Shown here one piece after another: positions 1 through 64,000 of a stretch of 64,000 bases of DNA. Source of the stretch: Candidatus Methanohalarchaeum thermophilum. Its GTDB lineage: Archaea > Halobacteriota > Methanonatronarchaeia > Methanonatronarchaeales > Methanonatronarchaeaceae. The stretch is taken from assembly GCA_001914405.1 (NCBI GenBank), contig MSDW01000001.1:434001-498000 (forward strand), written 5' to 3'. Every line of letters begins with the position of its first letter. Position 1 is the first letter of the stretch. Both the position numbers and the translations under genes were made by a program. The notes under the pieces were generated by a model, which made no database searches, was not told the DNA's origin, and saw only the letters and a list, made by a program, of their open reading frames with translations.

Positions 1-455
1 ATGAACCTAAAAGTAGAAGCCACTTAACACTTTTGAAATGACTTCTTAATTTATCTTAGTGATTAAAAAGGGTTCTTTCTTGAATCTCTGATTTCAGGTT
101 AGAATATGAATCAACTGTAACATTTTAATTAGTTTGACTGATATCCTCCAACGATTTGAGGTTGTTGGCTTCCCACCTTTTTTCCGTTTTTTCAATCTTA
201 AGTTAAACTTAGGTGGTACTGGTGGAATATTGCGGAGCTACAGACGTGTCTTCTTGCAGGTTCCCTAATACCTAACCTAAACTAACCTAATAACCGTACA
301 GAGGAATGGTAGTTCCTGGGTGATTGAGTGATAGGGTATAGACTCAAAATAGGAAAGACAAAGTCCATATAAGCTTAGGGTCATTGGGGAACCTTTTTTA
401 TTCATATGCGGAAAAAGAGTAAGCCAAATGGTAGTTCCCTTGATAGAAAAGGTTT
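1..455. other. Gene-free stretch with a degenerate mobile-element left end
   Basis: I find no credible gene here. Bases 51-116 resemble the left end seen on other elements in the window: TTTATCTTAGTG, then an imperfect palindrome around AATCTCTGATT, then ATGAATCAAC. The bases that follow do not match any other copy well and I cannot place a right end, so this is probably a decayed non-autonomous element. A short run of CCTAAC-like motifs sits near 270-295. Confidence 0.35.
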
Positions 456-641
456 TTATTCTTGAGGCTGATAGAGATATTCTATGATATTATCTATGAA
501 TATAAAAACGAGTACTAGTGCAATTAAAAGAAAAACTCCGATTATATCTCTAAATCCTCCGATTGCGATCACTAAGTCGTAGGATATTGCTAATGTAACT
601 GCCAAAAATATGGTGTATATAGCTTTTTTCTTTTCTTTCAA
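456..641 (-). CDS. Small two-helix membrane protein, function unknown
   Basis: This 61-residue protein has a short lysine-rich N-terminus (MKEKKKA) followed by two hydrophobic segments, at about residues 9-28 and 34-52, and a charged tail. The lysines suggest the N-terminus faces the cytoplasm. It starts just upstream of the sugar isomerase gene on the same strand, about 17 bp beyond its stop codon, so the two may be co-transcribed. An A-rich stretch with GGAGGTAAT precedes the start and fits a ribosome binding site. I do not recognise a family. Its small size and lack of motifs make the call moderate. Confidence 0.55.
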   Translation of the reverse strand: MKEKKKAIYTIFLAVTLAISYDLVIAIGGFRDIIGVFLLIALVLVFIFIDNIIEYLYQPQE

Positions 642-658
642 ATTATTACCTCCATTAC

Positions 659-1684
659 TTACTCTTGTGTTTTTCTTTTTATTTTTTGTATGTTTTTGAC
701 TGGTGAGGGATTTGTTTTTTTCAATATAGCTAGGTATAGTGAAGTAAGGTCGCCGATTAATATTGTCGATAGTGTTTTGGTTAATCTTTTTTTACCTTTT
801 GTTTCTATTGTTAAGATCTTTTTTGCGTTTTTTAATACGGTTTTGCTTGCATTGATACTTTTTTTAGTCTGTTTTTTGGGTTTATTATCTTTTATTATAC
901 ATACGGCTAGGTCTTTGATCTGAGGGTTATTTTTATACATTGCTTCGACTTCGTTGTGGTTTAGTTCTGGATAGTAATTGCTTGTTGCATAGGTTTTGGA
1001 GTTTTCGTTTAGTTGGCATTTCCATCTATAAGCTACAGGTTTAAGGTATGTGTGACTATAAATTATTGGTATAGTATTTTTTAGTTCTATAGCCAGTTTT
1101 TTGGCTTGGTTTTTTTGTTTTTTGGTCTTTGGTTTGTTTTTTTCTAGAATTTCCTGTAAAATTTTTTTAGTTTCGTGTATGTTTGTTTGCTTGAGACCGA
1201 AGTTTTTCTGTAATGTAGCTAGCATAGGTAGATATAGGTGTGGTAATGCTGCTCTTGGCTGAATATTTTTTGGTGGTTGATGGATTATGTTCTGTGGATT
1301 TCTTATTTTTTCTTTTAGTTTTCCGTTGGAAGTGATAGCTTTTATCTTGCAGTCTTTTTTCGTTGCCTGTTCGTATGCTTTTATAGTTTCTTTTGTATTT
1401 CCTGAATAACTTATTACAAAGAATAGGGTATTTTGATCTGCAAAATTTGGTATGTTACTGTTTTTGTTGACAATAATAGGTATATCTAGTTTATCCCTTA
1501 GATGCGCCTTTAATAGATCTCCTCCTATTCCTGATCCTCCCATACCAGTTATTACTATGTTTCTGATGTTCTTTGTATCAATTTCTGTAGGTTGATAAGC
1601 TTTTTCACACATATCTGGAAATTTCTTTATGTCGTCAAGCATTCCGTCTCTATCAACTTTATCGAGTTCTCTTTTGTCTAACAT
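659..1684 (-). CDS. Bifunctional phosphoglucose/phosphomannose isomerase
   Basis: This 341-residue protein fits the archaeal bifunctional enzyme that interconverts glucose-6-phosphate or mannose-6-phosphate with fructose-6-phosphate in the cytoplasm. The first SIS domain shows the glycine-rich phosphosugar loop GMGGSGIGG (about residues 47-55) and the motif VISYSGNTKET (about 90-100). The second half carries YYPELNHNEVE (about 238-248), typical of the catalytic region of this family. The length matches family members. It is divergently oriented to the GNAT gene with about 60 bp between starts, so the promoter must lie there. The family assignment is firm; which substrate dominates cannot be told from sequence. 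Confidence 0.88.
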   Translation of the reverse strand: MLDKRELDKVDRDGMLDDIKKFPDMCEKAYQPTEIDTKNIRNIVITGMGGSGIGGDLLKAHLRDKLDIPIIVNKNSNIPNFADQNTLFFVISYSGNTKETIKAYEQATKKDCKIKAITSNGKLKEKIRNPQNIIHQPPKNIQPRAALPHLYLPMLATLQKNFGLKQTNIHETKKILQEILEKNKPKTKKQKNQAKKLAIELKNTIPIIYSHTYLKPVAYRWKCQLNENSKTYATSNYYPELNHNEVEAMYKNNPQIKDLAVCIIKDNKPKKQTKKSINASKTVLKNAKKILTIETKGKKRLTKTLSTILIGDLTSLYLAILKKTNPSPVKNIQKIKRKTQE

Positions 1685-1744
1685 GTCTAAGTAAAGGATG
1701 TTGGTTAAATGATTTAAAGTTTTTCTGGGATAGATACTAAGAAT

Positions 1745-2167
1745 ATGGAAGTCAAAATTCGGAAAGCGAACTCAAAGGATCTAATCCCTGCTTGGAGGGT
1801 TAAGGAGAAATGCCGAAGAAAGAAAGGAATGCTGAGGCAGGATTTCCTAACATTTTCGGCTGACTTTAGTGCAAATAAGTCATTTATTGCAGAAAACACC
1901 GAAAAAGTAGTAGGATTTATAATTTGCCGTAATAATGGATATATATCAATTTTTGGCGTCCATCCAGATTATACTAGAGAGGGAATAGGCACAGCGTTGG
2001 TTAATAGAGTTAAAAGTAACCACAAAAATCTGTGGTGCCATGTCAGAATAACTAATGATGGAGCGTTAGAATTTTACGAGAATTATGGATTTGATAAACG
2101 GAATATAGCAAGAAACTATTATGTAAACGGAGACGATGCATATGTAATGGTTTACTCTGAAAAATAA
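1745..2167 (+). CDS. GNAT-family N-acetyltransferase
   Basis: This 140-residue protein has the GNAT fold signature. The acetyl-CoA pyrophosphate-binding loop is [12 protein letters not shown] (about residues 77-88) preceded by the beta strand IFGVHPDY. A later segment, [13 protein letters not shown], matches the usual motif B helix. The N-terminus begins with the first GNAT strand ([10 protein letters not shown]), so the protein is a single domain of normal length. Such proteins acetylate protein N-termini, amino acids or small amines; the substrate cannot be read from sequence. It is transcribed away from the sugar isomerase and followed directly by a mobile element. Confidence 0.8.
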
Positions 2168-2174
2168 ACTTATT

Positions 2175-2951
2175 TTCTACTCAGAGTAAGGCAGAAAACC
2201 CCATGGTTTGGCGTGGGGCTGGATGTCGTAACACTTAAATAATAGTTCAAATGTTGTTAAAAGTTGAAATGGCAGTTGGTTGGATTTGTCTGCCTTTTTT
2301 TAAACAAAAAGCGATCCCACTTTACACGGAATATGTTCCGTGGACTTGGCTTTGAAACAAGAGCCAAGTGTGACTTCCTTCCCTACCTAACTCAAGGGAT
2401 TTTGAGGGGGGCTTCCAGAGTTAAAGGGTTTTACTTCCTACCGCCGTCATCCAATCTCAGTCCTGGGCGGCCCTTATCTAGGAAGCTTTCTATGGGGAGT
2501 TTCCCGATTCAGCCAGCGAGCTTGGTAACCAGAACTCTCAATCTGTCCACGGGCTTTTGGCTTCGGCCACAAACCCTGCCTACACCAAAACCTAAGACAT
2601 GGAGACATTTAACTCTTATTGGAGTTGATTCATCCCTATACCAAAATTAAAGATTTTGGAAGAGGGTCTTCTCAACCATTAAGATAAAAGCAAAGTAAGT
2701 GAATGTATGGATAGGAAGGCTCGAAACAGTTTTTAAAGTGGGAGGGGGTAGTGGTTGGTGTGGAGCATCCGTTAAGGAATAAGAGAACGATTTTTTAGTT
2801 AGTATATGGCATAAGCCTAATCCAATAATCTTCACTCAAAGCGCAAGATCCAATGTTGATCAGGTGACTGAGATAAATTTGATATCAAGCCACAAACTAC
2901 TCTTTGAATAAGGGCTATACCGGAAGCCCCACAGCTTGCTGTGAGGGGCAC
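2175..2951 (+). mobile_element. P1-family non-coding element, copy a, interrupted
   Basis: This is a P1 element split by a P2 element (2369-2690). The left end is a hairpin with CCCCATG/CGTGGGG arms (2199-2218) followed by GGATGTC. Next comes GGCAGTTGGTTGG with its partner CTGCC (about 2270-2292), a stem kept in all clear P1 copies. The right half resumes near 2691 with AGTGGTTGGTGTGGAGCA, AATAAGAG, TATATGGC and CTAATCCA, as in the other copies. The right-end hairpin GCCCCACAG/CTGTGAGGGGC lies at 2926-2948, followed by CAC. No coding sequence is evident. Mobility by an IS200/IS605 transposase is inferred from the ends. Confidence 0.7.
2369..2690 (-). mobile_element. P2-family non-coding element nested inside P1 copy a
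   Basis: Read on the minus strand this starts TTTTATCTTAATGGTTGAG, continues with a hairpin and GATGAATCAAC, and ends with a hairpin followed by AAGTCACAC. The interior matches the element at 53124-53450: shared blocks include TTAGGTTTTGG, TTGTGGCCGAAG, GACTGAGAT and CTCTGGAAGC. A stem is kept with changed bases: CTGGTT/AATCGG here against CCCGGT/ACCGGG in the other copy. It sits in the P1 stem made by CTTGGCT and AGCCAAG, so insertion happened after the P1 copy was in place. No target duplication is obvious, as expected for IS200/IS605 chemistry. Confidence 0.68.
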
Positions 2952-3011
2952 TTAATGTATGGCTTGTTTTTTAGTAAAATCGGTCTTATGTTTTTAGTAT
3001 GGAGGTAGATT

Positions 3012-3248
3012 ATGTTGGCAGAGAAGATAAAGGAATTGGATCTTGAAAAAGAGAAGGGATGGATTTATTTTGTTGAAAAGAAGGGGAAGACACTTAGCGT
3101 TTATAAATCGAAGATGAATAAAGGGAAGGATGATGGAGATCTTGAGAAAAAAGAGATAAAAGAAACTGATATAAAACCGGATTTTGATAGTTACTTATAT
3201 TATATAGATAAAGAAGGAGATCTGGTAAGGTCTGGTAAAAAAGAATAA
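3012..3248 (+). CDS. Small charged protein, function unknown
   Basis: This 78-residue protein is rich in lysine and acidic residues and has no membrane segment, cysteine motif or recognisable domain. A good ribosome binding site, GGAGGT, lies at 3001-3006, six bases before the ATG, which supports real translation. It is flanked upstream by mobile-element sequence and faces the mtd gene tail to tail with about 17 bp between stops. The composition (KEKGWIYFVEKKGKTLSVYK near the start) suggests a small beta-rich fold, but this is a guess. Confidence 0.6.
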   Translation: MLAEKIKELDLEKEKGWIYFVEKKGKTLSVYKSKMNKGKDDGDLEKKEIKETDIKPDFDSYLYYIDKEGDLVRSGKKE

Positions 3249-3264
3249 TTAATTTAAGGAAAGA

Positions 3265-4071
3265 CTATTTTTGGATTTTTCTTTTTTCAATTATATTACC
3301 ATTTTTTTTATGAGGAGTTCTTTTTACGGTGTCATTTGATTTTTCTATTTCTCTGGCTTCTTCGACTAGATCTTTTGCTGCTTTTAACATTTCGTGAGTG
3401 GAAGCAACTGTAGGTATGTACTTGTCTGGGTCTTCATATTTGTAACATCCCTTAAGGTTTGTTTTATCGACGCTTTTAGCTATTTTTAGTGCTCCGATTG
3501 CTTTGTATCTGGCGTATGGGTTGTCAAATTCATTTTTTGTAGCATTGAATTCATCTATAACTATGTTTGGTAGCTTGTTTTTGTTTTCTTGAGGTTGGTT
3601 TATTACTTGGTCTAACTCTGACTGTATTTTTCTAAAAACACCTGAAAGTGCTAGGATCTTGAGTATATTTGAATTAAAATCGGCCATTTCGATGGGATCT
3701 AGGAATTCTCTTCTTGCGCCAATTAAAGGATCGTTCTTTAAGAGTATATAGCCAAATTTATTTTCTTCTAGCTCGTTTTTTAGGTCCTTATCAACGACAT
3801 CACCGATTACTATAACGGGTATGTCCTGTTTTTTGGTCTTTTTTCTAGCGGCCTTTGGTCCTTTGAGTTTTGGATTGGGGCTGATAATTAGCACTAGGTC
3901 TAGATCAAAATTAAGTAGGGAATCTAAAGCAGATAGACAGCTTTTTTTATCTAATTTGGAGCCTGAGCCAGCTACCTTAATCTCGAGATTTTTCCTAGTA
4001 GCTCTTTCATCTAAAAGCAAATCGATAAAGCTGGAACCTATATTGCCAAATTTAGCTACTCCAACATTCAT
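3265..4071 (-). CDS. mtd: F420-dependent methylenetetrahydromethanopterin dehydrogenase
   Basis: Mtd reversibly reduces methenyl-H4MPT to methylene-H4MPT with reduced coenzyme F420, a cytoplasmic step of archaeal C1 metabolism. The N-terminus (VGVAKFGNIGSSFIDLLLDE) is the family hallmark, followed by the VAGSGSKLD segment and the IIVSPNP-like strand LVLIISPNPKLKGP. The conserved stretch RREFLDPIEMADFN (about residues 120-133) and the C-terminal region near YKAIGALKIA are also present. At 268 residues it is slightly shorter than typical members. Its presence links the organism to methanogens or Archaeoglobus-like archaea. It stands alone; no other H4MPT pathway gene is nearby except glyA, which also uses the pterin pool. 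Confidence 0.9.
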   Translation of the reverse strand: MNVGVAKFGNIGSSFIDLLLDERATRKNLEIKVAGSGSKLDKKSCLSALDSLLNFDLDLVLIISPNPKLKGPKAARKKTKKQDIPVIVIGDVVDKDLKNELEENKFGYILLKNDPLIGARREFLDPIEMADFNSNILKILALSGVFRKIQSELDQVINQPQENKNKLPNIVIDEFNATKNEFDNPYARYKAIGALKIAKSVDKTNLKGCYKYEDPDKYIPTVASTHEMLKAAKDLVEEAREIEKSNDTVKRTPHKKNGNIIEKRKIQK

Positions 4072-4226
4072 TTTGTTTCCAAGTAAGTAAAATGTCTATT
4101 GTTAGTTTAAATTTATCTTATACTGGAAGACTTTTGGGTTTTTTGTTTTTTGGTGATTTAGTTGATTGGTCTTATGTGGGTTAGGTAGTTCTTTGGAGTT
4201 GTGAACTACCCGCTACCATATCTCGG

Positions 4227-5431
<1,205 letters not shown>

Positions 5432-5435
<4 letters not shown>

Positions 5436-5597
5436 CTGCTTCGACTTTTTCTCCTATTGCATCAAATGGCAGAGTTGTGCTACAGGTTTTGCAAATCCAT
5501 GTCCCGCAGTTGGCACATTCTTTCACCATTTCATCTCCACATACAGGACATGGAGATACTTTGTCGGGGTGGTCATCAGAATCAATGATTTCAAGAC

Positions 5598-5602
<5 letters not shown>
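5432..5602 (-). CDS. Small zinc-ribbon protein encoded between tnpA and tnpB
   Basis: A 56-residue frame begins with ATG overlapping the tnpA stop (ATGA) and ends with TGA overlapping the TTG start of tnpB, an arrangement typical of translational coupling. It holds three cysteine pairs: CPVCG (about residues 18-22), CANCG (29-33) and CKTC (37-40), within an otherwise polar, acidic N-terminus ([15 protein letters not shown]). The spacing suggests a compact zinc ribbon. The last residues (NRRKSRSS) are basic. I know of no standard IS605 accessory gene of this kind. It could be a transposon-encoded regulator or a chance frame kept open by its short length; the cysteine pattern argues for a real gene. 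Confidence 0.55.
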
Positions 5603-6007
<405 letters not shown>

Positions 6008-6023
6008 TAGGTGGTTTTTTCAT

Positions 6024-6054
<31 letters not shown>

Positions 6055-6194
6055 TCAACCTAACTCCACGTCCGTTCCGTGAGGAAGAGGACTTCTTACC
6101 CAATAAGTTAAATTATTTTTTCAAAAAAATTTAATTATTGGTAAAAATATAATTCTATTTAAAATATTTTTACTAGTTATATGAGGGGTTTTGT

Positions 6195-7475
6195 TTGGTT
6201 TCGGAAGAAGTTAAAAGAATAAGAAAGGAAGTCAAAAAACATCATAAGTTAATGAAGGAATCTATTCCTTTAATAGCCAGTGAAAATTTGCTTTCCCCAC
6301 TTGCAAAGGAAATGTTGATATCGGATTTTTCCCACAGATATGCCGAAGGGGAACCAGGTAAAAGATATTACCAGGGATGCAGGTATATTGACGAAGTAGA
6401 AGTAGAAGCAACCAATTTAGCGAAAGAAATGTTTAATGCAGATTTTGCTGATGTAAGACCAATATCTGGAGTTTTAGCAAACTTATCTGCTTTTTTTGGA
6501 TTGTTCGAATCTGGTGATAAGTTGATGTCTTTATCTGTTCCAGATGGTGGCCACATATCACATAGAAAACATTCAGCTGCTGGATTAAGGGAATTCGACA
6601 TCAATAAAATACCATTTGATAAAGAAAAACTCAATATAAAGGTAGAAAAAACTCTAGAAAAAATAAAAAAGATTGAACCGGATTTAATACTCTTAGGTGG
6701 ATCAGTTTTTTTATTTCCTCATCCAATAGAAAAAATAAAAGGAACTGCTGAAGATGTAGGAGCTAAAATAATTTACGATGGAGCTCATGTTCTTGGACTA
6801 ATCGCAGGAGGAAAATTTCAGGATCCGCTCAGGGAAGGAGCCGATCTAGTTACTGGAAGCACACACAAAACCTTTCCCGGGCCTCAAGGTGGCTTAATAT
6901 ATGGTTCAAGTAAATACGAAGAAAAAATAAAAGAAACAATTTTTCCTGGATTAGTCAGCAACCATCATTTACATCATGTAGCTGCCTTAGGAGTAACTTT
7001 AGGAGAAATGAAATATTTTGCAGAGGATTATGCCACTCAGATAATAGATAATGCTAAAGCATTAGCTGAAAATCTATATAATAAAGGTTTGGATGTTATG
7101 GGTAAACAAAATGGATTCACCTCTTCTCATCAAGTGTTAGTTGATGTTTCAAGATTTGATTCAGGAAGGAAAGTAGCGAATAAATTAGAAGAAGCCAACA
7201 TAATCGTAAACAGAAATCTTATTCCCTCTGATAAAGTAGGAGAAACAGAATCCGGGATCAGATTAGGAGTACAGGAGCTAACTAGATTAGGCATGGAAGA
7301 AGAAGAAATGAAAATGCTCTCTAAATGGATCGCTGATCTAGTTATGGAAAAAACTGAACAAGATAAGATAAAAGAAAAAGTTATTGAACTAAAAGAAAGC
7401 TTTAATGACCTACATTATTGCTACGAAGGTAAAAGAGCCAATCCTTACAAATATATAGACCTAGTAAATAAATAA
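6195..7475 (+). CDS. glyA: Serine hydroxymethyltransferase
   Basis: This 426-residue PLP enzyme interconverts serine and glycine while moving a C1 unit, in methanogens onto H4MPT. Visible family features are the N-terminal IASENLLSP, the HRYAEGEPGKRYYQGC segment that binds substrate, and the PLP-lysine motif TGSTHKTFPGPQGG (lysine near residue 225). The length is that of archaeal members. The start is TTG at 6195 with GAGGGG about five bases upstream; an alternative ATG is not available nearby. A very AT-rich leader (6110-6190) with a TATA-like TTTAAAATAT probably holds the promoter. It abuts the left end of IS-A, which did not disturb the coding frame. Confidence 0.93.
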   Translation: MVSEEVKRIRKEVKKHHKLMKESIPLIASENLLSPLAKEMLISDFSHRYAEGEPGKRYYQGCRYIDEVEVEATNLAKEMFNADFADVRPISGVLANLSAFFGLFESGDKLMSLSVPDGGHISHRKHSAAGLREFDINKIPFDKEKLNIKVEKTLEKIKKIEPDLILLGGSVFLFPHPIEKIKGTAEDVGAKIIYDGAHVLGLIAGGKFQDPLREGADLVTGSTHKTFPGPQGGLIYGSSKYEEKIKETIFPGLVSNHHLHHVAALGVTLGEMKYFAEDYATQIIDNAKALAENLYNKGLDVMGKQNGFTSSHQVLVDVSRFDSGRKVANKLEEANIIVNRNLIPSDKVGETESGIRLGVQELTRLGMEEEEMKMLSKWIADLVMEKTEQDKIKEKVIELKESFNDLHYCYEGKRANPYKYIDLVNK

Positions 7476-8257
7476 GATAACATACTAGATTTAAATTTAA
7501 AAAAACTAAAGCATTATCTATTTGACTGAGAAGACACCTTTCTAAATCTTTTGATTAGGTAGGGGTAGTTCACATCTCTTAATACTACATCTTTTTATAA
7601 ATCATAAATTTGTTTGGATGATTGAATACAATTGTACAAAAAGAAGACTTAACTATTTAATTAAGAAATAATTTGTCTAATTCTTTGTTTTGGATTTGCT
7701 GAATTATTAATTTTGGAATTTATGATTTTTTTGTAGTAAACCCCGATTTTCCGGGATGGGTTATGTGGAAGTGTATTTGATAGTGGGGATTTGGTTCTTC
7801 ATTAGATATGGCTAGAGTTCCTACTGCAGAGTGAAAGTTCTTGGGACTGGGTCTGAAGCCACTATTGGTTACCCGGTTTTTAGAACTTAATTCGGAGAGG
7901 TAATTGGTAATTTATGTTAAAATGGTTATATATACCTATGCTAATCGCTAGATTTGGTGGGTGAGGATGTCACACTGGTTGGTGCCCCAATGTCTTTAAG
8001 CGTTTGGGAGGATGTTACGATAGGCCCTGAAAATTATGTTAAAAATTGTATTAGGTGCATTTGTTGAATATTTTTCAGTGATTGTAAAAGAAGCATTTAA
8101 GTAAATTAAGGGTTACTATTTAATGACGATACGAAAGTTTGGTTGCTGTATACTCTTTAAGTAGGTCATTGGGATAGAAATTTGCCGCTCCTTAGTAAGG
8201 TGTGGGCTTGTTTTAGGTTTTCATATAAGTGTTCTATCAAAAACACAGGGATAATAT
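7476..8257. other. Gene-free stretch with transposon remnants and a solo hairpin
   Basis: I see no gene. At 7521-7573 a minimal element joins a left-end motif (TGAGAAGACACC) to a right-end motif (GGTAGGGGTAGTTCAC) around one palindrome. From about 7790 to 7870 the sequence vaguely resembles the 3' end of a tnpB gene. Around 7960-8020 there are two right-end-like blocks, GGTGAGGATGTCAC and a hairpin CCCCAA/TTTGGG followed by AGGATGTTAC. Together these look like layered, decayed IS605 derivatives. The rest, including 8030-8250, is AT-rich and may hold the promoter of the coiled-coil gene. Confidence 0.45.
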
Positions 8258-9136
8258 ATGCTTGAGCGATTATTGAAGAAAAAAGAGAGCTTAGAGGAAA
8301 AGATACAGGAACTTGAGGAAAAAAGAGATGAATACAACCAGAAGGCGAGTAATTACTCTTCAGAAAGAGATGAATTAAACGAAAAAGCAAGAGAAGCCGC
8401 GGAAAAGGCACAGGAATTTAAACAAGAAAGAGATAAATTCAATAAGAAAGTAAAAGAGAAAAAGAAACAGAGAGAAAAGATTAACAAAGAAATAAATGAA
8501 CTCTATGAAGAGATTGAGGAAGTTAGAAGCGAGATAGATTATGAGGGTCCTCCACCCGAAGAGATTAAAGAAAAAATAGAAGAATTAGAGTTTGAACAAC
8601 AAACTCAGGTTCTTAGCTCAGACAGAGAGAAAGAGGTTATCGAGGAAATATCAGATCTTAAGAATCAATATCAAGAAGCTAAGGAACAGATAAAGCAAAA
8701 TGAAGAGCTAAGCGAAAAGTTAGATGAGATTGAAGAACTTAAAGACGAGGCCTCGGATTTACACGATGAAGTAACTAAGTACGCCGAAAAAGCCCAAGAA
8801 ATGCATGAAAAAATGATAAATCACTTTGATAAGGCAGACGAGATTAGAGCAGAAGCAGATGAAGCACACGAAAAATTCGTTAAAGCCCAAGAAAAAGCTA
8901 ACTCTTATCATAGTGAACTTATAAGTTCAAGAAAGGACATCAAGGACTTCAACAAAGTTATTAAGGGATTAAAAGAGAACAAAGAGAAAAAAGAAGTTCA
9001 ACAAAAACAGAGAGAACAAAAAGAAGAAAAAGAAGAAGTCAAAGAAAAAGCAGAAGAACTCTATGAAAAATTCAAAAATGGAGAAAAATTGGATACAGAA
9101 GATTTAATGTTACTACAAAGAGCCGGGCTAGTATAA
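8258..9136 (+). CDS. Archaeal coiled-coil protein (COG1340-like)
   Basis: This 292-residue protein is almost entirely heptad-rich coiled coil from residue 1 to about 260, dominated by Glu, Lys and Gln, with one break near the Pro-rich [13 protein letters not shown] (about residues 92-104). The conserved tail [20 protein letters not shown] resembles the end of archaeal proteins in COG1340, whose role is unknown. No membrane segment or nucleotide-binding motif is present, so it is not an SMC or Rad50. It stands alone between mobile elements. The family assignment is by overall pattern and is moderate. Confidence 0.72.
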
Positions 9137-9171
9137 ATTATAAAAACAGATTTAGCTATTCCTATTTTTAT

Positions 9172-9665
9172 TTTATCTTATTTTATTTCTCATCGGAGAG
9201 GACCCCCTTTTCTCAATTCTATTGGGATTTAGGTTGGGTAGTGGGATGAATCTGATGCATTTTTAGGATTTGGAACGCCCAAATTGCCATTAACGGCAGT
9301 TTGGTTGGGGGTTACTGTCTCAACAACAAACAGCAGTCCTGTTTGCCTTTGTGAGTATATCACAGGCTGGACTGGTTTGGAAAGGAAACGAGCTAAGGTA
9401 ACCCAAATTTAGGGTTTTTCAGCTCTGAGGATGGTGTAGCGGGTAGCGTGAAGCTAAGCTATTAGAGTGAATAAGAGGAACTACCCTAAAAGTTAAGTTA
9501 GTATATGGCGTAGTTGCCTAATCTAATTCTTCCCTCAAAGCATAAGTTCCCTTTTAACCGAATGCATGGGACAAGTTCGGTGATAAAACAAACTCCTCTG
9601 CTTCTGAGAGGATAAGGTCGCAGGAAAGCCCCCTCCAATCTCTGATTTTGGTAGGGGTAGTTGAC
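9172..9665 (+). mobile_element. P1-family non-coding element, copy b
   Basis: The left end reads GAGAGGACCCCC, a hairpin region and GTGGGATGAATC. The P1 stem GGCAGT/ACTGTC lies at about 9294-9321. The conserved 3' module starts near 9466 with GTGAATAAGAGG, followed by AACT/AGTT, TATATGGC with partner GCC, CTAATC, CCCTCAAAGC and a stem CCGAA/TTCGG (about 9558-9580). The right end is a hairpin with the CCAATCTCTGATTTTGG core and GTAGGGGTAGTTGAC. The CCGAA/TTCGG pair replaces CTGGG/CCCAG of copy d, a double change that keeps pairing. No coding frame. Confidence 0.7.
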
Positions 9666-9729
9666 TTGTAGAATAATTTTTTGGCAAATTATATTTGGTA
9701 TAAATTACTTTTATTTAATGGGCAATTAG

Positions 9730-10806
9730 ATGAAAACGGTTGTACTTTGTATAGATAGGGATAATGATGTTGGTGCTAAAACAGGTAGATTAGGGCCAAT
9801 AATAGGCGTTGATCAGAACTTAAGTGCTGTAAGAGAATTAGCCCTATCAGATCCTGAGGACTCTGATGTAAATGCTATATATGCGGGTATAAAGGTGGCT
9901 AAGGAGATAGGAAATGATGCTGTTCTAGCAACGATAACTGGGTCTGAAAATCTAGGGGTAAAATCGGATCAAGAGATATCAAGGCAGATTGATGAGGTGT
10001 TAGAAAAGGTAGGTGCTAATAAAGCTATTGTGGTAACTGATGGTGCTGAGGATGAAAATGTTATTCCTATAGTGGAATCTAGGCTTGAGATCGAGTCCAT
10101 TAAGAGAGTGATTGTTCGTCAAAGCCAGGATCTGGAAACAACTTACTATTTAGTCAAGAGGTTTATGAATGATCCAAAGGTAATGAGGACTTTTTTTATA
10201 CCAATAGGTTTAGCTTTTTTAGTTTACTCGATTTTTAATTTTGTTAATGCGGCTGAGTTTGCAATAAGCGGGATTTTTCTTGTTATAGGTCTTTACATGA
10301 TTCTTAGGGCTGTTGGAGGAGATGAAGTATTGTACAGTTTTTACCAAGAGGTGAAGAGGTCTTTGACCTCTGGTAGTATATCTTTCGTGACTTATGTTTC
10401 TGGGTTTATTATATTTATAGTTGGATTAATACAGGGATATTTAACTTGGTTAGGGATTTTATCGTCCGATGTAACGATTTTAATGATATCGCAGATAGTT
10501 AGATCTTCTATATGGTGGTTTGTAGTTTCTAGTATACTGGTTCTGGTAGGGAAATTGTTGGACGAATATATAAAGAAATCAAAATTAATTTGGAGATACA
10601 CTGTACTTCCTTTTTTTAGCCTTGGAGCTGGACTAGTAATATGGGGAGGTACTGAGTATATAATAAAAATTTCTGGACAAGCTTCGGTTATAGCAGCTTC
10701 GAAGTATCTTGCTTTTTCAATTATGGGAGGTATATTAATATCTTTCTTTGGTATGTCTTTAACTCGTTTTATTAAAGAAAAGACTAAATTAGGTTTGAAT
10801 AATTAA
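9730..10806 (+). CDS. DUF373 family membrane protein
   Basis: This 358-residue protein begins with the DUF373 signature [20 protein letters not shown] and [20 protein letters not shown] in its cytoplasmic N-terminal domain (residues 1-150). It is followed by about six hydrophobic segments, roughly at 155-175, 178-200, 220-245, 255-280, 295-315 and 325-345. Archaeal DUF373 proteins have no established function; the N-terminal domain looks like an alpha/beta ligand-binding fold. The gene overlaps the convergent homoserine dehydrogenase gene by four bases. The promoter must lie in about 60 bp after the P1 element. Confidence 0.85.
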
Positions 10807-11810
10807 TTTCTTTCCTTCCATATTTCAATTAGATCGCTGATTACGGAGCTAGCTGTTTCACTTGCTCCTGCTCCTTTTCCCGTAACGGTTATCTCTCCTG
10901 CTAGGTCTGTTTCAAGTGTTGCGATATTTAATGTCCCTCCAACAGAGAGAGGATGGTCTTTTGGCACCATTCTTGGTTCTACTTCGATTTTTTCTTTATC
11001 TGCTTTTCCTAATAGCTTTATGGTCTTGTTCTTTTCTTCAGCTAGCTCAAGGGATTCAGTGGTTATCTCTTTTATACCTTTAATATCTACATCTTGGTAG
11101 CTTGCTTCAGCTCCTAAAATAGAGTTTGCAATTATGACCATCTTAAGAGCAGTATCTATTCCCTCAACATCATAGGTAGGATCTGACTCTGCTATTCCAA
11201 GATCCTGTGCTTCGTTAAGTACATGCTCGTAGGGAAGAGATTCTGCTGCCATTCTTGTTAAAATATAGTTACATGTTCCATTTAGTATACCTATAATACT
11301 TGAAATCTTATTACTTGCTAAAGAGTTTTCTGCTAAATTTATTATAGGGATAGCTCCTCCAACTGTGGCCTCAAACTTTAGTTTGGCATTATTTTTTTCA
11401 GCTGTTTTTGCTAATTTATTCCATTTTAATGCGAGAGGGCCTTTATTAGAGGTTATTACATCATTCCCATCTTTTAGGGCATTAAGTATATTTGATAATC
11501 CTGGTTCTCCGTCCTTGATGTTGGTGGGGGTGCATTCGATCAACAGATCATAGTTGATCTCATTGATACCTAGTTTATCACCTTTTTCTTTTATCGAACC
11601 AGTTTTCTTCTTAGTTGATAGTAATCTTTCTATATTTAATCCATCTTCAGATAATGCAGACCCTTTAGAGTCTTCAACTCCTACTAAATCGAATTTTAAT
11701 CCAAATTTATCTTTGAACACATTTCGTTTTTTATCTAGCACTCGAGCCACTTCCTGTCCAACAGTTCCAAATCCACGGATCAGGATCTTCATCTCATTCA
11801 TTAAAATCAC
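10803..11810 (-). CDS. hom: Homoserine dehydrogenase
   Basis: The enzyme reduces aspartate semialdehyde to homoserine with NAD(P)H on the way to threonine and methionine. The N-terminal Rossmann loop [14 protein letters not shown] is followed by TSNKGPLA and the catalytic-domain motifs GGAIPIINL and [11 protein letters not shown] (about residues 174-184), with [14 protein letters not shown] after it. There is no C-terminal ACT domain; regulation may come from the separate ACT protein upstream, whose stop overlaps this GTG start (GTGA). Internal ATG codons a few residues downstream are alternative starts. At 335 residues the length is normal for the short archaeal type. Confidence 0.92.
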
Positions 11811-12310
11811 ACACTAATCTCTTTAATAACTTCTAAGTCTTTTTCTTCAGATATCTCATTTAATATATCCAAAACCTTGTTTTTCTTTTCTGGGGCTTCT
11901 AATTCTAGCCTTAGCATAGCAGAGGATTTTTCCTTTATCTCTGGCATTGATAGGGATAAATCAACTACTTCTGCATAACCTGTTTGATCGATTCTATTTA
12001 TAGTATCTTTTATTCCAGTATGTAAAACATGGCCGATTAGAATAATGTTAAAAGAAGTAATTTCGGTTTTTTCGTCTATTTCGACTATTTCTACTTCTTT
12101 CTCTTTAAGAGATTTAGTTATTTTTTTTAGTCTATCTTCTTCTACTCTAACCTTGATTTCAACTGGGACTTTACCTCTTGGAGTCTTTTTTTCTCTGTGA
12201 TGAACTACACTTTCGATATTAGCTCCATATTTGGAAAAAGGCTCCAATACTTCGACTAACTGCCCTGGGATGTCTTTTAACTCAAGATTGAATCTAGTTA
12301 TTTTGTTCAC
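11807..12310 (-). CDS. ACT-domain amino-acid-binding protein
   Basis: This 167-residue protein carries an N-terminal ACT domain ([20 protein letters not shown], about residues 9-28) and a second alpha/beta half (about 85-165) that resembles another ACT-like module. Proteins of this type (COG2061) are commonly encoded next to homoserine dehydrogenase in archaea and are presumed to sense threonine or another aspartate-family amino acid. The gene overlaps hom by four bases, which strongly suggests joint translation and a regulatory role. No catalytic motif is visible. The ligand is unknown. Confidence 0.82.
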
Positions 12311-12452
12311 CTCGAAAAATCTGGTGACGAAGGTAGTCTAACTAAATTATTTCTAGAGTTAAAAGTATTTATTCTTTAGAGTTTTTTTAAAGGAAACTAT
12401 TCATCTAATAATTAAAATAGTAGAAAAGATGTTTTTAGAGGGGTGAAGTATA

Positions 12453-12971
12453 TTGGATACTATGAAGACAATACGGAAAAGGAGAAGCATCAGATCTTAT
12501 AAAGAAAAGGATGTTTCAGATGATAAGTTAAATAGAATACTCGAAGCTGGTAATTGGGCTCCCTCAGCTGGAAACTTAAACTCCAGAGACTATATATTGG
12601 TTAGAGAAGATAAAAGAAAAAAAGAATTAAGGAAAGCAGCTAACCAAAAATTCGTAGAAGAAGCTCCGATAGTAATCATCGTTTGCGCAAACCAACGAAG
12701 ATCTTCTAAGAAATATGGTGATAGAGGTAGATATCTTTATTCAATCCAGGATTCTGCGGCTGCAATCCAAAATATGTTACTGGCTGCCTACGAAGAGGGG
12801 TTAGGGACCTGCTGGATAGGAGCATTTGATGAATCATATGTGAGAGATAGGTTTGATATTCCTGAGGAAATTAGGCCTGTGGCATTAATTACTGTAGGTT
12901 ATCCTGAAACCACCCCAAACCCACCGGAGAGGCCAAATATAGAAGAGCTGAAACATGAAAAGAAGTGGTAG
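12453..12971 (+). CDS. Nitroreductase-family FMN protein
   Basis: This 172-residue protein has the nitroreductase FMN-binding start RKRRSIRSYKEKDV, the segment AGNWAPSAGNLNSRD, and a later ...GLGTCWIGAFDE and ALITVGYPE typical of the family. Such enzymes are FMN-dependent NAD(P)H or F420H2 oxidoreductases acting on diverse substrates. The start is TTG at 12453 with GGGGTG upstream; ATG at 12462 is possible. It overlaps the following ferredoxin-type FrhB-like gene by 17 bases, so the two are probably coupled and may form a flavin/F420 redox pair. Substrate is not evident. Confidence 0.82.
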   Translation: MDTMKTIRKRRSIRSYKEKDVSDDKLNRILEAGNWAPSAGNLNSRDYILVREDKRKKELRKAANQKFVEEAPIVIIVCANQRRSSKKYGDRGRYLYSIQDSAAAIQNMLLAAYEEGLGTCWIGAFDESYVRDRFDIPEEIRPVALITVGYPETTPNPPERPNIEELKHEKKW

Positions 12972-13890
12972 TTTGAATTACTTTGAATTAAAGAAAGCTG
13001 TTTTAGATAAGGAAAAATGTATAAGATGCGGTGCATGTATTATAGCTTGTCCTATTGATAGCTTAGTTCTGGATCCTTACCCAAAGTTAGTAGATAAATG
13101 CCTTGAATGCGGTAAATGCGCGAAGGCTTGTCCAATAGTGAAAAAAGATGGTGATGGATTTGATAGAAAAAAAGCATTCGCTGCAAAAACAAAGTCGCTA
13201 GATATATTAAAAAATAGCCAAGATGGAGGAGTAGTTACTAGTATACTCTTTCAATTATTTGAAAAAGATAAAATAGATAAGGCTATAGTAGTAGGTGGGG
13301 AAAACGACCTTGAACCAAAAGCTAAAATAGTTTCTTCAAAAAATGAATTAAATAAAACAGCTGGCACAAAATATGGACTAACTCCGGTTATTTCAAAATT
13401 ACAAGATATTAAGGGTTCTGAGGATGTTGCGGTAGTAGGGACTCCTTGCCAAAGCAAAGCAGCTAGGATGCTAAAGGAAATGGGTTTTGGCATCGAATAT
13501 ATCATTGGAGTATTCTGCATGCAGAACTTTAACAGCGTTGAACTGAAAAACAAATTTGAGAAAAAAGGAATAAAGAACGAGGAAATAAAAGATCTGACTA
13601 TAACCAATGGAAAATTTCAGGTTAACACTAAAGATGATAAGAAAAAATTACCTATATCCGAATTTGATTCCTGTGTTCCTAGAGCATGCAGTTCTTGCGT
13701 TGATTTCGAGGCAAAACACGCTGATATAAGTATCGGATCCGTTGGATCTGAAAAGGATCATTCTACCGTTATTATTAGGACAAAAAAGGGTAAAGAAATG
13801 TTTGAGTTAACAAAAGATAAGCTAGAATACATAGAGTTGAATAGCTTACAACAGGTAGATAAATTAGGGACAATAAAATTAAAGAAATAA
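12955..13890 (+). CDS. F420-binding FrhB/FpoF-like protein with two [4Fe-4S] clusters
   Basis: Residues 15-65 hold two ferredoxin motifs, CIRCGACIIACP and CLECGKCAKACP, giving two [4Fe-4S] clusters. The rest matches the coenzyme F420 hydrogenase/dehydrogenase beta family: DGGVVTSILFQLF, VVGTPCQSKAARML and the conserved CSSCVDFEAKHADISIG stretch (about 243-259). Such proteins pass electrons between F420 and Fe-S partners via FAD. At 311 residues it is close to FpoF/FqoF-type length, but no fpo operon is nearby. It overlaps the nitroreductase gene and lies three bases before the DHH gene, so a single operon is likely. It may equally serve as a general F420H2:ferredoxin-type reductase. Confidence 0.85.
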   Translation: MKRSGSLNYFELKKAVLDKEKCIRCGACIIACPIDSLVLDPYPKLVDKCLECGKCAKACPIVKKDGDGFDRKKAFAAKTKSLDILKNSQDGGVVTSILFQLFEKDKIDKAIVVGGENDLEPKAKIVSSKNELNKTAGTKYGLTPVISKLQDIKGSEDVAVVGTPCQSKAARMLKEMGFGIEYIIGVFCMQNFNSVELKNKFEKKGIKNEEIKDLTITNGKFQVNTKDDKKKLPISEFDSCVPRACSSCVDFEAKHADISIGSVGSEKDHSTVIIRTKKGKEMFELTKDKLEYIELNSLQQVDKLGTIKLKK

Positions 13891-13893
13891 CCT

Positions 13894-15342
13894 ATGTCTG
13901 AAGATACAACAGAAACTGAGGAAGAAGAACCTATTAAGCCAGAGTACGGTATACTTGGGTGTGGTAGCGTAGGAAAGATGGTAGCTGAGTATTTAGACGA
14001 AAGAAATGATAAATTTTTCGCGGTAGAATTAGATGAAGATAGGGTAGAGGATCTTAGAAATGAGGGCTATCATGCTTATCGAAAGGATATAAGGAACTTT
14101 GAGGAACTAAATATAGATTTTGAAGAAGTAAAGTCATTTTTGATTTTATCATCAGATCCTAAAGCTAACGAAAAGGCTCTAAAATCAATAAAAGAAAATT
14201 ACCCTGAAACACTTACTATAATAAGAGCTTTTGATCCTATAACAAAAGAAAAATTTACTAAACTAGGAGCAGATATTGTTATACATCCATCTAAAGTACT
14301 AGCAGAATCTGTAACCAGGCAATTAAAGAGATTCAAATCATTAGAAAAATCTAAAGAACTAAAAGAAGAAATTAATAGCGTTAATGGTAAACTTGGTATA
14401 CTAGTACATACAAATCCTGATCCAGATGCAATAGCCAGTGCTCAAGCGCTTAAAAAAATATGTGAAAACCTAAATACCGAAGCATCTATAGTCTACAGTG
14501 GAGAAATAGGCCACCAAGAAAATAGAGCATTCGTAAATGTACTAGAGATCGAGTTATTTAGTTTCGAAGAAGTAGGAGGAGTTGAAGGATTTGAAAAAAT
14601 AGCTTTACTAGACCATTCTATCCCAGGCCAAAATAACCCACTACCAGAGGATTTTGAACCCGCAATTGTAATAGACCACCACGAAGTCGATAAAGATAAA
14701 GTAAAGGCCAATTTCGTAGATATAAGAAGCGATGTAGGCTCTACCTCTACAATAATGACCAAATACCTACAAGAACTAGATATATCTATAGATACAGAAT
14801 TAGCTACCTCTCTATTATTTGGGATAAGAACCGATACCCTAAACTTTAAAAGAAATGTACATACTGCTGATTTTACGGCCTCAAATTACTTGTATCACCT
14901 TTCAGATCAAGAATTACTAACGAAAATAGAGACGCCAGCAATGGATGCAGAAACACTAAATATACTTGGAGAGGCAATAAAAAAGAGAAGAATCTATAGT
15001 TCTTATTTAATATCAAATATTGGAAAAGCAAATGAAAAAGATGCGTTACCACAGGCAGCAGATTACCTACTAAAGCTTGAAGGTGTCTCAACAGTCGTAG
15101 TTGTAGGGTTAATAAATGGAATGATACATATATCTGCAAGAACAGAGGACGTAAGAGTTGATATAGGAGAAGTAATCAGGGAAGCATATGAAGACATCGG
15201 TTCAGCAGGAGGTCACGCAAGGATGGCCGGAGCCCAAATACCAGTCTCTAAATTTGGAGCATTCAAAAACGAAGAAATAAAATCTAATATGATAGATAAA
15301 GGAATAACTTACAACTTTTTGAAGGCCGTTGGAATAGAATGA
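13894..15342 (+). CDS. DHH-family phosphoesterase with N-terminal TrkA-N (RCK) domain
   Basis: The first 130 residues form a Rossmann-like TrkA-N domain (YGILGCGSVGKMVAEYLDER) and the rest is a DHH/DHHA1 phosphoesterase: HTNPDPDAIASAQA (about 172-185), LLDHSIPGQ, VIDHHEVD (about 260-267) and C-terminal GGHARMAGAQIP. Metal-binding Asp and His residues of the DHH motifs are all present. Archaeal fusions of this kind are common; candidate substrates are cyclic di-AMP, linear dinucleotides or short RNAs, and the RCK part may bind NAD or a cyclic dinucleotide. A role in potassium homeostasis is a reasonable inference for a salt-adapted cell. It is the last gene of the operon. Confidence 0.88.
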   Translation: MSEDTTETEEEEPIKPEYGILGCGSVGKMVAEYLDERNDKFFAVELDEDRVEDLRNEGYHAYRKDIRNFEELNIDFEEVKSFLILSSDPKANEKALKSIKENYPETLTIIRAFDPITKEKFTKLGADIVIHPSKVLAESVTRQLKRFKSLEKSKELKEEINSVNGKLGILVHTNPDPDAIASAQALKKICENLNTEASIVYSGEIGHQENRAFVNVLEIELFSFEEVGGVEGFEKIALLDHSIPGQNNPLPEDFEPAIVIDHHEVDKDKVKANFVDIRSDVGSTSTIMTKYLQELDISIDTELATSLLFGIRTDTLNFKRNVHTADFTASNYLYHLSDQELLTKIETPAMDAETLNILGEAIKKRRIYSSYLISNIGKANEKDALPQAADYLLKLEGVSTVVVVGLINGMIHISARTEDVRVDIGEVIREAYEDIGSAGGHARMAGAQIPVSKFGAFKNEEIKSNMIDKGITYNFLKAVGIE

Positions 15343-15364
15343 AGAACCTCCTAACTTAAACACG

Positions 15365-15495
15365 TTCTTTCGTAAGAAGATAGACTTTAATGTGGTTCTT
15401 ATATTGGAAAGGAGTTTGGCTTAATATCAAATTTATTTCAGTCATCTTATCAACATTGGATCTTGCGCTTTGAGTGAAGACTATTGGATTAGAAC
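15365..15495 (-). mobile_element. Truncated P1 fragment
   Basis: Read on the minus strand, about 15450-15495 contains CTAATCCAATAGTCTTC, CACTCAAAGCGCAAGATCCA and ATGTTG, almost the same as bases 2820-2858 in P1 copy a. The rest is poorly conserved and no left end is present. This is a broken remnant; the near-identity to copy a suggests it came from that lineage. Confidence 0.5.
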
Positions 15496-15514
15496 AAAAA
15501 ACTTCTATAGTATA

Positions 15515-16503
15515 GTGAGGCAGAGAACCTCATAGCTTGTCATGAGGGTGAATGTCGAGAGTTTTATCTTAATGGATCGCTAAAGACTCTGTCATTTAGG
15601 GCGGGGATGCAGCGACTCTTGTGTCCAACAAGCTTAAATGTGGATTCAATAAACTTAAATCGAAGTTGGGTTGTGATGACAAGTTTTGAAACAAGGCCGT
15701 TTCCTGATTTCTCTCTGTCATGGAGAGAAGGGTATCCTACGGGGTTCTTGGTGATTGAATTCATCTTTTCACCTCAAGGAGACTCCTTCCTAATCTCTGA
15801 TTAGGTGGGAGAGGAATTGAGGTAATGCTTAAATGGCTAGAACACATATTTTTGGTCAAAGTCAATGGGTTTGAATGGTTGGCTCCTGGTTTAAGGCACT
15901 CTCTTAAAGGAGGGAAAACCGCTTCTTCGGGGAACGCTACCATGCTTGAGAACCTGAACTTTTCCGCTTCGGGCAAAAGCGTGCTCGCGAGAGCCGATGG
16001 AACCACTGACCATGTTCGGTTCCCAGAAGTGGATGGGTCACGGTCAACTGGCCCTTGGAATCGGTTCTAGATGAGCGAGAACCTCTCTGTGTGTAACGGA
16101 AGTTCTCCGAGGAAACCGATAATTAAATTGTACATGTGGTCTGGTCCTATCATACACAAGCCCCTTCCAAAATCTTTGATTTTGGTAGGGGTAGTTGACT
16201 CAGGAGGTTGCATGGCAGGGCTCCTATGTCAGAGTCCTCCATTCTTTGGACTTTCCCCTAGTGAATAAGGTCTAAGCTGGGGAAATGGGACTCCCTAGCT
16301 AGGACCTAGGCCCCTTCCTATCAGTTTTTTGGTTTCTGGTGGGTAGGAAGTCGGCGATGTGGAGTGGGAGCCGTCAACAATGCCTATGCACAGGTCGGTG
16401 GCCTGTTATGGTACTTCTCGGTACTGTTTTTAACTGTGGACTGAAAGGACGGGAATGGAGGGAAGCTCCTTCTTCTTAAGGCGGAGAGGATGTTTCACAC
16501 CTT
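15515..16503 (+). mobile_element. Composite of nested non-coding elements
   Basis: The stretch opens with a left end like that of P1 copy a: GAGAACCTCAT, hairpin, ATGAGGGTGAATGTC (15520-15558). It closes with an IS605-type right end: GGAAGCTCC, hairpin, CGGAGAGGATGTTTCAC (16458-16498). A second complete element (P3, 15771-16199) lies inside it. The parts outside P3 contain several GC-rich stems but match no other copy in the window over their whole length. No ORF here shows protein-like features. The nesting is the best reading of the end order, but a tandem arrangement cannot be excluded. Confidence 0.45.
15771..16199 (+). mobile_element. P3 non-coding element
   Basis: The left end is ACCTCAAGGAGACTCC, the palindrome core CCTAATCTCTGATTAGG and GGGAGAGGAATTGAGG. 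The right end is AAGCCCCTTCC, core AAAATCTTTGATTTT and GGTAGGGGTAGTTGAC (16159-16199). The interior is far richer in GC than neighbouring intergenic DNA and can form clear stems, for example GGAACC/GGTTCC at about 15999-16022. Only one copy is in this window, so no covariation can be tested. It has no convincing coding frame despite open frames caused by high GC. Confidence 0.55.
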
Positions 16504-16685
16504 ATAAGCTGTAGGGGTCTGAGGGTTTAGCCAATCCTCAGAGTAGTATGGGATTGCTTTTTGTTTAGAAAAGGTGGATAAAAACTGAAAAATTGCTAGT
16601 TTCTTTTTTTATCTTAATCTCGAGCTATTTAGGTGTTACGTTTGATTTATCTTATTACCTAAAAGATCAGAGAGATTTGAAGGGG

Positions 16686-16748
16686 TTTTTATCTTTTGGT
16701 TGAGAAGACACCTTCCTAAATCTCTGATTTAGGTAGGGGTCACTTCAC
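16686..16748 (+). repeat. Solo left-end/right-end hairpin
   Basis: A single 30-base imperfect palindrome (CACCTTCCTAAATC, loop, GATTTAGGTAGGGG) is flanked on the left by the left-end motif TTATCTTTTGGTTGAGAAGA and on the right by the right-end motif TCACTTCAC. This is what remains if the two end hairpins of an element recombine and the interior is lost. It lies 40 bp from the stop of the convergent PRC-barrel gene, where it could also act as a terminator. Confidence 0.6.
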
Positions 16749-16790
16749 TAACCATTAGTTAAAAATTAGGGCTCAGAATGTTGATCAAGA

Positions 16791-17165
16791 TTAGTAATCA
16801 AATAACCCCTCTTTTTCATCCTTTTTTTTCACTTTTTCTTTTTCTCTTTCGTTTTCTTCCGAATCTTTTTCTGTTTCTTCTTCTTTTTCTGTTTCTTTTT
16901 CTGTTTCTTTTTCCTCTATGCTAATCTTTTTAGGTAGCTTTTTGATTAAAACTATGTCTTCAACGGCTAAAACCCATCTGTAGGGTATTAAAAGACCTTT
17001 TTTTCCATTAAATTCTTCTTTAAGAACATTATCTAAACTGCCTACGGCCAATTTAGAAGCTTCTTTGTCCTCAATATCAATCATTACATCTTCTGTTTTG
17101 CCGATGTATCTCCCTGTCTGGGTATAAACATCAAGATTTAATAGTTTGGTTATTTCCGACTCCAT
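16791..17165 (-). CDS. PRC-barrel domain protein with acidic tail
   Basis: Residues 1-80 fit a PRC-barrel: NLDVYTQTGRYIGKTEDVMI, then KLAVGSLDNVL and LLIPYRWVLAVEDIVLIKK. The remaining 40 residues are an extremely charged, low-complexity Glu/Lys tail ending KKDEKEGLFDY. PRC-barrel proteins in archaea are small cytoplasmic proteins linked to RNA processing or cell division (the CdpB group) and often bind partners through charged tails. The gene stands alone on the minus strand. The specific role is not evident. Confidence 0.8.
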   Translation of the reverse strand: MESEITKLLNLDVYTQTGRYIGKTEDVMIDIEDKEASKLAVGSLDNVLKEEFNGKKGLLIPYRWVLAVEDIVLIKKLPKKISIEEKETEKETEKEEETEKDSEENEREKEKVKKKDEKEGLFDY

Positions 17166-17390
17166 CTTATTTCACCAAATTAATATAACCTTCGTTAAAG
17201 GTGATCCATATCCTTATTCTCCTACTATTACTTGAACTATGATAATTGATTACTCTTTATTTATTTTTTGATTGCCTTTATCTGACCCGGGTTTTATGAA
17301 GGGATCTGAAGTAGTGCATCTGATCCAGAGATCATGGATCTGAGATATCTCTTGATTTGAACCAGTAAACTAAAATGAAACCTTTCATTA

Positions 17391-17560
17391 GTGACATCCT
17401 CTCCGACCTGAAGGACGGAGCTTCCAGCCAATTCGTGGGTTCTCCTCCGCTTATCTAGCTTGATGTACAGAGGCTAGGTCATCGCTACGGAGTTCATGGG
17501 ACTTGTCACAGATGCCCCTGCACTAACCATTGACCTTATTTCAGGTTTGCCTAGTGCCCG
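17391..17560 (-). ncRNA. Candidate TnpB guide RNA (omega/reRNA) at the right end of IS-B
   Basis: In characterised IS200/IS605 elements the TnpB nuclease uses an RNA made from the 3' end of tnpB plus the right end, with the guide formed by the DNA just outside the element. The equivalent region here covers the last codons of tnpB, the non-coding spacer, and the GGAAGCTCC hairpin. The guide would start with the bases beyond 17391 (reading TAATGAAAGG on the minus strand). This is placed by analogy; no independent evidence of transcription is visible. Confidence 0.35.
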
Positions 17561-18511
17561 CTGTGCAATGTTTTTAGCTCCATTAACGTCTGAATCAATT
17601 TCCAAATTACAGTTATTGCATTTGAACCTTCCTTTGTATCTATTTCCTTTTTCCCCACATAGTGAACATCTTTGACTAGTAAAGGCTTCACTAACCTCAA
17701 CGTATTTTATGCCTCTCTCCTTTAGTTTATATTCGAGCATTTGTCTAAAGCTGTAGTGTGGAAATCTATGTAGTTTTCGATTCATTGCTTTTCCTTTATC
17801 TTGGTTCTGTATGTTTTCTAAGTCACCTATAGCGACAATTAATTGGTTTTCTTTAGCGTAGTTCGCTATCTCTGTTGTCAATTTATGTAATTTGTCATTT
17901 ACTTTGTTGTGTTCTCTTTGCCTCCATCCCTTATCTGTTTCGGAGTTTCTTCTGAGATAGAAGTATTTTGTTTGTGTTTTTTTGATGTCTTCGCCACTAA
18001 CAAAGACCTTGGACTGGCTGGACGACGCCACCGACGTCGCTCCTACTATTGGGTTTCGGAGTCCAAGGTCGATTCCAATGACTCTATTGTATTCATCGAC
18101 TTCACTAACTTCTATCTCGAAAGTAAGATTAAGGTAAAACTTATTTTTTTTTCTAAACAATTTTGACTCACACAACTCCCAACTATCTTTTATTTCTCGA
18201 CCTATTTTCACAGGAACATTTATTCCTCCACGTCTCTGTGCAGTTGGGATATTTACGAAGTAATCACAAACACTTGATTCACATTTTTGTATGTCGATTA
18301 AGTCTTTTCTTAGGCTAATTGGGTATTTTTTATCTTCTTTGATTTTATCTAAGTCATAAAATCGTTTGGCTTGTTGTTTGTTAGCTGAATGTAATTCAAC
18401 ATTTTTGTTGTTGCCGTGAAGCAGTTTTTGTAAGTTATTATATTCTTTGTTTAAAATTTGTTTTTTAACATTTGTAAGGCTAACTACTCCACTTTGTATA
18501 GTTTTTTTCAT
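17474..18511 (-). CDS. tnpB: TnpB, RNA-guided RuvC-like nuclease
   Basis: The 345-residue protein holds all hallmarks of an active TnpB: RuvC-I motif GIDLGLRNP (Asp near residue 146), Ruv[14 protein letters not shown] (Glu), a zinc finger CSLCG...CNNCN (about 282-303) and the final Asp in [14 protein letters not shown]. TnpB cleaves DNA opposite a transposon-derived guide RNA and helps keep the element at its donor site. The N-terminus is rather short and lacks the usual YKYRLYP-type beginning, so the N-terminal domain is divergent. The ATG overlaps the tnpA stop (ATGA). Confidence 0.9.
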
Positions 18512-18900
18512 CCTTGAGCCTCTACATATTCTTTTAGTTGGTTAAGTGTAACTTCTCCTGTAGTTGCCAAGAAATATGTTGGTGCCCATAAGGAATCTGC
18601 TTCTTTTTTTAGTTCTGGAAATTCTTTTCTTAGTACTCTACTTGTTACACCCTTTATTGCGTTTATTGTTTTAGATAGGTTAGTTGTTGGTTTTGCTCTA
18701 AAGAGTATATGGATATGGTCTTTTGATGTTTCTTTGTTCAGGATTTCTATATCTTTTTTCTTGGCTATTTTGTCAATCTGTTCCTTAAGTTTGTTGGAGA
18801 TTTCATTATTTAGCATATTTTTTCTATATTTTGTACAGAAGATTAGGTGGTATTGTAGTGAATATTTGCTATGTCTTCCTGATTGGGTGTCGTATTGCAT
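18508..18900 (-). CDS. tnpA: IS200-type Y1 transposase TnpA
   Basis: This 130-residue enzyme matches IS200 TnpA throughout: [18 protein letters not shown] at the N-terminus, the HUH motif in [12 protein letters not shown] (His-Ile-His near residues 63-65) and the C-terminal tyrosine region [19 protein letters not shown]. It acts as a dimer on single-stranded DNA, binding hairpins near both ends and cutting at short sequences next to them. No frameshift or stop is seen, unlike the tnpA of IS-A. It is the only intact transposase in the window, so a candidate to mobilise the non-coding elements. Confidence 0.92.
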
Positions 18901-19200
18901 ACATATTTATTATATACCCTAAAACATTTAAGTGTTTGGATTGGTTATATGTGTTGGGTGTATCCTCTCCGTAAACGAAGAGGTCTTACCCAGCAAACAA
19001 GATAATTAAATCAAATTATATAATAAATTTGTTGGTGGGAGTGCTCACTAGCTTTTGAAAATAGCTTAGGGATTTTAGATAGTGGTTTTCGATTTTCTGT
19101 TTCCAAAAAATAATTAAATTAGGGATATTAAAAGATGTTTACCTATGAAAAAAAAACATCATAATCAGGTATTTATTTAACACTCTTGGAGGAGTTAAAT

Positions 19201-20151
19201 ATGGATAAGGTTGAAAAGGCCCTTAAAGAAGTAAAAGAATCAATAGAGGGCTTTGATCAAGATAGTGTTAGAAATGAACTTGAAGAACTAATAAAAAACT
19301 TTAATGTACCTATTGATCAAGCTGTTTCAACAGTCATAAGAAAACATAGAGATGATTCTACGAGAACTAAAGGAAAAAAGAATATATCAGAGATTGAAGT
19401 AGATGAAAGTGGGCTTGAAATAGAAGGCAGAGTAATTAGAAAAACATCTAGAGAGATTGAGGTTGAAGGAGAAAAAAGAGAGGTTATCTCAGGAACAATT
19501 GCAGATGAATCAGGAAAAATTGGCTTTACTTCTTGGACTGCTTTTCCCTTTGAAGAGGGAGCTGTCGTTTTAATTGAAAATGGCTACACAAGAGAGTGGA
19601 GAGGGAATCCCGAACTTCAGATAGGTGATTATACTAATCTAAAAGAAGGAGATGACGAGGCCGTTCCCGATATTAAAGAGCTAAAATCACCTAAAGAAGT
19701 TACATTACCTGAAGTTGGTAATGTATTTAAGGCAAAGATTGAGGCAGAGATCGTGGATGTTCAGAATGGTAGCGGCTTAATCATGAGGTGCCCGGAGTGT
19801 AATAGAGTAACTAAAGGAGGAGAATGCCAAGTGCACGGTGAAGTAGATCCTAACCCTGACCTCAGAATAAAAGCCATTTTGGACGATGGAAGAGGAGTGA
19901 CTCAAGCAACTTTGGGGAGGGAAGTTACAGAAAAATTAACCAATATAAAATTAGAAGAAGCTAAAAAAATGGCAAGGGACGCTTTGGACAAATCAGTGGT
20001 AAAAGAGGAAATGAAAAAAGTAGTTGGTAAAACTATCATTGCAATAGGACAAGCTATAGGAGATAATTTTGTCGTTAGAGAAGTAAGTGAACCCTCCTGG
20101 GCTCCAGAAGAAAAAGCTAAAAACCTACTAGAAGAACTAAAAGAGGTATAA
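19201..20151 (+). CDS. rpa: Replication protein A (single-stranded DNA-binding protein)
   Basis: The protein has an N-terminal helical part (about 1-65), an OB fold with GRVIRKTSREIEVEG and GKIGFTSWTAFPFEEG (about 75-165), a second OB fold, and a zinc finger CPECN...GGECQVH (about 202-216) followed by DPNPDLRIKAILDDG. This is the architecture of euryarchaeal RPA. It coats single-stranded DNA in replication and repair. I chose the ATG at 19201 because GGAGG at 19188-19192 is well spaced from it; an in-frame TTG at 19186 is less likely. The RPA-associated partner follows after two bases. Confidence 0.9.
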   Translation: MDKVEKALKEVKESIEGFDQDSVRNELEELIKNFNVPIDQAVSTVIRKHRDDSTRTKGKKNISEIEVDESGLEIEGRVIRKTSREIEVEGEKREVISGTIADESGKIGFTSWTAFPFEEGAVVLIENGYTREWRGNPELQIGDYTNLKEGDDEAVPDIKELKSPKEVTLPEVGNVFKAKIEAEIVDVQNGSGLIMRCPECNRVTKGGECQVHGEVDPNPDLRIKAILDDGRGVTQATLGREVTEKLTNIKLEEAKKMARDALDKSVVKEEMKKVVGKTIIAIGQAIGDNFVVREVSEPSWAPEEKAKNLLEELKEV

Positions 20152-20153
20152 AT

Positions 20154-20909
20154 ATGAGAGAAGTTGCAAAAAGAGTTTTTGCTGAGGAATACTCCAATTC
20201 AGACTTAATTGAAAGAGGAGGAAACTCACAATACTCGCCTACATATGTAATAACTCCAACTGGCGCCAGATGTAATAGATTATTTGTAATAGGAGTTTTA
20301 ACCGAAGTAGAAAATATCGGAAAAGAAAGCGAACTATATAGGGGAAGGGTATCAGACCCAACAGGAACTTTCCTAATTTATGCAGGAGATTTTCAACCTG
20401 AAGCACTAAAATTTCTTTCAGAAGCTAACCCTCCTACTTTCATAGCTTTAACTGGTAAAACAAACTTATATGAACCTGATGAAGATACCTCAATAACTTC
20501 AATAAGACCTGAAATCATCAATAATGTCTCAGAAAAGGAAAGAAAAGTATGGGTTGTTAAAACCGCTCAATTAACTATCGAAAGGCTTAAAAATTTAGAT
20601 GAAAAGGCAATTGATTACTACGAACCAGATAAAGAATATTACCAAGGTATTGTTAAAAAAGCCCTAAAATTTCTCTTAGAAGAAGAAACTGATGAAATTG
20701 AAATTAAAGAAGATGATAAAACTAAAGATAAAAATAAGACTAGAGAAAAAATAAATAAAAAAGATAAAGAAGAGACAGAACATCAGGAAGAAACTAAAGG
20801 ACAAGTAAAAGAGGAAGAGGATGAAGAAATTGAAGATATATTTGAAGAAAGTGAAGAAGAAAAGAAAGAGGAAGAAGATATAGAAGAACTAGATTTATCT
20901 GATTTATAA
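20154..20909 (+). CDS. RPA-associated protein (RPAP, COG3390-like)
   Basis: Residues 1-170 form an OB-fold domain: SPTYVITPTGARCNRLFVIG, then YRGRVSDPTGTFLIYAG and PTFIALTGKTNLYEPD. This matches the protein encoded next to rpa in haloarchaea and methanogens and shown in Haloferax to work with its RPA. The last 85 residues are a low-complexity Glu/Lys/Asp tail ending IEELDLSDL, possibly a docking peptide as in other ssDNA-binding proteins. The gene follows rpa by two bases, so co-translation is likely. Confidence 0.88.
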   Translation: MREVAKRVFAEEYSNSDLIERGGNSQYSPTYVITPTGARCNRLFVIGVLTEVENIGKESELYRGRVSDPTGTFLIYAGDFQPEALKFLSEANPPTFIALTGKTNLYEPDEDTSITSIRPEIINNVSEKERKVWVVKTAQLTIERLKNLDEKAIDYYEPDKEYYQGIVKKALKFLLEEETDEIEIKEDDKTKDKNKTREKINKKDKEETEHQEETKGQVKEEEDEEIEDIFEESEEEKKEEEDIEELDLSDL

Positions 20910-20951
20910 CAGAAAAAGGAAGAGAACCCCACATCATGCCGTGGGATTGAA

Positions 20952-21424
20952 TTTTATCTTAGTGGTTGAGAAGACCTCTTCCTAATCTCCGATTAGGTAG
21001 GGAGGATGAATTAACCACAGATGCCCAATGGTTCTAAGGCCAATATGGGTTTGGCAGTTGGTTGGGAGTCTGCCTCACCAAAAAGTAATTCCACGCCTTG
21101 AGGTAATGGCTAGAGCCTCAGACCAATATCGAGAGGTGTTAGGTAAACTCGAATTTAGTAGAGGTAAGCTTGAATCCGTTTTTTGGTGTAGAGTGTAGTG
21201 GTAGTATAGGAGCTATTATGGTGAATAAGGGAGCCATCGTGAGTTAGATATATGACACTTCTTTGTGTCCTGATCCAGTCTTCTCCCAGAGCAAATAGTT
21301 CCCCTGTTGATTGGGTCTATGAGAGAAGCCCAAAAAAATAAGGCGAGCCCCACTCTGGATAAGGCCCACAAGGAAGCCCCATTTTTCACCGAACGAATAT
21401 GTGGTTAGGTAGGGGCACTTCACT
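20952..21424 (+). mobile_element. P1-family non-coding element, copy c
   Basis: The left end is TTTTATCTTAGTGGTTGAG, AAGACCTCTTCC, core CTAATCTCCGATTAGG, GGAGGATGAATTAACC. P1 stems follow: GGCAG/CTGCC (21053-21076), TTGAGG/GCCTCA (about 21097-21120), GACAC/GTGTC around TATATGACAC (about 21250-21270), and TTGGGT/GCCCAA (about 21322-21342). The right end has AAGCCCC, a long hairpin and TAGGTAGGGGCACTTCAC (to 21424). Just upstream (20917-20947) a second left-end-like hairpin, AACCCCAC/GTGGG, is stacked before it. No coding frame. Confidence 0.72.
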
Positions 21425-21518
21425 GTTCTTTTACATCTAAAAATGGCTTTTTTGAGTGTTTTACTTTAATCTATCTGGTATTAGGGTTAAGCCCTCTTTT
21501 TTGTTGAGGGAGGTGTTA

Positions 21519-22928
21519 TTATCTTGATAATTTTTCTTTTACTTTATCTAGTCCAAATTCTTTGTGAAGTATTCTTATTGCTTTTTCTACATCATTTTCT
21601 TTGATTACAAACGAGATGTTAAATTCTGAAGATCCTTGGCTAATCATTTTTATGTTAATTTCTCTTTTACCTAGGGCTTCGAAAACTCTTCCTGCAACTC
21701 CGGGTGTTCCAGCCATGCCTGTTCCTACTACGCTAACGACTGCAACATCACTGTCTCTAGTAACTTCTTCAATAGCTCCTCCTTCAAAGTGATTTCTTAA
21801 AGCTCTGATAGAGTTGGAGAGGTCGTTTTTATCTACAAGTATTGATATAGTTGGTTCGGATGAACCAGTACTTATCATAATAATATTGATTTTTTCATTT
21901 GCTAGAGCTGTGAAGGCCTCTGCTGCTACTCCTGGAGTCCCTATCATTCCGATACCAGAGACATTAACTAGAGCTACATCTTTTTCGGCAGATATTCCCT
22001 TTACAACACCTTCTACCTTTTCTTCTTCTTTTATTATCTCTGTTCCATGTTTTTTGGGTTTTTTAGTGTTTTTAACTTTAACTGGTATGTTGTTTTCGAT
22101 AGCAGGAGCTATGCTTTTTGGATGAAGTACATCGGCACCAAAATAGGATAATTCCATTGCTTCTTTGTATGAGATTTTGTCTAAAATTGTTGCATTAGGT
22201 TCTATGTTAGGATCACAAGTAAGTACACCATCTACATCTGTCCAAATTATGATTTCATTAGCTTTGATGGCTTCTCCAATGATTGAAGCTGTATAATCGC
22301 TTCCCCCTCTCCCTAGGGTAGTTGTATCCCCGTTCTTTGATCCGCCGATAAAACCAGTGATTACAGGTATGCTTTTTGCTATAATGGGCTCTAATTTGTT
22401 CCTAATCTTTTTTTCTGTTTCCTTTAGTGGATTAGCGTTACCATAATCAGTATCAGTTAATATACCTGCTTCCCTTCCAGTTAAATAGATTGAATCTAAT
22501 TCGAGATCCCTTAAAGCTCCACTTAATATGGGTGCAGAGAGTTTTTCACCAAAAGACATTATGTAATCTAAGAATCTCTCGTCTACTTTATTTAATTCAG
22601 ATATACCTGTTTTTAATTCCTTGTATCTGTCTTTAATCTCATTTAAAACTTCTTTTTTGACTTTATCTTTATCGATAAGTTCTTTAACTATATCATCATG
22701 TTTGGATTTGATTTCATCTAGTATCTTAATGCTTTCTTTTCTTTCACCGGATTCAATGTTTTTAGCAATTTTTATTAGTTCATCAGTAGTTTTTCCTGAT
22801 GCTGAAGCTATTACAGCTATATTAAATCCTTCGTTATGTTTTTCTCTTACTATTTCTGCAGCTCTTTTTATCATCTCAGTATCTGCAAGGCTCGTTCCAC
22901 CGAACTTCATCACAATTCTTTTAGCCAT
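21519..22928 (-). CDS. lysC: Aspartate kinase
   Basis: This 469-residue enzyme phosphorylates aspartate, the entry to lysine, threonine and methionine synthesis. Visible are the N-terminal KFGGTSLADTEMI, the nucleotide-site GRGGSDYTASIIGEA, and ...WTDVDGVLTCDPN (about 229-241). Two ACT domains follow: VSGIGMIGTPGVAAEAFTAL and VVGTGMAGTPGVAGRVFEAL, each with the usual ligand-binding glycines, so allosteric control by lysine or threonine is likely. Its partner genes hom and the ACT protein are 9 kb upstream in the same orientation but not linked. Confidence 0.94.
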   Translation of the reverse strand: MAKRIVMKFGGTSLADTEMIKRAAEIVREKHNEGFNIAVIASASGKTTDELIKIAKNIESGERKESIKILDEIKSKHDDIVKELIDKDKVKKEVLNEIKDRYKELKTGISELNKVDERFLDYIMSFGEKLSAPILSGALRDLELDSIYLTGREAGILTDTDYGNANPLKETEKKIRNKLEPIIAKSIPVITGFIGGSKNGDTTTLGRGGSDYTASIIGEAIKANEIIIWTDVDGVLTCDPNIEPNATILDKISYKEAMELSYFGADVLHPKSIAPAIENNIPVKVKNTKKPKKHGTEIIKEEEKVEGVVKGISAEKDVALVNVSGIGMIGTPGVAAEAFTALANEKINIIMISTGSSEPTISILVDKNDLSNSIRALRNHFEGGAIEEVTRDSDVAVVSVVGTGMAGTPGVAGRVFEALGKREINIKMISQGSSEFNISFVIKENDVEKAIRILHKEFGLDKVKEKLSR

Positions 22929-22999
22929 CGTCCTAAATAATGGATTGTTTCAATATAAAATTTAACTAATATTCAGATTGATTTAATAAGAAGAGAAAC

Positions 23000-23836
23000 A
23001 TGAATGACCAACATTCAAGAATCGTGGAAACCGTCGTAGAATTAATGAAGGAAGCGCAACGAAATCTACCGGTTTGGGTTAAAAAAAGATTAGAGCAAGC
23101 TAAAGAAAGTGAAGAGGGTATAGCTAAGCAAGAGATTAATAATATGTTGGAAAATGTCGTTTACAGTTCAAATCGAAATAAGCCACTTTGCCAGGATACT
23201 GGAGTACCAATATTTTACATAGAGATAGGGCGGGATTTCTCTCTTAAAACTTCGATACGGGAAGCTATAAGAGATGGAGTGAAGAAAGCAACAGAAGAAG
23301 TTCCTCTAAGACCTAGCGTGGTTCATCCACTTAGTAGAAAAAATTCTGGAGATAATACCGGTAAATTTGTTCCAATAATTAACACGGAAATAAAAGAAGG
23401 AAAGGATCTAAAAATAAAATTACTTCCTAAAGGAGCGGGTTCAGAGAATGTAAGCCATCAAAGAATGTTTTTACCTGGAGAGAAAGAAAAAATACCTAAC
23501 TGGGTTAAGAAAAAGGTAAAAGAAGCTGGACCTAAACCTTGTCCTCCTCTATTCCTAGGAATTGGAATAGGAGGTAGTTTTGATTACTCATCGGTTTTAT
23601 CTAAAAAGGCCTTAATAGATTTTAATGAAAAAAAATCACCTGATATCAGAGAATTAGAGGAAGAGATAACAAAAAAAGTTAACGAATTAGATATAGGCCC
23701 AATGGGGGTAGGAGGAAATACAACGGCTCTAGGTTCCTCAATTAAATTAGCTTCATGTCACACCGCTTCTTTACCAGTAGCACTAAACATACAATGCTGG
23801 GCTTTTAGGTACTCTGAAGAAACAATAAAAGATTAA
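23000..23836 (+). CDS. Fumarate hydratase class I, alpha subunit
   Basis: The protein (278 residues) is the alpha half of the two-subunit Fe-S fumarase, converting fumarate and malate. It shows the cluster-binding segment NKPLCQDTGVPIFYIEIG, HPLSRKNSGDNTG, the LLPKGAGSENVS loop and GIGIGGSFDYSSVLSKKALI. Cysteines that could bind the [4Fe-4S] cluster include C73 in LCQDTG, C180 in PKPCPP and one in ASCHTA near the C-terminus. L(+)-tartrate dehydratase alpha is a close relative and cannot be excluded. It is followed by the beta gene after about 15 bp. Confidence 0.9.
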   Translation: MNDQHSRIVETVVELMKEAQRNLPVWVKKRLEQAKESEEGIAKQEINNMLENVVYSSNRNKPLCQDTGVPIFYIEIGRDFSLKTSIREAIRDGVKKATEEVPLRPSVVHPLSRKNSGDNTGKFVPIINTEIKEGKDLKIKLLPKGAGSENVSHQRMFLPGEKEKIPNWVKKKVKEAGPKPCPPLFLGIGIGGSFDYSSVLSKKALIDFNEKKSPDIRELEEEITKKVNELDIGPMGVGGNTTALGSSIKLASCHTASLPVALNIQCWAFRYSEETIKD

Positions 23837-23850
23837 TATAGGTGTTTTAA

Positions 23851-24369
23851 TTGAAAAAACTAAAAACTCCTTTAAATGAAAATTTATTAACTAAATTAAA
23901 AGCTGGAGAAAAAATAAAGCTATCAGGAAAAATTTTTACAGCCAGAGACGCAGCACACGAAAGAATATTGAGTAGAAATAGTTTATCTTTTTCTTTGGAA
24001 AATCAAGTCATATACCATTGCGGGCCATTAGTATCTAAAAAAAACAAAGACTGGGAAATAATTTCAGCAGGTCCAACTACAAGCACGAGGTTAAGTAAGT
24101 TTATCTCGCCTCTGCTCGAAAAATATAAAGTCAGTGCTATGATAGGAAAAGCTGGATTGGATAAGACCACTTTTACTAGCTTAAAAGAACATAAATGTGT
24201 CTATTTTTCCTATACTGGAGGGGCAGGAGCCTTAGCTTCAAAACACATAGAAAAAGTAAAAGATGTCTACTGGCTAGATCTTGGTGAACCTGAAGCAGTA
24301 TGGGAATTAAAAATAAAAGACTTTCCCTTAATAGTAGGTATAGACACTTTCGGTAACTCAATATACTAG
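23851..24369 (+). CDS. Fumarate hydratase class I, beta subunit
   Basis: This 172-residue partner of the alpha subunit has ARDAAHERILSRN, YHCGPLVSK, the substrate-binding SAGPTTSTRLSKF (about residues 71-83) and IGKAGLDKTTF. It supplies the C-terminal swivelling domain of class I fumarases. The start is TTG at 23851 with AGGTG a few bases upstream; no ATG is closer. The gene overlaps the convergent membrane protease gene by four bases. The length agrees with the separate beta subunits of archaea. Confidence 0.9.
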   Translation: MKKLKTPLNENLLTKLKAGEKIKLSGKIFTARDAAHERILSRNSLSFSLENQVIYHCGPLVSKKNKDWEIISAGPTTSTRLSKFISPLLEKYKVSAMIGKAGLDKTTFTSLKEHKCVYFSYTGGAGALASKHIEKVKDVYWLDLGEPEAVWELKIKDFPLIVGIDTFGNSIY

Positions 24370-24992
24370 ATAACATACAAAAAAGAGAATATAACTAAGA
24401 TAATTGAAATCAAAAAAATTGGGAAATAAATCTTTATACTCCAGTTTTTAATTTTTTTACCATCTAATATACTAAAAGGAAGCAAATTAAATGCTGCTAA
24501 AAAGAAATTAATGAAAACCCCGTAGACTCCAATTCTCCCAATTATATTAGGCATAAAACTCAACGGTAAAAATAAAATACCAGTGAAAATATTAGCAACA
24601 GGACCAGCTAAAGATATTCTTCCATTCTCACTTGTCGAAATAGATCTGCCAAAAATTCTAACGGCTCCGGGCGCTGCAAAAACAACTCCACCCGCATAAG
24701 CAACAAATAGAGAAAAAAATAACATCTTAGTCTGCATCCTGAACTCTGCCCAATAACCAAATCTTTGAGCTATCATCTTGTGACTAACTTCATGCAATAT
24801 AAAGGCTGGGCCCACAGTTAAAAGAGATATTAGTAAGCTTAAACCCATATCTATACTTATCAGTATATCTAAAGAAGGTGGAGAGTTATTCCATCTGAAT
24901 ACGATAGCTAATGAAACTGATAGCACGAACCAAGCTATTAAAATATCTCTTATTTCTTTTTTACTAGTCGAATAAAATGAATTATTAACCAT
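24366..24992 (-). CDS. Site-2 protease-like membrane metallopeptidase (M50)
   Basis: This 208-residue protein has about five membrane segments, with the zinc-binding HEVSHKMIAQRFG (about residues 67-79; HExxH) in one and NLLPFSILDGKKI (the LDG motif that supplies the third ligand) near residue 170. This is the minimal core of the M50 family. Unlike the neighbouring longer enzyme it has no CBS domains. Such enzymes cut substrates within the membrane and often control transcription regulators. It is separated from the TraB gene by a hairpin element that abuts TraB's stop codon. Confidence 0.86.
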   Translation of the reverse strand: MVNNSFYSTSKKEIRDILIAWFVLSVSLAIVFRWNNSPPSLDILISIDMGLSLLISLLTVGPAFILHEVSHKMIAQRFGYWAEFRMQTKMLFFSLFVAYAGGVVFAAPGAVRIFGRSISTSENGRISLAGPVANIFTGILFLPLSFMPNIIGRIGVYGVFINFFLAAFNLLPFSILDGKKIKNWSIKIYFPIFLISIILVIFSFLYVI

Positions 24993-25027
24993 TGTTTTTG
25001 CGATTATTTTTAATAATGCTAGAAAGA

Positions 25028-25072
25028 GTGAACTACCCCTACCTAATCTCTGATTATTTCGGGGTAGTTGAC
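25028..25072. repeat. Solo palindromic end hairpin
   Basis: The sequence GTGAACTACCCC, core CTAATCTCTGATTATTT, GGGGTAGTTGAC is a near-perfect inverted repeat whose two flanks are the right-end motif TAGTTGAC/TAGTTCAC in opposite orientation. The last base touches the stop codon of the TraB gene on the minus strand, a position where it could end that transcript. It resembles the other solo hairpins at 16686, 33936 and 47039. Confidence 0.6.
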
Positions 25073-25761
25073 TAGCTTAGTTTAGTTTTTGATGGCAGGG
25101 ATTCAGGGTTCTTAAGGTATTTTTCAACTCCTTTAACGTGGCCTGCGCCCATGACTCCCAGTATTCTTTGTCTTCTTTTGGTTTCTTTTAACAATCTGTG
25201 GGCCATGTATGCATCTCTTTCATCTAAAAGTACTTCGGCGACTGTTGGAAATCGGTTTCTTAATTCGTTAATCAATAAGTCTACTGTCTCATCTTCAGTT
25301 ATCTCTTTTAAATCAATTTTCTTCCCTTTTACTCCGATTGATCCGATAATTAAATATTTAATTAGCTTAAGTTTTTCAAAAAACCCCATTTTACTCCGAA
25401 GACGGTTTAATGTTATTTTGATATCTCTATCTATTAATAGAACAGGTATATTTTTTTCTTTGGCCACTTCTATAGCTTTTATCATCTCTGACCCAGGTTT
25501 AACTCCAAGGTCTCTTCCAATCTTTTTTTGGACATTTGAAAGTAGATAATGAAGTAAACTAGAAAAAGGATTTTTAAGTATTTTTCGTAGACTGATCTTC
25601 CTTTTTTTGATATTATCTTTTTTAAATGCTCTGTATCTATACAGATCTAACTCGACTGCAACAATATCAGGATTGAATTCCTTGATTTTTTCTTCAACTT
25701 CTCTTACGCTTTTTTGGGATACATGTGCAGTTTTAAGTAAGAAAATCTCGCTATCTTCCAT
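25072..25761 (-). CDS. TraB/GumN-family protein
   Basis: This 229-residue protein matches the soluble N-terminal domain of archaeal TraB proteins: HVSQKSVREVEEKIKEFNPD, IVAVELDLYRYRAF, then VAEVLLDERDAYMAHRLL and VMGAGHVKGVEKYL (about residues 203-216). The Glu in VAVELD and the His in GAGHVKG are the conserved residues thought to form the active or metal site of the superfamily. Family members with C-terminal membrane helices are near 390 residues; this one lacks them. It sits directly downstream of the CBS-containing membrane protease (gap two bases), suggesting a shared role in membrane-linked regulation. Confidence 0.85.
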   Translation of the reverse strand: MEDSEIFLLKTAHVSQKSVREVEEKIKEFNPDIVAVELDLYRYRAFKKDNIKKRKISLRKILKNPFSSLLHYLLSNVQKKIGRDLGVKPGSEMIKAIEVAKEKNIPVLLIDRDIKITLNRLRSKMGFFEKLKLIKYLIIGSIGVKGKKIDLKEITEDETVDLLINELRNRFPTVAEVLLDERDAYMAHRLLKETKRRQRILGVMGAGHVKGVEKYLKNPESLPSKTKLS

Positions 25762-25763
25762 TA

Positions 25764-26879
25764 TTAGCCCCAGGAACCACTCAACTGCAAAGCAGTGGTA
25801 AAATCTGTTCTCGTAATAATTCCAACGAGTTCATCGTTTTCAACTACTGGTATTCTCCCGACTTTTTCTCTTGAAATTTTCTTTAAAGCAGAATATGCTT
25901 CTTCTTCAGGATTAATTTTTATTAGATCCTTGGTCATTACATCTTTAACCACTACCTCGTATTGTCTTTCCTTGGAAATGTCTTTGATATCTGAAAAAGT
26001 TATTATACCTTTCAATGTATTATCTTCAACAACTGGATAACCCATATGCTTTTTTTCTCTAATTATATCAGCTAAATCCGATATGTAGATCTCTGGAGAA
26101 ACCGTTACAACTTCACTAGTCATAAGATCCCTGACCTTTTTATCAGCCAATGCCTTTGATATTTCAGTTGTTTTTTCTTCTTCAGAGGCTCCTATGTAAA
26201 TGAATGCTGCTATTAAAATAAACCAGATACCACCTTGCGGTAGTAATAAAACTCCAAGCAGACCTAATCCAAACGCAAAAGCTCTTCCAGTTGCAGCAGC
26301 TTTTCTAGTAGCTTCTATGTAACTCATTCTCCTTGCGAGGAATGATCTTAGGACTCTTCCTCCATCCATAGGGAAAGCTGGTATTAGGTTGAATCCAGCA
26401 AGAACAAGGTTGATGTAACCGAGCCATCCTATGAATATGCCTGCAATAGAAGATTTTGCACCTATTAAGCCAAAAGGAAGCGCTGGCAGCCCTAAGAAAT
26501 AATTTAGGGTTATTAATATAATTCCTATAGCTATGCTCACGAGAGGCCCTGCTATAGCCAACCTGAATTCGGTGTCGGGATCTTCCTTTAGTTCTTCCAT
26601 CGAGGAGACTCCGCCAAAGATCATCAAAGTTATGCCCGAGATCTCTATTCCTGACTTTAAGGCAACATATGTATGTCCTAATTCATGTAATAACACACAG
26701 AAGAAAAATAACACTGCTAAGACAGTGCCTAATGAATAAGCATAAATTGGATCGAGTTCTGCAAAAAAATAAGGCGAACTACCGAATAAATAAGCAAATA
26801 CGGGTAAAATAATCAAAAAAGAGATATGTAACTTAATTGGGACATTCCAGATCTCACTGATCTTCATTGAAGTCTTCAT
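25764..26879 (-). CDS. Site-2 protease-like metallopeptidase with two CBS domains
   Basis: The N-terminal 225 residues contain about six membrane segments with the zinc motif [13 protein letters not shown] (HExxH, about residues 65-77) and [17 protein letters not shown] (about 162-178). Residues 245-371 form a pair of CBS domains: [13 protein letters not shown]...[19 protein letters not shown] and [13 protein letters not shown]...[23 protein letters not shown] pairs bind adenosyl ligands and can gate the protease. This architecture is well known in archaea. The start codon faces the two-CBS gene on the opposite strand with about 100 bp between, so a divergent promoter region lies there. Confidence 0.92.
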
Positions 26880-26980
26880 TCTAATTACAAATATATTTAT
26901 AATAACATATTTTTAATGGAGGTTTTATGTATGAGACCTCGTATTTTTTTGTGAGATCAGTAACTAATTAGGAAATAAAG

Positions 26981-27355
26981 ATGTTGATCAAAGAGATTAT
27001 GATTCCAGAGGAAGAGGTTGAGAAAACTAGGCCCACTGAAAGAATTGTTCAGGCTAAGTTAAAGATGGCCAGAAACAACATTGGGGGGCTACCGGTGACA
27101 GATGATTTAAATAGAGTGATTGGTTTTATTACATTAAGGGATATAAGCATCTCCTCGGTACCCGCATATTTTAGGGTCGAAGAGATAATGTCTGAGAACC
27201 TGGTTTGTAAAAAAACTGACTCAAAAGTTGAAGAAGCAATAAATGTAATGTTAGAAACTGGATTACAGAGAATACCTATAGTTAATGAAAAAAAAGAGCT
27301 ACAAGGATTAATAACTCAAACATCAATCCTCGAACTTGCGCGCAACCTCGTTTAA
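26981..27355 (+). CDS. Stand-alone two-CBS-domain protein
   Basis: This 124-residue protein is just two CBS domains: IMIPEEEVEKTRPTERIVQA ending with GLPVTDDLNRVIGFITLRD, and IMSENLVCKKTDSKVEEAIN ending QRIPIVNEKKELQGLITQTS. Proteins of this kind bind AMP, ATP or S-adenosylmethionine and regulate partners. Its position opposite the CBS-containing protease suggests a common signal. The 3' end overlaps the convergent asparagine synthetase-like gene by 33 bases. The leader contains GAGGT/ACCTC arms (about 26920-26941) that could form a stem. Confidence 0.87.
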   Translation: MLIKEIMIPEEEVEKTRPTERIVQAKLKMARNNIGGLPVTDDLNRVIGFITLRDISISSVPAYFRVEEIMSENLVCKKTDSKVEEAINVMLETGLQRIPIVNEKKELQGLITQTSILELARNLV

Positions 27356-28735
27356 TACTTCTTCATTAAAAACATCTTTAGCTTTTTTCCTCAAATATTT
27401 ATCTACATGATGGCCGATTCTTCTTTTAAAACCATTTTCTCTGGCGATTCTATCTATTTCTCTGTCTATTCGGCTGCTATACTGTAAGGATCTCTTACTT
27501 TCTCTAACGACTTTTTCAGGTAAAATTTTCTCAGCCGATAATCTTAGGATCTCTTTTTCTCTTTCACCGATCTTGAGGTCAACAGGAAGTGAAAGAGATA
27601 ATTCTATCATGGATTTAGTTACAAAAGGAGTTAAATGATGTATGTTATTAGATAAACAAACATTTTTATCTCTTTCAAGGTTTCTTTCTGCCATATTTTT
27701 AATGTCATTAGCCATTAATCTCTTAGAATTATCTGATCTCTTGTATTTATCATATCCTCCAAATAATTCATCGGATCCTTGGCCACTGACCATGGAGTCA
27801 TATCCTCTTTCTTCTAAGTTCTTGGAAAGAATATAAAATGGTAATCCTACGCCTATGTCTAGCCTATTAGCTGAACCAATTGAGTCAATTGTAGGCTGAA
27901 TAAATTCTTCTATTTTTTCTGTAGTCAGTTCAATTATGTTATGCTCTAGATCAAGTTCTTTGGAAACCATTTTACTCCATTTAAAATCTGGTGAATCTTT
28001 CATACCTACTGTAAATAGATTTACTTTCGTGTATTTATCGGCTAATTTAGCTACTAGGCTACTATCAATGCCGCCAGAGAAAGCTATTGCAACTTCATCT
28101 AGTTTTTCAATTCTTGATCTAATTGATCGATCTAAGATGTCTAAAATCTCTTTAGAGATCTCTTCAATACTAATATTGTTTTTTTCATTGCATTTAGCTT
28201 CTATTTTTTCTATTTGTTTCTTTTGTAGATCTAGGTTCTCTAGATCAAATTCGTAGACTGAACCAGGATCAATAGATTTTATTGGCTTAAGATCAGATTT
28301 GAGCAAACTTGACTTATTTGAGGAAAATATCAGACTTCCTTGATCTCTTCCATAAAAAAGTGGATTTACTCCTACGTAGTCTCTAGCTAAGTAAACTTTA
28401 TTTTCTTCATTATAGCAAAAAGAAAAAACTGAATCATTAGAAAAAAGTTCATCTATTTGATCTAAACCTGTGTTGGCTTGATCTATGCCTATTATAGGGG
28501 CTTTGTCTCTAGATAATTCCTTGCTATACAGCTGTCCGTTAAATATATATCTTTTGCTTTTATACTCTTCTAATTCCTCTAAGTAATTTTTTAGTCCAAT
28601 TTTGTTGATCCCTAGAGAAATTTTTCTATCTTGGTCTCTAATTGCTTTAGTTTTGGAATTCCTGTTGTTTAATTGCTTAATGGCCTTGAAATAATCTTTT
28701 CTATCTTCACCGAGAACTCCAAAGATGTGGCCCAA
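27323..28735 (-). CDS. Asparagine synthetase-like protein lacking the glutaminase cysteine
   Basis: The C-terminal half has the ATP-pyrophosphatase loop AIAFSGGIDSSLVAKLA (about residues 214-230) and the AsnB motif SGQGSDELFGGYDKY (about 318-332). The N-terminal half resembles a class II glutamine amidotransferase domain but starts MGHIFGVLGE where an active enzyme has Met-Cys-Gly-Ile, so glutamine cannot be used in the normal way. The start is TTG at 28735, two bases after the purB stop, and the upstream frame contains no cysteine start. Archaeal relatives of unknown amide-forming role exist. It could use free ammonia or another amine, or make a different amide. Confidence 0.8.
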   Translation of the reverse strand: MGHIFGVLGEDRKDYFKAIKQLNNRNSKTKAIRDQDRKISLGINKIGLKNYLEELEEYKSKRYIFNGQLYSKELSRDKAPIIGIDQANTGLDQIDELFSNDSVFSFCYNEENKVYLARDYVGVNPLFYGRDQGSLIFSSNKSSLLKSDLKPIKSIDPGSVYEFDLENLDLQKKQIEKIEAKCNEKNNISIEEISKEILDILDRSIRSRIEKLDEVAIAFSGGIDSSLVAKLADKYTKVNLFTVGMKDSPDFKWSKMVSKELDLEHNIIELTTEKIEEFIQPTIDSIGSANRLDIGVGLPFYILSKNLEERGYDSMVSGQGSDELFGGYDKYKRSDNSKRLMANDIKNMAERNLERDKNVCLSNNIHHLTPFVTKSMIELSLSLPVDLKIGEREKEILRLSAEKILPEKVVRESKRSLQYSSRIDREIDRIARENGFKRRIGHHVDKYLRKKAKDVFNEEVLNEVARKFED

Positions 28736-28737
28736 GT

Positions 28738-30090
28738 TTATCTTCCCCTTTCTCTCCGTGAGATATCAAGCACATTCTTTATGTGTTTCTTACTACAGCC
28801 TAGATATTTTGAGGGATCTAGACAATTTTTTATTTCTTCTTCACTTAAATATTCTTTAATATCGCTTTTATTATTTAAAACCTTATAAAATTTCTTATCA
28901 CTTCTATAAGCTTCCATTGCACATTCTTTAACTAATTTATGGGCTTTTTGTCTTCCTAAACCTTTCTTTACGAGTTTTATCATCAATGCTTCACTCATGT
29001 TAAGGCCTTCCGTGAGATCAAGAACTTCTTGGATATTATCTTTGTGGACAACTAAGTCATTCATTACATTCTCAGCTAACTTAAGCTGTTCATCCACTAG
29101 TAATAAAGTTTCAGGTATAACTATACGCTCTGCAGAAGAATTAGTTAAATCTCTTTCATGTTCTAATGGAATGTTTTCCAACTCGGTCTGAATATTTCCT
29201 CTTACTACCTTGGCAAGCCCACATATCCTCTCAGATCTAATTGGATTCCTTTTCTGAGGCATCGTACTTGAGCCAACTTGGCCTTCTCTAAAGGGTTCTT
29301 CAACTTCTGATATCTCAGTTCTCTGTAGATTTCTAATCTCTCTTCCTATCTTATCTAAGGTACTAGAAATCAGAGATAACTTGGAGATCATTTCAGCGTG
29401 TCTATCCCTTTGTATAACTTGATTTGATATAACAACTGGGTTTAAACCTAACTTTTTGATAGTCTTTTTATGGACTTCTTCACCTTTTTCACCTAGAGCG
29501 GCTTGTGTGCCAACTGCACCAGTAATCTGTCCCACTAAAACTCTCTCCTTGAGTTCATTTAATCGATTGTGGTGTCTCCTAAGCTCATTTGCATAGATAG
29601 CTAACTTATGGCCCAAGGTTGTAGGAACAGCGTGCTGTCCATGGGTTCTGCCCACACAAACAAGATCACTGTACTTATCACATTTTTCGAGTAAGGTGTC
29701 CTCCAGTTTTAGTAATCTTTCTTCAATAATTTTTAAACTCTCTTTTATCTGCAGTCCTCTAGCGGTATCTTTAATGTCATTACTAGTAGCTCCAAGGTGA
29801 ACATATTCACCGTAATCTTTTATGCATTGCTCAGATAATCCTTCTACAACGGCCATAATATCGTGATGTATCTCTCTTTCAATTTCCTTTACTCTCTTAA
29901 GATCAACATGTTCTAGGTTGGCTTTTTTGCTAATCTCTTCCGCTGCTTCTTTAGGGATCAAACCAAGTTCAGCCTCGGCTTCAGCTAAAGCAGCTTCTAC
30001 ATCTAACATCTTCTTGAGTTCGGACTCTTTTTCCCAGATTTCTCTCATTTCGCTTGAACCATATCTACCTTCGATTGGATGAACTGTCAT
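28738..30090 (-). CDS. purB: Adenylosuccinate lyase
   Basis: This enzyme of the fumarase/aspartase superfamily releases fumarate from adenylosuccinate and from SAICAR in purine synthesis. The signature SSTMPQKRNPIRSE (about residues 276-289) with its catalytic serine loop is clear, as are RTHGQHAVPTTLGHKLA (about 148-164) and HLGATSNDIKDTA. The length of 450 is normal. It precedes the asparagine synthetase-like gene by two bases on the same strand and probably shares its transcript. A P5 element begins 17 bp upstream of the start, so the promoter must lie in or near that element or be very short. Confidence 0.94.
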   Translation of the reverse strand: MTVHPIEGRYGSSEMREIWEKESELKKMLDVEAALAEAEAELGLIPKEAAEEISKKANLEHVDLKRVKEIEREIHHDIMAVVEGLSEQCIKDYGEYVHLGATSNDIKDTARGLQIKESLKIIEERLLKLEDTLLEKCDKYSDLVCVGRTHGQHAVPTTLGHKLAIYANELRRHHNRLNELKERVLVGQITGAVGTQAALGEKGEEVHKKTIKKLGLNPVVISNQVIQRDRHAEMISKLSLISSTLDKIGREIRNLQRTEISEVEEPFREGQVGSSTMPQKRNPIRSERICGLAKVVRGNIQTELENIPLEHERDLTNSSAERIVIPETLLLVDEQLKLAENVMNDLVVHKDNIQEVLDLTEGLNMSEALMIKLVKKGLGRQKAHKLVKECAMEAYRSDKKFYKVLNNKSDIKEYLSEEEIKNCLDPSKYLGCSKKHIKNVLDISRRERGR

Positions 30091-30106
30091 AATATCCCAA
30101 AGATGG

Positions 30107-30596
30107 TTTTATCTTAGTGGTTGAGAAGATCCCTCTCCAAAATCTCTGATTTTGGTAGGAGGGATGAATCAACCTATGTTAAGTTGGGGTAGGATGTGGG
30201 AGGGGAGCAACTTCTCTCACAGGGTTTAAACCTCCTTTGTTGGTGTTATAAGCCTTTTCCGCGTAGACGCGGGTCAGTCCCATTGCCAATGTTGGGGCAG
30301 GCATTAGGGGGTCCAAGGCGATGTTGCACGCCAATTGGGTTGGCGGCGTCGGCGTGTTTCGTCCGCTTGGACTTCCAGAGCCTGGTGGCTTGGGAGGCAC
30401 CAGCAGGGTGTATTTGTCAGACACTCAGCCCCGAACGTAGCTCATCTTGCCCTCCCCCTCGGCCTCTGACTCCGACTTTGACCAAATGGTCTTGTTCTTT
30501 GGGCCTTTGAGGGGCATCGCATTAGGCTAATCTCCTACCCCTGCTTAGGGCTCTTTCAAGCCCCTTCCTAATCTCTGACTAGGGAGGGTAGTTGAC
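30107..30596 (+). mobile_element. P5-family GC-rich non-coding element, copy a
   Basis: The left end is TTTTATCTTAGTGGTTGAG, AAGATCCCTCTCC, core AAAATCTCTGATTTT and GGAGGGATGAATCAACC. The right end is AAGCCCCTTCC, core TAATCTCTGACTAGG and GAGGGTAGTTGACC. Between them lies a GC-rich stretch almost identical to 56869-57370. Strong stems include CCGCGT/ACGCGG (30259-30272) and CACGCC/GGCGTG (30326-30331 with 30350-30355). The contrast with AT-rich surroundings suggests a structured RNA. Open frames in it are by-products of GC content and are not conserved in length between copies. Confidence 0.72.
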
Positions 30597-30693
30597 CTGG
30601 ATCAATCAACAACCAGTTTTACTTTATTTAAGAAAACTTAAAGATTTAGGCCCAACATAAGAAATTTAGAAAAATACCAACAGATTTGATATA

Positions 30694-31665
30694 ATGAATG
30701 ATACTGATAAAAAGATATCGTTAATTAAAAGAAACGCTAAGGAAATAGTGACCGAAGATGAACTCCGTGAATTAATCAGGGGGAATTCTTCTCCAACAAC
30801 TTATGTAGGCTACGAACCAAGTGGTACATTGCACCTTGGCCACCTTTTAACAGCAAACAAATTGATTGATTTACAAAAAGCCGGATTTAATGTTAAGATA
30901 TTATTAGCGGATCTTCATGCTTACCTAAATGAAAAAGGCAGTATAAAAGATATTCGGGAAACTGCAGAGATGAATAAGGATTTTTTCCTGGCTTATGGGT
31001 TGGAAGAAGATAAAACTGAATTTGTTTTAGGAAGTGAATATCAACTTGACGAAGACTACATAATGGATGTTTATGAACTTTCTTTAAACGTTACATTAAA
31101 CCGAGCTCGGCGGAGTATGGATGAGGTTAGCAGAAGAAAGAAAAATCCAATCGTTGGCCAGATGCTTTATCCTCTGATGCAAGCTGCAGATATAGGTTTT
31201 TTGGGTATTGATTTAGCGGTAGGAGGAATAGATCAGAGAAAAATACATATGTTAGCTAGAGAAATATTGCCTAAAATAGATTATAATCCTCCAATATGCC
31301 TTCATACCCCAATATTAACTGGTTTGGATGGCAAAAAAATGTCTTCATCGAGAGAAAACTGGATTGATTTATCAGATTCACCTGAAGAAATAGAAGAGAA
31401 AATAAATGATGCTTACTGCCCGAAGGAACAGATAAAAGATAATCCTGTTATAGAGATAATGAAATATCATATTATGCCTAGGTACGATGAAATTACTATA
31501 GAAAGGCCGGAGAAATATGGTGGAGATTTAAATTATTCATCATTTCATGGATTGAAGCAAGATTACTTAGAGGGAGAACTTCATCCATTAGACTTAAAGA
31601 AATCAGTAACTATTTATCTTAATGAGGTAATAGAACCTGCGAGAAAGAAAGTAGGAGGACTTTAA
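30694..31665 (+). CDS. tyrS: Tyrosyl-tRNA synthetase
   Basis: This class I synthetase attaches tyrosine to its tRNA. It has the archaeal form of the HIGH motif in [15 protein letters not shown] (about residues 38-52) and KMSSS (about 214-218), within [20 protein letters not shown]. The tyrosine-binding YVGYEPSG and [21 protein letters not shown] segments are also typical. At 323 residues it is the short archaeal type without the bacterial C-terminal S4 domain. It is followed after four bases by the aIF1A gene and then by the KH protein, forming a translation operon. Confidence 0.94.
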
Positions 31666-31669
31666 AAAG

Positions 31670-31963
31670 ATGTCTGATGAAGAAGAGAAAACAAACCGTA
31701 GTCCAAGGTTACCTAATAGTGATGAGCAAATGGCGAGAGTTATAAGTATGCTAGGAGCGAATAGAGTAAAAGTTTATTCTGAAGATGGAGAGAAAAGAAT
31801 AGCAAGAATCCCTGGAAAAATGCAGAAAAGAAATTGGATTAGAGAAGACGATGTAGTTATAATCGAGCCATGGGATTTTCAAGATGAAAAGGCTGATATA
31901 AAGTGGCGATATAAGCAATGGGATGTTAGGTGGCTTAAAAACCACGATAAACTTAAAGTTTGA
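31670..31963 (+). CDS. Translation initiation factor aIF1A
   Basis: This 97-residue OB-fold protein ([20 protein letters not shown], then [19 protein letters not shown] and [16 protein letters not shown], finally [11 protein letters not shown]) is archaeal initiation factor 1A, which binds the small ribosomal subunit. The length matches the family. A short charged N-terminus precedes the OB fold. It lies between tyrS and the KH protein with only a few bases on either side. Confidence 0.94.
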
Positions 31964-31967
31964 AAAA

Positions 31968-32513
31968 ATGACGGATTTTGTTAAAATACCTCAGGATAGA
32001 ATAGGGGTTCTCATAGGAAGAGATGGGGAAACTAAGGATAGAATAGAGGAAGAGACAGGAGTAAAGCTAGAAGTAGACAGTTCAAACGGAAGGGTCAGAA
32101 TAGATCGAGAGGAAGCGGATCCCCTAGTAGGATGGAAGGTTAGCAAGGTCGTTAAAGCTATAGGGAGAGGTTTTTCACCTGAAGACGCTTTAAAGCTATT
32201 AGAGGAACGAAAAGTCATGGAATTAATAGACATAACAAACTATGCCAGCACAAAGGATTCATTACATAGGCTTAAGGGTAGAGTAATAGGTAAAAAAGGC
32301 AAAACTAGAAAAAACCTTGAAGAAATATCTGGAACAAATATAACAATCTATGGAAAAACTATTGGGTGTATAGGTGGTCCTGAAAAAGTTTCAGTAACTG
32401 CCCAAGCTATAAAAAAACTATTGAATGGAGCTCCACACGGAAATGCCTACAAATTCTTAAAGGATAATACCAAAAAACCAGGTGGAATCGAATATATTAG
32501 AAGAGATCATTAA
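31968..32513 (+). CDS. KH-domain RNA-binding protein (Dim2/Pno1-like)
   Basis: Two KH domains are visible. The first has IGVLIGRDGETKDRIEEETG with the GxxG loop GRDG (about residues 16-19). The second has GRVIGKKGKTRKNLEEISGT with GKKG (about 108-111), and the protein ends LLNGAPHGNAYKFL, which is conserved in archaeal Dim2. In eukaryotes and archaea it helps mature the 3' end of small subunit rRNA. The ATG at 31968 (in frame, four bases after the aIF1A stop) is the likely start; an earlier in-frame ATG would overlap aIF1A. The order aIF1A then Dim2 is common in archaea. Confidence 0.92.
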   Translation: MTDFVKIPQDRIGVLIGRDGETKDRIEEETGVKLEVDSSNGRVRIDREEADPLVGWKVSKVVKAIGRGFSPEDALKLLEERKVMELIDITNYASTKDSLHRLKGRVIGKKGKTRKNLEEISGTNITIYGKTIGCIGGPEKVSVTAQAIKKLLNGAPHGNAYKFLKDNTKKPGGIEYIRRDH

Positions 32514-32620
32514 TTTTTAACTTAAATTGATTTTCTAGTCCAATTACTATTTTTTTCACCTTCCTTGAGTGCTACTATTAAAGCGAAAAATTAATTGATG
32601 ACTGAGTAAAATTTTCCTTG

Positions 32621-33010
32621 ATGTCAGATTGGTTATCAGATACTATCACTAAGATCTTTAATAAATTTGATAGAACTTATAGAGAAGCAAAGAAAAAGTT
32701 CAGAGAAGGATATGTGCAATCACTCAAGGACTCTAACTGGAAAGAAATGGATATAGAGAAAGGAGAAAAGCCCTTTGTCGATGTTTTCATAAAAAATGAC
32801 AAAGTAAAAGTAATAGCCGAATTACCAGGTGCAGAAGAGAAAGACATAAAACTGGGAATCCTTGAAGAAAATGTTTTGCATATATCTGCTCAATCTAGTA
32901 GAGGAGAATATTCAACACAAGTAAAACTACCTTCTAGTATAAAAAGAGATAAGGTCTTTAAAGAATATAAAAATGGTGTTTTAACTATTACTTTAGAGAT
33001 AAGAAAATAA
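32621..33010 (+). CDS. Hsp20/alpha-crystallin-type small heat shock protein
   Basis: The C-terminal alpha-crystallin domain is seen in PFVDVFIKNDKVKVIAELPG, KDIKLGILEENVLHISAQS and the ending KEYKNGVLTITLEIRK (about residues 42-129). The N-terminus is short and basic. Small heat shock proteins hold unfolding proteins in large oligomers. The terminal IXI-type anchor is weak, only the ITLEI strand. I use ATG at 32621; a TTG immediately before it is the alternative start. Two 20-base direct repeats lie between this gene and the next. Confidence 0.87.
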   Translation: MSDWLSDTITKIFNKFDRTYREAKKKFREGYVQSLKDSNWKEMDIEKGEKPFVDVFIKNDKVKVIAELPGAEEKDIKLGILEENVLHISAQSSRGEYSTQVKLPSSIKRDKVFKEYKNGVLTITLEIRK

Positions 33011-33032
33011 GATAATTTAACTAGAAATATTG

Positions 33033-33072
33033 ATTTAGACATAAAAAGCATAATTTAGACATAAAAAGCATA
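33033..33072 (+). repeat. Two tandem copies of a 20-base repeat
   Basis: ATTTAGACATAAAAAGCATA occurs twice head to tail between the Hsp20 and CDF genes. The second copy ends seven bases before the CDF start codon, so the duplication lengthens the leader and could change expression of the transporter. It may be a simple slippage product. Confidence 0.8.
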
Positions 33073-33078
33073 AATAAG

Positions 33079-33933
33079 ATGGAAAGAAATAGGCTCTTAA
33101 AATATATTTTTATTGTACTATTAGTGAATTTTTTTCTATTTGTAATAAAATTCGTTCCGACCATCTTTTTTAACAGCTTATCAGTTCAATCAGATTCTTT
33201 TAATTCTCTTTCTGATTCTTTTTACTCTATTATAATACTAGTAGGATCTTACTTTGCCTTCAGACCAAAAGATAGTTCTCATCCGCACGGACACGAAAGG
33301 ATAAGGCCTTTTCTTTCTCTAATTATCTCAGGTTCAATAATATTTACCGGCGTTATAATAGTTAGAGGCGGAATATACAATTTAATACATGGAACTAGAT
33401 ATCAATTTTCTATTTTATTTATATATGTCTTACTGATATCTATTCTTGTTAAATACACTTTATCAATTTACTTGGATAGATTGAATAAAGTATATAAAAA
33501 CGATATTTTATCGTCTTTATCAGATGATAGTAAAGTAGATGCATTGGCTTCTTTCTCTGCTATAGTAGGTGTTATTATCTCTCGCCTAGGTTACGCAATT
33601 TTTGACACTATATTTGGTGTTTTAATCTCCTTTTGGATATTTAAGACGGGGTTATCGATAGGATGGAGAAATTTTAAATATCTAACCGGGTCTTCGCCAC
33701 CGCAAGAGGTGACTGAAAAAATAATGAGCATTTTAAAAAATAGAGAAGAAGTTATTGAAGTAATTGAGTGTGAACCTCACTATGTTGGACCAAAATTAGA
33801 TGTTTACTGCGAACTAGAGGTTGCATCGTCACTTAGTTTGATCGAAGCCCATGAACTGGAGGAAGAAATTAAAAGAGAACTTTTGGCCTTAAATGAGGTC
33901 AATAATGTTTATATTCACCTAGAGCCAACGTAA
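33079..33933 (+). CDS. Cation diffusion facilitator (CDF) family transporter
   Basis: The 284-residue protein has five to six membrane segments in the first 200 residues followed by a cytoplasmic domain. The usual metal-site helices are recognisable as SVQSDSFNSLSDSFYS in helix 2 (two Asp in the usual places, the His replaced by Asn) and DDSKVDALASFSAIVG in helix 5. The HPHGHERI loop also fits the family. The C-terminal domain (VIEVIECEPHYVGPKLDVYC) resembles the ferredoxin-like cytoplasmic domain. Such proteins export Zn, Fe, Mn or similar ions using proton exchange. The altered metal residues make a Mn or Fe role possible. Confidence 0.85.
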   Translation: MERNRLLKYIFIVLLVNFFLFVIKFVPTIFFNSLSVQSDSFNSLSDSFYSIIILVGSYFAFRPKDSSHPHGHERIRPFLSLIISGSIIFTGVIIVRGGIYNLIHGTRYQFSILFIYVLLISILVKYTLSIYLDRLNKVYKNDILSSLSDDSKVDALASFSAIVGVIISRLGYAIFDTIFGVLISFWIFKTGLSIGWRNFKYLTGSSPPQEVTEKIMSILKNREEVIEVIECEPHYVGPKLDVYCELEVASSLSLIEAHELEEEIKRELLALNEVNNVYIHLEPT

Positions 33934-33935
33934 AA

Positions 33936-33996
33936 GTGACCTCCTCTTCTAGCTTAATCAGAGATTTGAGGAGGGAAGGATTCTCACCAAATAAAT
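33936..33996 (-). repeat. Solo left-end/right-end hairpin
   Basis: On the minus strand this reads TTTGGTGAGAATCC, core CCTCAAATCTCTGATT, then AGAAGAGGAGGTCAC. It joins a left-end-like motif to a right-end motif around one hairpin and lies just after the CDF stop codon and upstream of alaX. It has the same layout as the element at 47039-47100, including TCACCAAATAA on the plus strand beyond it. Confidence 0.58.
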
Positions 33997-34031
33997 TAAA
34001 TTGTAATAATAAAGTATAGGAGGTGCTAGTT

Positions 34032-34721
34032 TTGACTGAATTAATTTATTTTGAAGATTGCTATAAAAAGGAATTTGAAGCCGAAGTAGAAGAAACGAAA
34101 AATAATAAGGTTATTTTAGATAAAACGGCTTTCTATCCTGAGGGAGGTGGACAACCATCTGATAAAGGAGTATTAGATGGTTCAAAAGTTAAAAAAGTAA
34201 TTAAAAAAGGAAATACAGTGGAACATGTGGTTGAAGATGAGTTGCCAAGAGAAGGAGATAAAGTAAAAGGCAAAATAGACTGGGATAGAAGATATCAGCA
34301 TATGAAGTACCATACTGCTCAACACATCCTTTCAGCTGTCGTACTACAGGATTACGAAGGCAAGACCACTGGAAACCAACTCTATTCAGATAGAGCTAGA
34401 ATTGATTTCGATGAAGATGTCACCGATAAGGTTTCAAAGATAGAAGACAAGGTTAATTCTATAATAGAAGATGAAAGAGAGATTAAGATATATCAAATGA
34501 AGAGAGAGGAGGCGCTCGAGGAACTTGATCCGGAAAGAACAAGAATAGATCTATTACCTGATTCTATTAAGGAGATAAGAATAGTGGAAATCACTGATCT
34601 AGATAAAACTGCTTGTGCAGGTACTCATGTGAGTAAAACGAGCGAATTAGGGGAATTTGAAATAAAAGGTACTGAAAGCAAGGGAAAAGGAAGAAAGAGG
34701 ATAGAATTTACTCTTGAGTAA
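34032..34721 (+). CDS. Alanyl-tRNA editing protein AlaX
   Basis: This protein resembles the editing domain of alanyl-tRNA synthetase and removes serine or glycine wrongly attached to tRNA-Ala. The two zinc/catalytic motifs are HTAQHILSAV (HxxxH, about residues 95-104) and CAGTHVSKTSELGEF (CxxxH, about 197-211). The N-terminal beta-barrel part includes ILDKTAFYPEGGGQPSDKG. I favour TTG at 34032 as the start because AGGAGGTG ends five bases before it; a GTG nine bases earlier lies inside this ribosome binding site. The 3' end overlaps the convergent DUF763 gene by 14 bases. Confidence 0.92.
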   Translation: MTELIYFEDCYKKEFEAEVEETKNNKVILDKTAFYPEGGGQPSDKGVLDGSKVKKVIKKGNTVEHVVEDELPREGDKVKGKIDWDRRYQHMKYHTAQHILSAVVLQDYEGKTTGNQLYSDRARIDFDEDVTDKVSKIEDKVNSIIEDEREIKIYQMKREEALEELDPERTRIDLLPDSIKEIRIVEITDLDKTACAGTHVSKTSELGEFEIKGTESKGKGRKRIEFTLE

Positions 34722-35820
34722 CAAAATCACTTAGTTTGTTCATGGCTTTTCTCTTTTCTTTTTCTTCTATTTTAGTTTCTTGAATGGCTCTTTTTAGAAA
34801 ATTAATTGACTTCTGGTATCTTTCTTCGTTTACTGGATAGGGTGTCCCATCTTTTCCTCCATGAGCGTAGCTATACGTTGCAGGATCTTTTTTACTATAT
34901 TCCTCTCCGTAAACCAGATCAGATATTAAGGCAAGGGCTCTTACTGTTTTAGGTCCAATCCCCTCTGTGCTTATTAGGTCCTTAAAGTCGGACGGTTGTT
35001 TCTCATATGCCTTATTTATGTTCTGGAAAATTTTTTTGCTGAAATCACTCTTGATTACCTCATGTTCAGGTGGAAAACTAATTTTATCTTCGTTTTTTAA
35101 AAACTTATCTAAATTGGATTGATTTTTATTAGTTAAAAAGGATTGGAAATGGGAAACTCCATCATTTACTAAATCAACAGAGGTTTTTCTGTTTTCTTTA
35201 GATTTCTTTGATGTTAAGTCAATTACATCTGGCTCCTTTTTTTTACTTGAGATTTCATTATGAGGTTCTTCTATATATGAGCCCAGGTTGTTTGATAGCC
35301 AGTGATATCTTCTAGCGTATCCACTTTTTTCATTCATTCCCTGCTGTATCACTATCCAATCCCCCTTATCTGAAAACATGGTACAATGATGGTAAAGTTT
35401 GTAATCATCTTGAAGACAAGTCGAATCAACCTTAGCTGACATTTTACTTGATCTAGATATTTCTTTTAGCTTACCATAATTGCATAATTCCTTGGAGTCT
35501 AAAATCTCTTTGGGAGTTTTTCTTGAGTTTTTACCCTTTCCGCCAGCTACCTTTATATCTAAATTCATTTCGTTAATAGATTCTTTAAGTGCACCGGTTA
35601 GAGTCGTGGTTAATCCAGAAGAATGCCAATCAAAAGAAACAGTGCATCCTAGAGCCTGGAAGAAAAAAGGATCTGAGAGTTTTTCCAATAATTTCCTTTC
35701 AGAATATTCTAAAACAATTAGTTTAGATATCTTACCAACAAGTTCCTTCATATCTTTAAATAACCAACTAGGGCATTTGCCAGTATGTAAAGGCAGATCA
35801 GTAGTTCCCTTTCGCTGCAA
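34708..35820 (-). CDS. DUF763 family protein
   Basis: This 370-residue protein has the DUF763 signature: start RKGTTDLPLHTGKCPSWLF, then FFQALGCTVSFDWHSSGLTT and KVDSTCLQDDYKLYHHCTMF. A helix-hairpin-helix-like stretch, STEGIGPKTVRALALISD (about residues 282-299), suggests DNA or RNA binding. DUF763 proteins are widespread in archaea and thermophilic bacteria; I know of no established function. The gene starts about 30 bp downstream of the predicted C/D box RNA on the same strand. Confidence 0.88.
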   Translation of the reverse strand: MQRKGTTDLPLHTGKCPSWLFKDMKELVGKISKLIVLEYSERKLLEKLSDPFFFQALGCTVSFDWHSSGLTTTLTGALKESINEMNLDIKVAGGKGKNSRKTPKEILDSKELCNYGKLKEISRSSKMSAKVDSTCLQDDYKLYHHCTMFSDKGDWIVIQQGMNEKSGYARRYHWLSNNLGSYIEEPHNEISSKKKEPDVIDLTSKKSKENRKTSVDLVNDGVSHFQSFLTNKNQSNLDKFLKNEDKISFPPEHEVIKSDFSKKIFQNINKAYEKQPSDFKDLISTEGIGPKTVRALALISDLVYGEEYSKKDPATYSYAHGGKDGTPYPVNEERYQKSINFLKRAIQETKIEEKEKRKAMNKLSDFVTQE

Positions 35821-35850
35821 AGTATTTCACCTGAAATTAAAAGATATAAG

Positions 35851-35920
35851 TGAAGGGCGTTCAGCACTCAAAATCTTCTTCATCAAATCTGCCAGGCCAA
35901 GGTCATCATCACGCCCTTCA
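35851..35920 (-). ncRNA. Likely C/D box sRNA
   Basis: On the minus strand a 70-base segment has perfect ten-base terminal arms (TGAAGGGCGT with ACGCCCTTCA), box C as GTGATGA at 35912-35906 (overlapping ATGATGA), a D'-like CTGG near 35895-35892, box C' TGATGA near 35885-35880, and box D CTGA at 35864-35861 right beside the terminal stem. Order and spacing match archaeal C/D box guides for 2'-O-methylation. The two guide segments would be TGACCTTGGC before D' and AGAAGATTTTGAGTG before D. The D' box is one base off consensus. The target is not identified. Confidence 0.68.
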
Positions 35921-36219
35921 TTTAATTTGTTCTTTTTTTGTCTAACAAAAAATAACCTACCAAATCACAAACTCGATTAATTGTGTTTTCTATAGTAAAC
36001 TGGAGAAATTTAATTTCTTCTTAGAATAAAGGAAAAATCTGAGATACATGTTTCATAAATATGTTATTTTTATCAGGGTTTTTTCTGTTTTATCAAAATT
36101 ATGAGCTTTTTGGTGTTTTTTAATTGATTTATTTTTCGTTAGAATATATTAAAACCATCTATGGTATGATAAGGGAGAGAACCCCTGTTGATTGCAATGC
36201 GGGTTACTTCACATATTGG
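35921..36219. other. AT-rich intergenic stretch with one left-end-like hairpin
   Basis: No gene is seen. Bases 36172-36212 read GGGAGAGAACCCC, hairpin, GCGGGTTACTTCAC, combining a left-end motif with a right-end CACTTCAC, another solo hairpin remnant. It lies about 8 bp after the tiaS stop on the opposite reading side and may end that transcript. The remainder is AT-rich and could contain the promoter for the sRNA. Confidence 0.45.
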
Positions 36220-37485
36220 TTAGAAAAACATTCTATTATTTTTTAGTTTTTTTATTTTTTTCCTGATCTTAGGACGTGAAATATGTCTTCGGGCTACTGG
36301 AGGTACTTCGTATATTCCTTCATTCAGTTTTCTTTCTTTGTGTATTTCTCTCTTCTTTTTAGCTTTTTCTTTGCATTTCTTACACCTGAATCCTTGATTT
36401 TTTCCGGCGCTTTCCATGTTTATCCCACAATTTGGGCATTTAGGGTTTTTATAAATGATATTTTCGTTTAATTCCTGTATCTCTATCTTTTCAAGGTTGA
36501 TAGTCAATGGTTTTTCGCTTACTCCTCCATATGCTGTGACAACATCTCCTTTGATAAGTTTTTTGATTATATCTCGAAATCCTTTTGTAGGTTCAAAAGC
36601 AGCGCAGTCTATCTTACCTGTTTTATCTCTTATTTTAAAGAATACATGTCCTCCTTCCTTAGTCTCTGGGGGTTTTTCTACTTTTCCTTTTACTTTTACC
36701 GATGTAAAAGGTTTTATCTCCTTTATCTTTTCTATTTCTTGAATGTGTTCGTCGGTTCCTTGATTGGTTTTAAATAGAGTCTGATAGGTTTTTCTTTCTG
36801 ATCTTATCTTCTGGGATGCATCGATTATTTCTTTTTTAAAGTCTCCTCTGATGCCATAAAGAACTGGACATGGAGAGTTCGGATCGAATACTGTTTGGTT
36901 GTTTTCCCGGTCTACGGTATCCCAGATTTTTGGGTACTTTTTATCTGAAATCTCCCATACATCCTTTTTGTTTATGTCTCTTAGAGTTCCCCACGCTTTC
37001 TTCTTCCTGTAAGCAATTAATTCGTATGTGTAATCGTTAAATGTATATCCTGCAGCCGTTAATGCTCCAACTATTCCTCTACCCGAATTGAATTCTCTTG
37101 TTTCTCCGTATTTTTTGGCTAAAGATTTAGCTTTTTTTAAGTCTACTATTTCCTTGATTGATTTTTTTGAGATCTTTTTTATTTTATCTATTTTTTTAGG
37201 ATCTCTATCAAAAAAGACGATACCGGTATTAGATTTTTCTTCTCTCAGATCGGTAATTAGTTCAGTTATTTTTTCTTTAAGTTCTTTAGGGTTAATAGTT
37301 TTGATGTCCAGTCCGATTGCACCATTTCCTCTTGTTTTCCAGGGTACATTAGGGTTTAGTCTTATTAATCTGGGTTTTGATATCAGATCTAAATCAAAGT
37401 CATTTATTACTCTGGTTGCAACATATGTTGTGCACATTCCTTTTCTAGAATCAGTATCGTCAAAACCAATATAAAGTTCTTTCAT
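36220..37485 (-). CDS. tiaS: tRNA(Ile2) 2-agmatinylcytidine synthetase
   Basis: TiaS attaches agmatine to C34 of tRNA-Ile2 so that it reads AUA, an essential archaeal reaction. The N-terminal catalytic domain starts YIGFDDTDSRKGMCTTYVA. The middle has RLIRLNPNVPWKTRGNGAIG and RGIVGALTAAGYTF. The C-terminal part has an OB fold (VKVKGKVEKPPETKEGG) and a zinc ribbon, CPNCG...FRCKKC (about residues 350-370). The length of 421 is normal. The start is ATG at 37485, 13 bp after the stop of the radical SAM gene. Confidence 0.94.
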   Translation of the reverse strand: MKELYIGFDDTDSRKGMCTTYVATRVINDFDLDLISKPRLIRLNPNVPWKTRGNGAIGLDIKTINPKELKEKITELITDLREEKSNTGIVFFDRDPKKIDKIKKISKKSIKEIVDLKKAKSLAKKYGETREFNSGRGIVGALTAAGYTFNDYTYELIAYRKKKAWGTLRDINKKDVWEISDKKYPKIWDTVDRENNQTVFDPNSPCPVLYGIRGDFKKEIIDASQKIRSERKTYQTLFKTNQGTDEHIQEIEKIKEIKPFTSVKVKGKVEKPPETKEGGHVFFKIRDKTGKIDCAAFEPTKGFRDIIKKLIKGDVVTAYGGVSEKPLTINLEKIEIQELNENIIYKNPKCPNCGINMESAGKNQGFRCKKCKEKAKKKREIHKERKLNEGIYEVPPVARRHISRPKIRKKIKKLKNNRMFF

Positions 37486-37498
37486 CCTAGATCCTAAT

Positions 37499-38713
37499 TT
37501 ATTCCAATTTTTCTGCTTCAGAGATCGAACAAGGCTGTGAATCTTCTTTAACCGCTTTTTGAATGCAAGGATAGTAATTTTCTCTATACTCTGAGTCTTT
37601 CCAAGTACATTTTTTCCTTTTAAATAAATGGTGACTTCCCATCTTTTTCCAGACTTCGCTTAGGCTGTTCTCCCGATAATTTCCAAACGACAAGGGTGTA
37701 TGGAAGCAGGGAAGTAATTCTCCATTTGGAGAAACCCACATCCATCTTCTTCCTCCATAACATCCCATTATCTCGGGCTTGCGATATGAATAAGATGTGG
37801 ATACTTTGGGTCCTGTGTCCTTGGAGTTCATTTTTTCCTTAAATTTACTGATCCTTTGGTAGTCTTCCTTTGATAACAGGTTTTCTTCCTTATACTCCCA
37901 TTTCCCTCCGGGAACCACTTCGTCTATAAGTAGTTCATCAACGTTAATTTCGTTACAGTGTTTGTATATATCCCTTAGATGATCTATGCTCGAATTACTT
38001 GGATTGGCGGTGTATTCAACTACGGTTAACATATCTGATTCTTTGGCATATTTAACGGCATTAGATGCCTTTTCAAAAACTTCTAGGCCTCTAAACTCAT
38101 TGTGATCTTTTTTATATGGACTATCTAAACTTACATGGAGGCAATTAAGGTTTTTTTCATTTAATCTGTCTATAAAATCCCTATCTAATTTGTATCCATT
38201 GCTTATCAAATGCGTCGAGGCTTTATCTTTATCAACATAGTCGATTAATTCAAATATGTCATCTCTTAGAGTTGGTTCTCCTCCTTCAAAGCTTATGTGA
38301 TATGCTCCGAGATCTATTGCTTCATCTATAATTTCTTTCATCTCAGCTGTTGTAAGTTCGTTTTCTCCTTCCATTCCATGTACAATACAGTGGTTACAAT
38401 CACATTGGCATCGATTTGTAGTGAGCAACATTAGACTCTCTAGGGGTCTTCTTTTTAGAAATTTTCTCTTTAGTTGGTTTTTAACTAATCTATCAAATGG
38501 CTTGCTAGGTACCGCAGGAACCATGCTTGTTATATACACCCTCTCAGGATCTGATTTTGCAACCTTATCTAAAGAAGCGTGTTGATTAAATCCTTCCGTA
38601 ATGTAATCGATAATTGGGGAGAAAATTCCTTTAGATACCATATTAGCTTCGTTATTCTCTACTTCTAAACTTATATCAAATCCTAATCCGTTATAAACTG
38701 AATAACTCTTCAC
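37499..38713 (-). CDS. Radical SAM protein with C-terminal SPASM-like cysteines
   Basis: This 404-residue enzyme has the radical SAM motif CQCDCNHC (Cx3Cx2C, about residues 103-110) in LLTTNRCQCDCNHCIVHG, and SFEGGEPTLRDDIFELI, the second strand that binds SAM. A C-terminal region with CYGGRRWMWVSPNGELLPC and further cysteines near CTWKDSEYRENYYPC looks like a SPASM/twitch domain holding extra Fe-S clusters. The first 90 residues are an unusual extension. It begins a three-gene series with a UbiA-like protein and a binding-protein-fold protein. The substrate is unknown; heme, peptide or quinone-like carrier pathways are all possible. Confidence 0.8.
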   Translation of the reverse strand: MKSYSVYNGLGFDISLEVENNEANMVSKGIFSPIIDYITEGFNQHASLDKVAKSDPERVYITSMVPAVPSKPFDRLVKNQLKRKFLKRRPLESLMLLTTNRCQCDCNHCIVHGMEGENELTTAEMKEIIDEAIDLGAYHISFEGGEPTLRDDIFELIDYVDKDKASTHLISNGYKLDRDFIDRLNEKNLNCLHVSLDSPYKKDHNEFRGLEVFEKASNAVKYAKESDMLTVVEYTANPSNSSIDHLRDIYKHCNEINVDELLIDEVVPGGKWEYKEENLLSKEDYQRISKFKEKMNSKDTGPKVSTSYSYRKPEIMGCYGGRRWMWVSPNGELLPCFHTPLSFGNYRENSLSEVWKKMGSHHLFKRKKCTWKDSEYRENYYPCIQKAVKEDSQPCSISEAEKLE

Positions 38714-38763
38714 AAAAAAACCTCTAGCTCTATTTCTTTTTTAAGGTGGATTATCCTTCTAAC

Positions 38764-39705
38764 TTAAAAAAATATATGGAAGATTGCAGTGACATTTATT
38801 ATCAATAACATTAAGGTGTATGTTATTACTCCATAATGTGTCAACTTAATATGGGTTTCATGTTTTCTAGGATCTTCTAAGGAATCTAATATCTTCGTAA
38901 CCTTAGGTATATTGAGAATTAGATAGATCCCCAAGAAAACGAAATTTAGGCCAAAAATATACCACAATCCAAACAAGGTAATGTACTCAATCAGAGTCAT
39001 TAGTCCAGTGAATTTAATTGTTTGACTTGGGTTTAGAGGTTCGAACCTCCTCGAATCTTTATCATGATAAGATAAACATCCTATAACCACAGTTAAAGCT
39101 ATGAATAAACTTTTAGTCGATAGAATTGCATCTGGAGCCACCATAGCTACACCTCCAAAGGCCATAAGTCCACTTAATGACCGATAAATCCTTCTCTGCA
39201 GCTCTGTTAAACTATTTAAGGGAGGACTTGCGGAGTATGTTACCCCCCATATGAGCAAAATTACTGCTACAATCAATGTCTCAATATTAAATAAGAAGTA
39301 AGCAACGGATAAACAAAAGACCGTTTCAGTTACCATAAAGAAAATAATTGTCCATGGGGATAATAGACCGGTTACTAGGGGTAAAGTGGAATTAGGAGGC
39401 CCTAACCTCTCGTCTTCCCCGATCCACCAGTCATATAACATATCAGCAAGAGAAATAACTCTTGTTAGTAGGCCTGCGGCAAATAACCCAATAAAAATCT
39501 TCCAAACCTCTAATTTATGTGGAGAATAGATCATAAACAAGAATAAGCCTACACTTGCGCTCATTAATCCCCAAGGAAACCAAAGTAATCTGTGTACGCA
39601 AAGAATCCCTAAGATCTTATCAAAAGTACTATCCCCTCTTGGCCCTGCAACACCAAAGAGGATATCTACTAGTGAATATTCCTTGTTTTCTGATTTTTCC
39701 TCCAT
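38764..39705 (-). CDS. UbiA-like membrane prenyltransferase
   Basis: This 313-residue protein has eight or so hydrophobic segments. Two polar loops with aspartates resemble the Mg-binding motifs of UbiA enzymes: SLADMLYDWWIGEDERLG (about residues 84-101) and SYHDKDSRRFEPLN (about 217-230). The repeat spacing and helix count fit the UbiA superfamily, which attaches isoprenoid chains to aromatic or other head groups. The motif is not a perfect NDxxDxxxD, so the call is moderate. It lies between a radical SAM protein and a periplasmic-binding-fold protein. Confidence 0.62.
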   Translation of the reverse strand: MEEKSENKEYSLVDILFGVAGPRGDSTFDKILGILCVHRLLWFPWGLMSASVGLFLFMIYSPHKLEVWKIFIGLFAAGLLTRVISLADMLYDWWIGEDERLGPPNSTLPLVTGLLSPWTIIFFMVTETVFCLSVAYFLFNIETLIVAVILLIWGVTYSASPPLNSLTELQRRIYRSLSGLMAFGGVAMVAPDAILSTKSLFIALTVVIGCLSYHDKDSRRFEPLNPSQTIKFTGLMTLIEYITLFGLWYIFGLNFVFLGIYLILNIPKVTKILDSLEDPRKHETHIKLTHYGVITYTLMLLIINVTAIFHIFF

Positions 39706-39723
39706 TTTAGTTCACATTCCGAT

Positions 39724-40608
39724 TTAAGCCTCAATTTTGTCTAGTAAACTGAAGTCATAATATCTGCTTGGTTTTCTATCTAGATAACCCATCTCGATCA
39801 TCAGTTCTAGAATTTCATCCATAACTTCTTTGCTACCACGAATATCTAATCTGGGTTTATTATAATTTAATGCCTTTTCCGTGACTTTTGGATTTATACC
39901 TATGTATTTTGAACTTAACTGGGAAGCTTTTTTTGGATTACTTTTTACGAACTCTTCTGCTTCCTTTAAAGCTTCTAAAAATTTAGTAACTTCTTTAGTA
40001 TTTTTCTCTAGGTAACTGTCTGTTGTTGTAACGGAACACCCGGGAGATTTTGGTAATATATCCTTTCCCCGGCCAATTATTTTGCCAATTCCCATTTCAA
40101 CTGCTAACATAGCATAAGGTTCAACATTTGTAGTTAAATCAACTTCTTCACTTAGGAAAGAGAGCATAGCAGCGTCACCGGAGGGCATTCTATAAATATC
40201 CATGTTTTCTTGAGAGATCACATTATTCTTGAACAAAAACATAGTTGTTAGATCCTTCATTCCGCCCCTAGCGGGTAAAGAAATCTTGTGGCCTTTCATG
40301 TCTTCAAGCTCATTTATATCAGATTTTTTATTTGCAACAACAGCTGTTTCCTCGTATCCCGACCCTGATACGATAACTGTTTCCTTACCTTGTTCCCTAG
40401 ATTTCACAGTTCTCGTCCACGGCATTATAGTAAAATCTAACTGACCTGAAACCAACTTATCAGGAAGTAACCAAGCTGTTGGATCTAGATCATACTCAAC
40501 ATCTAGTCCTTTTTCCTCAAATAAGTCTTTCTCCATGGCCACATACGCTGGTAACTGACAAACTCCTCTTATTAAACCAAGTTTAATTTTCAATTTATCA
40601 ACCCTCAA
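39724..40608 (-). CDS. Periplasmic-binding-fold protein without signal peptide
   Basis: The fold is that of NMT1/THI5 or MqnA/MqnD-like proteins: IKLGLIRGVCQLPAYVAMEK at the N-terminus, then LVSGQLDFTIMPWTRTVKSR and DMKGHKISLPARGGMKDLTT. There is no signal peptide or lipobox, so it is probably cytoplasmic. That favours an enzyme such as the futalosine-pathway MqnA/D type over an ABC transporter binding protein, and no transporter genes are adjacent. A THI5-like cysteine-rich motif is absent. The start is TTG at 40608 with GAGGG overlapping. The long leader may be structured. Confidence 0.7.
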   Translation of the reverse strand: MRVDKLKIKLGLIRGVCQLPAYVAMEKDLFEEKGLDVEYDLDPTAWLLPDKLVSGQLDFTIMPWTRTVKSREQGKETVIVSGSGYEETAVVANKKSDINELEDMKGHKISLPARGGMKDLTTMFLFKNNVISQENMDIYRMPSGDAAMLSFLSEEVDLTTNVEPYAMLAVEMGIGKIIGRGKDILPKSPGCSVTTTDSYLEKNTKEVTKFLEALKEAEEFVKSNPKKASQLSSKYIGINPKVTEKALNYNKPRLDIRGSKEVMDEILELMIEMGYLDRKPSRYYDFSLLDKIEA

Positions 40609-40859
40609 TTAAATCCGATAAAATTACTTTATGGTTCAGGGAATCTCTTAAATTAAATAGGAGAGGTCCATCTTAGAAATCACCTAATTTTTACTATGAA
40701 CCTAATATGAGGCTATTCCCTGGTACCTATTTTTTTAACTGGCAGTAATATTTTGTTTTTGTAAACTAAAGTGCTTTTTACGATGTGTTAATTACTATCA
40801 CCAAAAAGAGGTCTCGAAATTTTTAGATCGCTAGATTAGCTTTTTTGGGGGTTTTGGGA
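40609..40859 (-). other. Leader with a long inverted repeat upstream of the UbiA cluster
   Basis: CAGGGAAT at 40637-40644 is matched by ATTCCCTG at 40715-40722, with GGTTC and GGTACC extending the arms. Between them lie GGAGAGGTCCA and GAACC segments that could pair further. The position just before the binding-protein-fold gene suggests a structured 5' leader or an operator. It does not match a riboswitch class I recognise. The remaining bases to 40859 are AT-rich. Confidence 0.35.
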
Positions 40860-41253
40860 GAGCTGTATAGTTCTTTTTCTTTAGGTGGGGGTGCATGGGT
40901 TTTTTCTTGGATTTTGTTTTTGTGTATTTCTAATTTTTGATTTAGGGTAATGGGTTTTTGGTATTGTTCTGAGTTTGTATGGTATGTGGGGGTTCTTTTT
41001 ACTGGAATGTAGGTATAAGTTCTCTGCTTTGGATAGGGGGTTTTTTGTTGTGGGGTTGAGAGGTCACTACTGGTTGATCTTGTTTTTGGGGGTCTTTTTG
41101 GTTGACAAGCTGGTTAGGGTAGGTAGGTGACTAATTAAAGGCGAGTGTCTCTCCTTTCTAGAGTGTCTCTGGAAGCTTCCATCGGTAACCTGAAAGTAGA
41201 TGACACGGGTAAATAGATAGAAGCCGCTTCCTTCAGTAAGAGGAGGATGTCAC
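40860..41253 (+). mobile_element. Degenerate P4-like non-coding element, right end clear
   Basis: The right end is clear: AAGCCGCTTCC, hairpin, AAGAGGAGGATGTCAC (41220-41253). Before it, CTTCCATCGGTAACCTGAAAG resembles TTTCCATCGGTACTTTGAAA in the element at 44575-44982. The part between 40860 and 41150 is rich in G and T runs and shows no similarity I can support. No left end is certain. There is no coding frame. Confidence 0.45.
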
Positions 41254-41320
41254 ATGCAAGATGCTTAATATATTGAATTGAAGAAAAAATTTAAGATTAT
41301 CCAGGCCATTTTTATCATTG

Positions 41321-42241
41321 ATGAGTTTAAGAGAGTTGGATAAGAGAGTCGTTGACATATTGAAGGAAGCTAATTTTAATGTGTCAGATAGATGTAATGT
41401 GTATCCTAAAAGTTTTGATCGAATAGCTAATAAAGAAAACCTTACTTTTGTTTTAAAGGTACTTAAGGATATAAATGGATTAAAAGTAAATGTTGCAAGA
41501 GTATTAGTAGAAATAAGCTCTCTTTTGGATGCTGATCCTCTTCTTGTAGGAGTTAAAAACAGAGGTAAGAAGATGGAGAGAGGCGTAGCATACGAGAGAC
41601 ATGGAATCAAAGCAATAACTCCTGACACCTTAAGAGATTACTTAATAGAAGATATACCGATTATCGTTTATGCAGCGCCTGGAGGGAACTTTGCCAAGTT
41701 AAATAGTAACAAGTTAAAAGAGGAACGACTTAAGGAGGATATCTCGAGAGGGGAATTAGCTTCTCGCGTTGGAGTAACTAGAAGTACTATCAGGAAGTAC
41801 GAGGAAGGCGCTGATTCTGCTCTATATATAGCTATTCGCCTCGAAGATGAAGTTGATGCAGCATTGTTTGAGGGAATTGACCTGTCTAGGTCAGGGGATC
41901 CAGAAGTAAGTAGGAATATAGATGACCCGATACTCTCTCTTTTATCCTCTTTGGGGCTCAGTATTTTGCCAACAGAGAGAGCCCCTTTCAAAGCCCTATC
42001 AAAGGCTAAAGATAAGAGGTTTTTAACAGGAATAGAAAATTATAATAAGCGATTAAAGAAAAAAGCTCATTTAATAAGTAGTTTATCAGGAGCAATAGAT
42101 TATAAAAGCTTTATTGTTGTTAAAGAAACGGAAACACTTAAATCAAATATCGATGATACGCCACTTATTAGTGAGGATGAGGTTTTTGACATTGAATCAA
42201 GAGATGAGTTTTTGGAAGTTGTCAGAGAAAGATCACCGTAA
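41321..42241 (+). CDS. Archaeal HTH-type transcriptional regulator
   Basis: The 307-residue protein has an N-terminal domain (VDILKEANFNVSDRCNVYPK) common to a family of archaeal regulators, then a Cro/C1-type helix-turn-helix in the segment ISRGELASRVGVTRSTIRKY (about residues 139-158), and a C-terminal domain. Family members are annotated only as putative regulators. It lies directly upstream of the thermosome gene on the same strand, about 80 bp apart. I use the ATG at 41321; TTG directly before it is possible. The target genes are unknown. Confidence 0.87.
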   Translation: MSLRELDKRVVDILKEANFNVSDRCNVYPKSFDRIANKENLTFVLKVLKDINGLKVNVARVLVEISSLLDADPLLVGVKNRGKKMERGVAYERHGIKAITPDTLRDYLIEDIPIIVYAAPGGNFAKLNSNKLKEERLKEDISRGELASRVGVTRSTIRKYEEGADSALYIAIRLEDEVDAALFEGIDLSRSGDPEVSRNIDDPILSLLSSLGLSILPTERAPFKALSKAKDKRFLTGIENYNKRLKKKAHLISSLSGAIDYKSFIVVKETETLKSNIDDTPLISEDEVFDIESRDEFLEVVRERSP

Positions 42242-42319
42242 CTTTTTTATAGTACAACTTTCCAATAATTAGTGACCCAAGTTAGATCACTTTTCTTTGA
42301 ACTTGGAGGTACGAAAAAT

Positions 42320-43989
<1,670 letters not shown>

Positions 43990-44007
43990 ACCTAACAAAT
44001 ATCCTCT

Positions 44008-44026
44008 ACCTTTTTATTTTTTTTAA
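44008..44026 (+). terminator. T-rich transcription terminator after the thermosome gene
   Basis: A run TACCTTTTTATTTTTTTTAA follows the stop codon by about 20 bases. Archaeal RNA polymerase stops at such T tracts. No hairpin is needed and none is obvious. Confidence 0.45.
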
Positions 44027-44156
44027 CCCAAAACCCAAAGCCTGAAATCAAAAAATTAAAAAATCCATTTTCCAAAAATAAATTAGCTAAATCTTCTTCT
44101 ACTAAAACAGAACATAAAAACCCTGATCTACTTAAACCTAAAATTCCTTTATAGAG

Positions 44157-44554
44157 TTGGAGGCAGAAAACCTGTGTTCTTCAAGGGGTATGGGATGAAT
44201 GCCTTTAATAACATTTGAGTGATTTTGGAACTGAGTTAAGCTTTGGCTGTTAGGCGTTTTGCCTTGTCAGATAAACGTGGGCCGTTTCTTTGTTCATTGG
44301 CCTAGGAAATCTCTGGGTAAGCCCGAAACAGCTTGGGAGTAGGGGGTTCTAGTGGTTGGTGTGGAGCAGCCGCTGAGGAATAAGAGGAACCCTCATTGGG
44401 TTGGTATATGGGCTTTGTGCCCTAATCCAGTTTTTCCCTTAAAGCGCAAGTTCTCTTGCTGACTGGGTGTATGAGACAAGCCCAGTAGATAACGTAGGCT
44501 CCAACTTGGATAAGGCCTCGCAAGGAAACTCACCCTCTTTAGGGAGTGAGTCAC
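44157..44554 (+). mobile_element. P1-family non-coding element, copy d
   Basis: The left end is GGCAGAAAACCTG, a weak hairpin and GGGATGAATGCC. The P1 3' module is well kept: AGTGGTTGGTGTGGAGCAGC, GAATAAGAGG, AACC/GGTT, TATATGGGC with partner GCCC, CTAATCC, CCCTTAAAGCGCAAG, then the stem CTGGG/CCCAG around GTATGAGACAAG (about 44464-44488), and CTTGGATAAGGCC. The right end is GAAACTCACCCTC, TTTAGG, GAGTGAGTCAC. The stems differ in sequence from other copies yet still pair. No coding frame. Confidence 0.72.
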
Positions 44555-44574
44555 TTTACGAGTAATTAAACAGC

Positions 44575-44982
44575 AAATGGATTTACAGAATTTCGCCTGA
44601 AAGCTCACCTGCTTTAGTGGTGGGGTGAATTGCGAGATTATTGATAGGAGTAAGGATAAAAACGCATTTAGAGTTTCGGGTAAGCTCTGAGTCCTCAAAA
44701 CCAGTTAAGGGTAACAGGACAGGACAGGACAGGACAGGACGAAATGAATCCCGTTTTGATAATACTAAACCCTCTATTTGGATTGGGGGTATTGCTGGTG
44801 GTGCTCCAGATCTCGAGCCGTTGAATCTGTCCTCTGTAGGTCATGTTGGTTATTAGGTTAGGTATTTGGGGGACTTGCAATGAGATCTGTCTGTGGTGGG
44901 ATAGGTTTCCATCGGTACTTTGAAAACCGGATGAGATGGTGAATGGATGGGGCCCCATGAATTTATTCGTGGGAGGACGTCA
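44575..44982 (+). mobile_element. P4 non-coding element
   Basis: The left end reads GAAAGCTCACC, TGCTTTAG, TGGTGGGGTGAATTGC. The right end is GGGGCCCCATGAA, hairpin, TCGTGGGAGGACGTCAG (to 44982). The interior includes a five-copy AGGAC tandem repeat (44716-44740), GC-rich segments and a block GGTTTCCATCGGTACTTTG similar to one near 41185. The interior has no convincing protein-coding signal. Confidence 0.5.
44716..44740 (+). repeat. AGGAC pentanucleotide tandem repeat, five copies
   Basis: Five perfect AGGAC units are joined head to tail inside the P4 element. Such short tandem repeats easily gain or lose units by slippage, which would change the spacing of stems in the element. No gene overlaps it. 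Confidence 0.9.
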
Positions 44983-45262
44983 GTTAATATTGTGAATCTG
45001 AATTGTGGTCGATTGCTCTTAGAGTAATTTTGACTGGTTGATTTTTTTTAAAATAATTTCTTTAACTTGGGTTCAAATAACTGTGAAGATCTCTTATTTC
45101 TGTTTTTATCAACTAAAATTTTTTATTTAATTTTTTAAGTTACTTTAAGTGCTTTAATTTGGTAAAAGCTGACAAAAATGTTTGATAATTTAGATCCAAA
45201 TTAACTTATTGGATGAAAATCTTTATTATTAGTTATTGTATAAAAAGGTTAACGGGATCACT

Positions 45263-46744
45263 ATGAATAAGAGGATGGTCATCTCAGCTTTACTTGCTTC
45301 AACGTTCCTATTGGTACTATCCTCCGGTTTGGTTGTATCTCAAACTGTTTCACATTCGGGAGCAGGGTTATCCTGTACCGATTGCCACGAAACAGATGGA
45401 GGAGAGATAGTATCTACTGATTATTCTTCAGAGTTATGCAGTAGATGTCACTCTAATGCATTTGATTCTTGGGAAAATTCAGGTCATACTGGATGGAGCC
45501 ATTACCCTGAATCTTACAATTTGTCTCAGATGGCTCCTTATGAAACCACTTGTTCTTGCCACTTTACTGAAGGAGGAGTTTGGGATCTAAAAACCAGTGA
45601 ATCTGCTTGGGATTCGAATAACTTTAATCCCTTTGTACAACCTTCAACCAAAGTAAAAGGAGATTTGAATCCTGGAGTAGATTGCGTAGCTTGTCACGAC
45701 CCCCATACAACTGAACTTAGAGTAAATGGATCTAAACTCTGTGGAAGCTGCCATAACGGACAGGGAACAAGTCCTCAGTTCGATCCAACGACTGGATTTG
45801 CTTTACATCACCCTAATCATCCTACATACGAACATTTAAAGGGAGAACCATTTGGTGAGGAAAGTCAATGGATAGCAGGGGAACATCCTAATAATAAGGT
45901 AATCGAGTGTACTGATTGTCATGGAGCACACGAATTTACATTTGATGCTGAAAAAGTTGCAAGCCAAGAAGAATGTTCTTCCTGCCATAATGCCTCAGGT
46001 TTAAGAGAAACTGTCAATGAATCAGTAGCTGATTTCCAACAGGAATATGATGAGGTTTATTCAATGATGGAAGAAAAAGCAAATTCTCTAGGGGTTAATA
46101 TACATGGAGGAGATTCGGATCACCCAAGGGACTTCACTCAGGACTATCAAGATGAAAAAACCAAACTAGCGAAAGCTGTGTTTTATCTCGAGTTTATAAC
46201 AGGTGAGGGCTCGTTTAAGGCTGGTGTTATAGATGTACACAACGAGCCTCTAGGTAAGAAATTACTTGGTAAAGCTGAAGCCCTGTTGGAAGACATAGAT
46301 GTTCCTTCAGACACTAAGCCACAGATAACAATTTCCATAGTTACTGAGGAAGGAGAAAGAGAAGTTGGTAAGAGCATCCAGATCAAAGCAACTTATGATG
46401 GTGAACCTATAGAATCGGCAAATATTACAGTAAGTGATCAAGTCAAGGAAACTAACGAGGACGGCGTAGCCACGCTATCATTTGCCTCAGAAGGACAGTA
46501 CGAGATTACCGCAAATCACCCTGATTATCAGGCCAATAGTAAGACAATAAGTGTAGTAGAAAGCTTTGAAGGTCAAGTTTCAGAACAACTAAGCTCGTTA
46601 GACTCTAAATTATCTAGCATCCAAGACACGGTTTCCGCGATAGAAGAAGACTTAAAGGAAACGCCGGGATTCACCTTTTTGATGGCGATAGCAGGTATAT
46701 TCGGAGCAGCATTGATAATCTATACGAGGAATAAAACTCACTAA
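45263..46744 (+). CDS. Membrane-anchored multiheme cytochrome c
   Basis: After a signal peptide (MNKRMVISALLASTFLLVL, cleaved near residue 26) the protein shows six CXXCH heme motifs: CTDCH, CSRCH, CVACH, CGSCH, CTDCH and CSSCH, within about residues 38-242, plus one CSCH at about 97 that lacks a residue of the usual spacing. An Ig-like or carboxypeptidase-regulatory-like domain follows (ISIVTEEGEREVGKSIQIK, about 345-430), then a short coiled coil and a C-terminal membrane helix (FTFLMAIAGIFGAALIIYT). It should lie on the outer face of the membrane and carry electrons. I prefer ATG at 45263, since the TTG nine codons earlier adds residues that spoil the signal peptide. Confidence 0.9.
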   Translation: MNKRMVISALLASTFLLVLSSGLVVSQTVSHSGAGLSCTDCHETDGGEIVSTDYSSELCSRCHSNAFDSWENSGHTGWSHYPESYNLSQMAPYETTCSCHFTEGGVWDLKTSESAWDSNNFNPFVQPSTKVKGDLNPGVDCVACHDPHTTELRVNGSKLCGSCHNGQGTSPQFDPTTGFALHHPNHPTYEHLKGEPFGEESQWIAGEHPNNKVIECTDCHGAHEFTFDAEKVASQEECSSCHNASGLRETVNESVADFQQEYDEVYSMMEEKANSLGVNIHGGDSDHPRDFTQDYQDEKTKLAKAVFYLEFITGEGSFKAGVIDVHNEPLGKKLLGKAEALLEDIDVPSDTKPQITISIVTEEGEREVGKSIQIKATYDGEPIESANITVSDQVKETNEDGVATLSFASEGQYEITANHPDYQANSKTISVVESFEGQVSEQLSSLDSKLSSIQDTVSAIEEDLKETPGFTFLMAIAGIFGAALIIYTRNKTH

Positions 46745-46799
46745 ATTAAATTCATTTTTTATTTTTTATCTTAAAAAACCAACAAATTAATCTTTTAAC

Positions 46800-47043
46800 T
46801 CTTTATCCGAGAACTCACCTTTTTTAACTGAAAGTTGGGTGAGTGAGGGTGTTATGGTGTATGGAGTATGTGATAAAGAAGCAGGAAACTCGTTTTTGTT
46901 AGGGTAATGAAATCATATTACTGTCTGAGCTTGGGGTGTTCTTGGCAATGTATAGAAACCCCTGAACCTAGAATAGATTAGTTGGGCTAGTAAAGAGGGG
47001 AAAATGAAATATGTTTGCGTCTATAGTAGGTAGAGGACGTGAC
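46800..47043 (+). mobile_element. Short degenerate non-coding element
   Basis: The left end resembles GAGAACTCACC, hairpin, GTTGGGTGAGTGAGGG, and the right end resembles TAGAGGACGTGAC, which runs into the next hairpin. The interior has no similarity to other families that I can support and no coding frame. It directly abuts a solo hairpin in the opposite orientation. Confidence 0.35.
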
Positions 47044-47100
47044 CTCCTCTCCTTCCTAAATCAGAGAGTTGAGGAGGGGTTTTTCTCACCAAATAAGTTA
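47039..47100 (-). repeat. Solo left-end/right-end hairpin
   Basis: Read on the minus strand: TTTGGTGAGAAAAACCCC, core TCCTCAACTCTCTGATTTAGG, then AAGGAGAGGAGGTCAC. It is nearly the same arrangement as 33936-33996. It separates the short element from the broken tnpB region. Confidence 0.55.
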
Positions 47101-47139
47101 AAATTTTTTAAGGGGTTTTATCTTTTCTGTGGGTTTGTT

Positions 47140-48490
47140 AGGGGAGCAGCATAGACTTCTCTCTTTAGCGCGGGGATACATGGAGTCTCTTACACGGGAC
47201 GAATCAACCACAGCTACTTTTGAATCATAAACTTCTAAATGGTTATGTAGTTGAGTGTCCAATTACTTTCGTACAAATACGTCGCTAACCTAACAGAAGA
47301 GAATAGGGAGCAACTAGAGAAGCATTTTGGGGTACATAGAGGCATTTGTAACAAGGTGTTATAAGCTCAAAATGATTTAGACGATTGGATAAAGAAATAC
47401 GAGATGTATAACAAGTTGCTAGAATGGAAGAAGACATCAAACCCTGAGTTCCAGGATGTGCATTCAAAGGCTGCTCAACAAACAATAGAAAGAATATACG
47501 ATGCAGTTAAAGCCTTGAATACAAAAAAAGAGAAGGGGAAAAAGTTGGATAGACTGCGGTGTAAGAACTTGATTAACAGCATCGAAAATCAACCAAGCAG
47601 GGTTTAAGATAGACCAAGAAAATGGAATCATATGTCTATCAAAGGTAGGGAGGATATTTGTGGATTTCTATAGGCCAGTTTCTGAAGACGCTAGGGCCAA
47701 AGGATTAGTAATAAAGGGGTATGGTTGTGGTGACTGGAAAGTTCTCCTCTAGCTAAAGTTGCCAAAATCCGATAAAAAACCAATTACGAAGGATAGCAAT
47801 GTAGTAGGAATGGATCTAAATGTATCTAACTTCTTACTCGACATCGAGGGAAGAGAAGTACAGGACTTGAAGACTATGTTGGCGAAGAAATATGAGAGAA
47901 TTAAGAAAGAACAGAGAGAGTTATCCAGGAAAGGAAAAGGAAGCAATAATTGGAAGAAGCAAAAGAAGAGGTTGGCGAAGATCATACAAGAAACTGAGAG
48001 ATGCACGAAGTGACTTTTTGCATAAACTATCAAGAGCATATGTTGATAGGTATGATGTGGTAGCGGTAGGAGGATTTGGATGGTAAGAACCTATTGGAGG
48101 GGGAGAGTAGCGAACTAGATGGGTATATAGCTAGTCATGTTTGGAGTGAGTTTGTTTCTATGGTTGTTTACAAAGCTTCGTAAGCTGGTGAGCAAGTTTG
48201 TAGAGGTAGAGTCAAGGAATACTACTAGGAGTTGTTCAAATCTAGGTTGTAGTAGTAAGGTGGATAAGGAGCTATCGGGTAGGGTGCACGAGTGTAGGGA
48301 ATGTGGTTTGGAGATTGACTGAGATTTGAATGCGGCTATAAATGTAGTGAATAGGGGTATAGGTTTGGTAGGGCAGGGCTTGTCTGAAGTCAGAGCCCTT
48401 GGAAACATTGGCCTCTGCTGGAACTTCGGTTCCAGTAAGTCGAGTGGTTGAGCAGGGAAGCTCCGCTCTTTAGGGCGGAGAGGGTGTCAC
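47140..48490 (+). mobile_element. Decayed IS605-type element (IS-C)
   Basis: The right end is intact: GGAAGCTCCGCTC, TTTAGGG, CGGAGAGGGTGTCAC (48454-48490), nearly the same as that of IS-B. A possible left end lies at about 47140-47210 (GACTTCTCTCTTTAGCGCGG then GACGAATCAACC). Between is a tnpB with many stops and shifts, and no tnpA is visible. The boundaries on the left are uncertain. Confidence 0.7.
47268..48451 (+). pseudogene. tnpB: TnpB, broken by several stops and frameshifts
   Basis: Pieces in different frames can be joined into a TnpB: YKYVANLTEENREQLEKHFG at the 5' end, then a stop, NKLLEWKKTSNPEFQDVHSK, a shift, GFKIDQENGIICLSKVGRIF, a stop, the RuvC motif VVGMDLNVSNFLLDIEG, another shift, FLHKLSRAYVDRYDVVAVGG, further damage, and the zinc finger RSCSNLGCSSK...CRECGLEID. 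Near 48320 a TGA replaces the codon expected before the terminal Asp-Leu-Asn-Ala segment. At least four separate lesions make it a clear pseudogene, older than IS-A or IS-B. Relative to IS-A the RuvC and zinc-finger regions are quite diverged. Confidence 0.88.
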
Positions 48491-48499
48491 TGGCTTGTG

Positions 48500-48936
48500 A
48501 AGTGACATTTACCTAAATTAAGGAGTTAGGAATCGGGTTTCCTTGTGGGCCTTATCTAAGTTGGAGTTTTCTTTGTTCCATTGGGTTTGTCTCATAGATC
48601 CGGTCAGCAAGGGAACTTGCGCTTTGAGGGAAGAATTGGATTGGGGGGCTAAAGGGCAAAGAAGCCCCTATATTAGCTATATAATGGCTTCTCTTATTTC
48701 TCAATGGCTGCTCCACGCCAGCCACTAGGCCCCCCTACTCCCGGGCTGTTCGGGGTTACCTGGGGAGATTTCTTTGGCCAAATGGGGCGATTTAGGTGGC
48801 CTTGTTTGTTTGTTCAAGGCAGAACGCCTAACTGTTAGGACTTAATTGGTCTTAGAACTATTGGGTGTTTAGTGGTTGATTCAGTTTCCCTCTAATTGGA
48901 GATTAGGAGAGAGGTCTTCTCAACTACTGAGATAAA
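48500..48936 (-). mobile_element. P1-family non-coding element, copy e
   Basis: On the minus strand the left end is TTTATCTCAGTAGTTGAG, AAGACCTCTCTCC, core TAATCTCCAATTAG and GGGAAACTGAATCAACC. The 3' module follows: AGTGGCTGGCGTGGAGCAGC, a GGGGC/GCCCC hairpin in the place of the TATATG stem, CCAATCC, CTTCCCTCAAAGCGCAAG, CCGGATCTATGAGACAAA, and TAGATAAGGCCCACAAGG. The right end is near AAATGTCACTTC (48500). Open frames on the plus strand here are not conserved in other copies. It lies next to the right end of IS-C. Confidence 0.68.
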
Positions 48937-49108
48937 GCTGGTGAGTGGGTGTTAAGATGTGGCCAAGGAAAAGATCTAGTTAAATTTTTTTTGAAGATTT
49001 TTTCTAGTTTTTGATTAGGTATGGGGTTTTTCTTAGAGTTGATTTTAGTTGGGGTATGGTTTTTTGGTTTTGTAGAATTGAGGAACTTTGATTTAAAATT
49101 TTTTACAT

Positions 49109-51760
49109 GTGGAGAGTCATTATTTCGATATGAAAGATCTTGATCGAAGTGATTCTTTTACTGATGAATACATATTTGAGGAAGTGTTTGAGCCATCGGT
49201 TATGGATTGGTGGAAGAATAAGTTTGGAGAATATACTGATGTAAATGATGGCTATTTTACTCCTCCTCAGGAGGAGGGTATTCCTCTTATTCATAATGGA
49301 AAGAATACCTTGATATGTTCGCCAACGGGAACTGGGAAAACTCTTTCTTCTTTTGCGTCAATAATTAATGAGTTATTTAAGCTTTCAAAGGAGGAAAGAC
49401 TACAAAATAGTGTTTATTGTTTATATATCTCTCCACTCAAGTCTCTGGCTAATGATATACATAGAAACTTAGAGGTTCCTTTAGAAGGAATTGAGGGAAT
49501 AGCTCAGGAGAAGGAAGGACATGATATAGATATTAAGCAAGCTATTAGACATGGGGATACCCCAGATAGGGAAAGATCCAAAATGCTTGAGGACACTCCT
49601 CACATTCTTAATACTACTCCAGAAACCTTAGCGATATTATTAAATTCTCCAAAATTTAAAAATAAGTTAAAAACAGTTAGGTGGGTTATAGTTGATGAAA
49701 TACATTCTTTAGCAGAAGGTAAGAGAGGAGTACATCTTTCTTTAAGCTTAGAAAGGCTTCAAGAGTTAGCAGAAAAAGAATTTGTTAGAATAGGTTGTAG
49801 CGCGACAGTTGAACCACTGGATAAGGTTGGAGAGTTTTTAGTAGGAAATAAAAGAGATTTCGAGGTAGTTGATTGTAGATTTATTAGAGATATGGATCTA
49901 GAGCTTAGATGTCCGACAGATGACCTAATTCATACTTCTTCAGAAGAAATAAATGAAAAATTGTATAATGAATTAGATAACCTGATACAGAAACACGAAA
50001 ATACCCTAATTTTTACTAATACAAGAAGCGGAGCTGAGAGAGTATTAAAGAATCTAAGGGAAATTTTTCCAGATAAATACAACATTGAGAATTCAGGTTG
50101 CCATCATGGGTCTCTGGGAAAAGATAAGAGAGTTAAAATAGAGGAAAAACTTAAAAAAGGAGAAATAGATGTAGTTACCACAAGTACATCTCTTGAATTG
50201 GGAGTTGATATGCCTTATCTGGATCTTGTGGTACAAATAGGTTCCCCTAAATCAGTTTCAAAGTTGCTTCAAAGAGTAGGTCGTTCCGGCCACGCTTTAC
50301 ATCACACAGTTAAAGGTCGTCTTTTTGTTCTTGATATGGATGAATTAATGGAATGTACTGTGATGCTAAAGGAAGCTGATGAAGGATTTATAGATGAGGT
50401 TCAGATACCTGAAAACTGTTTGGATGTATTGTCACAGCACTTGTTTGGAATGGCTATAAATAAGGTCTGGAAACGAGAAAAGATGGAGGAAGTAATTTCA
50501 AGGTCTTTTTGCTATAGAAACATAAGTAAAGATGATTTTGATGATGTTATAAGGTATTTAACTGCTGATTACTCAGGAATGGAAGATAAAAATGTCTACG
50601 CGAAGATATGGTACGATGAAGAAACTGGGGAGATAGGGAAAAGAGGAAGATTGGCTCGAGTAATCTATATGACTAATATAGGAACTATACCAACTAGTTT
50701 TTCATGTGATGTTTACACTAGAGAGGAAGATGAGTGGGTAGGAAGCTTAGACGAACAGTACCTAGATAAATTGGAAAAAGGCGATGTCTTCTACTTGGGC
50801 GGAGACAAATTTGAATTTCGTTATCGAAGAGGAGGAAAAGTATATGTAGATAAAACGGGCAAGCCCTCTACAGTTCCAAGATGGTTTTCCGAAAGACTTC
50901 CTCTATCTTATGATTTGGCTCTAAAAATACAGAAATTTAGGGACAAACTACTTGATTTATCTAAAGATGAAGAAAGATCTATCGAGAGTTTTTTAAGTGA
51001 TTTATCGATAAACGAAAAAGCAAAGGAAAGCCTAACCAAAATGTTTAGGGAACAAATAAGTTATGCTTCAGATTCCTCTGTTTCAACACCTAATCGCTTT
51101 TATGTAGAGGAATACCTAGATAAGGAAGAATACGAGAGAAATTTTTTGTTCCAGAGCACTTACGGGAGAAAATTTAATGATGGATTAAGCAGGCTTCTGG
51201 CATACGAGATTTCAAATAAAATAAACGCAAATGTCTCGGTTTCGATATCAGATATGGGTTTTTCTTTAACTATTCCATTAAATAGAGATGTAGAAATAGT
51301 AGATTTAATCAAAGGAATAGAGACTAGTGAAATTAAAGAAAAAATGAAGAATGCGTTGGAAAAAACTGAATTAATGAAGAGAATGTTTCGGATAAATGCA
51401 GTTAGATCATTAATGATATTAGAAAACTACAAAGGAAATAAGAAAAGCGGTAGAAGACAGCAATTTAATTCAGATATGATGATTAACTTCGCATTAGAAA
51501 AAGATGATTTTGCAGTAATAGAAGAAACATACAGGGAGATATTATACGATAAACTTGAGATGGATCACGTAAAAGAGTTTCTTGATAAGGTAAACAATGG
51601 CTATATTAGTGTCTTGAAACGGGAACTAGATAACCCTAGTCCATTTATGTTTGGAATAGCCACATTACAGGCAAGCGATGTAGTTCTAGCTAAAGAAAAA
51701 TCCGAAATGATAAAGGAATTCCACAAAAGAGTCATGAAAGAGATACAACAAGAGGCTTAA
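49109..51760 (+). CDS. Lhr-type superfamily 2 helicase
   Basis: This 883-residue protein has the Lhr-Core pattern: a Q-like PPQEEGIPLI, Walker A SPTGTGKTLSSFASI (about residues 68-82), DEIH in VIVDEIHSLAEGKRG (about 195-209), TTSTSLELGVDMPYLDLV (about 352-369) and motif VI RVGRSGHALHH (about 389-399), followed by the winged-helix and C-terminal domains. These enzymes unwind DNA and RNA-DNA hybrids in repair. The start GTG at 49109 is uncertain; ATG at 49130 is an alternative. The next gene, a metallophosphoesterase, follows by two bases; the Lhr-phosphoesterase pairing is well known. Confidence 0.9.
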   Translation: MESHYFDMKDLDRSDSFTDEYIFEEVFEPSVMDWWKNKFGEYTDVNDGYFTPPQEEGIPLIHNGKNTLICSPTGTGKTLSSFASIINELFKLSKEERLQNSVYCLYISPLKSLANDIHRNLEVPLEGIEGIAQEKEGHDIDIKQAIRHGDTPDRERSKMLEDTPHILNTTPETLAILLNSPKFKNKLKTVRWVIVDEIHSLAEGKRGVHLSLSLERLQELAEKEFVRIGCSATVEPLDKVGEFLVGNKRDFEVVDCRFIRDMDLELRCPTDDLIHTSSEEINEKLYNELDNLIQKHENTLIFTNTRSGAERVLKNLREIFPDKYNIENSGCHHGSLGKDKRVKIEEKLKKGEIDVVTTSTSLELGVDMPYLDLVVQIGSPKSVSKLLQRVGRSGHALHHTVKGRLFVLDMDELMECTVMLKEADEGFIDEVQIPENCLDVLSQHLFGMAINKVWKREKMEEVISRSFCYRNISKDDFDDVIRYLTADYSGMEDKNVYAKIWYDEETGEIGKRGRLARVIYMTNIGTIPTSFSCDVYTREEDEWVGSLDEQYLDKLEKGDVFYLGGDKFEFRYRRGGKVYVDKTGKPSTVPRWFSERLPLSYDLALKIQKFRDKLLDLSKDEERSIESFLSDLSINEKAKESLTKMFREQISYASDSSVSTPNRFYVEEYLDKEEYERNFLFQSTYGRKFNDGLSRLLAYEISNKINANVSVSISDMGFSLTIPLNRDVEIVDLIKGIETSEIKEKMKNALEKTELMKRMFRINAVRSLMILENYKGNKKSGRRQQFNSDMMINFALEKDDFAVIEETYREILYDKLEMDHVKEFLDKVNNGYISVLKRELDNPSPFMFGIATLQASDVVLAKEKSEMIKEFHKRVMKEIQQEA

Positions 51761-51762
51761 TA

Positions 51763-52467
51763 TTGAGAGATTTTAGGTTATTTAAAAACGCGGTATACTT
51801 TCCCAAATCAGGTATCTGTACAATATCAGATTTACATATTGGACTAGAAGATAAACTAAATAAACAGGGAATATCTTTTCCATTCGAAGAGAGAAAGAGT
51901 TTAGTTAATAATTTAAAAAAGGTAAAAGAAAAATTTGAACCCAATAAATTTGTTTTTAATGGAGACACCTTACATACATTTGGGGAAATCCCAGACAAGG
52001 TTCCTGAGAAATTGGATGAGATTATATCAATCTGTAACGAAGAATGCCTGTTTATAAAAGGTTCACACGATAGTATGCTTCCATATCTTCTAGAGGAAAG
52101 AGATCTCGAAATTAAGGAATCTTACGAATACAGTGGCTTAAAATTTATTCATGGAGACAAGGATTTGACGGAATTAGATGATGAACTTATTGTTATAGGC
52201 CATGAACATCCTTCAGTAGAGATACATGGGGATAAAATCGATTGCTGCTTATATGAAAAAGGAAAAAGTTGTATTTTTTCAATCATCGTTCTTCCATCCT
52301 TTTCAAAACTTACTAAAGGTGTAGTAATAAACGATATGAAACTCAGGGACTTTATGTCGCCAGTTTTAAGGAATTGTAACACCTTTGCAGATTTTAGGTT
52401 AAAAATTGAGTTAAATGGTGAGGAACTGGAATTTCCTTCCTTAAAAAAATTTAAAGATAAATTATAA
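51763..52467 (+). CDS. Calcineurin-like metallophosphoesterase (Lhr-associated)
   Basis: This 234-residue protein shows the full metallophosphoesterase motif set: TISDLHIGLED, VFNGDTLHTFGE, KGSHDSMLP (in place of GNHD), FIHGDKDL and VIGHEHPSVEIHG. The metal-binding Asp, His and Asn-like residues are mostly kept, but the usual GNHD is GSHD, so one ligand is altered. Bacterial and archaeal relatives beside Lhr act as nucleases on DNA or RNA ends. The start is TTG at 51763, two bases after the Lhr stop. Confidence 0.88.
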   Translation: MRDFRLFKNAVYFPKSGICTISDLHIGLEDKLNKQGISFPFEERKSLVNNLKKVKEKFEPNKFVFNGDTLHTFGEIPDKVPEKLDEIISICNEECLFIKGSHDSMLPYLLEERDLEIKESYEYSGLKFIHGDKDLTELDDELIVIGHEHPSVEIHGDKIDCCLYEKGKSCIFSIIVLPSFSKLTKGVVINDMKLRDFMSPVLRNCNTFADFRLKIELNGEELEFPSLKKFKDKL

Positions 52468-53098
52468 ATAATTAATCAGAAAATCTGTGTCTATTAGAGA
52501 AGAAAAATGGTATAAATGCTATTTAATAATTTAAGTGTTAATTGAAAAATATGGTTTTTGATATGGATGCTATTGAGCTGCAAATCTTTCTTCTTTAGGG
52601 GGGTTGGGTATGGTGTTATATCTTTTCTTTTTTTGGGCTTGGTGTTTCTTTTTTTATTTAGAGGATGTGTTGTTTGGGGGATAATTTTTTTCTGTCCATT
52701 TGTTTTCTTTCTTTTTGGTGTTTGGGTGGGTATGTGGGTGGTTGAGAAGTTTTCTTTGGGAGGTGTTTTTGGGTATTTGGTCTGTGACTGTAATTTTCTT
52801 GGAATCAACTTTTCTGGGTAGTGAAGGTTGGTGGAGAGGGAGGGAAAGGCCAGCCACTAAATGTGGCTGGCAGAGGGGTGGTACCGTGAATTGTACAGGG
52901 TTGGAGTGACTCCGCCTAGAGGGGGTGCCTGTGAGGGTGTGTAAAACCCCTAATCTTGCAAGCTTTCCTACCTCGGCAGTTTCTGAGAAGGAGAAGGGAT
53001 CTGAGGGGGCGGACGCGTGGCAATACAATTCGTTGGAGCAGTGAACGAACTGGAACCCTTCTCTCTTTAGGGAGGGGGAGGAGGTCACGGAACCGTAC
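52468..53098 (+). mobile_element. Gene-free stretch ending in a GC-rich structured element
   Basis: Bases 52468-52820 are T and G rich with no gene I can support, and the open frames on either strand are low complexity. From about 52840 the sequence becomes GC-rich with clear stems, such as GCCAGCCAC/GTGGCTGGC (52849-52873). It ends with an IS605-like right end: CCTTCTCTC, TTTAGG, GAGGGGGAGGAGGTCAC (53060-53092). No left end can be placed, so the boundaries are approximate, and it matches no other family in the window. Confidence 0.45.
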
Positions 53099-53123
53099 TT
53101 GTATTTGGTTAGTTTTTCTGTGT

Positions 53124-53450
53124 TTATCTTAGTGGTTGAGAAAACTTTTTCCTAATCTTTGGTTAGGGTGGGGATGGATTAACCTGAGGGGTTAGATGAT
53201 TCTGTGTTTTAGGTTTTGGGTGTAGGGCAGGGGTTGTGGCCGAAGTTTATAGCCCTTGACGCGTGAGTCTCTGTAACCCGGTCCCTTGGGTATTTAAAGT
53301 TCCGTGGATGAACCGGGAACCTCCCCAAAAAGCTTCTTGGATAACTCTGGCCCTGTACTGAGATGATTTGGCGGTGGTAGGAGGTAGATCTCTTAGACTC
53401 TGGAAGCATCCTTCCAAAAATTTCTGATTTTGGTAGGGGAGGATTTCACC
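53124..53450 (+). mobile_element. P2-family non-coding element, copy b
   Basis: The left end is TTTATCTTAGTGGTTGAG, AAAACTTTTTCC, core TAATCTTTGGTTAGG and GTGGGGATGGATTAACC. The interior matches the nested element at 2369-2690 over most of its length. It has the stem CCCGGT/ACCGGG (about 53278-53320), then CTTGGATAA, CTGTACTGAGAT and GGCGGTGGTAGG. The right end is GGAAGCATCC, core AAAAATTTCTGATTTT, GGTAGGGGAGGATTTCACC. No coding frame. Confidence 0.68.
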
Positions 53451-54162
53451 TGTTCTTTAGACGAAACACAATCTCTTTTTTCCCTTTTAGAGAATATATC
53501 TATGGATCTGTATTGAGGGAATGTAAGGTAGAGGCATGTGGCTATTAGATATATGGGTTAGGCCTGAAGTGTTTGAGAAGAGGTATAGTTTGTTGTGTGG
53601 ACATGCTGGAGAGAATAAGAGATGAAAATTTCTCTTTAGGTTGGTATGTAGTTGAATTGAGGTTTTAATTTAAGTTTATTTTGAGGTTTTTCGCTTTTGG
53701 GGCAGAGTAGTTCATAGATTATTCATTTTTGGGGTTTTTAAGGCCTAGTGAGTTTTTATTGTATATTATCTTCTTTTTTTTATTAATTGATGCTTATATG
53801 GTTTTATGTATTGTTTGGGTAACTTTAACTTATTTTAATAGTTATTTGGGTGTTTAAATTTGGTTTTGTGGTGAATAGATCTGTTTGTAGTGTTTTTGTA
53901 TATGTATTAGGTTTTTTTGAAGTTATTTTTACTAAAATAGTGTTATTGTTTTTGATAACACTTTTAGGTTGATTTAATTGGTTTTAATTACGAGAAGTTT
54001 TATATCAGTTGTTTTTATTAATATCTATGAAGGTGGTGGTTAGAGAGTAGTATATGAAATAATCACTTCTGTAAACTTAAAAGGGTTTATAGGAGTTTAA
54101 TAGCACGATTTAGACATGTTAGGTATGGTATGTTGAACAAATTTGATTGAGGTGTTAATTAG
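53451..54162. other. AT-rich intergenic stretch upstream of the AOR genes
   Basis: I see no gene and no recognisable element end in this 700-base stretch. It is strongly AT-rich from about 53660 on. A ribosome binding site GAGGTG at 54150-54155 precedes the Fe-S protein start. A TATA-like TTTTATATC at about 53999 is a possible promoter, which would give a long leader. A region around 53590-53650 (AGAATAAGAGATG, TTAGGTTGGTATGT) hints at a very decayed P1 piece. Confidence 0.4.
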
Positions 54163-54843
54163 ATGGATAAAAAGGAAAATTCTAAGTTAAGTCGTAGAAA
54201 TTTGTTAAAGGTGATTGCTGCTGGTGGAGCAGCAGCAACAGTAGGAGTATCCGGCTGCACACAACAACAACAAGGAACCACCACCAAATACGCCTGCCCC
54301 TACTGTGACAAAGAGTTTGAGTCTCAAAGCAAACTTAAAACACATATTCAGGAAGATCATCCACAGGAAATATCAGATATAAAGAAATCAGGGGTAATTA
54401 CTTGGGAACCCGAAAAATGTGCTTCCTGTAGCAGATGTCTAATGGCCTGTTCCGCTTATCATGACGGTAGTATAAGCTATAAGATATCAAGGATCCTTTG
54501 GGAAGACGATGACTATATAGGCCAATTTGAATTCAGGAGACCTCTACTCTGCCAACAATGTGATTCTCCGGAGTGTTTCTATGCTTGTCCGATAGAGGGA
54601 GCTATGTATATTGATGAGGAAACTGGAGCTAGGTGCATAGACGAAGAAAAGTGCACCGGCTGTGGAGAATGCGTAGAAGCATGCCCGTTTGAGCCTACTA
54701 GAGTACTTATGAAAGCAGATGGAGATGCTGCAATTAAATGTGACTTGTGTTCAGATAGAGAAGGAGGCCCTGTTTGTGTTGAAGTGTGCGATAGGAATGC
54801 GCTGACATATGTAACTTCGGAAGAAAGAGAAGGAGGCACCTAA
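54163..54843 (+). CDS. Tat-exported Fe-S protein with a C2H2 zinc finger, AOR partner
   Basis: The N-terminus has a twin-arginine signal (SRRNLLKVIAAGG) and a lipobox-like VSGC at about residues 29-32, so it may be exported and lipid-anchored. A classic C2H2 finger follows: CPYC, twelve residues, H, four residues, H (about 45-66). Then come four [4Fe-4S] motifs: CASCSRCLMAC, CQQCDSPECFYACP, CTGCGECVEACP and CDLC...CVEVC. The Fe-S part resembles the electron-transfer subunit of molybdopterin or tungsten enzymes. It ends two bases before the AOR gene, of which it is the likely partner. Confidence 0.86.
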   Translation: MDKKENSKLSRRNLLKVIAAGGAAATVGVSGCTQQQQGTTTKYACPYCDKEFESQSKLKTHIQEDHPQEISDIKKSGVITWEPEKCASCSRCLMACSAYHDGSISYKISRILWEDDDYIGQFEFRRPLLCQQCDSPECFYACPIEGAMYIDEETGARCIDEEKCTGCGECVEACPFEPTRVLMKADGDAAIKCDLCSDREGGPVCVEVCDRNALTYVTSEEREGGT

Positions 54844-54844
54844 A

Positions 54845-56839
54845 ATGGATGGATATGTAGGTAAGATACTAAAGGTTAATTTAGATAATGGAACCACATC
54901 TGAGATCGATACTAGTAACTATGTGCCGGATTACATTGGAGGAGTTGGAATAGCTTACAGGCTTGTTTGGGAGAATATGGACGAGGATTTAACGGAATTC
55001 GATCCTGGTAATCCCTTGGTTTTCATGACTGGGCCATGTTCAGGAACCTCTCTACCATCAACGGGTAGAACAGAAATTTCGGGACTAGCGCCAGAAGGTT
55101 ATCCAGAGCCATGGGTAGCTAATTCTGGGTTTGGAGGCGATTTCGCGGCTAAATTGAAATATGCTGGATATGATGGGGTAATAATAGTTGGAAAAGCTGA
55201 AGAACCAGTTTACCTGTTGATAAGTGAAGATGGCGTTGAAGTAAAGGATGCAACACATCTTTGGGGTTTAGGAACCCTAAAAGCACAGGAACTATTAGCA
55301 AGAAATCATAGTGATGATATGGGAGCAGCACTAATCGGGCCGGCAGGTGAAAACAAAGTAAGATGGGCTACAGTTCAAGCTAGGACAGAAAATGCAGCAG
55401 GACAAGGAGGTTACGGAGCAGTAATGGGCTCTAAGAACCTTAAAGCCGTTGTAACTATTCCAGGCGATACAGAAATTACTGTAGCAGATCCGGAAGCTGT
55501 TATAGAAGAATCCAAGAAGATATCAGAGGAATTAGCTACTCCAAATCAACTTGAAGGAGAATTAGAAACCGAAGAATCACAATGGACAACCAGACATCAA
55601 AGTTGTGGTTTTTCAGCTTGTACTGGAGGTTTTGCAGGATGTCTACCAGTCTATTATAGTAATGTACCCAGAAAGTTTACTGGTTCAGGAACGGTTTCCG
55701 GGGTAAAGTATTGTGTAGGAAACTGTGGTCCTTGGCTATATAATGGAGATTGGGGAGATACAAATACAGCCTTAGAAGTTAATAAACTCTGTGATGATCT
55801 AAGCCTTAATCACTGGGAAGCCTTTGCTGGACTAAACTGGTTCTTATGTAATGCCTACAACGAAGGCGAATTAAATGAGTTGATGGGTGAAGAATTAGAT
55901 ATGAACGAGGATGCTCCACATGTTTACCCAGATACTACTGCTAATGTAGGTTTTTCAAAAGAGTTTGCTGTTAAATTCTTAAGAAAAATAGCACACAGAG
56001 AAGGAGAAGATGCTGATATCTTAGCAGAAGGAACTCCTAGAGCAGCGGAAGAAATGGGGCTAGAAGAAATTGCTAAAGAAACACATAAACATGGATACGG
56101 CCCTCACTGGGACGGAAGATATCTACATTTTATACATTACCCAGTATGGGTAGTATCAGCATTAGCATGGGCAGTTCAACCGAGAGACCCATTTAATCAA
56201 CAGCACGGTTATCCAGAAAGGTTACCATCATTCGTTGAAGAATGGGCAGGAGATACAAATATAATGGGAACAGAAACCCTGCCATATGATACTGTCGTAG
56301 ACTTAGCAGCAGAAGTTTATGGAACAGAAAACGCCCTAACCGGATGGAAAAACACTGAATTAGGCTACAAAGACAAGGAAATACCAGAAATATGGCACGA
56401 AAACAGGCAATTAATGAAAGGAAGCGTCCCAGCATGTGATAGACAATTCCCACTAATTATAGACCCAAGAGAAGATGATAACATAGGAGATTACGAAGCT
56501 GAACTAAGAATGTTTAACGCCGTAGTAGGAACGGATTGGTCCTTAGAAGAAATGTACGAAGCATGTGAAAAAATCTGGAATGTTTACAGAAGTTGTCATG
56601 TCCTACAAGGAAGAACGAGAGAGCAAGATGAAACCGTAATTGATTACTTCAAACAACCCTCCGACTGGCCCGATGAGCCACAAGAATTAGATCCAGATAA
56701 ATTTAGGGACTTACTCGAAAACTATTATGAAGAAAGAGGATGGGACAAAGAAAATGGATGGCCAACCAGGGATAAACTAGAAGAACTTGGATTAAGTGAT
56801 GTGGCAGATAAACTAGAAGAAAAAGGCAAACTACCATAA
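54845..56839 (+). CDS. Aldehyde ferredoxin oxidoreductase (AOR)-family enzyme
   Basis: This 664-residue protein matches the AOR family: YIGGVGIAYRLVWENM, LVFMTGPCSGTSLPSTGR, WVANSGFGGDFAAKLKYAGY and GRTENAAG-like ARTENAAGQGGYGAVMGSKN (about residues 176-195). These regions bind the tungsten bis-pyranopterin. The cluster cysteines are spaced C253-x4-C258-x6-C265 with later ones near CVGNC and PACDRQF, unlike the Cx2Cx3C of classical AOR. It has no signal peptide of its own, but its Tat partner could carry it across the membrane. The substrate could be an aldehyde or another carboxylate-level compound; it is unknown. Confidence 0.9.
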   Translation: MDGYVGKILKVNLDNGTTSEIDTSNYVPDYIGGVGIAYRLVWENMDEDLTEFDPGNPLVFMTGPCSGTSLPSTGRTEISGLAPEGYPEPWVANSGFGGDFAAKLKYAGYDGVIIVGKAEEPVYLLISEDGVEVKDATHLWGLGTLKAQELLARNHSDDMGAALIGPAGENKVRWATVQARTENAAGQGGYGAVMGSKNLKAVVTIPGDTEITVADPEAVIEESKKISEELATPNQLEGELETEESQWTTRHQSCGFSACTGGFAGCLPVYYSNVPRKFTGSGTVSGVKYCVGNCGPWLYNGDWGDTNTALEVNKLCDDLSLNHWEAFAGLNWFLCNAYNEGELNELMGEELDMNEDAPHVYPDTTANVGFSKEFAVKFLRKIAHREGEDADILAEGTPRAAEEMGLEEIAKETHKHGYGPHWDGRYLHFIHYPVWVVSALAWAVQPRDPFNQQHGYPERLPSFVEEWAGDTNIMGTETLPYDTVVDLAAEVYGTENALTGWKNTELGYKDKEIPEIWHENRQLMKGSVPACDRQFPLIIDPREDDNIGDYEAELRMFNAVVGTDWSLEEMYEACEKIWNVYRSCHVLQGRTREQDETVIDYFKQPSDWPDEPQELDPDKFRDLLENYYEERGWDKENGWPTRDKLEELGLSDVADKLEEKGKLP

Positions 56840-56868
56840 GAACCCTATACTCTTTTTTTTTATTTTGA

Positions 56869-57370
56869 TTTTTATCTTAGTGTTTGAGAAGACCCCCCCT
56901 TCTAAGATCTCTGATTTTGGTAGGAGAGATGAATCAACCTATGTTAAGTTAGGGTAGGATATAGGAGAGAAGCAACTTCTCCCACAGGGTTTAAACCTCC
57001 CCTTTGTTGGCTTTATAAGCTATCTCCGCGTAGACGCGGGTCAGTTCCCATCGCCAATGTTGGGGCAGGTGTTAAGGTTCGAGGCGATGTTGCACGCCAA
57101 TTGGGTTGGCGGCGTCGGCGTGTTTCGTCCGCCTGGACTTCCAGAGCCTGGTGGCTTGGAAGCAACCCCCAAGATGTATTGGTCAGACACTCAGCCCCAA
57201 ACATAACTCATACTGCCCTCCCCCTCGGTCTCCGACTCCGAATCAGACTCTGACTAAATGGTCTTGGTCTTTGGGCCTTTGAGGGGGCATCGCATTAGGC
57301 TAATCTCCTACCCCTGCTTAGGACTCTTTCAACCCCTTCCAAAATCTCTGATTAAGGAGGGGTAGTTGAC
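56869..57370 (+). mobile_element. P5-family GC-rich non-coding element, copy b
   Basis: This is close to identical to 30107-30596, with the same left end (TTTTATCTTAGTG, hairpin, GAGATGAATCAACC) and right end (CCCCTTCC, hairpin, GGGGTAGTTGAC). The stems CCGCGT/ACGCGG (57028-57041) and CACGCC/GGCGTG (57093-57098 with 57117-57122) are unchanged. Another stem differs, GAGAAG/CTTCTC here against GGGGAG/CTTCTC in copy a, with G-U pairs preserving it. Open frames are not conserved. The 210 bases that follow, to 57582, are AT-rich without a visible gene and probably contain the promoter of the U32-like gene. Confidence 0.72.
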
Positions 57371-57582
57371 TTTAACTAGTTTGGGGTGTTGGTAGAAGAT
57401 TTTTTGATTATAATGTATAATAGTTTTTTTAGTTTGTTTAGGTCTGGTTCTCTTTTCTGTTTGGTTTTTCTGTGATTTTATTTGATTTGGTTTTAGCTTG
57501 GTTGATACTGGCTTTTTGTTTTTTCGAATAAAATGAAAAATTTTATTATTAAAAGAGATTAGATTTATCTTAATAGATTAAA

Positions 57583-58653
57583 ATGATATCTTTAGATTTT
57601 TCTGTTCCATATAATAATGACTTAGAGACTCTGAATGAAGTGTTAGATCTCAAAGAGAGAAGTGGAAGTAAGGTAGTAGAGGTTTATTTGTCCTCTCCTC
57701 AAGAATACGCTGGTTCTGCTAGAATTACTCCTGAAACAGACTTAGATGAATTTGAAGAAGTAGTTCATAAGATAAAAGATGCAGGCTTAAAAGTTAATTT
57801 ATTGCTAAATTCTACATGTGGAGGTAGTTATTGGTACTCTGAGGGTACAATTGAATCGAAGTTAGGCTACTTGGAGGATATGCATGAAAGACATGGCCTA
57901 GATGCTGTTACGGTTGCCAATCCAATTTATATAGAGAAAATTAACGATAGATTACCAGATCTTGAAATATGTACTTCTGTATTGGGAGAGGTAGATTCAT
58001 TGCAGAGAGCAAGGTTATTTGAAAGAGCTGGAGCAGATGTTATAACTCCTGATGTGAACATAAATAGGGATTTAGATAAACTTAAAAGAATAAGTAGTGA
58101 AATAGATGCAAAACTGAAGTTAATGGTAAATGAAGGGTGCTTATATAAATGCCCTAATAGGAAATTCCACTTTAATTACATCTCCCACAAATCTAGGGAA
58201 TTGGGAAAAACAGAGGACGATCCTTTTTTTGGAGATTGCTTTAATGTAATCAAGAATGATCTTTCTCAGTTACTCAAGTCTTGCTGGATACGCCCCGAGG
58301 ATCTTCGGGAATATACTGAAATAACGGATTTGTTTAAAATTGTTGGAAGAGCAAGACCAAAATCTATGGTTTTACGGACTTTGAAGGCTTATATGGACGG
58401 AGAATGGGATAAAAATCTTTTAGACATAATGAGTAGTAGCTTATATAATTTTAGTTTGGAAACTGGAGCTTACATTGATAACACTGAATTAGAAGATTTC
58501 TTTGAACATATTAAATCCTGTGAATATAAGTGTGAAGATTGTGGCTACTGCTCGGATCTTATAAATAAATTAATTGAATTTGAAGTACTTACCGAGGAAA
58601 AAAAAGATGACCTTGATATCAGTAGCCTTAATTCTAGACGAGGTAATGTATAA
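57583..58653 (+). CDS. U32-peptidase-like Fe-S protein
   Basis: This 356-residue protein follows the U32 fold: KVVEVYLSSPQEYAGSARIT near the N-terminus, LKVNLLLNSTCGGSYW, DAVTVANPIYIEKINDRLPD, and VNEGCLYKCPNRKFHFNYIS (about residues 186-205). Cysteines in GCLYKCP, GDCFNV and KSCWIRP probably bind an Fe-S cluster, as in UbiU/UbiV and TrhP relatives. A C-terminal CEYKCEDCGYCSDLI (about 307-321) adds four more. Some members are oxygen-independent hydroxylases of quinone or tRNA precursors. It is flanked by mobile elements, with the AOR genes upstream. Confidence 0.78.
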   Translation: MISLDFSVPYNNDLETLNEVLDLKERSGSKVVEVYLSSPQEYAGSARITPETDLDEFEEVVHKIKDAGLKVNLLLNSTCGGSYWYSEGTIESKLGYLEDMHERHGLDAVTVANPIYIEKINDRLPDLEICTSVLGEVDSLQRARLFERAGADVITPDVNINRDLDKLKRISSEIDAKLKLMVNEGCLYKCPNRKFHFNYISHKSRELGKTEDDPFFGDCFNVIKNDLSQLLKSCWIRPEDLREYTEITDLFKIVGRARPKSMVLRTLKAYMDGEWDKNLLDIMSSSLYNFSLETGAYIDNTELEDFFEHIKSCEYKCEDCGYCSDLINKLIEFEVLTEEKKDDLDISSLNSRRGNV

Positions 58654-58716
58654 AAGAAATTCTTCTAGAATAAAGAGTTAATTTAACTGATTTTACTTTA
58701 AAGGTGATATAAAAAG

Positions 58717-59191
58717 TTTTATCTTAGTGTTTGAGGAAGACCTCTTCCTCAAATATTTGATTTTAGAGGGAGAAATGAATTAACCTTAACACTTAAATGG
58801 TTCGAGTAAGTTAATTAGGAGTAATTGGCAGTTGGTTGAGTTTGTCTGTCTTCGAACAAAAAGCAATTCCATGTCCCTTGAGGTATCTGATTAAAGCCTC
58901 AGACTAAAACTGAATTGGAATGTATGTTGGTATGCTTGGGTTTCGTAGAGTGCACGTGGCTGGTGTGGAGTTGACGGAGTGGATAAGTGGGTCTATCTAC
59001 GATTTAGTATATGACATAGTATATGACATTTTTTGTGTCCTGATCCCTGTTTTCTCTTGGAGCTAAGTTACCTGTGTTGATTTGGGTGCGTTGAGGTAAC
59101 TCCGATGGTAAAGCAAACTCCTTTGGATAATGCTCATAATGGAAGCTTCTTCCTTTAATATCGAATGTGAGGTAAGGTAGGTGTCACTTCA
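58717..59191 (+). mobile_element. P1-family non-coding element, copy f
   Basis: The left end is TTTTATCTTAGTGTTTGAG, GAAGACCTCTTCC, core AAATATTTGATTTT and GAGGGAGAAATGAATTAACC. The P1 stems are GGCAG/CTGTC (58827-58851), TTGAGG/GCCTCA (about 58880-58899) and GACAT/GTGTC after TATATG (about 59020-59040). TATATGACAT is partly duplicated here (58988-59036), a local tandem change. The right end is AAGCTTCTTCC, hairpin, AGGTAGGTGTCACTTCAT. No coding frame. Confidence 0.7.
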
Positions 59192-59806
59192 TACGCTTTG
59201 AAAAGTATATTGGTGATTAAGAGTTTTTGGGAGAAATTTTAATTTCTTCTAAGCTGGTGGAGATGCACTAGAATAGGGGGAATTGAATGGCTTTTCTGAA
59301 CGAAGAAGACTCTTCTTCTAGCACCAATTTTTTGTGGTTGGGTTCAGAATTCAAGCTATTTGTTGTTGGTTTTGGTCTTTGTCTATGTGAGCTAGGTGAA
59401 GGTAGGTGTTAGTCGAAGTCAGGTGGATTTTCTGTCTTTACAGGATGTTCCTCTTGAGGTTTTCATTGGTAGGTTTGATAAACTTAAATTTAATGGGCCT
59501 AAGGACAGAGAAGTGGGGGAGGTTTTTTCCTAGTTAATGGTAGTTAGGTGGTGGGTATTAGTTGGTGGGTAACTGTGTGAAACTCAATTAACTCTATCTT
59601 ATTTATTATTTTTGGTTCGTTTTTTCTTGTTTCAGTTACGGCATCGGGTGTATGAGTTTTTTTCTTTAAATTTCGTTATGTATTTAAAAACATAAGTGAT
59701 GTTTTTTTTAGGCCCCTTATTCAACCAAAAGGTTTTTATAATTTTTTTGATAGAGTTTACCTTGGTAGCTAGTACCAGTTTATAATTAGCTTGTAGAAGG
59801 AATATA
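59192..59806. other. Gene-free leader of the hydrogenase operon
   Basis: No gene is seen. Bases 59200-59580 contain scattered fragments resembling element interiors but no clean ends. A TATA-like TTTTTATAA at 59733-59741 and a second TTTATAATTAG near 59780 are possible promoter elements; the first would put the transcript start near 59765. The ribosome binding site GAAGGA lies near 59796, before ATG 59807. Confidence 0.4.
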
Positions 59807-60760
59807 ATGTCAAAAAAATACTCTAGACGAGATTTTATAAAAGGAAGTGTTCTAACAACTGCTGGGGCATTTGGCTTAACCTCTATTTCTCTTGCTGAGG
59901 CACAAGAAGAAGTAGATGGCCCTCTTTTAGTAATTAATCCTTCTGAATGCAAGGGCTGTGATGTCTGTCTCGCGGCATGCGAAGACTATCACCAGAACTA
60001 TTACGAGGGATGGGGGGATGATAAGCCTGGGACTTATTATTCAGAAGTCTTAGGAATAAACGAAAATGAGATTAAAAGAAGACGAAATATTAAAAATGGG
60101 GAGAGAACCAACGAATTCGATTGGTCTCCTCCTGGAAATCTTCCACACAGAGGAAAACAATTTTACTTACCGATTCAATGTATGCATTGCAACGATGCAC
60201 CATGTGAAGACGCCTGCTTGGGGAATGCGATATCTACTACGGATAAGGGAAAGGTAGTCATTGATCATGAAAGCTGTATAGGATGTTTATCCTGTGTAAG
60301 TGCATGTCCTTTTAGTAGAGGCAAATATCAGACAATTAAATATTCAATGCAAGAAAAAAAGGTCTTCAAATGCGATATGTGTGAAAGGAGACTTGAAGAC
60401 GGTAAAAATAAACCAGCTTGCGTGGAGATATGTCCCACTGACGCTAAATTGTATGGCCCTGGATCTGAAATGCTTGAAGAGGCTTTAAAGATAGCAGAAG
60501 ATGTAAATGGAGCGGTTTTGTATCCAGAGGAAACAAGTGTGTTATTTATTTTAGATGAATCACAGGTTGAGCTATTGAGTGAATTGAATCTTATGGAAGA
60601 AGAGTACCCCAATGGCCGTTTAAAAGCATCTGTCTTAAATTACTCTAATTATGGTTTTATACCGTTATTACTTGGTTTTTTGGGGTTTACATTTGTTTAT
60701 AAATCTAAAAAAACAGAAAATATAGTAAAAGCTTCTAACGAGGGGGAAGAAAATGGATAA
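59807..60760 (+). CDS. Tat-exported, membrane-anchored HybA-like ferredoxin
   Basis: A Tat signal (SRRDFIKGSVLTT) precedes four [4Fe-4S] motifs: CKGCDVCLAACE (about residues 47-58), CMHCNDAPCEDAC, CIGCLSCVSACP and CDMC...CVEIC. A C-terminal hydrophobic helix, YGFIPLLLGFLGFTFVY (about 282-300), anchors it in the membrane. This is the layout of HybA and related electron-transfer subunits of exported hydrogenases and molybdoenzymes. It overlaps the next gene by eight bases and so is translated with it. It would connect the hydrogenase to the membrane on the outer face. Confidence 0.88.
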   Translation: MSKKYSRRDFIKGSVLTTAGAFGLTSISLAEAQEEVDGPLLVINPSECKGCDVCLAACEDYHQNYYEGWGDDKPGTYYSEVLGINENEIKRRRNIKNGERTNEFDWSPPGNLPHRGKQFYLPIQCMHCNDAPCEDACLGNAISTTDKGKVVIDHESCIGCLSCVSACPFSRGKYQTIKYSMQEKKVFKCDMCERRLEDGKNKPACVEICPTDAKLYGPGSEMLEEALKIAEDVNGAVLYPEETSVLFILDESQVELLSELNLMEEEYPNGRLKASVLNYSNYGFIPLLLGFLGFTFVYKSKKTENIVKASNEGEENG

Positions 60761-61604
60761 TTGGTTTGAAAAAGAAATAGAACTCAGTTCACTCACCCAA
60801 GAAGAACCAGGATTATTAGAGTTAATGACTAAGAGGATAATAAATGTCAGCTACTTTTCGTTTATTTTCCATGTTGGAGTTATATTTGCAATTTTAACTG
60901 GAATATTAATTTCGGTTTTTGCAGTAGTCCCAGGAATAACAAAATCGCTTGGAGGAATGGGCTGGGTGATTTCTTGGGGTCACGCAATTTTAGGGATAAT
61001 ATTAATAATAGGCCTAATAGGTGTTCTAGGGAGATATAGCCTAAATAAATCATTTAGAAAAGCATATGGCAAATACTTTTACTTTTTCCTGTTTTCCCTT
61101 TTAATACTTTCTATTACAGGCATTATCTCCACATTAAAGCTTTTCGAGATTTTGCCATTGAGCTATGGGCTTTTTCCAGTAGTTCACGGAATTGTAGCTT
61201 ACGGTTGGCTGATAGGATCAGGTTTAATCTTAAAAGGAAGTGTTAGACATGGTTTTGCTTCAGTTTACAGGAGTCTAGGAAAAAAGCCAAAGGAAAAAAC
61301 AACATTTACGGATGCTTGTGCTATGTGCGGAAAATGTATAGAAGTATGCCCGAATTACAATGCCCTAGAAGAAGACGAAGAAGCACCAGCATATAAGGTT
61401 AGGAGATACTTAGATAAGGTTTCAAGCGGAAAAATACCAAAAGAAGAACTTAAAACCCAGATTGAGGATGTTTACGTATGCAGTTTATGCGGACTTTGCG
61501 TTGGCGTATGTCCCTACTCATATGATCATGTGGATTTATACTTAGAAGTACTTAATCAAGGAGAGGAAAAACTGGGATCCCAAAAGAGTGGGGAGGCCAA
61601 TTGA
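60753..61604 (+). CDS. Cytochrome b-like membrane subunit fused to a HdrC-like ferredoxin domain
   Basis: Residues 1-195 have five membrane segments with His residues suited to bind heme b (FHVGVI, SWGHAILG and VVHGIVAYGW). Residues 200-283 carry two [4Fe-4S] motifs, CAMCGKCIEVCP and CSLCGLCVGVCP, resembling HdrC and the cytoplasmic end of NarI/HdrE-fused proteins. Such proteins pass electrons between a membrane carrier (methanophenazine or quinone) and soluble Fe-S partners. The start overlaps the preceding ferredoxin gene. Heme ligation is inferred from position alone. Confidence 0.82.
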   Translation: MDNWFEKEIELSSLTQEEPGLLELMTKRIINVSYFSFIFHVGVIFAILTGILISVFAVVPGITKSLGGMGWVISWGHAILGIILIIGLIGVLGRYSLNKSFRKAYGKYFYFFLFSLLILSITGIISTLKLFEILPLSYGLFPVVHGIVAYGWLIGSGLILKGSVRHGFASVYRSLGKKPKEKTTFTDACAMCGKCIEVCPNYNALEEDEEAPAYKVRRYLDKVSSGKIPKEELKTQIEDVYVCSLCGLCVGVCPYSYDHVDLYLEVLNQGEEKLGSQKSGEAN

Positions 61605-62140
61605 TGAGTTTAGGTACTGAAAGGAGAGAACTTCGGTCATTGGAAAATACATTAAAAGAGGAACTAGGGGGAAAGAGATCTCTGATAATGGGAATCGGAA
61701 ACCCCGAAAGAGGTGACGATGCTATTGGAACTAAAACTGCAAAATCTCTAAAATGTGAATTAAATAATATATCAGTTTTAGATTGCAGAACAAATCCAGA
61801 GAACTATTTACTAGAAGCAAGATCACTAGAACCTGAAAAGGTTATTTATATAAATGCTGTAAGAAACGGGGCTCCTTCAGGCAAACTTTTTTTTAAAGAA
61901 CTAGATTTAAACCAAGATAATCAATTTTCAACTCATAAAATAGCTCTTGGATCTATCTCTAACATATTAAGTGGATTACTTTCAGGAAAAATAGGGAAAA
62001 AAGATTTCCATTTACTTGGGATCGAAATAGCCGATACATTTCAAATGACCAAAAAAGTTGAAAAACGAGTCAGAGACCTAACAAATGTCTTTTCATATGT
62101 TGATCAAGTAGCTAAGCCAATAAATAAAAAAGGTTTTTAA
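61604..62140 (+). CDS. [NiFe] hydrogenase maturation protease
   Basis: The protein has the hydrogenase endopeptidase start LIMGIGNPERGDDAIGTKTA (about residues 27-46), with Glu and Asp residues that bind the nickel of the precursor, and the central VLDCRTNPENYL and YINAVRNGAPSG strands. It trims the C-terminus of the large subunit after nickel insertion. The ATG at 61604 overlaps the previous stop (TGATG) with GGGGAGG upstream. At about 178 residues it is slightly long for the family, and its N-terminus carries a 20-residue charged extension. Confidence 0.88.
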   Translation: MSLGTERRELRSLENTLKEELGGKRSLIMGIGNPERGDDAIGTKTAKSLKCELNNISVLDCRTNPENYLLEARSLEPEKVIYINAVRNGAPSGKLFFKELDLNQDNQFSTHKIALGSISNILSGLLSGKIGKKDFHLLGIEIADTFQMTKKVEKRVRDLTNVFSYVDQVAKPINKKGF

Positions 62141-62159
62141 AAATTAGAGGTGGAAAAAA

Positions 62160-62669
62160 TTGAATAATAAATTAAAAACTGCTATAGTTGAGACAAGCCA
62201 TTGTGCAGGATGTGAAGTAGCTATAGCGGATATGGGCGAATCTCTTTTAGAAATGCTAGAAGAAAAAATCGAATTAGTTTATGCTCCAGTTTTTATGAGT
62301 TCTAGGGACTTTGGAGAAGTAGACTTAGCATTAATAATAGGTTCAGTTAAAAACGACCACGATGAGGAAAAGATAAAAGAAACAAGGGAAAAAGCAGAAA
62401 TACTGGTCTCATTTGGAGCCTGCACAAACTTTGGTGGAATATATGCAATAGGAGACATGTACGGTAAAGAAGACCAATTAAAAAAAGCTTATAAAGAAGT
62501 TCCAAGCCTAAAAGATGGAGATATACCAGATAAAGATATCCCAAAGATAACGGATGAAGCTTCCCCTGTCAGTGAATATGTAGATGTTGATTATAAACTC
62601 CCTGGATGCCCACCACCACCCCCTCTAATTAAAGATTTTCTCACCACATTATTGGAGAGTGTTAAATAA
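62160..62669 (+). CDS. [NiFe] hydrogenase small subunit, short group 3-like type
   Basis: This 169-residue subunit binds only the proximal [4Fe-4S] cluster: CAGCEVAIADMG (about residues 15-26), then SFGACTNFGG (about 80-89) and LPGCPPPPPL (about 148-157). It has no Tat signal and lacks the C-terminal region that holds medial and distal clusters in exported hydrogenases. It resembles the small subunits of group 3 enzymes such as MvhG or HoxY. The start is TTG at 62160 with GAGGTGG upstream. It is followed without a gap by the large subunit, and by the Tat ferredoxin in the same operon, an odd pairing. Confidence 0.87.
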   Translation: MNNKLKTAIVETSHCAGCEVAIADMGESLLEMLEEKIELVYAPVFMSSRDFGEVDLALIIGSVKNDHDEEKIKETREKAEILVSFGACTNFGGIYAIGDMYGKEDQLKKAYKEVPSLKDGDIPDKDIPKITDEASPVSEYVDVDYKLPGCPPPPPLIKDFLTTLLESVK

Positions 62670-64000
62670 ATGAATGATAATAAATCAACAGAAGAAACAA
62701 ATAGATTGGTTAGAGAACCCTTTACTAGAATAGAAGGCCACTTAAAAGTTACAATTGATCTAGATAAAGAAGGAGGAGTAAAAGAAGCTCACTCCCACCT
62801 AACTGAGTTCAGAGGATTTGAAAAATTCCTCGAAGGAAGAAGGATCCATAAAGTACCACAAATAACTCCAAGAATATGTGGCGTCTGCTCAGCACCTCAC
62901 CATATAGCTCCAACAAAGGCAATAGAGGACGGCTTAGATGTAAAGCCACCTGAGACAGCCAATTTATTAAGACAACTTATTTCAATGGGGGACTTAATCC
63001 ATGATCACACTCTCCATCTGTTTATCTTAGCTGGACCAGACTTCGTCTTATCCGATATACCTGAAGAAGAAAGAGGGATAAGTAAACTTTACGAAAGAGA
63101 ACCAGATCTAGTTAAGCAGGCAATTAGGGTAAGAAAACTAGGCCATGAAATTATCTCAACCCTAGGTGAACAGGCCGTACATCCATTAACACTAGTTCCA
63201 GGAGGAATCTCCAGAGGTCTAACAGAAGACAAAAGACAAAAACTACTAAAAAAAGCAAAGGAAGCTAAAGAAATAGTTTTAGGTTGGAATAACTCCTTTG
63301 TACAACCAATAATAGAAGAAACGGTAAATGACTATAAGGACCTCGGAGAACTAGAAACCAACTTTATAGCTCTACACGATGATGGAAACCTTGAGGTATA
63401 TGACGGAACTGCACAAGTTGTTTCACCAGAAAATAATGTCAAGGATGAATTTACTGGAATAGATTATCTAGATAACATAGCTGAAAAATCTATAGAATAC
63501 AGTTACGGGAAAGCATGTTTTACAGTCGAAGATGGATTTCCTAAAGGAATATACCGAGTAGGTCCATTAGCAAGAGTAAACATAGCAGAAGATGCACCAA
63601 CAGAAAAAGCAAGCGAATTAATACAAGAATTTAAATCTAAATTTGGAGAACCTTCTCAAACTACTCTCACATACAACTTAGCTAGATACATTTGCCTAGT
63701 ATACGCAGTGGAAAATGCAGTAAACCTACTTCAGAAAAGAGAGATAACAGGAGATAACCTTCGAAATAAACCAGACTTAGAAGAAGGAGAAGGCGTAGGC
63801 CTCGTAGAAGCCCCAAGAGGCCTACTTATACACCACTACAAATGGAACAACCAAGCTCAAGTTACAGATGCAAACCTAATAGTACCAACCACACAAAACT
63901 CATATCCAATAGACCAATCAATGAAAAATGTAGCCCAAAGATCAATCAAAAACAAAGAAATCAAAGAAGACAAACTCTGGCACGAAATAGCACTAACAGT
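62670..64000 (+). CDS. [NiFe] hydrogenase large subunit, truncated by the window edge
   Basis: The ATG directly follows the small subunit stop. The first 443 codons show REPFTRIEGHLKVTID at the N-terminus, the nickel-binding RICGVCSAPHHIA (about residues 69-81) that provides two of the four cysteines, GKACFTVEDGFPKGIYRVGPLA, and EGVGLVEAPRGLLIHHYKWN (about 372-391). These fit group 3 enzymes (MvhA/HoxH-like). The C-terminal DPCxxC-type motif and the cleavage site lie beyond base 64000. The hydrogenase type can only be judged from the N-terminal half. Confidence 0.92.
   Translation, partial: MNDNKSTEETNRLVREPFTRIEGHLKVTIDLDKEGGVKEAHSHLTEFRGFEKFLEGRRIHKVPQITPRICGVCSAPHHIAPTKAIEDGLDVKPPETANLLRQLISMGDLIHDHTLHLFILAGPDFVLSDIPEEERGISKLYEREPDLVKQAIRVRKLGHEIISTLGEQAVHPLTLVPGGISRGLTEDKRQKLLKKAKEAKEIVLGWNNSFVQPIIEETVNDYKDLGELETNFIALHDDGNLEVYDGTAQVVSPENNVKDEFTGIDYLDNIAEKSIEYSYGKACFTVEDGFPKGIYRVGPLARVNIAEDAPTEKASELIQEFKSKFGEPSQTTLTYNLARYICLVYAVENAVNLLQKREITGDNLRNKPDLEEGEGVGLVEAPRGLLIHHYKWNNQAQVTDANLIVPTTQNSYPIDQSMKNVAQRSIKNKEIKEDKLWHEIALT

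Follow-up and report, generated by a model that had tools for sequence, protein, structure and literature searches.

Gene organisation of the locus

The window, by which we mean the whole stretch of 64,000 nucleotides that was analysed, belongs to a genome of 2.14 Mb (G000) and contains three consecutive genes on the minus strand, an arrangement that the first-pass annotation had pointed out and that the open reading frames bear out. The electron-transfer genes that it had placed nearby are also found in the window.

39724-40608, minus strand: NMT1/THI5-like binding-fold gene (cassette gene 1), 294 aa, TTG start; PF09084, 8e-20
38764-39705, minus strand: gene for a membrane protein with a predicted UbiA fold (cassette gene 2), 313 aa, ATG start; assigned from the predicted structure
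37499-38713, minus strand: radical SAM/SPASM-twitch gene (cassette gene 3, paralogue 'D'), 404 aa, GTG start; PF04055, PF13186
45236-46744: multihaem cytochrome c, an electron-transfer gene
54163-56839: 4Fe-4S protein and aldehyde ferredoxin oxidoreductase, electron-transfer genes

The cassette is transcribed in the order binding-fold, UbiA-fold and radical SAM gene, with intergenic gaps of 18 nt and then 50 nt. Downstream of it, after a gap of 13 nt, follows the gene of the tRNA-modifying TiaS, and in a genome of the same family (G010) a TiaS-like gene was also seen by eye downstream of the cassette (L019). TiaS was treated as a passenger and not as a member of the cassette, since none was noticed beside the cassette in the Methanocellales-type loci L020-L022. 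The cassette neighbours examined in the window genome are TiaS, DUF763, HTH and thermosome genes; there are no ABC genes among them, as had been noted before.

The proteins of the cassette

The binding-fold protein matches PF09084 (NMT1) at 8e-20, with 72.1 bits against a curated cut-off of 20.5, and its best solved relative by profile is THI5 (7e-13). It had earlier been labelled MqnA/D-like, a label that has to be given up in favour of the NMT1/THI5 type: PF02621, the MqnA/MqnD family, is absent from its Pfam matches at E<=0.1, and the window genome as a whole has no match to that family. On the same grounds we rejected the possibility that these are futalosine genes proper. The lack of a signal peptide was correctly described, and a Kyte-Doolittle scan found a hydrophobic N-terminus in none of nine aligned orthologues. 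An ABC solute-binding protein is expected to have an export signal and ABC partners; the binding-fold protein has no hydrophobic N-terminus and no such partners among the neighbours examined.

The membrane protein gave no matches to Pfam (PF01040 included) or NCBIfam families at E<=0.1, and no match to PDB sequences up to E 10. But the predicted model (pLDDT 80.8, pTM 0.81) is matched first by UbiA enzymes in both structure comparisons, in agreement with the UbiA-like prenyltransferase that had been proposed for this gene. In Foldseek, ranks 1-13 are UbiA homologues and ranks 14-15 membrane PRTase, and the VIA Z values are 15-21 against UbiA-type PDB folds versus less than 12 against trans-prenyl synthases (4od4: Z 21.1, 252 aligned, rmsd 2.6; 6m31: Z 20.9, 266 aligned, rmsd 4.7). 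The window membrane protein, as modelled, thus has the UbiA prenyltransferase fold. Members of the UbiA superfamily have two Asp-rich motifs. In nine sequences of the window-type UbiA, D88..D92..E97-D98 and H214-D-K-D217 form two acidic stretches that do not vary; in the model they fall close to the loops that follow long helices two and six, the place where UbiA enzymes bind magnesium diphosphate. Their spelling is unusual for UbiA, and the usual first motif is not spelled out. A comparison of the profile with that of UbiA1, the canonical UbiA of other genomes discussed below, revealed no sequence link (hhalign probability 0.35%), while UbiA1 of genome G138 matches PF01040 at 6.7e-40. The best reading is that the window lineage has a second prenyltransferase family, without detectable sequence similarity to UbiA1.

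The radical SAM protein matches PF04055 (8.7e-20) and the SPASM domain PF13186 (1e-8), both above the cut-offs, and has CxxxCxxC, the GGEP motif and three auxiliary Cys; the SPASM-like cysteines seen at first pass are real in this respect, and so is the unusual N-terminal extension, which is about 90 aa long and conserved in the paralogues. CxxxCxxC and the three auxiliary Cys are kept in 30 of 31 aligned copies and GGE in 22 of them; GGE is missing from nine copies of the A/m25 branch, one of which (in G138) is without all six Cys. The closest folds to the model (pLDDT 92.2) are SkfB (Z 26.7, 289 aligned, rmsd 3.2), SuiB, BlsE and PqqE, and most chains among the structure matches listed align only from about residue 60-63 onwards. 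A tree of the 31 sequences, rooted by midpoint only, places the window group's A paralogue with the partly degenerate Methanosarcina-type copy (support 100/99); the remaining two copies cluster together within each of the two groups, the window-type and the UbiA1 genomes. The tree points to an old pathway common to both groups, in which the radical SAM duplications took place separately.

Distribution and the larger gene set

The window-type UbiA was found in 11 of 196 Halobacteriota genomes, and the binding-fold gene in the same 11, where the other ten orthologues have 53-63% identity; a weak match in G029 (23% identity) was excluded from the orthologue count. The radical SAM orthologue (52-64% identity) occurs in these 11 genomes and in one fragmentary genome more. 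The cassette is adjacent on one contig in ten of the 11 genomes and split at contig ends in G043. Recurring in 11 genomes that belong to four families, the three-gene combination is beyond chance. A scan of GTDB 220, with one genome per species, gave nine distinct cassette loci: SCG-AAA382B04, seven MAGs titled Methanocellales, Methanocellaceae or Methanosarcinales, and one titled Bathyarchaeota (G196). In the last, the cluster is on a contig of 9.9 kb, and transfer and mis-binning both fit. The search outside Halobacteriota took in a sample of 398 genomes from the same phylum as G196. Apart from the three matches in G196, every match listed begins only at profile position 70 or beyond, so that by alignment most of the N-terminal extension is missing from it. 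A search for HdrE in G196-G198 gave no match, which by itself shows nothing.

The three genes of the cassette are only part of the full set. In Methanocellales-type genomes the cassette lies within a few genes of a flavoprotein, a short radical SAM protein and two more full-length radical SAM paralogues, and in the window genome these four partner genes are together at another locus (L017), about 84 kb from the cassette. By profile, the best solved relative of the flavoprotein is digeranylgeranylglycerophospholipid reductase (1.6e-50), and geranylgeranyl reductases are also near. UbiA1 adjoins the flavoprotein in 26 of the 34 genomes that have it, with a radical SAM copy next to the pair in 25 of the 34. 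The genome G138, which we infer to be Methanosarcina-like, has UbiA1, flavoprotein and radical SAM in a row and a second radical SAM copy whose neighbour scores above the cut-off of NF040627 'GFPS_Meth' (geranylfarnesyl diphosphate synthase); its third copy retains none of the six cluster Cys. G022 and G078, the latter from another family, likewise have such a synthase-type gene adjoining a radical SAM copy, and these neighbours are homologous.

Co-occurrence was counted throughout in the same 196 Halobacteriota genomes, with cut-offs of at least 175 bits for the flavoprotein, about 135 bits or more for radical SAM (rows kept by hand), at least 300 for HdrE and at least 300 for UbiA1; the counts and p-values are uncorrected for relatedness, and the core set spans seven families. 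The HdrE profile was built from five sequences taken from PF02665 matches. PF02665 itself was rejected as an HdrE marker, being too weak (6 of 23 genomes) and missing G022, which has HdrE by profile. The flavoprotein is present in 46 genomes and the radical SAM family, among the matches listed, in 49, with an overlap of 46, which we call the core genomes. The other three (G081, G082 and G148) have members of the radical SAM family but no strong flavoprotein match, and G082 is 63% complete. Radical SAM copies number three in 45 of the 46 core genomes, among the matches listed, with a single row for G070.

HdrE, the cytochrome b subunit of the heterodisulfide reductase that depends on methanophenazine, was found in 35 genomes, and all 35 hold the radical SAM family and the flavoprotein; co-occurrence with cytochrome-containing methanogens, which the first-pass annotation had suggested as a check, comes out positive in this closely similar form. 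UbiA1 is in 34 genomes, which are the 35 with HdrE minus the window genome. The two UbiA types are never in the same genome, and every core genome but one has either the one or the other (45 of 46); the exception is G070, an assembly of 76% completeness. Weaker generic UbiA and GGR matches are additionally present in many of the genomes. The binding-fold gene was not found in the UbiA1 genomes in the search of the 196. PF02621 (MqnA/D) occurs in 60 of the 196 genomes and in none of the 46 core genomes; G081, outside the core, has one match. In the window genome, the only HdrE genome with the window-type UbiA, the genes of HdrE and HdrD are neighbours. As it has HdrDE and is without MqnA/D, it needs a carrier that is not made by the futalosine route. 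An HdrE match is missing in 11 of the 46 core genomes, namely ten of the 11 window-type genomes and G070; Met12 (Candidatus Serpentinarchaeum) is among them.

Possible function of the gene set

Methanophenazine is the respiratory electron carrier of cytochrome-containing methanogens, and its biosynthesis was called undeciphered in 2021 (PMC8546582) and still to be discovered in 2024 (PMC11477647). One enzyme, geranylfarnesyl diphosphate synthase (MM_0789), is assigned to it in passages of PMC3017947 and PMC8546582, and a 2022 genome study used this synthase as a methanophenazine marker (PMC9478090, in part). For Methanonatronarchaeum, an excerpt of PMC5852551 suggests UbiX-UbiD with AcoX. In the open full-text literature, titles, abstracts and selected passages yielded no report linking radical SAM proteins to methanophenazine synthesis. 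As to the lipids of Methanonatronarchaeia, term searches found no mention of methanophenazine or quinone in PMC6423904 and none of methanophenazine in PMC10873845.

We hypothesize that the cassette is part of a pathway for the methanogen's prenylated membrane electron carrier, which would most likely be methanophenazine or something closely related to it, and give this a probability of about 0.7 on the basis of gene adjacency, folds, domain families and co-occurrence. The radical SAM paralogues, three per genome and one of them sometimes cluster-free, would build or modify the redox head group, in the window lineage with the help of the binding-fold protein; the UbiA-fold protein would join the head group to a polyprenyl diphosphate, and the GGR-like flavoprotein would saturate one double bond of the side chain. 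Methanophenazine is 2-(2,3-dihydropentaprenyloxy)phenazine, and a prenyl double-bond reductase would fit this structure. The C25 side chain is ether-linked to phenazine (PMC3017947, in part). The geranylfarnesyl diphosphate synthase-type gene beside a radical SAM copy would also count for methanophenazine, since that enzyme is the one assigned to its pathway. The idea of a lipid-carrier pathway, which came with the first-pass annotation, has gained from the UbiA fold, the partner genes and the co-occurrence with HdrE, but the 11 core genomes without HdrE, Met12 included, speak against a simple form of it.

Somewhat more tentatively, with chances that we would put slightly below even, the gene set may be the missing methanophenazine pathway in the HdrDE archaea of the phylum. 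It would then consist of three radical SAM paralogues, the GGR-like reductase and UbiA, and in Methanonatronarchaeia and the Met12 lineage a second UbiA-fold family and a THI5-like enzyme would have replaced a part. Enzymatic activity could be dispensable for one of the paralogues, given that it has no clusters in the Methanosarcina-like genome.

It is also conceivable, though rather unlikely, that the window-type genomes make a different prenylated carrier, with another head group, their own prenyltransferase and the binding-fold enzyme, and that only the UbiA1 genomes make methanophenazine. The other UbiA, the extra binding-fold and short radical SAM genes of the window-type cluster, the want of an HdrE match in ten of the 11 window-type genomes and the separate clades that the two catalytic-type radical SAM copies form in each group all favour this; the window genome itself has HdrDE, however, and both groups share the flavoprotein and the A-type radical SAM. 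It is highly improbable that the binding-fold gene serves transport as part of an ABC system and has nothing to do with its two neighbours. The SsuA and NMT1 families do consist mostly of transport proteins, but this gene is accompanied by the same two genes in all 11 genomes, which represent four families, and has no ABC neighbours in the window, and we disfavour the transport reading because of this distribution and the hydrophobic N-terminus missing in all nine orthologues.

Two further explanations would make the prenyl genes incidental or give them another product. The best NCBIfam relatives of the radical SAM protein are the AhbD and NirJ types, and copies of the family lie near haem-type genes in L026 (by eye) and near CcmE-like genes in G138, G022 and G190, neighbours that are compatible with a respiratory-chain cluster and also with a cytochrome role. 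Haem or cytochrome c maturation, with the prenyl genes as mere neighbours, is still very unlikely, as the AhbD and NirJ matches are far below their curated cut-offs (118 versus 500 bits) and the set tracks UbiA and the GGR-like flavoprotein. It is also missing from nearly all MqnA/D genomes, including groups that, by our inferred identification, have cytochromes c according to parts of PMC9012536 and PMC11176372. Modification of membrane lipids, to give an archaeol or tetraether variant, has in its favour that core archaeal lipid enzymes belong to the UbiA and GGR families; with a distribution that follows HdrE, and with generic UbiA and GGR matches additionally present in many genomes, we find it very unlikely. 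The pathway for a prenylated electron carrier stays our preferred reading.

If so, about five genes with near-perfect co-occurrence would make a long-open pathway testable by knockout in a tractable methanogen, and uncultured archaea could be screened for the carrier with the set as marker. Met12 is reported to be a non-methanogen without Mcr, Hdr and Fpo that keeps Rnf and multihaem cytochromes (PMC11176372, in part), and sections 6 and 9 of the same paper propose no membrane carrier for it. The gene set predicts one: this lineage, non-methanogenic and reportedly electron-fed, would own an unrecognised membrane carrier. Either that carrier serves Rnf, which is a guess, and cytochrome c, or the product differs.

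Comparison with known systems

The futalosine pathway combines radical SAM enzymes, cytoplasmic binding-fold enzymes and a UbiA prenyltransferase. The window set shares this logic of enzyme types with the futalosine route (MqnA-E, MqnP) without being homologous to it step by step, and the comparison made at first pass survives only as an analogy: the binding-fold protein is not MqnA/D, the best families of the radical SAM protein are not MqnC/MqnE, and the window radical SAM proteins are, unlike that route, of the SPASM/twitch type with an N-terminal part of their own. By profile, the closest solved likeness of the binding-fold protein is to THI5 (thiamin pyrimidine synthase)/NMT1-like proteins, over about 217 of 293 profile positions and with 51 bits. 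Geranylgeranyl and DGGGPL reductases are the nearest solved relatives of the partner flavoprotein, which forms a group separate from the other GGR-like genes (at least 177 bits versus at most 110 for the next genes) and tracks the radical SAM set. With the methanophenazine biosynthesis of Methanosarcina the window set has the radical SAM family and the flavoprotein in common, found together with HdrE; the window lineage differs from it in having a UbiA-fold protein without detectable sequence similarity to UbiA1, and a binding-fold gene in addition.

Distribution and paralogues of the seven-gene cluster

The complete seven-gene cluster, a candidate pathway to a methanophenazine-type carrier, is present at locus L021 of genome G006, which is matched to Met12, and through this match Met12, a non-methanogenic archaeon, is a carrier of the full cluster. 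The A-type protein, one of three radical SAM paralogues per genome, has an aberrant copy in G138, which appears to be Methanosarcina-like:

L025:9133-10347, A-type radical SAM copy

In the aligned copies, none of the three CxxxCxxC cysteines and none of the three auxiliary ones is left in this protein, while the orthologues in G022, G078 and G190 retain them all. This copy is likely a pseudo-enzyme partner.

Neighbouring genes

Several other genes lie near the cassette or its relatives:

window 45236-46744, multihaem cytochrome c gene
L019:10422-12017, the same in the family relative G010 (judged by eye)
window 34708-35820, DUF763 gene separated from the cassette by 1.7 kb
L031:1-1056, DUF763-like gene adjoining the canonical UbiA gene (UbiA1) of G078 (by eye)
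L023:12067-12444, CcmE-like gene (scan against family libraries)
L026:8825-9217 and L032:11233-11607, CcmE-like genes (likeness by eye)
L017:5646-7904, helicase-like gene of the window genome, close to the other radical SAM genes there

In the window and in G010 alike, a thermosome gene stands between the cassette and the cytochrome gene. The proximity of DUF763-type genes to UbiA1 and to the window cassette is probably due to chance. CcmE-like genes adjoin a geranylfarnesyl synthase gene, a radical SAM gene or both in three genomes of two families. The helicase-like gene has an insertion directly after the P-loop, which looks like an intein and is missing from the G010 homologue (L018:12220-14025).

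Follow-up and report, generated by a model that had tools for sequence, protein, structure and literature searches.

A group 3c-like [NiFe] hydrogenase encoded with a predicted exported and a predicted membrane iron-sulfur protein in Candidatus Methanohalarchaeum thermophilum

We propose, with moderate confidence, that a [NiFe] hydrogenase operon in this methanogen encodes a group 3c enzyme without its bifurcating partners and without two C-terminal clusters, which, acting from the cytoplasmic side, has become part of a minimal membrane wire of the Hmc kind. In their textbook form, group 3c hydrogenases are soluble and serve HdrABC as bifurcating partners. The window analyzed here, a stretch of 64,000 nucleotides (C1:434001-498000), belongs to a genome of 2.14 Mb in four contigs that is 95% complete. 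Table 1 lists the features at its 3' end, where the ORF layout shows five plus-strand genes (59807-64109) arranged as one tight operon: genes 1 and 2 overlap by 8 bp and genes 2 and 3 by 4 bp, the gap between genes 3 and 4 is 19 bp, and that between genes 4 and 5 is 0 bp.

Table 1. Genes of the hydrogenase operon and the region preceding it (window positions)
Feature	Position	Strand	Description
Upstream region	58654..59806		1.15 kb without a convincing gene (no sense ORF); diverged dispersed-repeat copies; presumed operon promoter region
Gene 1	59807..60760	+	Predicted Tat-exported, C-tail-anchored 4x[4Fe-4S] protein, HybA/HmcB/FdnH-like, 317 aa
Gene 2	60753..61604	+	Four-helix membrane protein with C-terminal HdrD/HdrC-type 2x[4Fe-4S] domain, 283 aa
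Gene 3	61601..62140	+	Hydrogenase maturation protease, HycI/HyaD superfamily, 179 aa
Gene 4	62160..62669	+	[NiFe] hydrogenase small subunit, 169 aa, TTG start
Gene 5	62670..64109	+	[NiFe] hydrogenase large subunit, MvhA-like, 479 aa; window ends at 64000; L007:5670-7109

The sequence-only reading, which ended at 64000 inside the large subunit gene, described a hydrogenase operon of mixed type. This hybrid gene content holds, with the correction that the maturation protease of gene 3 (TIGR00072, 8.7e-18, above cut-off) had been overlooked. Past the window edge the large subunit runs complete to the operon end at 64109, and no canonical partner gene follows: MvhD, HdrA and diaphorase genes are absent 3' of this position, the interval 7110-10700 of the surrounding locus (L007) has no plausible gene, and non-coding repeats are followed by a TnpB remnant. 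Neither of the two outcomes named against that reading, a canonical operon downstream or a large subunit phylogeny in group 1, appeared.

The small subunit has one cluster and no Tat signal, as originally read. Its sole cysteines, at positions 15, 18, 88 and 150, account for one [4Fe-4S] cluster, and the open frame of 173 codons leaves no room for a signal peptide. The group 1 uptake features, an own Tat signal and three clusters on the small subunit, are therefore missing from gene 4, as is the three-cluster small subunit of group 3c. Both catalytic subunits are nevertheless related to MvhA and MvhG. Gene 4 matches the VhuG model (9.4e-45, below the strict equivalog cut-off) and Oxidored_q6, and only group 3 chains were matched in the PDB (MvhG 5odc_E, 3e-38); the best match is the N-domain of MvhG, and the protein stops at the point where MvhG would continue into its two-cluster C-terminal domain. 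The gene 5 ORF is complete, with the L1 motif RICGVC and the L2 motif DPCIACATH followed by a 23-residue C-terminal extension. The earlier view of the large subunit as group 3-like agrees with its best model, VhuA (4.9e-110, below the strict equivalog cut-off), with MvhA and HydL as its best solved relatives, about equal at E about 1e-102, and with 40-43% identity to archaeal MvhA.

The catalytic pair sits beside group 3c Mvh and outside group 3d, and nothing favours group 1. In large-subunit trees gene 5 falls on the 3c/3d side, apart from Frh and group 1, and the group 1 clade and the 3d clade each exclude it with 100/100 support. Its branch is long (about 1.0), and these trees do not fix its place among the deep Mvh branches; in large-subunit-only AU tests neither a position at the base of group 1 (p 0.098) nor a union with 3d (p 0.126) was rejected. 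The combined small and large subunit tree assigns both proteins to the Mvh side, next to the Mvh of family f6 (91/82), and rejects their union with the 3d/HydL/Hox clade (AU p 0.012). We therefore regard it as very improbable that the operon encodes a 3d or HydABCSL-type hydrogenase minus its diaphorase, with a short small subunit that is ancestral and not newly shortened. The shortness of gene 4, shared with HoxY and HydS, and the large-subunit-only test speak for such an origin, but the combined tree rejects a HydABCSL/Hox ancestry, the 3d clade excludes gene 5, and the operon contains no NADH or HydABC module.

The distribution of short small subunits points the same way. Across 394 Halobacteriota genomes, the open frame of every other MvhG match spans 285 codons or more, compared with 173 for gene 4, and short small subunits elsewhere (family f14 of Halobacteriota; Desulfobacterota) occur in HydABCSL/Hox operons, where NuoF- or HydA-type genes adjoin them whenever the contig extends far enough. 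Most simply, the shortening of gene 4 would thus be a separate event inside 3c. The association with NuoF/HydA-type partners also suggests that short small subunits depend on an external FeS domain. One Halobacteriota example (L096, G019:C1:246001-262000) is a HydABCSL/Hox-like operon of NuoE, NuoF, a HydA-like protein, short small subunit, large subunit and protease.

The shortened gene 4 must hand its electrons to an FeS acceptor on another protein, and two candidates exist in the operon: the gene 2 domain inside the cell or the gene 1 clusters outside. Gene 1 was first described as a Tat-exported, membrane-anchored ferredoxin; the Tat motif (SRRDFIKG), four cluster motifs containing 16 Cys, and a C-tail (280-298) of weak hydrophobicity are all present, and export is predicted. 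The protein scores against the HybA (2.3e-31), HmcB (2.6e-30) and FDH-beta (3.9e-23) models, all below curated cut-offs, and against FdnH (1kqf_B) at 8e-17. An FeS protein with a Tat signal and C-tail is what an Hmc-like module has, and the gene 1 sequence shows both. For gene 2, the earlier description as a cytochrome b-like protein fused to HdrC-like clusters stands in its second half: the C-terminal part contains two CxxCxxCxxxC motifs, matches Fer4_8/16/17, and has its nearest relative in the N-terminal domain of HdrD from this genome (42% over 96 aa). The 'cytochrome b' half consists of helices (three clear and one weaker hydrophobic) and histidines (His 40/77/145/166), with no Pfam family match to the membrane half, so heme binding is putative. 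The loop between helices 2 and 3 has five K/R and no acidic residue, and a K/R-rich stretch follows helix 4; by the positive-inside rule the loop charges would place the FeS domain in the cytoplasm, with His 40/166 towards the inner face and His 77/145 towards the outer one, a layout that would suit two b hemes. An AF2 model of gene 2 alone (pLDDT 51.6, low confidence) has four long helices. We do not claim homology of the membrane half to HdrE: its profile score of 0.4 bits lies below the 5.2 bits reached by shuffled controls, and the BLAST E value of 6e-06 was obtained in one pairwise comparison that was not corrected for composition. Searches of 394 Halobacteriota and 198 Desulfobacterota genomes, the two phyla sampled, found no relative with the full gene 2 architecture.

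The rest of the genome narrows the possible electron routes. It encodes mcrA, adjacent hdrE and hdrD, a complex I/Fpo-like operon and a Tat formate dehydrogenase. A scan of genome contigs with the large subunit found only two distant loci. Contig C2 carries a Vht-like group 1 hydrogenase with a small subunit that bears a Tat signal of its own, together with a cytochrome, a protease and hyp genes. A search of this 95% complete genome for FlpD/MvhD and for CCG proteins gave no FlpD/MvhD match above cut-off and no free HdrB; the only CCG proteins are HdrD and a 362-aa HdrD-like protein. Without MvhD and free HdrB, the canonical 3c route from MvhG through MvhD to HdrA is closed. The second HdrD-like protein (L153:7842-8930) has two ferredoxin motifs and two CCG domains and adjoins MoxR/VWA genes. 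Two other assignments were discarded: the HdrC-like domain of gene 2 has no free HdrB to feed, and service of genes 1 and 2 to the formate dehydrogenase is unlikely, as that operon has its own FdhB and a cytochrome b561-family subunit.

In the proposed membrane wire, the small and large subunits would stay in the cytoplasm, and the gene 4 [4Fe-4S] cluster would reduce the two-cluster HdrD/HdrC-like domain of gene 2, which would substitute for the two-cluster C-terminal domain of MvhG that gene 4 is missing. From there the four-helix, probably two-heme part of gene 2 would relay electrons into the methanophenazine pool and onto the exported gene 1 protein outside. In a methyl-reducing methanogen the likely direction would be from H2 oxidation through methanophenazine to HdrDE, and a published model for Methanonatronarchaeia takes H2 or formate to HdrDE through methanophenazine (PMC7374477). 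We infer complex formation, hemes, membrane side, direction and outside partner from the sequences. The original alternatives, a pair that stays inside or one exported by a partner, remain the right two, and the inside placement is modestly favoured, since the pair then shares the location of its relatives and two clusters stand in for the two that were lost. The overlapping or abutting genes, the dedicated protease and published parallels in Hmc and in tail-anchored modules of an FeS protein with an FdnI-type cytochrome b (PMC10924467) support the wire; against it, the four clusters of gene 1 are equally possible acceptors from the small subunit. The five-gene grouping was seen in one genome only, among sampled relatives that comprise one other genus of the family and one further genus of the class, so conservation cannot back it.

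Export of the pair is possible, if on the unlikely side: the two subunits would assemble with gene 1 in the cytoplasm and leave on its Tat signal, and electrons would run outside from NiFe through the gene 4 cluster, the four clusters of gene 1 and the gene 2 hemes to methanophenazine or to the cytoplasmic FeS domain. The layout would be formate-dehydrogenase-N-like, a 3c hydrogenase serving as its catalytic head; the single cluster of an FdnG-type head, which feeds FdnH, matches the single cluster of gene 4. The pattern recurs within the window (54163-56839), where an aldehyde oxidoreductase lacking a signal comes directly after a Tat FeS protein, and the PaoA Tat signal is known to export the signal-less PaoB and PaoC (PMC4273604). 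However, in Escherichia coli hydrogenase 2 HybC is carried by HybO, not HybA (PMC4273604), groups 3c and 3d, the close kin of the pair, are taken as cytoplasmic, and the Vht and formate dehydrogenase of this genome carry the Tat signal on one of the catalytic-module subunits. It appears doubtful that a 3c-lineage hydrogenase, moved across the membrane by the Tat signal of its acceptor subunit as the head of an FDH-N-like complex, sends electrons by way of the cytochrome and the HdrC-like domain fused to it straight to an acceptor in the cytoplasm.

The mixture would also be explained if the operon encoded two independent machines, with genes 1 and 2 as a stand-alone FeS/cytochrome module and a soluble hydrogenase reducing ferredoxin or another free carrier. 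Tail-anchored FeS proteins with an FdnI-related cytochrome b are widespread in bacteria, where they have no known function and such pairs stand alone with variable neighbours (PMC10924467), and in this operon the protease lies between genes 1-2 and the catalytic genes. Yet the genes overlap or abut, no external FeS acceptor other than those in the operon is encoded near the shortened small subunit, and the canonical MvhD/HdrB acceptors are missing from the genome, which together make this explanation improbable.

Compared with known systems, the operon shares with MvhAGD-HdrABC of group 3c the MvhA-like large subunit, a small subunit like the MvhG N-domain and the combined-tree placement, but it lacks the two-cluster domain of the small subunit, the genome lacks MvhD and free HdrB, and membrane and exported partners are present. 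Group 3d Hox and NiFe-HydABCSL have, like gene 4, a one-cluster small subunit in need of an external FeS partner, whereas here their diaphorase/HydABC genes are absent and the pair lies outside their clade. Hmc combines HmcB, a NarI-related cytochrome b and a cytoplasmic GlpC-type FeS protein (PMC10924467). To Hmc and the tail-anchored modules the operon corresponds in its HmcB/HybA-like exported, anchored FeS protein, cytochrome-like membrane protein and cytoplasmic HdrD/GlpC-type FeS domain; in contrast to Hmc, the last two parts are fused, no HybB/NrfD-like protein or multiheme c cytochrome is encoded, and a hydrogenase is added. FdnGHI likewise joins a one-cluster catalytic head to a four-cluster tail-anchored beta subunit and a four-helix membrane subunit, but the head here is NiFe and unsignalled, the Tat signal is on the beta-like subunit, an extra cytoplasmic FeS domain is present, and a formate dehydrogenase operon exists separately in the genome. 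The Vht-like enzyme also pairs an H2 enzyme with a membrane cytochrome partner; it differs in the Tat signal of its own small subunit, and the two large subunits fall in separate clades.

The operon joins an Hmc-like theme, its membrane and FeS parts fused, to a 3c hydrogenase, and other phyla may have relatives. We found no description of the operon in the literature searched; the primary genome paper, outside that search, possibly mentions it. If the proposal is true, a 3c pair stripped of MvhD, HdrABC and two clusters and coupled to the membrane would mean that methanogens with cytochromes can recycle the 3c module, and it would provide a second entry point for H2 beside Vht in a methyl-reducing methanogen. 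The operon is also a concrete test case for whether the Tat signal of an acceptor subunit can carry a NiFe pair.

Three minor observations concern the surroundings. In the aldehyde oxidoreductase locus upstream, a second possible case of hitchhiker export, the Tat FeS protein has 226 aa with a C2H2 zinc-finger-like stretch and the signal-less protein is aldehyde ferredoxin oxidoreductase-like. A degraded TnpB-like gene lies in pieces 3' of the hydrogenase operon (L007:11140-12486). Dispersed non-coding repeats occupy L007:7900-9750 (about window 64900-66750), and diverged pieces occur in the window at 15562-15760, 16207-16493, 20952-21379 and 58771-59146; the copies in the region upstream of gene 1 match L007 7961-8343 and 15306-15781. 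The repeats fall into three sub-elements, about 500, 365 and 520 bp long, and their 55 matches in the genome have roughly 65-87% identity. They match no Rfam family at the gathering threshold; a weak HgcC-like match in the vicinity is the sole hit. In an alignment of 15 copies, the 365-nt element has a fold with 95% of cells paired and covariation barely above shuffled controls, and the repeats could be a structured RNA in many copies or, alternatively, a MITE-like element.
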